In this document: positions 1 through 36,045 of the stretch, in pieces
Layout of the letters: every line of letters begins with the position of its first letter
How positions within the stretch are numbered: position 1 is the stretch's first letter
Assembly (NCBI GenBank): GCA_024635865.1
Contig: JAGXIB010000204.1
Span: 1-36,045, forward strand
Direction of reading: 5' to 3'
Source: Flavobacteriales bacterium
GTDB lineage: Bacteria; Bacteroidota; Bacteroidia; Flavobacteriales_D; Parvicellaceae
DNA length: 36,045 bases
The notes under the pieces: generated by a model
The model's input: the letters and a program-made list of their open reading frames with translations, nothing else
Told to the model about the DNA's origin: nothing
Database searches by the model: none
Made by a program: the position numbers and the translations under genes

Positions 1-1
1 C

Positions 2-481
2 ATTATAGATGAAGTTTTTTATAATCAATCTCATTTTCTAGAAATTGGACAATCATTTAAAAAATTAGAAATTTTTCTATTAATAGCCGCAGCTCTTTTA
101 TTAATAATCGCAGTTCTGTTAATTAATAACACAATAAGGCTGGCAATTTTTTCTAAACGATTCTTAATTAAAACAATGCAATTAGTAGGTGCAAAATCAT
201 CCTTTATTCGTCGTCCATTTTTAAGATCAGCATTAGCTCAAGGTTTTATTTCAGGAATAATAGCAATTCTTTTGCTTTTAGGAGCTGGATATTTATTAGC
301 TGAGTTCAATCCCCAATCTATAGAAAACATGACAGAAACAGCCGAAGGCTACCAAACAGAATTAATCTTAATTGGTTCTATATTTGGAGGTTTAATACTA
401 TCAGGAATGTTTATTAGTTATTTTTCTACTTTTTTTGCATTAAACAAATACCTTTGGATAAAATCTGATAAACTTTTTTAA
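2..481 (+). CDS. ftsX: Cell division protein FtsX, C-terminal part (5' truncated by window start)
   Basis: Frame open from nt 2 (IIDEVFYNQSHFLEIGQSFKKLEIFLL...NNTIRLAIFSKRFLIKTMQLVGAKSSFIRRPFL...), FtsX C-terminal TM region; the ORF track start at 176 is internal. Confidence 0.85.
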   Translation: MIDEVFYNQSHFLEIGQSFKKLEIFLLIAAALLLIIAVLLINNTIRLAIFSKRFLIKTMQLVGAKSSFIRRPFLRSALAQGFISGIIAILLLLGAGYLLAEFNPQSIENMTETAEGYQTELILIGSIFGGLILSGMFISYFSTFFALNKYLWIKSDKLF

Positions 482-498
482 TTAAAATAAATACTAAA

Positions 499-756
499 AT
501 GTCAAACAATAAATTAGCAGTCCCTATAGAGAATTATAAATATATTTTAATTGGTGTTATCACAACTGTTATTGGGTTCTTTTTAATGTCCGGTGGAGGA
601 TCTGAAGATCCTTCAATTTTTCTTGAAGAAGAACTTTTTTCATTTAGAAGAATAACATTGGCTCCTTTCGTTATTATCATCGGTTTTGCAATAGTACTTT
701 TTGCTATTTTAAGAAAGCCTAAAACTGATACAACAGAAAACACAATTGAAGATTAG
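499..756 (+). CDS. DUF3098-like small two-TM membrane protein
   Basis: Two hydrophobic segments, located between ftsX and uppP as is usual in Bacteroidota. Confidence 0.65.
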   Translation: MSNNKLAVPIENYKYILIGVITTVIGFFLMSGGGSEDPSIFLEEELFSFRRITLAPFVIIIGFAIVLFAILRKPKTDTTENTIED

Positions 757-768
757 ATAATATCATCA

Positions 769-1563
769 ATGGATTTATTATCAGCAATCATTTTAGGGAT
801 TATTCAGGGGCTAACAGAATTTTTACCTGTCAGTAGTAGTGGTCATTTAGAATTAGCAAAGGTTATTTTAGGAGATGATACTGTAGCTGAAGAAAGTATG
901 CTTATGACAGTGGTATTGCATTTTGCAACAGCACTTAGCACGGTCGTTATTTTTAGAAAAGATATTATAAAAATTATAAAAGGGCTCTTTTCGTTTAAAT
1001 GGAATGATGAATTACAGTTTTCAGTAAAAATTATAATTTCAATGGTGCCTGCAGCAATTGTAGGAGTATTGTACGATGATTTAATCGAATCTTTTTTTAA
1101 TGGTCAAATTCTTTTGGTTGGAGCTATGTTAATTTTAACAGGAGTACTTCTTTTTTCAGCTGACAGAGCAAAAAACACAAATAAAGATGTTTCTTTTATA
1201 GGTTCTTTAATCATAGGAGTTTCTCAAGCAATTGCTATACTTCCTGGTATTTCAAGGTCAGGAGCAACAATTTCTACCTCAGTTTTAATGGGAGTTGATA
1301 GAGAAAAAGCAGCTCGTTTTTCTTTTTTAATGGTCGTTCCTTTAATTTTTGGTAAAATTGCTAAAGATGTTCTCAGTGACGATTTCACTCTAAACAACTT
1401 AGACACTACTTCTCTAGGTGCAGGTTTTGTAGCTGCTTTTATTACAGGCTTATTTGCTTGTACTTGGATGATTTCTTTAGTTAAGAAAAGTAAACTCGTT
1501 TATTTCTCTATCTATTGTTTTATTGTTGGTGTTCTTGCGATTATATGGCAACTAAACCATTAA
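769..1563 (+). CDS. uppP: Undecaprenyl-diphosphatase
   Basis: GIIQGLTEFLPVSSSGHLEL and LPGISRSGATIS motifs. Confidence 0.95.
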   Translation: MDLLSAIILGIIQGLTEFLPVSSSGHLELAKVILGDDTVAEESMLMTVVLHFATALSTVVIFRKDIIKIIKGLFSFKWNDELQFSVKIIISMVPAAIVGVLYDDLIESFFNGQILLVGAMLILTGVLLFSADRAKNTNKDVSFIGSLIIGVSQAIAILPGISRSGATISTSVLMGVDREKAARFSFLMVVPLIFGKIAKDVLSDDFTLNNLDTTSLGAGFVAAFITGLFACTWMISLVKKSKLVYFSIYCFIVGVLAIIWQLNH

Positions 1564-1578
1564 GTCTCTTAAATTAAA

Positions 1579-2301
1579 ATGGAACAAAAAATCTATAATT
1601 TTCGCAAAGGAGAAATACTACTTGTTGATAAACCATTAGGGTGGACTTCTTTTGATGTCGTCAACAAATTGAGGTACCCACTTAAGCGTAAGTATAATAT
1701 AAAACGATTAAAAGTTGGTCACGCCGGAACACTAGACCCACTAGCTACAGGTTTACTAGTTATATGTACAGGAAGAAAAACAAAAGAGATAACTAGCTTT
1801 ATAAATGACGTTAAGGTCTATACTGGAATAATAAAATTAGGGGCCACAACACCTTCTTATGATCTAGAAACGGAGATTAATGAAACTTTTCCAACAGAAC
1901 ACATTACCCAAGAATTAATTAACGAAGTAAAAGTACAGTTTCTAGGAACTATACAACAAGTCCCTCCTATTTTTTCGGCAAAAAAAGTTGATGGAAAAAG
2001 AGCATATAAAGCAGCTAGAAACGGAGAAGAAATTATAATGAAGGCAAACGACATTATCGTTTTTGAGTTAGAATTAGAGTTGAAAGAAGATAATGAAGTT
2101 CATTTTTATATCAAAAGCTCTAAAGGAACCTATATTCGCTCTTTAGCATACGACATAGGTAAAACTTTAAAATCTGGAGGGCATTTAATCAAGCTAAGAA
2201 GGGAATCTTCAGGAGAGTTCGAAATTCAAAATGCAGAAAGTATAGAGCATTGGCAAAACTTAATAACAGAAACTGAAGTAGGAGACATGGAATGGTGTTA
2301 A
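1579..2301 (+). CDS. truB: tRNA pseudouridine(55) synthase TruB
   Basis: LLVDKPLGWTSFDVV, VGHAGTLDPLATGLLVICTGRKTK, KGTYIRSLAYDIG. Confidence 0.95.
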   Translation: MEQKIYNFRKGEILLVDKPLGWTSFDVVNKLRYPLKRKYNIKRLKVGHAGTLDPLATGLLVICTGRKTKEITSFINDVKVYTGIIKLGATTPSYDLETEINETFPTEHITQELINEVKVQFLGTIQQVPPIFSAKKVDGKRAYKAARNGEEIIMKANDIIVFELELELKEDNEVHFYIKSSKGTYIRSLAYDIGKTLKSGGHLIKLRRESSGEFEIQNAESIEHWQNLITETEVGDMEWC

Positions 2302-2311
2302 ACTTAAGCAT

Positions 2312-2349
2312 AAAAAAAGCCCTAAAGAAAATTATTTAGGGCTTTTTTT
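2312..2349. terminator. Bidirectional intrinsic terminator between convergent truB and OmpA-family gene
   Basis: Perfect inverted repeat AAAAAAAGCCCTAAA (2312-2326) / TTTAGGGCTTTTTTT (2335-2349) with A/T tracts on both sides. Confidence 0.9.
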
Positions 2350-2368
2350 ATATTATAAATATATTTCC

Positions 2369-3376
2369 TTACTTAGAAATAATCTTAAATAACTCATCTA
2401 GATTAGGAATTAAAATAACTTCTATTCTTCTATTCTTAGCTTTATCAGATGGATCTATTGGCAAAAACTCTCCTCTACCCGCAGCTGTAATTGTTTTAGG
2501 ATTTATAGTAGAACTACCTAACATGATTTCTACTACACTAGTAGCTCTTAAAACACTTAATTCCCAGTTGTTTTTTGGGTGAGACGAAGAACTCAATTTA
2601 TCCGTGTCTGTATGTCCTTCAACTAAAACTTCTAAATCTTCTTGATCTTGTAAGACTTTAGCTAACGAAATTAAGGCAGATTTACCTTGTGTATCTATTT
2701 TAGTACTTCCAGATGGGAACAACAGTTTAGCTTCCATACTTACGTAAACTCTTCCATTTTTTTGTTCTACCGTTAATCCTTTGTCTTTAAACCCTAATAG
2801 AGCAGCTGAAACTTTATTTTTTAACTCGTTTACTGCAGCATCCTTACTCGCTATTAACTCTTCTAGCTCCTTAACACGTTGCTCTCTGCTTGCTAAATCT
2901 GCAGAAAGTTGATTTAGAGTCGCTTCCTTCTTATTTAATTTAGCTTCTAACAATTTTAGTTCATTATCTAAACGATTTAACTCATCTTCTTTACGCTGAA
3001 GTTCTAGTCGAGTAGCATTTAAATCATTTACTAAACGCTGATTTTCAATTGTGCTTCCTTTTTGTAGTGCTTCTAATTGACTTTGAATTCTAACATTAAG
3101 CGCATCAATTTTATCATATTGTTTCTCTTTCATTCGAAGAGATTTACCTAGAAGACTTGTGTCTGATTTTAACCTTCCTATACTTTTATCTAAAACATCT
3201 ATCTTAGAAGTTAATTCGGCATTAGTCGTTTCATAACCCAAGTTCTGAGCTTTCACCTTTTTTAATTCTTCAGCACAAGCAGCTTGCTTTTTCTCAATTT
3301 CTTCAAACTTTCTTGCGGGTACACAAGATGAAGCAATAATTGTTATTCCAATAACTAATAAACTAATTTTATTCAT
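2369..3376 (-). CDS. OmpA-family lipoprotein with long coiled-coil region
   Basis: Lipobox-like SSC after N-terminal hydrophobic segment; heptad-rich centre; C-terminal OmpA peptidoglycan-binding motifs (VEGHTDTD..., NNWELSVLRATSV, GRGEFLPI, NRRIEVIL). Confidence 0.88.
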   Translation of the reverse strand: MNKISLLVIGITIIASSCVPARKFEEIEKKQAACAEELKKVKAQNLGYETTNAELTSKIDVLDKSIGRLKSDTSLLGKSLRMKEKQYDKIDALNVRIQSQLEALQKGSTIENQRLVNDLNATRLELQRKEDELNRLDNELKLLEAKLNKKEATLNQLSADLASREQRVKELEELIASKDAAVNELKNKVSAALLGFKDKGLTVEQKNGRVYVSMEAKLLFPSGSTKIDTQGKSALISLAKVLQDQEDLEVLVEGHTDTDKLSSSSHPKNNWELSVLRATSVVEIMLGSSTINPKTITAAGRGEFLPIDPSDKAKNRRIEVILIPNLDELFKIISK

Positions 3377-3387
3377 TTTTCTATTTT

Positions 3388-5154
3388 CTATTTATTTGAT
3401 GAAAAGAATACGTCTGATAAATCTCTATAATCCATTGCATTGATGTCTAATCCAACAACATTATCTTTTACTAACCTTACATAATCAGCATAAAATAATG
3501 GAAGAAAAGCAGCATCGTCAATTAAAATTTGATCACACTCTTGATATAACTTAACACGTTGCTCATCGTCAGAAGTTTGCATTGCTTTTTCAAAAAGCTG
3601 ATCGAACTTAGGGTTTTTGTATCTAGATGAATTAATCATAGAAACAGCATGTGGATCATCAGGAACTCCCCTACCATAATACATTTCTAAAAAAGTAGAC
3701 GCATCTGGGTAATCGGCAACCCATCCTCTTCTCGAAAACTCCATTGAACCAGTTCTCATTCTATCCTGAATCGTTGTGAAGGGAATGACGTCTATATTTA
3801 GATGAATACCTAAATTTTGTTTAAACATAGAATAAATAGCTTCTGCTATTCTAGAATTATTTCCTCCTCCATCGCTTATTGTCAATGTTAAATCTGGAAA
3901 ACCTTCTCCGTTTGGAAATCCAGCTTCTGCTAATAATTCTCTAGCTTTTTCAGGATTGTATTCAAACCCTTTAATAATTTTATTATTATATCCATGGAAA
4001 TCAGGAATAACACCATGAACTGCTGGCTCTCCATCACCTCTTAATACATCCTGAACCAAACTTCTTCTGTTTACAGCATAACAAAATGCTCTTCTTACTC
4101 TAATGTCTTTAAACACTTCTCCTGTATGTAAAAACTCATAATTTTGGACATTTAGAGCTGATGTTTGTTGATATGTAAATGCAGAGTTCTTACCTTCTAT
4201 AGCATCACTTAACCCAACAAGAACAGCCTCTATTTCATCAACAGGAAGTTTAGAAATCATATCTAGATTATCTTTCCTGAAATTTAACATTTCAGATTTT
4301 TTATCCCTTGTAAAAGTAATTTTCACTAAATCCAAAAAAGGTAATTGATTACCAAACTTATCTTTTCTCCAATAATTATTATTTCTTTTTAGACGAACTT
4401 GATTTCCTTCTTTAACAGCATCAATAACAAAAGGACCTGTTCCTACTGGGTTAATTCTTAAGTCTTCACCATATTTTTCAAATGCTTCTTTAGGAAATAT
4501 CCAACAAGCATTATGCACTAAAACTTTAGGGAAAAATGACAAAGATTGAGTTAACGTAATTTCTAGTGTTAAATCATCAATGACCTTAATCCCTTCGACT
4601 CCTCCATCTACTTTAACTCCATTTCCTGTCTTTTCGTAATGATCATTGACACCCTTTATTTTATTTTGAAAGATATAAAATGTATTATTTTGAGGATAAG
4701 CAGTCCCTAACAAATCAAAACAATACTTTATGTCTTGTGCAGTAACTTTTCTTCCTTTCCCTCCTTCAAAACATTCATTATCATGAAAAAATACATTTTC
4801 TTCTAATTTAAAAGTCCAAACAGAAGCATCTTCATTTGGTGTGAAACTTTTTGCAATACATGGTAATACTTCTAGCGTTTTCTCATCAAGCTTGACCAAC
4901 CCTTCAAACATTTGACCTCCTACATGCACACTGACTTCGTCAGTAATCCCGTGTGGGAACATTGTCTTGAATGAAGAAGACTCATTCATTCTAAATAACC
5001 CGCCGTAACTAATTGGAATATCTTTACCATGATGACTTACAGTTCCAGAAGCAGTTAGGTTTTCTATTACCTCTTCTACTACAACTTCTTCATCTCCTCC
5101 ACAACTAAAAAGTAGGAATACGCTACTAAAAAATAAAATATATTTTGCCATCAT
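3388..5154 (-). CDS. ABC transporter peptide/nickel-type (family 5) substrate-binding lipoprotein
   Basis: SBP_bac_5 hallmarks (WTFKLEENVFFHDNE, VGTGPFVIDAVKEGNQVRLKRNNNYW, FKDIRVRRAFCYAVNR); lipobox LLFSCGG. A start at M8/M9 of the 5175 ORF (5154 or 5151) gives a better signal peptide and clears the putative promoter at 5185-5192. Confidence 0.88.
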   Translation of the reverse strand: MMAKYILFFSSVFLLFSCGGDEEVVVEEVIENLTASGTVSHHGKDIPISYGGLFRMNESSSFKTMFPHGITDEVSVHVGGQMFEGLVKLDEKTLEVLPCIAKSFTPNEDASVWTFKLEENVFFHDNECFEGGKGRKVTAQDIKYCFDLLGTAYPQNNTFYIFQNKIKGVNDHYEKTGNGVKVDGGVEGIKVIDDLTLEITLTQSLSFFPKVLVHNACWIFPKEAFEKYGEDLRINPVGTGPFVIDAVKEGNQVRLKRNNNYWRKDKFGNQLPFLDLVKITFTRDKKSEMLNFRKDNLDMISKLPVDEIEAVLVGLSDAIEGKNSAFTYQQTSALNVQNYEFLHTGEVFKDIRVRRAFCYAVNRRSLVQDVLRGDGEPAVHGVIPDFHGYNNKIIKGFEYNPEKARELLAEAGFPNGEGFPDLTLTISDGGGNNSRIAEAIYSMFKQNLGIHLNIDVIPFTTIQDRMRTGSMEFSRRGWVADYPDASTFLEMYYGRGVPDDPHAVSMINSSRYKNPKFDQLFEKAMQTSDDEQRVKLYQECDQILIDDAAFLPLFYADYVRLVKDNVVGLDINAMDYRDLSDVFFSSNK

Positions 5155-5184
5155 CTGGATACTTAAAAATTTCACCTATTTAAA

Positions 5185-5192
5185 CAAATATA
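5185..5192 (-). promoter_or_regulatory. Putative Bacteroidota -7 element (TATATTTG) upstream of the substrate-binding protein gene
   Basis: CAAATATA on + = TATATTTG on -, matching TAnnTTTG. Confidence 0.45.
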
Positions 5193-5242
5193 CAAGAAAA
5201 TACAATATTTATACTCTCTTTTCTACTAAAGTAAGCTAGATT

Positions 5243-5281
5243 AAAAAAAAATAGCTCCATCAATTATATTGATAGAGCTAT
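5243..5281 (-). terminator. Intrinsic terminator downstream of porV
   Basis: ATAGCTCCATCAAT..ATTGATAGAGCTAT stem with one mismatch, followed on the minus strand by a U-run (A9 at 5243-5251 on +). Confidence 0.8.
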
Positions 5282-5304
5282 ATTATATTAATAATTATAT
5301 TTTA

Positions 5305-6570
5305 TTAAGCTTTATTTTTTCCTCCAAAATTAAATAATAAAGAAAAACGAATAGTATTAGCGATAGGGCTTTGTTGTGTTAAAGCAACTAAATAAGATAA
5401 ATCTAATTGAAAAACTTGATATTTTAATCCAGCTCCAAAGGAAACAAATTGACGATTACCTTTTGTAGGAGCTTCATAAAAATAACCAGCTCTTACAGCA
5501 AAAACATTATTATATAAATACTCACCACCAACAGATAAGTTGACCTCAGATAATTCTTCTTTAAAACGACTTCCTTTCTTAACTTCCGTTGTTGTTCCGT
5601 TATCATCTTTCAAAACAATTCCTGGAGCATCTGAAAATGACCCAAAAATGCCTGATGCAGTTCCAATATCATTACTCCTTCCAGAAAAAACAATTGGATT
5701 ACCTTCTATATCATAATCAACTTGACCATTGGTTGTTTGATAAACTGGTGAAGTAGGGACTAATAATTTATTTGCATCACATGCAACTGAAAACTTATTA
5801 AAATCATCAATTTCTACATTTAAAGCGGTTCCAAGTCTTAAGTTAGTAGGAATAAAATCTCTATCTGCTCCATCTGTATATGACATTTTAGAGCCTATAT
5901 TAGAAATGTTTATTCCAGCAGCAAAAGTAGCTTTTCTTCCTTTTATTTCGAATTCATTTGATTGATAATAACCAGAAACATCTGCTGCAACAGATTGACC
6001 AGCTTTTGTATTTGCTCCCTGTACAGAAGTTCCACCAGTTAAGTTAGAGTTGACATATCTTCCGGCTAAACCAATTGAAAAGTTTTCGCTTAATTTTCTA
6101 GCATAAGCAGCATCTAAAGCAAACTCACTTGGGTTAAACTCTCTAATTGTTCCTCCTGTTTGATCCGTAAAAGTTATATTCCCTAAAGAAAAATATCGCA
6201 ATGAAGCACTTACAGCAGAAAAATCATCAATTTTTTTATAACCCGTCACATAAGCTAAATTAATGTCATTTACTAACCTTCTTAACCAAGGAGAATAAGA
6301 CATTGAGAAACCTGCATCGTTTTCTATAAAGGCTAATTTAGATGGATTCCAATGAATAGAATTCGCATCAGGGCTAATAGCAGCTCCTACATCACCCATT
6401 GCCCCTGATCTAGAATCTGGAGTAATTAATAAAAATGGAACAGCCGTAGTTATCGTATTTATTTGCTTCCCTGATAATTGTTGGGAAGAAATTTGAGCAT
6501 CAACTACAGTACTAGAAGCTAAAATGCTTCCAAAAACCAATGCAGTAACTTTATTATGTATGTTCATCAT
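5305..6570 (-). CDS. porV: Type IX secretion system outer membrane protein PorV
   Basis: Signal peptide; PFLLITPDSRSGAMGDVGAAISPDANSIHWNPSKLAF typical of PorV/LptO; C-terminal beta-strand FSLLFNFGGKNKA. Confidence 0.92.
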   Translation of the reverse strand: MMNIHNKVTALVFGSILASSTVVDAQISSQQLSGKQINTITTAVPFLLITPDSRSGAMGDVGAAISPDANSIHWNPSKLAFIENDAGFSMSYSPWLRRLVNDINLAYVTGYKKIDDFSAVSASLRYFSLGNITFTDQTGGTIREFNPSEFALDAAYARKLSENFSIGLAGRYVNSNLTGGTSVQGANTKAGQSVAADVSGYYQSNEFEIKGRKATFAAGINISNIGSKMSYTDGADRDFIPTNLRLGTALNVEIDDFNKFSVACDANKLLVPTSPVYQTTNGQVDYDIEGNPIVFSGRSNDIGTASGIFGSFSDAPGIVLKDDNGTTTEVKKGSRFKEELSEVNLSVGGEYLYNNVFAVRAGYFYEAPTKGNRQFVSFGAGLKYQVFQLDLSYLVALTQQSPIANTIRFSLLFNFGGKNKA

Positions 6571-6587
6571 TAAATCTATGTGAAAAA

Positions 6588-6595
6588 CAAATATA
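6588..6595 (-). promoter_or_regulatory. Putative -7 promoter element for porV
   Basis: CAAATATA on + = TATATTTG on -, 18 nt before the porV start; no clear -33 TTG seen. Confidence 0.45.
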
Positions 6596-6679
6596 CGTAA
6601 AAGCTTATTGTTTTATTGTCTTTGTATATCTTTTTTTTCTATTTCTATTTTATCATGTCAATGTAACAAAGGTTTTTTA

Positions 6680-6687
6680 TACTTTTG
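6680..6687 (+). promoter_or_regulatory. Putative -7 promoter element for the E1 dehydrogenase gene
   Basis: TACTTTTG matches TAnnTTTG, 32 nt upstream of ATG. Confidence 0.45.
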
Positions 6688-6718
6688 ATAAAACATTTTC
6701 AATTCAAAAAAGAAAGAT

Positions 6719-8722
6719 ATGTCTTCCATACAACTAAAGCCAATTAAGTTTGATCGAAAAACATTAACTAATGAACAGTTGGTTGATTTTTACAATAACT
6801 TAATTATACCTCGTCTAATTGAAGAGAAAATGCTTATTTTATTAAGGCAAGGTAAAATTTCGAAATGGTTCTCTGGAATAGGCCAAGAAGCAATTTCTGT
6901 AGGGACTGCTCTTGCAATGGAGGAAGACGAATTTATGCTTCCAATGCATAGAAATCTTGGTGTTTTTACAACAAGAAAACTTCCATTAGACCGTTTATTC
7001 AAACAGTTTCAGGGAAAGGAAGATGGTTTTACAAAAGGGCATGATCGTTCGTTTCATTTTGGAACAAAAGAGCACCATATTGTAGGAATGATTTCTCATT
7101 TAGGTCCTCAATTAGGTATTGCGGATGGGATAGCTTTAGCGAACAAATTAAAAGATAATAAAAAAGTTACCATTGTTTTTACTGGAGATGGTGGTGCCAG
7201 TGAGGGCGACTTTCACGAAGCCTTAAATGTTGCCTCTGTTTGGGATTTACCTGTAATTTTTGTAGTTGAAAATAATCAATGGGGACTCTCTACTCCTTCT
7301 GAAGAACAGTTTAGATGTAAACAATTTATAGATAAAGGCATTGGTTATGGAATGGATACCATACAAGTTGATGGAAACAATATTATTGAAGTTTATGAGG
7401 CAATACATAAAGCCAGAACTTCAATCATAAAAAAACCAAGGCCGATTTTAGTTGAATGTATGTCCTTTAGAATGCGAGGACACGAAGAAGCTTCTGGTAC
7501 TAAGTACTATCCTGAAGGGCTTCAAGATGCATGGGCAATAAAAGATCCTGTAGAAAATTTTGAACGCTTTTTAACAGAAGAAAATGTATTGACAACTGAA
7601 GAAATAGAAAAGATAAAAACTGAAGTAAAAGCTGATGTAAATTTAAAATGGAAAGAAGCAGATAATGCTCCAGAAATTGAAGCAAATACAGAGCGAGAAT
7701 ACAATTATCTTTTCAAATCTTTTGAAAACTCTCCTATAGAGCCTAACTCTAATAAAAAAACTGAAAAGCGCTTTATTGATGCTATATCTGATGGATTAAG
7801 ACAATCTATGGAAAGGCACGATAATAGTATTATAATGGGGCAAGACATTGCAGAATACGGTGGTGTATTCAAGGTAACTGACGGATTTATAGAGCAATTT
7901 GGTAAAGATAGGATTAGAAATACTCCCATCTGTGAATCGGCTATAGTTGGTGCAGCCCTAGGACTTTCAATTAATGGATATAAAGGGATTATGGAAATGC
8001 AGTTTGCAGATTTTGTAACTGTTGGATTTAATCAAATTATTAATAATTTAGCTAAACTACATTACAGATGGCAAGAAAATGCAGATGTAGTTATCAGAAT
8101 GCCAACTGGAGCCGGTGTCGGTGCAGGACCATTTCATTCACAAAGTAATGAAGCGTGGTTTTTTCATACCCCTGGCTTAAAAATCGTTTATCCGGCTTTC
8201 CCTGGCGATGCAAAAGGTTTATTAGCAGCAGCTATTGAAGATCCTAACCCTGTAATGATATTTGAACATAAAGCGCTTTATAGAAGTAAAAGTGAATTAG
8301 TGAATGACGATTTCTATACGACTGAAATAGGAAAGGCTAATTTAATCAAAGAAGGTAATGACATTACCATTATTACTTACGGTATGGGGGTACATTGGGC
8401 GCTAGAAACACTAACTGAACAACCAGAGATAAATGCAGATTTAATAGATCTAAGAACTTTATTACCGTTAGATACGGAAGCAATTTATAATTCCGTAAAA
8501 AAAACGGGGAAAGCAATCGTACTACACGAAGACTGTATGACAGGAGGCATTGGTGGGGAGATTGTAGCTTTAATTAATGAAAACTGTTTTAAATACTTAG
8601 ATGCACCTGTTTTGAGGAGTGCTAGTCTGGATACTCCTGTTCCATTTGCCAGTGCTTTAGAAAATGATTTCCTCCCTAAATCTAGATTTAAAGAACAATT
8701 AACTTATTTAATCAACTATTAA
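6719..8722 (+). CDS. Fused E1 alpha + beta 2-oxoacid (branched-chain type) dehydrogenase
   Basis: Alpha half with TPP motif (FTGDGGASEGDFHEALNVASVWDLPVIFVVENNQWG) and beta half (MGQDIAEYGGVFKVTDG, EMQFADF, MPTGAGVGAGPFHSQSNEAWF, LHEDCMTGGIGGEIVA) in one ORF. Confidence 0.93.
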   Translation: MSSIQLKPIKFDRKTLTNEQLVDFYNNLIIPRLIEEKMLILLRQGKISKWFSGIGQEAISVGTALAMEEDEFMLPMHRNLGVFTTRKLPLDRLFKQFQGKEDGFTKGHDRSFHFGTKEHHIVGMISHLGPQLGIADGIALANKLKDNKKVTIVFTGDGGASEGDFHEALNVASVWDLPVIFVVENNQWGLSTPSEEQFRCKQFIDKGIGYGMDTIQVDGNNIIEVYEAIHKARTSIIKKPRPILVECMSFRMRGHEEASGTKYYPEGLQDAWAIKDPVENFERFLTEENVLTTEEIEKIKTEVKADVNLKWKEADNAPEIEANTEREYNYLFKSFENSPIEPNSNKKTEKRFIDAISDGLRQSMERHDNSIIMGQDIAEYGGVFKVTDGFIEQFGKDRIRNTPICESAIVGAALGLSINGYKGIMEMQFADFVTVGFNQIINNLAKLHYRWQENADVVIRMPTGAGVGAGPFHSQSNEAWFFHTPGLKIVYPAFPGDAKGLLAAAIEDPNPVMIFEHKALYRSKSELVNDDFYTTEIGKANLIKEGNDITIITYGMGVHWALETLTEQPEINADLIDLRTLLPLDTEAIYNSVKKTGKAIVLHEDCMTGGIGGEIVALINENCFKYLDAPVLRSASLDTPVPFASALENDFLPKSRFKEQLTYLINY

Positions 8723-8728
8723 GTCACA

Positions 8729-9583
8729 ATGAAATATTTTTTATTACTATTATTTATAATTACTTCAACAATTAATTATTCGCAATCAGACGAAGAACAA
8801 GAAGACGACGATATAAAAGGGACCGTCTTTTTCGGTCTAAATATTGGTGCTTTCAAAGCTAATAATAAAACAGCTCAAATTTATTCCGGAAACGTAACTG
8901 ATTATGGAGTTAGCTTCTATTTTAATAATATCTTTTATCAACCGGAGCTAGACCAATACTTTAAATACAATTACAGAATAAGTTCTTTTCCTAACCCTCA
9001 AACAATAAGATATAGAACTACTTTTAATGTGGGCGGACATGGAGGAATCAACATAGATGAATCTATAGCAATATATGCTGATATCCACATTATAAATTTA
9101 AAAGTTGAAGATGTATTTACAGTAGCGGTTGATAATCCCAACGATCCTACTTTAACAGGAAACCAACAGCTCGAACAAATTCCAATTTTCGGAGAAGAAA
9201 GTAGAACAAATCTAAATCTAGGAATACAAGCAAACTTTTACAGCGAAGGACCGATGAAAGCCTATTTCAACCTATTTGGAAATGTGAACAATACAAAACT
9301 AGAGGAGAACTATTTTGTGATTAATAATGAAAAGTATCCAATTATGCACAATGCCCTAGTTAATGGGACAACAACAACTGGTCAAGTTAAGTTCCAACAA
9401 TCAGTTCCTCCAGGCGGAGTTGGTTATGGTGGTGGTACAGGATTAGGTATTAAGTATAAATTTAATGAAAAATTCACCTTTGATGCGAACTATTATGGCA
9501 TCTATACAAGGACAAGAATGAATGCAACGTTTAAACCATTTGGATTAAATCATGCTTTTGTTGCTCGAATTATTTGGGGGTAA
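8729..9583 (+). CDS. Secreted/outer-membrane-type hypothetical protein
   Basis: N-terminal signal peptide (MKYFLLLLFIITSTINYSQ), aromatic/Gly-rich alternating strands. Confidence 0.55.
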   Translation: MKYFLLLLFIITSTINYSQSDEEQEDDDIKGTVFFGLNIGAFKANNKTAQIYSGNVTDYGVSFYFNNIFYQPELDQYFKYNYRISSFPNPQTIRYRTTFNVGGHGGINIDESIAIYADIHIINLKVEDVFTVAVDNPNDPTLTGNQQLEQIPIFGEESRTNLNLGIQANFYSEGPMKAYFNLFGNVNNTKLEENYFVINNEKYPIMHNALVNGTTTTGQVKFQQSVPPGGVGYGGGTGLGIKYKFNEKFTFDANYYGIYTRTRMNATFKPFGLNHAFVARIIWG

Positions 9584-9649
9584 CTATATTAATTTGTTGG
9601 CAGTAATACTATAAAAGCGAAAACAAAGCACAAATCAAATTCTTATTTA

Positions 9650-9657
9650 TATATTTG
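9650..9657 (+). promoter_or_regulatory. Putative -7 promoter element for the RloA/RloB operon
   Basis: TATATTTG followed by C, 27 nt upstream of ATG; matches TAnnTTTG. Confidence 0.5.
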
Positions 9658-9684
9658 CACAATAAACGCAAATTATAAAATAGA

Positions 9685-11007
9685 ATGAAACTTCAAGAAT
9701 TTAGTTTTGGAAATTTTAAGTCATTTAAAGATATTCAAACTCTTAACCTTTCTTCTGCAAAGATAAAATCTAAAAACCCAGAGATTGATACGCTTAATGT
9801 CATCAAAGGTAGAAATCAAGAGAACACGTCTTTTTTAAAATCTAAAGCAATATATGGAGCAAATGCAAGTGGTAAAAGTAATATTATCAAGGCATTGGTT
9901 ACATTTATTAGAATTGTAAGAACTTCTGTAAAAGATGAAGATATTCTCGATGCTATGATTGAACCTTTTAGGTTGTCAACTGAAACGGATAATCAACCAA
10001 GTTTTTTTCAAATGATCTTTTGGCATAATGAGATTAAGTACCGATATGGTTTTGAATTAAATGATGAAAATATTATTGCAGAATGGTTGTATGGGAAACC
10101 TGGAGATAGAGAGTTACCTTTTTTTATAAGAGAAAATCAAGAAGTTATAGAACTTGATAAAACAAACTTTGGCGAAGGTCATAAATTAATAAGTTTATTA
10201 GATGATGACTCAGAAGACAATGATATTTTCAGACATAATTCGTTATTTCTTTCAACTCTTGCCACTTTTGGGTTTGGTAAATTATCCAAACAATTAGTTG
10301 AAAGCATTGCATCAATTTCAGTAATTAGCGGACTAGGACATCAAGGAATGTACAACTACGCTGGTGAGTCTTTAAAAGAAAAAAAGAAAAAAAGTTTTAT
10401 CCTTGATTTTCTAAAATATGGAGACATTGGTATTGATGATGTTGAATCAATTGAAGTTTCATCGGATGATTTACCTGAAGATGTTGATGACGATATTAAA
10501 AGTGATTTTGAAAAAAAGAAAAAAAGAAAATTTCTTATTTCAACTAGGAAAAAATTTGATGAAAATTTAGTTTCTTCCGAAAAAGAATCTTTTTCTTTTG
10601 GAAGTAATGAATCAGAAGGAACAAAAAAACTATTTGAATTAAGTCCATTTATTTATAACGCACTTAAAGAAAAAGAAGTTATTGTAATTGATGAATTTGA
10701 TGCAAGGTTTCATCCTTTATTAACTAAAAAAATATTGGAACTTTTTAACTCAGATAGTAATGAAGGTTCACAGTTTATTTTTACAACACACGATACAAAC
10801 CTATTATCTTCTAATTCACTAAGAAGAGACCAAATTGAATTTGTTGAAAAAGATAAGTATGGCGCAAGTCATTTATACTCACTAAGTCAATTTAAAGGTA
10901 TTAGAAATACGGCATCTTTTGAAAAGGATTATATTCAAGGAAAATACGGAGCAATTCCTTTTTTAGGAGATTTCAGTAAACTATTAACCCCTAAAGAAGA
11001 TGCCTAA
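9685..11007 (+). CDS. AAA-family ATPase, RloA/AbiLi-like (AAA_15/AAA_21 type)
   Basis: Walker A AIYGANASGKSNIIKAL; Walker B EVIVIDEFDARFHPLL; FIFTTHDTNLL; coupled to a RloB-like gene. Confidence 0.9.
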   Translation: MKLQEFSFGNFKSFKDIQTLNLSSAKIKSKNPEIDTLNVIKGRNQENTSFLKSKAIYGANASGKSNIIKALVTFIRIVRTSVKDEDILDAMIEPFRLSTETDNQPSFFQMIFWHNEIKYRYGFELNDENIIAEWLYGKPGDRELPFFIRENQEVIELDKTNFGEGHKLISLLDDDSEDNDIFRHNSLFLSTLATFGFGKLSKQLVESIASISVISGLGHQGMYNYAGESLKEKKKKSFILDFLKYGDIGIDDVESIEVSSDDLPEDVDDDIKSDFEKKKKRKFLISTRKKFDENLVSSEKESFSFGSNESEGTKKLFELSPFIYNALKEKEVIVIDEFDARFHPLLTKKILELFNSDSNEGSQFIFTTHDTNLLSSNSLRRDQIEFVEKDKYGASHLYSLSQFKGIRNTASFEKDYIQGKYGAIPFLGDFSKLLTPKEDA

Positions 11008-11692
11008 AAAGTCCAAATCAATTAAAATAACAGATGTTAAGGCACAGAAACCGTGGCTAAAGAAAGTTAATAATTCACTCTACCGTGTAGATTCGATAGA
11101 GACCAATAAAACTATCTTAATTGTTGGAGAAGGCCAAACTGAAAAATTGTATTTCGAATCTTTTCCGGTATTGACTCTAACGGTAGAGGCAATCGATTTA
11201 AAAGGTCAAAGTAAATTAAAGTTAATTGATTCAACTAAATCGATAATTGAAAATAATCAAACAGAATATGACGAAGTATGGTGTGTTTTTGATATGGATG
11301 TTAAACAAGGAGAAAAAGAATTCTCTGATTTTGATAACGCTATCACTAAAGGCAAAGCATTAAACTATAATATAGCATACTCTAACGACTCTTTCGAATT
11401 ATGGTTTTATTTACATTTCAATTTTACCGACCAAAAGCATCATAGAACTTTTTATTATCAGTTTCTTGGAGAACAATGGGATCTCAACTATGAAAAAGAT
11501 GGTAAATCTTATAAGTTTTGTCAAACAATTTATTCGAAACTCGAAAATGACGAAAATGCATCACAGGAAAATGCAATTGAACGTGCCGAAAAACTTTACA
11601 AGGAACAATCTGATTTACCATTCCATCAACAAAACCCAGTATCGTTAATCTTTAAACTAGTTAAATATCTTAATTCAAACAAAAGGAAATAA
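11000..11692 (+). CDS. RloB/AbiLii-like protein (putative TOPRIM-like nuclease partner)
   Basis: ILIVGEGQTEKLYFESFP, VWCVFDMD, NDSFELWFYLHF typical of RloB family; start codon overlaps the upstream ATPase stop (8-nt overlap). Confidence 0.88.
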   Translation: MPKKSKSIKITDVKAQKPWLKKVNNSLYRVDSIETNKTILIVGEGQTEKLYFESFPVLTLTVEAIDLKGQSKLKLIDSTKSIIENNQTEYDEVWCVFDMDVKQGEKEFSDFDNAITKGKALNYNIAYSNDSFELWFYLHFNFTDQKHHRTFYYQFLGEQWDLNYEKDGKSYKFCQTIYSKLENDENASQENAIERAEKLYKEQSDLPFHQQNPVSLIFKLVKYLNSNKRK

Positions 11693-11697
11693 ACACT

Positions 11698-11900
11698 ATT
11701 GCGAACACTACCTATAGTTAATGCGGAGATTCTGCTAAACTGAAATTTCGTACTTATACTCAAGTCCGACAAATCGTTGATTTGGCTTTTAAAACAAAAA
11801 AGATAAAATCAAAATACAACGATTTGGCTAAGTGCTAACTTGAAAGTTTGTCGCTTTCTACTGCCCTACTTGCCATATACTCAGTCGTTATCAACAACTA
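11698..11900 (+). repeat. Structured intergenic repeat, copy A
   Basis: Inverted repeats CAAATCGTTG (11770-11779)/CAACGATTTG (11817-11826) and TCAAGT (11760-11765)/ACTTGA (11838-11843); shares core ATTTGGCTTTTAAAAC..AAAAGATAAAAT and CTTTCTACTGCCCTA (11854-11868) with other copies. Confidence 0.75.
11886..11895 (+). repeat. Left arm of 10-bp inverted repeat framing the S41 peptidase gene
   Basis: CGTTATCAAC; exact reverse complement of GTTGATAACG at 13556-13565. Confidence 0.8.
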
Positions 11901-11902
11901 TA

Positions 11903-13552
11903 ATGAGAATACACTTATTAATCATATTTATTTTATTATTTCTTGGAAATAGATCCTTTGCCCAAGAACAATTAAGTGAAACAGACAAACTAGTGCAATT
12001 AGCGAAAGTTTGGGGGTTTTTAAAATATTATCATCCTCAAGTCTCAAAAGGTAAGTTCGACTGGGATAAAGAACTAATTAATATAATTCCACAGTTAGAA
12101 AAAGCAAAAGATAAGAATGAAGTTTCAGTAGTTTATATAAATTGGTTAGAGTCTCTTGGTAGGGTAAGGAAGTGTCGGAAATGTGAAACCCAAACTATAG
12201 AAACTTTTGATAATAATTTCAATTTAGACTGGATTATTGACACCTCTTACTTTAGCAAAGAACTCACAAAGAGGTTAGTGAAAATTGAATCGAATAGACG
12301 TTTAGGTAAAAAACACTATGTAGAATATGGAAAAATTAAGCTGAGCGAGGCTCAAATGGTAAATGAAAAAGTGTATAATAAAATATCTTGGAAAGATTCA
12401 AATGTCCGTCTTATCACCTTATTTCGTTACTGGAACTTTGTCGAGTATTTTTTCCCTTATAAATACCAAACTGATAAACCTTGGGATAAGGTTTTGGAGT
12501 ATTCGATACCTGTTTTTTTGAATATTAAAACGGAAACTGAGTTTCATTTAGCGATGCTTGAATTGGTGGCAAGTATTAATGACAGTCATAGTGAATTTGT
12601 TACTCTTAAAACCTTTGAACACTTTGGAAATAAGTTTTTGCCTGTAACAATTGAATATTTAGACGGAGTTGGTATTGTAACAGGTTTTTATGATGACTCA
12701 TTGGCCTCTATCGATGATTTTAAAGTAGGAGATATTATAACTAAAATAAATGGTACAGATGTATCAACAAAATACGACTCGTTAAATAAATATATTATTG
12801 GTTCAAATGAGGGCAGAAAGAAATCCCGTTCTTTTAAACACATATTCAACGGAACTACAGATTCTGTTCAAATACAATTCAAACGCGATGGAAATCTATA
12901 TTCAAAAGTGGTTCATAGACACCTCTATAAAGATTTTGCCCCTAAGAAGAGGAGTGAACAGACCTATGAAGTTCTTACCGACAACATTGGCTATATAAAT
13001 ATGGGCTGGCTTGAAAGAGACAGTGTTCACAAAGTCTATAATAAATTAGACTCAACCAGTGGTTTAATTTTAGACTTTAGAAACGGTTCTCCGAAAGGCA
13101 CATGGGATGTAGTCATTGACTATATTTCGTCTAGTGAAAATCAATTTTGCAGAATTATTTACCCTCTATTGAATTATCCAGGAAAGTATGTTCTACAAGA
13201 ACCATTCTCTTGTGGAACGAATTCACCAAGAAAATATAAAGGCAAAGTAGTCTTACTTGTAAATGAAAATACGCAAAGTCATGGTGAGTATTCTTTAATG
13301 AGCCTTCAAACTGGAGATAATGTGATTACAGTAGGCTCGAGAACATCGGGGGCAGATGGTAACACGACTACATTTAGAATATTTGATAATTATAAAACTA
13401 TAATAACTGGTACAGGAGTATTTTATCCTGATATGTCTATAACTCAAAGAAAAGGTGTAATGATCGATTATGAAGTTAAACCAACTATTGAGGGACTTTC
13501 CGTAAATAAAGATGAATTTCTTTTGAAAGCGATTCATTTATTAAATAACTAG
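11903..13552 (+). CDS. Secreted S41-family peptidase (C-terminal processing/tricorn-like, with PDZ-like region)
   Basis: Start at 11903 gives signal peptide MRIHLLIIFILLFLGNRSFAQ; IDDFKVGDIITKINGTDV (PDZ); LLVNENTQSHGEYSLM and GSRTSGADGNTT (S41 core). Confidence 0.85.
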   Translation: MRIHLLIIFILLFLGNRSFAQEQLSETDKLVQLAKVWGFLKYYHPQVSKGKFDWDKELINIIPQLEKAKDKNEVSVVYINWLESLGRVRKCRKCETQTIETFDNNFNLDWIIDTSYFSKELTKRLVKIESNRRLGKKHYVEYGKIKLSEAQMVNEKVYNKISWKDSNVRLITLFRYWNFVEYFFPYKYQTDKPWDKVLEYSIPVFLNIKTETEFHLAMLELVASINDSHSEFVTLKTFEHFGNKFLPVTIEYLDGVGIVTGFYDDSLASIDDFKVGDIITKINGTDVSTKYDSLNKYIIGSNEGRKKSRSFKHIFNGTTDSVQIQFKRDGNLYSKVVHRHLYKDFAPKKRSEQTYEVLTDNIGYINMGWLERDSVHKVYNKLDSTSGLILDFRNGSPKGTWDVVIDYISSSENQFCRIIYPLLNYPGKYVLQEPFSCGTNSPRKYKGKVVLLVNENTQSHGEYSLMSLQTGDNVITVGSRTSGADGNTTTFRIFDNYKTIITGTGVFYPDMSITQRKGVMIDYEVKPTIEGLSVNKDEFLLKAIHLLNN

Positions 13553-13555
13553 AAT

Positions 13556-13565
13556 GTTGATAACG
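13556..13565 (-). repeat. Right arm of 10-bp inverted repeat framing the S41 peptidase gene
   Basis: GTTGATAACG, 3 nt after the S41 stop codon. Confidence 0.8.
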
Positions 13566-13687
13566 TCACCTAAAAACACTGCAACACTTGCTCTTCGAGT
13601 GATAAATCATCCTAAACCCAATCGTACCCCTTTAAAATTATTACTTAATTTTATGGATAGCAGCAATTTTTTAGCTGCCGAACGTTA
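13561..13687 (+). repeat. Putative attC-like intergenic element with terminal inverted repeat TAACGT..ACGTTA
   Basis: TAACGT (13561-13566)/ACGTTA (13682-13687); internal pairings CACTTG/CGAGTG (13585-13590/13596-13601) and GCAGC/GCTGC (13660-13664/13674-13678). Confidence 0.35.
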
Positions 13688-13700
13688 AAGTTAATAAAAA

Positions 13701-14324
13701 ATGAATATTGAAAAAGCATATAATATTTGGGCTAATCAATATGATACCAATAAAAATCGAACAAGAGATTTAGACAAAAAATCTACAATTGATACTTTAA
13801 GTAAATTAGATTTTGAAAATGTTTTAGAACTTGGCTGTGGTACTGGAAAAAACACAAGTTGGTTATTGAAAAAATCTAAACGAATTATAGGTCTAGATTT
13901 TTCTCAAGAAATGCTAAATAAAGCCAAAGCAAAAATATCCGACAAAAGAGTTTCATTTAGAAAAGCAGATTTGAATAAGGATTGGGAAACTGAGAATGAT
14001 TTTACTGATTTAATAACTTGTAGTTTAACACTTGAACATATAAAAGATTTAAATCACATTTTTCATCAAGCAAATCTAAAATTAAGAAAAAATGGAATAT
14101 TTTTCATCAGTGAATTACATCCTTTTATGCAATACTCTGGAAGTAAAGCCAAATATGAAACTGAGAACGGAACTTATGAATTAGAAGTCTATACACACCA
14201 CATTTCTGAATATATAGATAATGCTAAAAATAATAACTTAAAATTAGTTGAAGTCAATGAATGGTTTGACCAAAACGAAAAAAATGAAATTCCTAGATTG
14301 ATATCCTTTGTCTTTAAAAAATAA
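13701..14324 (+). CDS. Class I SAM-dependent methyltransferase
   Basis: VLELGCGTGKNTSWLL, IIGLDFSQEML, ITCSLTLEHIKD. Confidence 0.85.
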   Translation: MNIEKAYNIWANQYDTNKNRTRDLDKKSTIDTLSKLDFENVLELGCGTGKNTSWLLKKSKRIIGLDFSQEMLNKAKAKISDKRVSFRKADLNKDWETENDFTDLITCSLTLEHIKDLNHIFHQANLKLRKNGIFFISELHPFMQYSGSKAKYETENGTYELEVYTHHISEYIDNAKNNNLKLVEVNEWFDQNEKNEIPRLISFVFKK

Positions 14325-14335
14325 AAACTAGCAAT

Positions 14336-14470
14336 GAATACGGAACAACGCCAAAAATAAAATTTGGCTATAAGACTAGAAAAGATAAAATGTTTATATT
14401 TGGCTAGAAGGTACTTAAAAATTAACTACCAAACTAACCTTTCGTTTTTTATATTACACTTTATGGGCAA
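14336..14470 (+). repeat. Structured intergenic repeat, copy C
   Basis: CCAAAAATAAA (14351-14361)/TTTATATTTGG (14393-14403) pair 10/11; core ATTTGGCTATAAGACTAGAAAAGATAAAAT and following TTTGGCTA align with copy A. Confidence 0.6.
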
Positions 14471-14483
14471 TAAAAAAGCAGAA

Positions 14484-15641
14484 ATGAAAGTCGTTAATTT
14501 TATCATCTGTGTACTAATCGCAACAAATGGTTTTTCACAGGTTAATACATTTTACATTGAACCAGTTCTAACAGATCCAAATTATAATGCTGTTCAAGAT
14601 AGTCATATGGTTGTCAGAAACACGGTAACTACCAATGATAAACTTCTTTTATTCATAGGTGGTACAGGATCTAAAACTAAAAATTACTTACGAATTTCTG
14701 AATTTGCTGGAAATCTAGGGTATGATGTTATTAATGTCTCATATCCCAATAGTATAGCTGCAGCTAGTCTGGCAAACTCATCAGATAACTTAGTATTTAA
14801 TAACTATCGTCAAGAAATATGTTACGGAACTAATTTAAGTTCTGATGTGAGCGTTGATAGTTTAAATTCTATATTTACGAGAGTTGTTAACCTAATAAAT
14901 TATCTGGATACAGCTTATCCTTCGCAAAACTGGAGTCAATATTTAATTTCTTCTAACACATTAAATTGGTCTAAAATAGCAGTAGCTGGTCATTCCCAAG
15001 GTGCAGGTCATGCTTGTTACTTTGCAAAATATGAAAGCACAGAAAGAGTACTTATGTTTTCAGGTCCTAATGATTACAGTAATCACTTTGCTCAACCTGC
15101 AAATTGGTTAGGAATACCAGGGGTTACTCAGAAAAACAGGCATTTTGTATATCTAAGCTTGTATGACGAGGCTGTTGAGTTCAGCAAGCAGCTCAGCAAC
15201 ATTAGTGATTTAGGAATTTATCCCGAGACTGACACAGTGCATGTTGATGTGACAAATTCCCCTTTCAATAATTCTCATTGTCTGTTCACAACACAACCCC
15301 CAGGTTTAGTTATTTTAAATCATAACTCTACCATAAAATGGAGCATATTAAATAATTCGGTCTGGGAATACATGTTAACTTCGGAAAGTACTACCAACGT
15401 TAAGGAAATTGAATACAATCATTTATTTTCAATTTATCCTAATCCAGCAAAATCACAATTGAACATACAACCTAAGAAAAATATATTAGGTAAAACTTAC
15501 TATGTTAGGAACAATATAGGTCAAGTTATTTGGTCAGGTACAGTAAATGATTCCTCAATTAGCATAAGCCTGACTGAATTTCTTTCGGGATTATACTTCT
15601 TTAGTATTGAAAATCAAACATCAGCATTCATTAAAGAATAA
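14484..15641 (+). CDS. Secreted alpha/beta-hydrolase-like protein with T9SS type A C-terminal sorting domain
   Basis: Signal peptide MKVVNFIICVLIATNGFSQ from 14484 (the track's 14364 start is a TTG inside repeat C); nucleophile elbow VAGHSQGAGHA; C-terminal FSIYPNPAKSQLNIQ...GLYFFSIENQ..AFIKE. Confidence 0.82.
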   Translation: MKVVNFIICVLIATNGFSQVNTFYIEPVLTDPNYNAVQDSHMVVRNTVTTNDKLLLFIGGTGSKTKNYLRISEFAGNLGYDVINVSYPNSIAAASLANSSDNLVFNNYRQEICYGTNLSSDVSVDSLNSIFTRVVNLINYLDTAYPSQNWSQYLISSNTLNWSKIAVAGHSQGAGHACYFAKYESTERVLMFSGPNDYSNHFAQPANWLGIPGVTQKNRHFVYLSLYDEAVEFSKQLSNISDLGIYPETDTVHVDVTNSPFNNSHCLFTTQPPGLVILNHNSTIKWSILNNSVWEYMLTSESTTNVKEIEYNHLFSIYPNPAKSQLNIQPKKNILGKTYYVRNNIGQVIWSGTVNDSSISISLTEFLSGLYFFSIENQTSAFIKE

Positions 15642-15685
15642 AAAGCACATAACACTTTGTAAAAATGAATTAAAACAAATTTTAC

Positions 15686-15948
15686 ACTAAACGCTAGCGT
15701 CAATAAGTCATAAAATTGGATAATAAATGAGTCAATCAGCAAAAAGTGTTTTCATTTATGGTGTCAATTTAGCGCTTTGCTAGTAATTGCACCTAATGTG
15801 CTACTTAACTTGTTTGGTATCGAACCTACTAATGGAGTTTGGATTAGACTTGAGGGTATTTTATTAGTGGCAACTACCGTCTATTATTTCATAGGTGCCA
15901 AATATGAGCTTATTTTGATCTTGAAGGCAACTACTTTAGTTGATTTAC
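15686..15948 (+). repeat. Direct duplication, copy 1 (paired with 17317-17590)
   Basis: Near-identical from ACTAAACGCTAGC to GATTTA, with a 10-nt deletion relative to copy 2 (GTAGGACTAA missing after TTTAGCGCTT). Confidence 0.9.
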
Positions 15949-15952
15949 TTTA
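15727..15952 (+). pseudogene. Truncated, frameshifted copy of the membrane protein encoded at 17358-17801
   Basis: Reads MSQSAKSVFIYGVNLALC* then frameshifts into LVIAPNVLLNLFGIEPTNGVWIRLEGILLVATTVYYFIGAKYELILILKAT. Confidence 0.88.
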
Positions 15953-16034
15953 AATTTAATACCTAAAAAAACTATTCATAAAGTTCCTATTGACTACGAG
16001 CCTATGATGAAGTGTCTTCGCACTTATAAGTAAG

Positions 16035-16562
16035 TTATTTTATTATCAATTTTTCTATTATAGGTTCTCCAGAATTATAACCTTTTCCATAAAATAGAAT
16101 GTATTCGACTTTAACATTAATACCCAAAGTTCCACTTTTGACTTGTATAAACATCTTGTCTAAGTACATCTTATGCGTATTTACGGTAACATAAATTCTA
16201 GCTCCTTTACATTCATCATCATTGAGATAAAAATACATTCCTTTTCTAGAGACAAGGCGAAATTTAAATAAATTAGGTTTTGACTCTAATAGTTTCAATC
16301 GATAGGCAAACTTTTTTTCTATCCATGATAACGGCTTTTTTATACCACCCTGAGTATAAACTATTCGATATACTTTAATAGGCTGAGAAGAATCAATAAT
16401 CCCGTCTTTTGTATTTGCATCATACACTACAGTATTGTGGTTCTTACTATGTTGAATGTAAAATAGTCGGATGTTTTTTTTTGCTGGTTCTGGGTAATCG
16501 TTTTGTGTATATCCTGAAAAAAGAAAAAAAAACATCATAAAAAAAGAAAGAAGAGTATTCAT
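16035..16562 (-). CDS. Secreted DUF4833-like protein
   Basis: Signal peptide; NIRLFYIQHSKNHNTVVYDANTKDG...PIKVYRIVY; family assignment from memory of the motif. Confidence 0.6.
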   Translation of the reverse strand: MNTLLSFFMMFFFLFSGYTQNDYPEPAKKNIRLFYIQHSKNHNTVVYDANTKDGIIDSSQPIKVYRIVYTQGGIKKPLSWIEKKFAYRLKLLESKPNLFKFRLVSRKGMYFYLNDDECKGARIYVTVNTHKMYLDKMFIQVKSGTLGINVKVEYILFYGKGYNSGEPIIEKLIIK

Positions 16563-16683
16563 ATTGACTTTTATTTAACTTCTTACTAATAGTAGATATA
16601 TTATAAGATGTTATTCTATTTAAATTAGACCAGCATTTATAGTATATTTGTCTCTAGATTTTGTCCTCTGTTAGTTTTAACTA

Positions 16684-16990
16684 CTAAACTAACTTACAGC
16701 TTTCTTCGTCAAGTTTTGTTTCAATAGTATAATGCTTAAATTGATACTTTTCCAAAACTTCTTGGTATTTGCTTTTACCTTCAGAATTTGGTTAAACTCA
16801 TTAATTCGCGTTAGTTTCAAATGAGTTGTAAACACATGATGTTCTCAATCGAGAGACCAGATGTGCGTGTGATGTAATGAATATCTATTTTCTATATTTA
16901 GTGTTTTTTGTTCAATACCAATCAAGTCTACACTATTAAGAATTCCTTGTAAAAAAATAAAGAGTGTTTATTTTAAGCATCCAATAACTC
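16684..16990 (-). pseudogene. Remnant of a cation diffusion facilitator (CDF) transporter C-terminal domain
   Basis: Minus-strand reading: LK*TLFIFLQGILNSVDLIGIEQKTLNIENRYSLHHTHIWSLD*EHHVFTTHLKLTRINEFN then 1-nt frameshift to PNSEGKSKYQEVLEKYQFKHYTIETKLDEESCKLV*; stops at 16968-16970 (TAA) and 16845-16847 (TGA). Confidence 0.75.
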
Positions 16991-17316
16991 CCAATAGGAT
17001 ATGATGCTGTTTGCTTGCTATTTTTTTTTTAATTCATTATTTCACTTTTTTATATTAAGTTAATCGGATGATGCGTTCCTTAGTCATTTTCAACGTCTAT
17101 TTGCAATTCTTGATTATTTTTCATTGTATTTTCACATTCGTTGTGAATGAATTTTTACAACACTTCAAAGGTGAAATCTAATGCCTTATAAAGTCTTACA
17201 CAATTCAAAGTGATTGTTATATAATTATGTGATAAGGGGAAAGTTATAGACCTTAAAAGAGAAACTCATCTTGTTGGGGTTCAACTAATATCCCACCGAA
17301 AGTATACGTTTCTTGA

Positions 17317-17590
17317 ACTAAACGCTAGCATCAATAAGTCATAAAATTGGATAAGAAATGAGTAGATCAGCAAAAAGTGTTTTCATTTATGGTATATATT
17401 TAGCGCTTGTAGGACTAATGCTAGTAATTGCACCTAATGTGCTACTTAACTTGTTTGGTATCGAATCTACTAATGAAGTTTGGATTAGACTTGAGGGTAT
17501 TTTATTAATGGCAACTACCGTCTATTATTTCATAGGTGCCAAATATGAGCTTATTTTGATCTTGAAGGCAACTGCTTTTATTCGATTTAC
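17317..17590 (+). repeat. Direct duplication, copy 2
   Basis: See 15686-15948; carries the intact reading frame. Confidence 0.9.
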
Positions 17591-17801
17591 GGTAATTATT
17601 TTCTTTACTGCAATTGTCTTGCTTGAATTGGTATCTCCGAGCATAATAATAATCTCCGTAATTGACTTTTTAGGAGGTGCATGGACTTACTTAATGTTAA
17701 AAAAAGAAGGACATTTTGCTCGAAATAAAAATTTAATTACAAATGTTAAAAATGTATGTCAAGTCATCACCCCCTGTACGATGCTAAGCTTCATAAATTA
17801 A
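17358..17801 (+). CDS. Small multi-pass membrane protein of unknown function
   Basis: 147 aa with about four hydrophobic segments; intact version of the duplicated locus. Confidence 0.65.
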   Translation: MSRSAKSVFIYGIYLALVGLMLVIAPNVLLNLFGIESTNEVWIRLEGILLMATTVYYFIGAKYELILILKATAFIRFTVIIFFTAIVLLELVSPSIIIISVIDFLGGAWTYLMLKKEGHFARNKNLITNVKNVCQVITPCTMLSFIN

Positions 17802-18106
17802 GCTTTGCAAGGAATTCGTTATATTGCTTCATACTGAAAATAGCTTGACACAAAAATCAAACTAATATGGAAGATAAACAATTAGCAGACGAAATTAAGG
17901 AAGTATAGAAAAAGCAATTAAATAAATTATAGTTTCTATCAATATATGACCTCACATGAATTGTAAATTAATGACTCCAAATAAAGCTCATAAAATAGCA
18001 AAATTTAATAGAATAACTTGTAAGAAAATAATTCCAAACATTTAATGTATTTTTGATAAAACAACATGAAATAAGTAACCATCTATTTCGGCACAAGAAA
18101 TAAATC

Positions 18107-18538
18107 ATGAAACCCAAACAATACATAAAAAATGGTGAAGGTTAGAATTACAATTACTCGCAAGACCACTGCTTTGTTAAACTATTATCAAGAGACACGA
18201 ATGGAGAATTATGTTTAATTGAGGACACTTTAAAACCAGGATTTCATTTAAAGCGACATCATCATAAATTAATGACGGAGCTATTCTATATGTTGCTTGG
18301 CTAAATGGAGCTTATTTTTGATGATGAAAAAATTATTCTAAGAGAAGGAGATACTGTTACTGTCCCCCCAAACGTTTGGCATGAAGCCATTTATAAGGAA
18401 GGCGGAAAAATGCTTACAATATTTAAAAATGGACAGTTCGATATTTTCATAGAAACGCTTTCGAAAATGACTGAAGAGGATTTCTCTAATCAAGAATTAA
18501 TGAAAACTATTTCTAACAAATTTGACATCTATGAATAA
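18107..18538 (+). pseudogene. Cupin-domain protein gene with two in-frame nonsense codons
   Basis: One frame: MKPKQYIKNGEG*NYNYSQDHCFVKLLSRDTNGELCLIEDTLKPGFHLKRHHHKLMTELFYMLLG*MELIFDDEKIILREGDTVTVPPNVWHEAIYKEGG...; stops at 18143-18145 (TAG) and 18302-18304 (TAA); the track's 18305 ORF is only the 3' part. Confidence 0.8.
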
Positions 18539-18574
18539 TAAAAACTCCTTACAACTCGGTAATAACAAATAAGG

Positions 18575-18720
18575 CTTTTGTGATTTACAAGAGTCCAGTG
18601 CTAGTCTACTTACCTCTCGAAATTATTGATTTGGTATTTAAGAATAAAAACACAACGTTTTGGATCACAGCAAACCTATAAACTTAGCCCTTTCTACTGC
18701 CCTAATTAACGAACACTAAC
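18575..18720 (+). repeat. Structured intergenic repeat, copy B (degenerate)
   Basis: CGAAATTATTG (18618-18628)/CAACGTTTTGG (18653-18663) partly paired; ATTGATTTGGTATTTAA core; CTTTCTACTGCCCTA (18690-18704) identical 15-mer to copy A. Confidence 0.65.
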
Positions 18721-18773
18721 CGTTTAAATCTTCTTAAAAGCATCTATTATCTATTAACATTAAGAAATAGATA

Positions 18774-18812
18774 AAAACAAAAAAAGGGACAATTCAATGA
18801 ATTGTCCCTTTT
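18774..18812 (-). terminator. Intrinsic terminator at the end of the ribosomal cluster (downstream of rplQ)
   Basis: AAAAGGGACAATT CAATG AATTGTCCCTTTT (18782-18812) flanked by an A-rich run that is a U-run on the minus strand. Confidence 0.92.
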
Positions 18813-18831
18813 AAATTAAAGTTAGAATATC

Positions 18832-19320
18832 TTATTCTTCTTCTGCCGAGTCTTCAGCTTTCGTTTCTGCTTTAGCAGCAGTATCTTCAGCTTTAGGAGC
18901 AGTAGTTTTCTTAGCTCTTCTTCTAGTTTTCTTCTTAGGAGCTGTATCAGCCAATAATAATTCGTTGAAATCAACTAATTCTATCATTGCCATTTCTGCA
19001 TTATCTCCAGAACGGTTAGGCAACTTTATAATTCTAGTATACCCTCCCTGTCTTGTTTCTACCTTAGGTGCAACTGTTCTAAACAATTCTACTGCAGCTT
19101 CTTTACTCTTTAAGTAACTAAAAACAGTTCTTCTTGAGTGAGTTGAATCCGTTTTTGATTTTGTAACCAAAGGTTCAACATATACTCTTAAAGCTTTAGC
19201 CTTAGCTAAAGTTGTAACTATTCTTTTATGTTCAATTAAAGAACAAGCCATGTTAGAAAGCATTGCTTTTCTATGTGCTGACTTACGTCCTAAGTGATTA
19301 AATTTCTTACCGTGTCTCAT
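18832..19320 (-). CDS. rplQ: 50S ribosomal protein L17 (with low-complexity K/A/E C-terminal extension)
   Basis: [37 protein letters not shown]. Confidence 0.97.
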
Positions 19321-19357
19321 TTTAAGTCTTTTCTTTTCAGGAAAAGAGTAATCTCAA

Positions 19358-20350
19358 TTACTCTCTATCCAATTTATATTTTGAAATATCCATACCAAAT
19401 GAAAGTCCTTTTGATTCGATTAGGTCTTCTAATTCAGTAAGTGATTTTTTACCAAAGTTTCTAAACTTCAATAAATCGTTCTTTTTAAAAGATACTAACT
19501 CACCAAGCGTTTCAACATCTGCAGCTTTCAAACAATTTAAAGCTCTTACAGATAAATCCATATCAACTAATCTTGTTTTAAGCAATTGACGCATATGAAG
19601 AGATGTTTCATCAAACTCTTCTGCTTCAGCTCTATCTGCATCATCTAAAGTAATTCTCTCATCTGAGAACAACATAAAGTGATGAATCAATATTTTAGCT
19701 GCCTCTTTTAAAGCATCTTTAGGGTTAATAGAACCATCAGTAGTAATATCCATTAACAATTTTTCGTAATCAGTTTTTTGCTCAACACGAAAGTTTGCGA
19801 TAGAATACTTAACATTCTTTATTGGTGTAAAAATCGAATCAATAAAGATTGTTCCAACTGCTGCGTTAGAATTCTTATTTTCTTCTGAAGCTACATACCC
19901 TCTTCCTGAAGAAATAGTCATTTCTATGTTCAACTTAACAGAAGACTCCATTGTGCAAATAACTTGCTCAGGATTTAAAATCTGAAAAGCTGAAGTAAAC
20001 TTACCTATGTCTCCTGCAGTAAAAGTATCTTGTCCAGAAAGATTAATAACAATCTTTTCTGTATCTGTATCTTCAATTTGTTTTTTGAAACGAACTTGTT
20101 TCAAATTCAAAATCATCTCAGTTACATCCTCTACCACTCCTTTAATTGTATCGAATTCGTGATCTACTCCTTCGATTTTTATAGAAGAGATAGCATGCCC
20201 TTCAAGAGAATTTAATAAAATTCTTCTTAAAGCATTCCCCACTGTGATACCATAACCTGGCTCTAGTGGTCTAAACTCAAACTGACCATAAGTGTCAGTT
20301 GAATCAAGCATGATAACTTTATCTGGTTTTTGAAAATCTAAAATTGCCAT
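19358..20350 (-). CDS. rpoA: RNA polymerase alpha subunit
   Basis: [41 protein letters not shown]; alpha-[21 protein letters not shown]. Confidence 0.98.
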
Positions 20351-20378
20351 TTTAATTGTTTTATTAAGCGTTCAACTA

Positions 20379-20984
20379 TTATTTAGAATACAATTCAACG
20401 ATAAGTTGTTCTTTGATATTCTCTGGAATTTGATCTCTTGTAGGAACAACACTAACTTGTCCTGACATTGATTGAGCATTCCATTCTAACCACTCATGTT
20501 TAGTACTTGAAGCTGCTAATGAGGAAGAGATAACTTCTAAAGATTTGGATTTTTCTCTTACACTAATTACATCACCAATCTTAACACTGTATGAAGGGAT
20601 ATTTAAAACCTTCCCATTAATAGTTATATGTCTGTGAGATACTAACTGACGAGCTGCATTACGAGAATTAGCAATACCTAAACGATAAACAACGTTATCT
20701 AATCTAGTTTCACATAATTGTAATAATACTTCACCAGTAATACCTGACTTTGAATTTGCTTTCTTAAATAAATTAGAAAACTGACGTTCTAAAATACCAT
20801 AAGTATATTTAGCTTTTTGTTTTTCAGCTAACTGTACAGCATATTCAGACTGTTTTTTTCTTCTTCTGTTGTTCCCGTGCATTCCAGGAGGATAGTTCTT
20901 TTTTTCAAGAACCTTATCTGCTCCAAAAATAGGCTCGTTAAATTTACGAGCAATTTTTGATTTTGGACCTCTATATCTAGCCAT
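20379..20984 (-). CDS. rpsD: 30S ribosomal protein S4
   Basis: [16 protein letters not shown]4 domain NIRQ-like region [24 protein letters not shown]. Confidence 0.98.
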
Positions 20985-21010
20985 TTTAAATAGTAATTTC
21001 TATTAGTATA

Positions 21011-21394
21011 TTAAACTCTACGTCTTTTTGGAGGACGACATCCATTATGTGGCATTGGTGTAACATCAATTATTTCTGTTACTTCAATTCCGCTATTGTG
21101 GATACTTCGTATTGCTGATTCACGTCCAGAACCAGGTCCTTTAACGTAAACTTTAACTTTTCTTAATCCAAATTCGTGAGCTTCCTTAGCGCATTCTTCA
21201 GCAGCAACTTGTGCTGCATAAGGTGTGTTTTTCTTAGAACCTCTAAATCCCATTTTCCCAGCAGATGACCAAGAAATAACTTGTCCAGATGCATTAGTTA
21301 ATGAAATAATGATGTTATTAAAACTAGCTTTTATGTGAGCTTGTCCTAAAGGTTCAACAACAACCTTTTTTTTCTTTTTCTGTGACTTAGCCAT
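21011..21394 (-). CDS. rpsK: 30S ribosomal protein S11
   Basis: [44 protein letters not shown]. Confidence 0.98.
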
Positions 21395-21413
21395 AATTAA
21401 AAAAGATTATCTT

Positions 21414-21791
21414 TTATTTAGTTGCTTTTTTCTTGTTCGCAACAGTTTTCTTTCTTCCTTTTCTTGTTCTCGCGTTATTCTTTGTTCTTTGACCTCTTAA
21501 AGGTAATCCGTTACGATGACGTATACCTCTTTGACAGCCAATGTCCATTAAACGCTTAATGTTCAGTTGAATCTCCGAACGTAGTGTACCCTCAACGGTT
21601 ATTTCCTCGCTGATAATATTACGAATGGTTCCTGTCTGATCATCATTCCAGTCTTGAACTTTAATGTTCTCATCTACACCTGCCTTAGCTAAAACCTTTT
21701 GAGCGGTGCTTCTTCCAATACCATAAACATAAGTTAAAGCGATTACGCCTCTTTTGTTCTTTGGTATATCAATACCTGCAATCCTTGCCAT
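21414..21791 (-). CDS. rpsM: 30S ribosomal protein S13
   Basis: [55 protein letters not shown]. Confidence 0.98.
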
Positions 21792-21810
21792 ATTATAGTT
21801 TAATTGTTTT

Positions 21811-21927
21811 TTACCCTTGACGTTGTTTAAACTTAGGGTTCTTTTTGTTGATTACATACAACCTTCCTTTCCTTCTTACGATTTTACAATCGGCAGAACG
21901 TTTCTTTACTGAAGCTCTTGTTTTCAT
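21811..21927 (-). CDS. rpmJ: 50S ribosomal protein L36 (missed by the ORF track)
   Basis: Translated by hand: [38 protein letters not shown]. Confidence 0.96.
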
Positions 21928-21933
21928 TGTATT

Positions 21934-22152
21934 TTATTTATATCTGAAAGTTATTCTTCCTTTAGTTAAATCATATGGCGACATTTCAACTTTAACTTTA
22001 TCTCCAGGTAAAATTCGAATATAAAACTTTCTCATTTTACCCGAAATATGAGCAATAATTACATGTCCATTTTCTAGTTCAACACGGAAAATAGCATTAG
22101 GTAATGCTTCTAAAATCGTTCCGTCTTGTTCTATAGCTGCTTGTTTAGCCAT
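21934..22152 (-). CDS. infA: Translation initiation factor IF-1
   Basis: [56 protein letters not shown]. Confidence 0.97.
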
Positions 22153-22153
22153 A

Positions 22154-22933
22154 CTATTTCTTATTCTTTAATACTTCTTCTATATATTCAAATGTTGATA
22201 AGACATCTGCCTTACCATTCATTACTGCTACATCGTGCTCAAAATGAGCTGATGGTTTCCCATCCTTAGTTTTAATAGTCCAACCATCCTCGTCTTGGAT
22301 GATATCTTTAGTTCGCATGTTAATCATTGGCTCAATAGCAATAACTAAACCTTCTTTCAACATGAGACCTTTTCCTCTCCTACCATAATTAGGAACTTCT
22401 GGTTTTTCATGCATTTTTTTACCTAATCCATGACCAACCATTTCTCTAACTACACCAAATCCATTATTTTCGGCATGCGATTGAACAGCATATCCGATGT
22501 CACCAATTCTTTTACCGGCAACAGCATTTTGGATTGCAAAGGTAAGACTTTCTTTCGTAACTTCAAGTAATTTCTTAATTTCTTCTGAAACTTCTCCAAT
22601 TTCGAACGTATAAGCCGAGTCTCCGTAAAACTCATTCATTAAAACTCCGCAGTCTACAGAGACTATATCTCCATTCTCTAACGGCCTATCTGTCGGTAAA
22701 CCATGTACTACAGCATCATTAACAGAACATAATAATGTACTTGGACAATCGTATAATCCTTTAAATCCAGGAATTGCACTATTGTCTCTTATAAACTCTT
22801 CAGCAATTTTATCCAAATAACTAGTCGTAACTCCTGGTTTAATCAACTTAGCTACTTCGGCTAATGTCTTTCCAACCAAAAGACAACTTTGTCTTTGAAT
22901 TTCAATTTCTTCTTTAGTTTTATAATAAATCAT
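22154..22933 (-). CDS. map: Type I methionyl aminopeptidase
   Basis: [66 protein letters not shown]. Confidence 0.97.
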
Positions 22934-22937
22934 TTTA

Positions 22938-24263
22938 TTATAACGATTGAGTCATTGAAACTGCTGATTCAGTATTTCTACCTTTAATTCTTCCTCCCTT
23001 CATTAACCCATCGTAATGACGATTTAATAAGTGACTTTCTATCTGTTGTAATGTATCTAAAACTACACCAACCATAATTAGTAAAGATGTACCTCCAAAG
23101 AAATATGCAAATCCAGTACTAATCCCAGCATTCATTGCAAAAGCAGGTAAAATAGCTATTATCCCTAAGAAAATTGAACCTGGAAATACTAATTTTGAAA
23201 TTAAATTATCTATAAATTCTGAAGTCGATCTTCCAGGCTTAATACCAGGTATAAAAGATCCATTTCTTTTTAACTCATCAGCCATCTGATTAGGATTCAT
23301 TGTAATTGCAGTATAGAAATAAGTAAAGACTACAATTAAAACAAAAAACAATAAGTTATACCATATTCCAGCAACATCACTAAATGCACTACCTACAGCT
23401 CCTCCAAAAAGAGCAGGGATAAACATCAATGCTTGAGCAAATATAATAGGCATTACACCTGATTGATTTAATTTAAGAGGAATATAACTTCTTTGTCCTC
23501 CTGCTTCAGCTTGTCTATTTCCTCTACCAATAACTCTTTTTGCAGTTTGCACTGGAATTCTACGAGTTCCTTGCACCAATAATATAGTCAATAAAATAAC
23601 AAATAATAGTACAACAATCTCAACTAATAGTAAAACCATACCACCACCAGTTAATTTAGAACCTAACTCTGCAAGAAATGCACCAGGTAAATTAGCAATA
23701 ATACCAATCGTAATGATTAATGAAACACCATTACCAAGTCCTCTGTCAGTAATTCGCTCTCCAATCCAAGTAACAAACATAGTCCCTGCAGTTAAGATTG
23801 AAATTGTTTGAGCCCACCAGATAAAATCCATTCCTCCAGGTACAGCATCTTGACCTACGTAAGCGGCTATATATGTTGGTCCTTGGAACAAACAAATAAC
23901 AATAGTCAACAACCTTGTATAACGGGTAATTTTCTTTCTACCACTCTCTCCTTCTTTTTGCATTTTTTGAACAGCTGGAACAGCCATCCCCATTAATTGC
24001 ATCACAATTGAAGCAGAGATATATGGCATAATACCTAAGGCCATTATAGAAGCTCTAGAAAAAGCTCCACCAGCAAACATATTTATCAAAGCTAAAATTC
24101 CTCCTTGATCAGAAGAAGAAACTAATTGTGAAGAATCAATACCTGGTAAGATAATAAATGATCCTATTCTATATACCAATATTAAAAGAAGCGTATAAAT
24201 TATACGCTTTCTTAAATCCTCAACACTCCAAATGTGCTTCAATGTAGTCAATAACCCTTTCAT
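22938..24263 (-). CDS. secY: Preprotein translocase subunit SecY
   Basis: LVYRIGSFIILPGID..., LGIMPYISASIVMQL, LNQSGVMPIIFAQALMFIPA. Confidence 0.98.
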   Translation of the reverse strand: MKGLLTTLKHIWSVEDLRKRIIYTLLLILVYRIGSFIILPGIDSSQLVSSSDQGGILALINMFAGGAFSRASIMALGIMPYISASIVMQLMGMAVPAVQKMQKEGESGRKKITRYTRLLTIVICLFQGPTYIAAYVGQDAVPGGMDFIWWAQTISILTAGTMFVTWIGERITDRGLGNGVSLIITIGIIANLPGAFLAELGSKLTGGGMVLLLVEIVVLLFVILLTILLVQGTRRIPVQTAKRVIGRGNRQAEAGGQRSYIPLKLNQSGVMPIIFAQALMFIPALFGGAVGSAFSDVAGIWYNLLFFVLIVVFTYFYTAITMNPNQMADELKRNGSFIPGIKPGRSTSEFIDNLISKLVFPGSIFLGIIAILPAFAMNAGISTGFAYFFGGTSLLIMVGVVLDTLQQIESHLLNRHYDGLMKGGRIKGRNTESAVSMTQSL

Positions 24264-24279
24264 GAATCAATTCTTGAAA

Positions 24280-24729
24280 TTACTTTATTATTTCAACTTC
24301 TCCACCTTTGGCTTCGATAGCTGCTTTAGCAGATGCTGAAAAAGCATTTGCTTTAATAGTTACTTTAGAAGTTAGCTCACCTCTACTTAATATTTTTATT
24401 AAATCCTTTTTAGAAGCCAATCCATTAGCAACAATTACCTCTGGAGTAATCTCAGTTACTTTTTTAGTGTCAACTATATTTTGAATAGAATCTAAATTAA
24501 TTCCTTTGTATTCTACACGGTTAATGTTTGTGAATCCAAATTTAGGAACTCTTCTTTGAAGTGGCATTTGCCCACCTTCAAATCCAATTTTACTACTATA
24601 TCCAGAACGAGACTTAGCTCCTTTATGACCTCTAGTAGAAGTACCTCCAAATCCAGATCCTTGACCTCTACCAATCCTCTTTACATTTTTGGTTGATCCT
24701 TTAGCTGGTGTTAAGTTATTTAATTTCAT
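24280..24729 (-). CDS. rplO: 50S ribosomal protein L15
   Basis: MKLNNLTPAKGSTKNVKRIGRGQGSGFGGTSTRGHKGAKSRSG. Confidence 0.98.
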   Translation of the reverse strand: MKLNNLTPAKGSTKNVKRIGRGQGSGFGGTSTRGHKGAKSRSGYSSKIGFEGGQMPLQRRVPKFGFTNINRVEYKGINLDSIQNIVDTKKVTEITPEVIVANGLASKKDLIKILSRGELTSKVTIKANAFSASAKAAIEAKGGEVEIIK

Positions 24730-24765
24730 CTTAATGTTTTTATCTAATTAATAGTGGATTAGTAG

Positions 24766-24942
24766 TTACTTAATAACTTCTAATAAATGTTCCACTTTTT
24801 TAATCATTCCTAAAATTTGAGGTGTAGCTTCATGTTCTACAACCTTATTCATTTTATTTAAACCTAATGCTTGCATAGTAAGCTTTTGTCTATTAGGTCT
24901 ATTTATAATGCTACGTACTTTTTTGATTTTAATCGTTGCCAT
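24766..24942 (-). CDS. rpmD: 50S ribosomal protein L30 (missed by the ORF track)
   Basis: Translated by hand: MATIKIKKVRSIINRPNRQKLTMQALGLNKMNKVVEHEATPQILGMIKKVEHLLEVIK*. Confidence 0.95.
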   Translation of the reverse strand: MATIKIKKVRSIINRPNRQKLTMQALGLNKMNKVVEHEATPQILGMIKKVEHLLEVIK

Positions 24943-24953
24943 GGTTCTATATA

Positions 24954-25472
24954 TTACCCGTTAAATACTTTATCTAGAGTGATTCCTCTTTTTCTTGCGA
25001 CAGCGTTTGCATCTTTCATTTGTGCCAAAGCTTTGATTGTAGCTTTAACAACGTTATGAGGGTTTGAAGACCCTTGAGACTTCCCTAATACATTATGTAT
25101 CCCCGCACTCTCTAAAACTGCACGCATTGCACCACCAGCTATAACTCCTGTACCTTCAGAAGCAGGCTTTAAGAAAACCTTTGCTCCATCAGATTTGATT
25201 AAAATCTCATGAGGAACTGTATTGTTAACAACTGCTACACGAATTACATTTTTCTTAGCATCATCAATAGCCTTAGAAATTGCCTCTGTTACTTCATTAG
25301 CTTTTCCTAAACCATGTCCTACAAGACCATTTTCATCACCAACTACGACTATAGCAGAGAAACTGAAGTTACGTCCACCTTTAGTTACTTTAGTAACACG
25401 ATTGATTGTTACTAACTTATCTTTTAACTCTATTTCACTAGAGTTCATTTTTTTTGTATTCACCTTAGACAT
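24954..25472 (-). CDS. rpsE: 30S ribosomal protein S5
   Basis: [42 protein letters not shown]. Confidence 0.98.
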
Positions 25473-25479
25473 AGTATTA

Positions 25480-25833
25480 TTAAAATTTTAATCCTTTTTC
25501 TCTAGCTGCTTCAGCTAATGCTTGAACTCTTCCGTGGTATAAAAAACCATTCCTATCAAAGACACAAGTTTCAATTCCTGCACTTAATGCTTTTTCAGCT
25601 ATTTCAGCACCAATCATTTTCGCTTGCTCAATTTTATTTGTTTTTTGAGCACTTTCATTTTTAAGAGATGAAGCCGATAACAAAGTTTTACCTGTTACAT
25701 CATCAACCATTTGAACATAAACTTGTCTGTTACTTCTAAAGATAGACAACCTAGGTTTTTGTTCAGTTCCGCTGATATTCTTACGAATTCTTTTTTTAAT
25801 TCTTATTCTTCTTTCTAATTTCGATAAAGCCAT
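25480..25833 (-). CDS. rplR: 50S ribosomal protein L18
   Basis: [60 protein letters not shown]. Confidence 0.97.
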
Positions 25834-25857
25834 TTTCTAATGTATTAATTTCAAGAA

Positions 25858-26409
25858 TTAACCAGCTGTTTTACCAGCTTTTCTTCTAATTTCTTCACCT
25901 TGAAAACGAACACCTTTTCCTTTGTAAGGTTCTGGTTTTCTCAATGATCTAATTTTCGCTGCAACCTGACCAACTAATTGTTTGTCGTGAGATGTTAACT
26001 TAATTAAAGGACTCTTTCCTTTAGCAGATTCTGTTTCTAACTTAACTTCAGCTGGAACTTCAAATACTATTGGATGAGAATAACCTAAAGCTAACTCTAA
26101 TCTCTGCCCATTATTAGAAGCTCTGTATCCAACTCCTACTAATTCTTGCACTTTTGTAAAACCTTCATTTACTCCTTCAACCATATTAAAAATCAAAGCT
26201 CTAGACAAACCATGTTGTGCTTTTGCTTCTTTAGTTTCTGAAGTTCTTTCTAAGGTTAATTCTCCTTCACTCAATTTTAAATTAATATTCATATTAATTT
26301 TTTGAGTTAACTCTCCTAATTTACCTTTTACAGTTACCGTGTTATCATCTGAAACTGTTAAAGTTACATCTGACGGTATAGTTACTGGTGCCTTTCCTAT
26401 TCTTGACAT
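25858..26409 (-). CDS. rplF: 50S ribosomal protein L6
   Basis: MSRIGKAPVTIPSDVTLTV; RKPEPYKGKGVRFQGEEIRRKAGKTAG. Confidence 0.98.
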   Translation of the reverse strand: MSRIGKAPVTIPSDVTLTVSDDNTVTVKGKLGELTQKINMNINLKLSEGELTLERTSETKEAKAQHGLSRALIFNMVEGVNEGFTKVQELVGVGYRASNNGQRLELALGYSHPIVFEVPAEVKLETESAKGKSPLIKLTSHDKQLVGQVAAKIRSLRKPEPYKGKGVRFQGEEIRRKAGKTAG

Positions 26410-26427
26410 TTCTAAAATTCTTTTATA

Positions 26428-26829
26428 TTAATGAACGTAGCAAAGTACTTCACCACCTACATTTTCTTTTCTCGCTTCCTTATCTGTAATTACTCCTTTT
26501 GAAGTTGAGATAATTGCAATACCTAAACCATTTAAAACACGTGGTAAATTGTCGCTACCAGCATATTTTCTCAATCCGGACTTACTTACTCTAGATAAAT
26601 TTGAAATAGCAGACTCTTTAGTTTGAGCGTTATATTTTAATGCAATTTTGATCACCCCTTGTTTGTTGTCATCAGTAAATTTATAATTTAAAATATACCC
26701 TTTCTCAAAAAGAATTTTTGTTATTTCTTTCTTTAAATTTGAAGCTGGTATTTCTACTACTCTGTGATTAGCCTTAATTGCGTTACGCAATCTAGTTAAA
26801 TAATCAGCTATTGGATCAGTAATTTTCAT
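26428..26829 (-). CDS. rpsH: 30S ribosomal protein S8
   Basis: [36 protein letters not shown]. Confidence 0.98.
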
Positions 26830-26850
26830 ATTCTAATTTCTTTTTTCTAA

Positions 26851-27138
26851 TTACCAGCTAGCTTTAGTTATTCCTGGTATCTTTCCAGACAACGCCATTT
26901 CTCTAAAAGTAACACGTGAGATTCCAAATTGTCTCATATATCCTCTAGGACGCCCAGTTAACTGACAACGATTATGTTTTCTAATATACATTGAGTTTAA
27001 AGGAAGTTTTTGTAATGCTAACATAGCATCCCAATCACCATCGGCAGCAGCTTTTCTTAAAGTTGCTCTTTTTTCAGCATAACGATCTGTTAATTTAGAA
27101 CGTTTAAGCTCTTTTGCTTTCATTGATTCTTTAGCCAT
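26851..27138 (-). CDS. rpsN: 30S ribosomal protein S14
   Basis: True start [16 protein letters not shown] at 27138; [25 protein letters not shown]. Confidence 0.96.
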
Positions 27139-27142
27139 CTCT

Positions 27143-27691
27143 TTATTTTTTAGTAAAAGGAAAACCAAATTGCTCTAATAAAGCTCTTCCTTCTTCGTTA
27201 GTATCAGCTGATGTAACAATTGTTATATCCATTCCTAATATTCTATTTACTTGATCAATATCGATTTCAGGAAATATAATATGCTCTTTAATACCAATGG
27301 TAAAGTTACCTCTTCCATCGCCATTAGATTGAACTCCTCTAAAATCTCTTGTTCTTGGCAAAGATACAGAAATTAATCGATCTAAAAATTCGTACATTTT
27401 CCCTCTACGTAGAGTTACTTTAGTACCAACTGGCATCCCTTTTCTTAACTTAAAGTTAGAGATATCTTTTTTAGATAGACAAATTTGTGCTTTTTGTCCA
27501 GCTATATCAGTTAACTCCTTAACAGCGGACTCAGCTATTTTCTTATCTGCAACTGCCTCTCCAATTCCTTGGCTCAAAACAATCTTTTCTATCTTCGGTA
27601 CCTGCATTACAGTTTTATAACCGAATTTTTCCTTTAGTGCTGGAACGACTTCGTTCTCATACACTCCTTCTAATCTTGGTGAATAGTTCAT
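27143..27691 (-). CDS. rplE: 50S ribosomal protein L5
   Basis: [50 protein letters not shown]. Confidence 0.98.
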
Positions 27692-28020
27692 TACTTAATT
27701 ACCTCCCCTGATTTTTTAGCAAAACGAACTTTATTGTTCTTTTCGTCAAATTTATAACCAATTCTTGTCGGCTCACCCGAAACTGAATCTACTAGCATTA
27801 CATTTGAAATATGTACTCCAAAGTCTAATTCTACAATTCCTCCTTCAGGATTCGCTTTATCTGTTTGTGGTTTAACATGCTTTTTAACTTTTTTTGTTAA
27901 ACCATCAATAAATACGCGTGCCTTTTTAGCGTCGACGCTTAGGATTTCTCCTTGCTGACCTTTAGCCGCTCCAGCAATTACCTTTACGGTATCACCCTTT
28001 TTTATTTTAAAATTTTTCAT
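27691..28020 (-). CDS. rplX: 50S ribosomal protein L24
   Basis: True start [27 protein letters not shown] at 28020; stop overlaps rplE start (TAATG). Confidence 0.96.
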
Positions 28021-28033
28021 ATCCTTTAAATGA

Positions 28034-28402
28034 CTATAATACTTCAGGAGCCAAAGATACAATTTTCATAAATTGTTTATCTCTTAACTCTCTTGCAACA
28101 GGTCCAAAAATACGAGTTCCTCGCATCTCACCACCTGTATTTAACAATACTACCGCATTATCATCGAATCTAATATAAGACCCGTCTGCTCTTCTTACTT
28201 CTTTCTTTGTTCTAACTATAACAGCTTGAGAAACTTGTCCTTTTTTGACACTTCCTGAAGGTAATGCATTCTTAATAGTGACAACTATTTTATCACCAAC
28301 AGAAGCATATCTTCTTTTTGTTCCTCCTAAAACTCTTATACAAAGCACTTCTTTAGCTCCACTATTGTCTGCTACTAAAAGTCTACTTTCTTGCTGTATC
28401 AT
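28034..28402 (-). CDS. rplN: 50S ribosomal protein L14
   Basis: [33 protein letters not shown]. Confidence 0.98.
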
Positions 28403-28411
28403 TGTAATTAA

Positions 28412-28663
28412 TTATTTAGCTCTTTCAACTATATCTACTAGTCTCCAATTCTTTCTTTTACTTAATGGACGAGTCTCCATTATTCTAACTGTATCACCTT
28501 CGTTACAATCATTTTTCTCGTCGTGGGCTACAAACTTAGTAGTTTTTTTCATAAACTTACCATACATTGGATGTTTTACTTTTCTTTCTACTTTAACAAC
28601 GATAGATTTCTCCATTTTGTTACTTGTAACAACCCCAACTCTTTCCTTTCTTAAATTTCTCAT
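28412..28663 (-). CDS. rpsQ: 30S ribosomal protein S17
   Basis: [43 protein letters not shown]. Confidence 0.97.
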
Positions 28664-28665
28664 AA

Positions 28666-28866
28666 CTATTTTGCTACTACAAGATTTCTGCTAGTCAATT
28701 CGGTATTTATACGAGCTATTGTTCTTCTATAATTTCTAATTTGAATTGGATTTTCCAATTCTGCTATCTTATGATTTATCTTTAACTTTGATAAAGTAGA
28801 TTTTTGTTCTACTAAAAGTTCGTTTAAATCTGCGACACTTAATCCTTTTAATTCTGTTGCCTTCAT
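28666..28866 (-). CDS. rpmC: 50S ribosomal protein L29
   Basis: [57 protein letters not shown]. Confidence 0.96.
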
Positions 28867-28878
28867 AACTTAATAATT

Positions 28879-29295
28879 TTAAGCGTAATCTCTACGCACT
28901 ACAAACTTCGTTTTTACAGGTAACTTTTGTGCTGCTAATCTCATTGCTTCTTTAGCAACTTCAAACGGAACTCCATCACATTCAAACATGATTCTTCCTG
29001 GCTTAACTGGAGCAACCCAATGACTAGGTGCACCTTTACCTTTACCCATTCTTACTTCTGCTGGTTTTGCAGTCATCGGCTTGTCAGGAAATATTCTAAT
29101 CCAAACTTTACCTTCTCTTTTCATGTAACGAGTAACTGCAATACGAGCCGCTTCAATTTGTCTCGAAGTAATAAATGCTTCGTCTACGGTCTTGATGCCA
29201 AAAGATCCAAATGAAATTTGACTTCCTCTTTGTGCAAGTCCTTTCATTTTACCTTTCTGAACTCTTCTATATTTTGTTCTTTTTGGTTGTAACAT
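28879..29295 (-). CDS. rplP: 50S ribosomal protein L16
   Basis: [33 protein letters not shown]. Confidence 0.98.
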
Positions 29296-29318
29296 TACTT
29301 AATTCTTTTAGTGCTCTA

Positions 29319-30029
29319 TTAATTTCTTTTTCTTTTTCCAGCTCCGGCACCACCTCTTTTAGATCCTCCTTTGGCCATACCAAAGTTAGGACTTAAATCT
29401 CTTTTACCGTATACCTCTCCTTTACAGATCCATACTTTAATTCCTATTCTACCATAAGTAGTATGAGCTTCGGATAAAGCATAATCAATATCAGCTCTAA
29501 AAGTATGTAATGGTGTTCTACCATCTTTATATTGTTCCGAACGTGCCATTTCAGCACCATTTAAACGACCAGAAATCTTTATCTTAATTCCTTCTGCTCC
29601 CATTCTCATGGTTGAAGCAATAGACATTTTAATCGCTCTTCTAAAAGAAATTCTTCCTTCAATTTGTCTTGCAATACTATCTGCAACTAACTGAGCTTCT
29701 AATTCAGGTCTTTTGATTTCAAAAATATTAATTTGAATTTCTTTACCTGTAATTTTCTTCAACTCTTCTTTAAGCTTATCTACTTCAGCTCCACCCTTCC
29801 CGATAATAACTCCTGGTCTAGCAGTATTAATAGTAATAGTAACTAACTTTAAAGTACGCTCAATTATCACTTTAGATACACTTGCTTTTCTAAGACGAGT
29901 ATTGATATACTTACGTATTCTGTCATCCTCAACAATTTTAGCAGAATAATCTTTTCCACCGTACCAATTAGAATCCCATCCTTTGATGAATCCTAATCTA
30001 TTTCCTATTGGATTAGTTTTTTGTCCCAT
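29319..30029 (-). CDS. rpsC: 30S ribosomal protein S3
   Basis: [39 protein letters not shown]. Confidence 0.98.
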
Positions 30030-30040
30030 TAATATTGTCT

Positions 30041-30436
30041 TTACTTAGTTTTATCAATTACAAGTGTAACGTGATTTGATCTTTTTCTAATTCTGTGCGC
30101 TCTTCCTTGAGGTGCCGGCTGAATTCTTTTAAACATTCTAGCACTATCAACAAATACATCTTTAACTATTAGTCCAGCAGTAGAAGGATCAACTCCATCA
30201 TTTTTCTGCTCCCAATTATTGATAGCTGATACCAATAATTTTTCTAATCTTCCTGATGCTTCTTTTGGATTAAATTTTAAAATATTTAATGCATTATAAA
30301 CATTTTCTCCTCTAATAATATCCGCAACTAAACGCATTTTTCTTGGAGAAGTAGGACATTTATTCATTTTAGCTATAGCTGTATTATTCTTTACTTCTTT
30401 TCTAAGCTCAGCAGCTTCTCTTTTTCTTTTTCCCAT
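30041..30436 (-). CDS. rplV: 50S ribosomal protein L22
   Basis: [44 protein letters not shown]. Confidence 0.97.
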
Positions 30437-30457
30437 TTCAATAAACTTTTAGAGTGG

Positions 30458-30736
30458 TTATCTTTTACCTTTATCTTTTTTTCCACCATGACCTCTAAAA
30501 GTACGAGTTGGTGCAAATTCTCCTAATTTATGACCTACCATATTTTCAGTTACATATACAGGAATAAATTTTTTCCCATTATAAACTGCTATAGTTAATC
30601 CTACAAACTCAGGAGTAATAGTTGAAGCTCTTGACCATGTCTTTATAACACTTTTTGATTTCGACTCTTGAGCATCATCAACTCTCTTAATAAGCTTGTA
30701 ATGTACAAATGGTGGTTTTTTTAACGATCTAGCCAT
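30458..30736 (-). CDS. rpsS: 30S ribosomal protein S19
   Basis: [35 protein letters not shown]. Confidence 0.98.
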
Positions 30737-30739
30737 TTC

Positions 30740-31564
30740 TTATTTTTTTCTTTTTGAAATTATAAAGCGGTTTGAAGCTTTTGTTTTACTTCTTGTCTTG
30801 TATCCTTTAGCTGGTAAACCAGTTCTTGATCTTGGGTGACCTCCTGAAGACTTACCTTCACCTCCTCCCATTGGGTGATCAACTGGATTCATTACAACCC
30901 CTCTAACTCTAGGTCTTCTACCTAACCATCTTGAACGTCCTGCTTTTCCAGATCTTGTTAAACTGTGTTCTGAATTTGAAACTGCTCCTATTGTAGCAGT
31001 ACAAGTCAACAACACCATTCTAACTTCTCCAGAAGGCAACTTTACAATCGCGTACTTACCATCTCTAGCGTTTAACTGTGCATATGCTCCAGCACTTCTA
31101 ACTAAAGAAGCTCCTTTACCTGGGTAAAGCTCTACATTATGTATTACTGTTCCTAAAGGAATTTCACTTAAATATAGTGTGTTTCCAACATCAGGAGTTG
31201 CTTTTTTTCCAGACAATACTGTCTGACCAACTTCTAACCCTTCAGGAGCAATAATATATCTTTTTTCTCCATCAGCATAAAACAATAATGCTATTCTAGC
31301 AGATCTATTTGGATCGTACTCAATACTTTTAACAGTAGCAGGTATATCGTGCTTATTTCTTTTAAAATCGACTGCTCTGTATTTTCTCTTATGACCACCA
31401 CCGATATATCTCATCGTCATCTTTCCAGTATTGTTTCTACCTCCAGACTTATTCAGTCCTTTCACCAAAGATTTCTCTGGCTTTGCAGCAGTAACAGTTG
31501 AAAAGTCATCAGCAATCTTGTGCCTTTGACCTGGTGTCATTGGTTTTAATTTTCTTAATCCCAT
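30740..31564 (-). CDS. rplB: 50S ribosomal protein L2
   Basis: [47 protein letters not shown]. Confidence 0.98.
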
Positions 31565-31583
31565 TTTTAATTAATTTCTGTTG

Positions 31584-31880
31584 TTAAATGTTTTCATACA
31601 AATCGATAATATCTCCTTCTGCAACTCTAACTACTGCTTTTTTATACAGCTTATTACGTTGAAACGAAATACCACGACTAGTTTGTTTCATTTTTCTTTT
31701 CCCACCACCATAATTCATTGTGTTCACAGAGTCAACAGCAACATTGTACAATTTCTCGATGGCGTTTTTAATCTCAATTTTATTTGAGTCTTTATTAACA
31801 ATAAAAGTGTAAGTATTATTCTTTTCACTTAACATGTTTGACTTTTCCGTCAAGATCGGTTGTTTAATAATATCTAGCAT
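31584..31880 (-). CDS. rplW: 50S ribosomal protein L23
   Basis: IIKQPILTEKSNMLSEKNNTYTFIVNKDSNKIEIKNAIEKLYNV. Confidence 0.97.
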   Translation of the reverse strand: MLDIIKQPILTEKSNMLSEKNNTYTFIVNKDSNKIEIKNAIEKLYNVAVDSVNTMNYGGGKRKMKQTSRGISFQRNKLYKKAVVRVAEGDIIDLYENI

Positions 31881-31885
31881 TTCTC

Positions 31886-32515
31886 TTACGCGTTAAATAA
31901 GTTTTCAATTTTCTCTACAGCACCTTCAGCTAAAACTAATGCGTCAGCATTAAGGATATCGAATGTATTTAACTTGTCAGCAGAAATAACTTTACTTTTC
32001 TTCAAATTTCGTGACGACAAATATACATTTCTTTCTTCATTAGCCACTACAAATAACGTTTTTTTATCAGAAATCTTTAAATTTTCTAATAATGTAACAA
32101 ATTCACTTGTCTTTGGTGAAGCAAACTTTTGATCTTCTAAAATCATAATTTGATTCTCAGTTGCTTTAAATGACAATGCAGAAGCACGAGCTAACTTTCT
32201 TAACTTCTTATTCAACTTGAAACTATAGTTTCTTGGTCTTGGTCCGAAAACACGTCCTCCACCTCTAAACAATGGATTCTTAATACTACCAGCTCTGGCA
32301 GTACCTGTTCCTTTTTGTTTTTTTATCTTTCTTGTACTTCCTTTAATCTCTGCTCTTTCTTTAGCCTTGTGCGTTCCTTGACGCTGATTAGCTAGGTAAA
32401 GTTTTACATCTAAATAAATAGCATGATCATTTGGCTCTACACCAAATACTGAATCTACTAAATTTACTTTTTTTGCTGTTGCTTTACCCTCTTTGTTATA
32501 TACTGCTAATTCCAT
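31886..32515 (-). CDS. rplD: 50S ribosomal protein L4
   Basis: LANQRQGTHKAKERAEIKGSTRKIKKQKGTGTARAGSIKNPLFRGGGRVFGPRPRNY. Confidence 0.97.
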   Translation of the reverse strand: MELAVYNKEGKATAKKVNLVDSVFGVEPNDHAIYLDVKLYLANQRQGTHKAKERAEIKGSTRKIKKQKGTGTARAGSIKNPLFRGGGRVFGPRPRNYSFKLNKKLRKLARASALSFKATENQIMILEDQKFASPKTSEFVTLLENLKISDKKTLFVVANEERNVYLSSRNLKKSKVISADKLNTFDILNADALVLAEGAVEKIENLFNA

Positions 32516-33132
32516 TATTTCTCAAGTATTACGTATGATCCTTTCGCTCCTGGCACAGCTCCTTTGATTACGATTATGTTTTTATCAGCTAAAACTTTCA
32601 TTACTTGTAAGTTTGTAACTTTAACACGATCACCACCAGTTCTCCCTGCCATTTTCATTCCTTTAAAAACTCTCGCTGGGTAAGATGCAGCACCAATAGA
32701 ACCTGGGGCTCTTAATCTGTTGTGCTGTCCGTGAGTAGCATCTCCAACACCTCTAAAATTGTGTCTTTTTACTACCCCTTGGAAACCTTTTCCTTTTGAA
32801 GTTCCAACTGCATCTACGAATTCACCTTCTTGGAATAATTCTACAGTTACTTGATCACCTAAATTCAAATCTTTATCGAAAATTTCAAATTCAACTAACT
32901 TTCTCTTTGGAGATGTTTTTGCTTTTTTGAAATGTCCTTTTAATGCGTTAGGAGTATTTTTTTCTTTACGTTCTCCATAACCGATTTGAATTGCTTCGTA
33001 TCCATCTTTTTCATGAGACTTTATTTGTGTAACAACACATGGTCCTGCCTCAATGATCGTACATGGTATATTTTTACCATCGGTACTGAATACGCTAGTC
33101 ATCCCTAATTTTTTGCCTATGATACCAGCCAT
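32515..33132 (-). CDS. rplC: 50S ribosomal protein L3
   Basis: [53 protein letters not shown]. Confidence 0.98.
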
Positions 33133-33149
33133 TATATTCTATTTATTAA

Positions 33150-33455
33150 TTATACTTTTATTTCTACTTCTACTCCACTAGGAAGTTCTAACTTCATTAA
33201 TGCATCAATAGTCTTTGATGAAGAGCTATAGATATCCATTAATCTTTTGTATGAACACAATTGGAATTGCTCACGCGCTTTTTTATTAACGTGTGGAGAC
33301 TTTAAAACTGTGTAAATTCTTTTGTGAGTTGGCAATGGAATTGGACCACTTACAACTGCTCCTGTTGTCTTAACAGTCTTTACGATCTTCTCAGCTGATT
33401 TATCAACTAAATTGTAGTCGTAAGATTTTAATTTGATTCTTATTTTTTGACTCAT
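33150..33455 (-). CDS. rpsJ: 30S ribosomal protein S10
   Basis: [53 protein letters not shown]. Confidence 0.98.
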
Positions 33456-33475
33456 TTGTCTAACTTCTTTAAATA

Positions 33476-35584
33476 TTAATTAGCTTCTACTTGACCTTTA
33501 GATTTAGCAATAACTGCATCTGCAATTCCTTTTGGACATTCAGAATATTTACTAAACTCCATTGTTGATGTAGCTCTACCTGAAGACATTGTTCTTAGAG
33601 CAGTAACATAACCAAACATTTCTGATAAAGGAACTAAAGCTTTAACAATTTTAGCACCATTTCTATCATCCATTCCTTCGATTTGACCTCTTCTACGATT
33701 TAAATCTCCAACTATATCTCCCATGTTTGCTTCTGGAGTAACAACTTCTATCTTCATTATTGGTTCCAATAGAACAGCTCCACAAGCTGGTGCAGCATGT
33801 TTGTATGCCATTTTAGCAGCAATTTCAAAAGATAAACCATCTGAATCGACAGCATGGAAAGAACCATCTAACAAAGTAACAGTCATACTATCCATTGAGA
33901 ATCCAGCTAAAACTCCATTCTTCATAGAATCTTTAAATCCTTTCTCAACGTTAGGTACAAATTCTCTAGGAACGTTACCACCTTTTACTTTATTAATAAA
34001 CTCTAAACCTTCTTCTCCGTCTTCACGAGGCTTAATTTCTACAACAATATCAGCAAATTTACCACGACCACCTGATTGTTTTTTATAAACTTCTCTATGG
34101 TTTGCCGCTCTTTTAATTGCTTCTTTATAGTTTACTTGAGGTTCACCTTCGTTCACCTCTACTTTAAATTCTCTTTTTAAACGATCAATTAAAACTTCTA
34201 AGTGTAACTCTCCCATTCCTGAGATAATAGTTTGCCCAGAGTCTTCATCCGTTTTTATTTGAAAAGTTGGATCTTCTTCTCCTAACTTCCCTAAAGCCAT
34301 TCCTAACTTATCTACATCAGCCTTAGTTTTAGGCTCAATAGCAATACCTATAACTGGATCTGGAAAATCCATAGACTCTAATACAATAGGGTGCTTTTCA
34401 TCACATAATGTATCTCCTGTTCTTATGTCTTTAAATCCAACACCAGCTCCAATATCACCTGTTTCAATTCTATCTAAAGCATTTTGTTTGTTAGAATGCA
34501 TTTGGAAAATTCTTGAAATACGTTCTTTCTTATTTGTTCTAGTATTTAAAACATAAGAACCCGCATCTAAAACTCCTGAATACATTCTAAAGAAACATAA
34601 CCTTCCTACGAAAGGATCTGTAGCAATTTTAAAAGCTAATGCAGCCATAGGCTCATCATTACTTGGCTTTCTGTGCAACTCTTTTTCACCATCAACTGAC
34701 ACTCCCGTAATACCATCTACATCTAAAGGAGAAGGTAAGAATGCCATTACATAGTTTAATAATGTTTGAACACCTTTATTTTTGAATGCCGAACCACAAA
34801 TGATTGGATTAATAGACATATTGATAGTTGCTACTCTAATAGCACTCATCATTTCATCTTCAGTAATCGACTCTGGATCTTCAAAGAACTTTTCCATTAA
34901 GTCATCATTGCTTTCAGCAACTGCCTCAATTAAAACATTTCTCCACTCATTAGCTTCTTCAACTAATTCAGCAGGGATGTCTTGAACTTCAAATGACATA
35001 CCATTGTCATCTCCATCCCAAACAAAAGCTTTCATTTTAATTAAATCTACTAATCCTCTAAAGTCATCTTCTGCTCCAATCGGAATAGTCAATGGAATTG
35101 GATTAGCTCCTAATCTTTCTCTTATTTGATTTATTGTACCAAAGAAATCTGCTCCAATTCTATCCATCTTGTTAATGAATCCAATTCTAGGAACACTATA
35201 TTTATCAGCTTGTCTCCAAACCGTCTCTGATTGAGGCTCAACACCACTAGACGCACAAAACAAAGCTACTGCTCCATCCAATACACGCAATGAACGCTCC
35301 ACCTCTACAGTAAAATCAACGTGTCCTGGAGTATCAATTATATTTATCTTATAATTTTCTTTTTCATATTCCCAGAATACAGTTGTTGCAGCAGAAGTAA
35401 TAGTAATCCCTCTTTCTTGCTCTTGTTCCATCCAATCCATTGTAGCAGCACCATCATGTACTTCTCCAATTTTATGAGAAACTCCTGTATAATAAAGAAT
35501 ACGCTCTGTTGTTGTTGTTTTACCAGCATCAACATGGGCCATAATCCCAATGTTTCTTGTGTACTTTAAATCTCTTTTAGCCAT
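33476..35584 (-). CDS. fusA: Elongation factor G
   Basis: [58 protein letters not shown]. Confidence 0.98.
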
Positions 35585-35617
35585 TTTGCTATATCTTATA
35601 CTTTATAAAAATCTTAA

Positions 35618-36026
35618 TTAGAATCTAAAATGAGAAAATGCTTTATTAGCTTCAGCCATTCTATGCATATCTTCTTTTTTCTTATAAGCCGCACCTTCTT
35701 CTTTTGCAGCTGCAGAAATCTCACCAGCCAATTTCTGACTCATTGATTTCTCATTTCTTTTTCTTGAAAGACCAATCAGCCACTTCATTGCCAATGAATG
35801 CTTTCTTGAATCTCTTACTGGTGAAGGTATTTGGTACGTTGCACCACCTACTCTTCTACTTCTTACTTCAACGCCTGGAGTGACATTTACTAAAGCTTTT
35901 TTCCACATTTCTAACCCGTCATTTTCTTCTGAACGTTCATTAATGATATCAATAGCATCGTAAAAGATCTTAAATGCAACGCTTTTCTTACCGTCTAACA
36001 TTAAATTATTTACAAACTTTGTTACC
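35618..36026 (-). CDS. rpsG: 30S ribosomal protein S7, N-terminus missing at contig end
   Basis: [25 protein letters not shown]...[14 protein letters not shown]; the MCIRDR start in the ORF track is adapter-derived. Confidence 0.95.
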
Positions 36027-36045
36027 CTGTCTCTTATACACATCT
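36027..36045 (+). other. Nextera/Tn5 mosaic-end adapter contamination
   Basis: CTGTCTCTTATACACATCT, exact 19-nt reverse complement of AGATGTGTATAAGAGACAG; gives the hallmark spurious peptide MCIRDR. Confidence 0.97.

Follow-up and report, generated by a model that had tools for sequence, protein, structure and literature searches.

AbiL is, to our knowledge, a named defence system with a poorly known mechanism. In Lactococcus lactis it was described as a plasmid-borne operon of two genes, one for an ATPase and one for a protein of the RloB family (Deng et al. 1999, as cited in PMC10440598). A pair of Clostridium algidicarnis, TOPRIM_OLD(D44, RloB):AAA(D29), was validated as a toxin with its neutralising ATPase, and a related AAA-neutralised pair of A. 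guerrae, whose toxin is a different one, gave no protection when screened against coliphages (PMC10440598). AriB, the TOPRIM protein of PARIS, cleaves tRNA as a two-metal nuclease (PMC12409363). In OLD nucleases, metal A is bound by E, D and D, and the ligands of metal B are an E or D four residues past the first E and an S/T/D-x-E pair (PMC7049728).

The window analysed here, a 36,045-nt stretch of DNA from a Flavobacteriales bacterium, carries a pair of similar make-up on its forward strand. An AbiLi-like ABC/SMC-type AAA_21 ATPase of 440 aa (positions 9685-11007) is followed by an intact, AbiLii-like RloB protein of 230 aa, a putative TOPRIM nuclease (11000-11692), which is the only RloB gene in the draft genome of this organism. 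The original prediction of an AbiL-like pair with an 8-nt gene overlap was borne out, as both reading frames lie where predicted and share exactly 8 nt (ATGCCTAA, 11000-11007). Among the defence models of PADLOC, the ATPase matched AbiLi (PDLC02335, 6.9e-92, residues 2-435) and RloB matched AbiLii (PDLC02337, 1.5e-25), the latter model being matched by all 32 RloB sequences of the alignment as well. In Pfam, RloB matched PF13707 over the full profile (1.4e-38), and the ATPase belonged to AAA_21 (PF13304, 5.2e-34) and not to AAA_15, the other family that had been suggested. By sequence, the ATPase/RloB pair is an intact member of the known AbiL family. Its core is of a known kind, because a related RloB/ATPase pair was previously tested as toxin and neutraliser (PMC10440598), and the features worth following are the dyad at the promoter, the lesions confined to the effector and the ends of the cassette. 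The pair differs from the lactococcal system in being a chromosomal cassette of Bacteroidota that is known from its sequence alone, and a promoter dyad and cassette-end repeats are described here for it. With the D44/D29 pair of C. algidicarnis it shares, at the level of gene families and in another host, the make-up of RloB plus AAA ATPase.

The ATPase was predicted to have intact Walker motifs, and all of its catalytic motifs are invariant or nearly so among 33 sequences. These are the Walker A motif GANASGKSN (residues 58-66, 9856-9882), the ABC signature SEGTKK (residues 310-315, 10612-10629) with S310, G312 and K315 invariant, the Walker B/D-loop (E)VIVIDEFD (10675-10701), in which VIDEFD forms residues 334-339 and D336, E337, F338 and D339 are invariant, and the near-invariant H-loop histidine H369. 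The AlphaFold2 (AF2) model (pTM 0.84) was matched by Foldseek to Rad50, to SMC heads and to the Septu protein PtuA, and PtuA is the solved ATPase closest to it in sequence profile and one of the best matches in fold.

The RloB protein has six acidic positions that are invariant in 32 relatives, E44, E48, D98, D100, D130 and E133. The TOPRIM-like layout of the original prediction, a conserved Glu in VGEGQTEK followed by FDMD, corresponds to E44 and to D98/D100. By analogy with OLD, E44 and E48 in EGQTE (11129-11143) are putative ligands of metal A and metal B, respectively, D98-x-D100 (11291-11299) would complete metal A, and D130 and E133 in SNDSFE (11387-11398) would complete metal B; the three segments align to the EGxTE, DxD and DFE of OLD, and the last acidic pair is spaced DxxE in RloB as against S/T/DxE in OLD. 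Comparison by hhalign of the RloB profile with OLD-TOPRIM domains of the same class gave a score of 39.5 and a probability of 75%, which is not decisive in itself, while 300 column shuffles gave 20.7 at most and EGxTE, DxD and the final E fell in register. The control profiles of lumazine synthase, reversed OLD and DUF4435 scored only 12-17 against RloB. The shuffles were made on columns with less than 50% gaps and yielded no outliers; an earlier set without the gap filter had included three scores near 130, for which gap-dominated shuffled profiles are suspected.

The predicted structure of RloB agrees with a TOPRIM layout in part. The AF2 model, of fair confidence (pTM 0.71), alternates strands and helices and places E44 and D98 at strand ends, but no TOPRIM protein appeared among the top 50 Foldseek matches in the PDB, and the sole convincing match was another RloB-like protein. 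The Foldseek matches to TesA and lumazine synthase were set aside as generic Rossmann-like similarity, the profile score of lumazine synthase being at noise level, and PDB searches with the RloB sequence or its profile returned only ribosomal-protein noise. The assignment of RloB to TOPRIM was also made by HHpred in PMC10440598. Altogether, the TOPRIM assignment is well supported by sequence, and the fold leaves it unproven.

The parallel that had been drawn with OLD, Gabija and PARIS holds for the design and not for membership. The ATPase and the TOPRIM protein are separate genes in PARIS (AriA and AriB), as they are here, but RloB scored only 12-16 by hhalign against DUF4435, used as a stand-in for the PARIS nuclease AriB, which is the level of the controls, and had no DUF4435 match in Pfam; PARIS was rejected as the family of the pair. 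In OLD, in GajA of Gabija and in the retron Eco8 effector, an ABC ATPase and a TOPRIM domain are fused in one protein, whereas the present pair consists of two. Gabija was likewise rejected, as the two reading frames do not make a single-chain ATPase-TOPRIM protein and no UvrD-like helicase is found among the neighbours; within the island, neither a helicase nor a reverse transcriptase partner was found. Septu PtuA is an ATPase like the one described here, but its partner is an HNH nuclease in place of RloB.

The pairing of the two genes is conserved far beyond this organism. A protein search with one genome per species gave 45 close-relative loci in many families of Bacteroidota, and the ATPase lies directly before RloB in nearly all of those with enough upstream sequence, with an overlap of -8 or -1 nt in most. 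Within the class, the RloB family was found in 37 of 295 sampled genomes, about one in eight, and all 29 RloB loci that were fetched carry the ATPase immediately upstream, even where identity falls to about 27% in parts. Among viral contigs no relative was found; two distant, unannotated phage matches were obtained.

When the genes of about 41 close-relative copies were read frame by frame, eight RloB genes were found to carry a single lesion each, while the RloB of the window is intact. One A is gained in L005, L008 and L029, all three from cultured isolates, and one A is lost in L031; L032 has a frameshift, L046 a frameshift at codon 97, L039 a change of the start ATG to ATA, and L042 a nonsense codon. 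No broken ATPase gene was found in 39 full-length copies, though this gene is almost twice as long as that of RloB, and under equal per-codon rates the chance that all eight lesions fall in RloB is about 2.5e-4, a value that leaves relatedness and sequencing error unmodelled. The confinement of the lesions to RloB suggests that RloB is a costly effector and the ATPase its restrainer; such lesions are as expected for this division of roles, which agrees with the toxicity-neutralisation test of PMC10440598. The lesions might instead be homopolymer errors of sequencing or assembly, uninformative on the effector. Four of the eight, those of L005, L008, L029 and L031, are slips in A tracts within the first 12 codons, and five of the eight lesioned copies come from metagenome bins; against this, none was found in 39 copies of the longer ATPase gene, three lesions are in cultured isolates, and two are a nonsense codon and an ATG-to-ATA start, so that we regard the error reading as rather unlikely. 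The poly-A lesions of RloB could also reflect contingency switching or transcriptional slippage.

A TAnnTTTG promoter had been predicted immediately upstream of the pair. The box TATATTTG, a -7 promoter element, is present at 9650-9657 on the forward strand, 27 nt before the ATG of the ATPase gene, and 29 of 38 homologues have TAnnTTTG conserved in their upstream region, where 3.0 would be expected. The box by itself is at chance level, with 51 occurrences in the window against 57 expected, and because it is no commoner than chance in this AT-rich window, its meaning comes from conservation. It also proved to be half of a larger element, being the left inner half-site of a dyad, CTTATT-n6-TTTG-n11-CAAA-n6-AATAAG, which overlaps the promoter as a putative operator at 9642-9684 with two mismatches. 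In the upstream alignment, 78% of the dyad positions are Watson-Crick symmetric at one axis and at most 53% at all others, the pairing of the arms falls from 82% to 39-53% when they are slid by 1-3 columns, and the covariation score of the arms exceeds those of all 500 shuffles (0/500). The palindrome score is weak in many single sequences, including that of the window, and the dyad became clear only when a common axis was tested across the alignment. In distant clades the outer arms differ, and TTTG-N11-CAAA is present in 7 of 22 boxes (P about 1e-9, with relatedness unmodelled).

Within its own genome, 9642-9684 is the single site with two or fewer mismatches to the dyad, whereas sites with three mismatches are as many as in a reversed-pattern control. 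Being private, moving with the operon and overlapping the promoter, the dyad is most simply read as an autoregulatory operator, and it is likely, from comparison of the upstream sequences, that it serves the pair in this way. The dyad might alternatively be bound by a regulator of the host or reflect promoter geometry without any autoregulation, given that no recognised DNA-binding domain was found in either the ATPase or RloB and that the left half of the dyad coincides with the promoter box. We consider this improbable, though far from negligible, since the dyad is private to the AbiL promoter in the genome and accompanies the genes into unrelated hosts, and since CAAA at +11 is no general feature of TAnnTTTG boxes, being found in only 6 of 621 (1%) in the background.

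As to the origin of the pair, none of six congeners gave a homologue at E <= 1e-20, and among 18 other family members the one match was distant and partial. The copies of Ulvibacter, Olleya and Kordia share 80-84% identity with RloB, although the neighbouring dehydrogenase is only 62-63% identical in those genomes. Most of the relatives checked keep the upstream gene order (the dehydrogenase gene and 8729-9583), but their downstream content differs and no synteny was found past 9583. Together with cassette-like boundaries, these results support the proposed accessory island, and the pair was apparently acquired horizontally, to judge from the sequence comparisons. A clean empty site was not found among same-genus contigs, which break or carry other genes past the conserved block, and the GC content of the unit showed no clear difference from its surroundings.

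Outside two sister pairs, the neighbourhoods of 37 relative loci, with 137 genes in all, have almost no gene in common, which argues that what moves is the pair together with its operator. The name Rlo originally meant 'R-linked', in the sense of type I restriction. If RloA/RloB were a housekeeping pair tied to such a restriction system, this would accord with the family name, and a type I specificity subunit was matched by one of 129 neighbour genes of the relatives; with no restriction gene in the island of the window and with almost no neighbours common to the relatives, we regard such an attachment as very improbable.

In several relatives inverted repeats border the unit, with GTTGGCAATAATAC ahead of the pair and GTACTATTGCCAAC immediately behind it; they are perfect in, for example, L003, Olleya marilimosa. 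The left repeat of the window, GTTGGCAGTAATAC (9596-9609, forward strand), differs at one position from GTTGGCAATAATAC, the sequence that borders the unit in L002, L003, L009 and L010. The right repeat (11693-11706, forward strand) is degenerate (ACACTATTGCGAAC as against GTACTATTGCCAAC) and directly follows the stop codon of RloB, an arrangement shared with L002, L003, L009, L010 and L011. Such ends were found in the window and in L002, L003, L007, L009, L010, L011, L020, L042 and L046, with a consensus of roughly GTTRGCnnTAATAC / GTACTAnnGCYAAC and with changes that compensate each other in L011 and L042. A value of p <= 0.02 was reached by seven loci against 0.7 expected, a test by which the window itself is not singled out. 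Together, the inverted repeats in several relatives and the unrelated contexts indicate that the unit behaves as a mobile cassette, which we consider likely.

Between the unit and the next gene, at 11699-11894, lies a tentative attC-like folding element with AAC...GTT ends (DNA fold z = -2.5, one of 100 shuffles as stable); the fold is significant in the window, L007 and L011 and not in L009, L010 and L020. Overall, attC-like sites showed no general excess (115 against 165 in reversed sequence). The folding elements with such ends at some borders resemble attC sites of integrons, and the cassettes may be related to these. A canonical integron was nevertheless not claimed, as no IntI integrase (TIGR02249) scored over the cut-off in the draft genome itself (91% complete) or in 60 relatives. 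Separately, L197-L200 of relatives (G013, G020, G029 and G440) encode IntI-like tyrosine recombinases that match TIGR02249 in two pieces and lack the stretch around profile positions 180-238.

Several further features were observed in the island. Further attC-like elements with AAC...GTT ends lie between island genes at 13562-13686 and about 18560-18720, and an S41 peptidase gene has end repeats of its own, GTTATCAAC near 11889 and GTTGATAAC near 13556. The segments 11771-11871 and 18620-18707 are related repeats, and 15686-15937 and 17317-17578 form a near-identical duplication (92-98%), in which a small membrane-protein-like gene is intact in one copy (17358-17801) and broken in the other (15777). 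The gene at 13701-14324 encodes a class I methyltransferase, whose match to mad2 of methylation-associated defence (1.4e-15) covers the methyltransferase part only and is probably generic. A search of 9500-18900 against Rfam gave no match.

At the level of the encoded proteins, the ATPase is an intact ABC enzyme of the SMC/Rad50-like kind, and RloB, likewise intact, has the acidic residues of an OLD-type TOPRIM nuclease. The two genes overlap in one operon, and we consider it probable that their products form a self-contained toxin/neutraliser unit of the AbiL type, that is, a putative self-sacrificing defence against phage by abortive infection. The ATPase would assemble, keep RloB inactive and sense infection; upon sensing a phage product it would release or activate RloB, which would cut nucleic acid with two metal ions, its target being, as the parallel with AriB and RNase M5 suggests, somewhat more likely tRNA or another RNA than DNA. 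The cleavage would stop translation and phage growth at the expense of the cell. The gene overlap may keep the ATPase and RloB in proportion, and the dyad, centred near the transcription start, may be bound by the ATPase, by RloB or by the two in complex, so that autorepression would keep expression low. The unit would spread as a cassette of roughly 2.1 kb between short inverted repeats.

Instead of the host, the target might be the phage, with RloB acting as a TOPRIM DNase on phage DNA, by direct cutting or nicking, and the ATPase as a sensor or loader on DNA. The OLD-TOPRIM family consists mostly of DNases, and direct cutting of phage DNA has been proposed for OLD and Gabija; in addition, the ATPase head is nearest to Rad50/SMC, families that work on DNA, and the profile of RloB is closer to OLD-TOPRIM than to DUF4435. 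Against this, the lesions found only in the effector gene and the fact that a related RloB-type toxin is neutralised by its ATPase (PMC10440598) both suggest a product that harms the cell in which it is made, and PARIS shows that such a two-gene layout is able to act on tRNA (PMC12409363), so that direct attack on phage DNA appears the less plausible course, with only a modest chance of being correct.

The abortive-infection reading may be extended, as a speculative proposal that we hold to be doubtful, to a general picture of AbiL in Bacteroidota as a self-regulated and self-bounded mobile cassette, in which the ATPase/RloB complex holds down its own promoter by way of a co-evolving dyad at the transcription start, and the poly-A tracts at the beginning of the nuclease gene are contingency (slippage) sites that switch the costly RloB off while the ATPase is kept. 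If the complex does act in this way, its disassembly triggered by phage would release the nuclease and at the same time lift the repression of the operon.

The comparative evidence for a private dyad, for stand-alone movement of the cassette and for repeated loss of the nuclease half only is new here. From sequence alone, the comparative data assign the role of costly effector to RloB and that of restrainer to the ATPase, and they name the catalytic residues of RloB for mutation. Binding at the 43-bp element would show whether defence pairs of an ATPase and a TOPRIM protein autoregulate in the manner of toxin-antitoxin operons.
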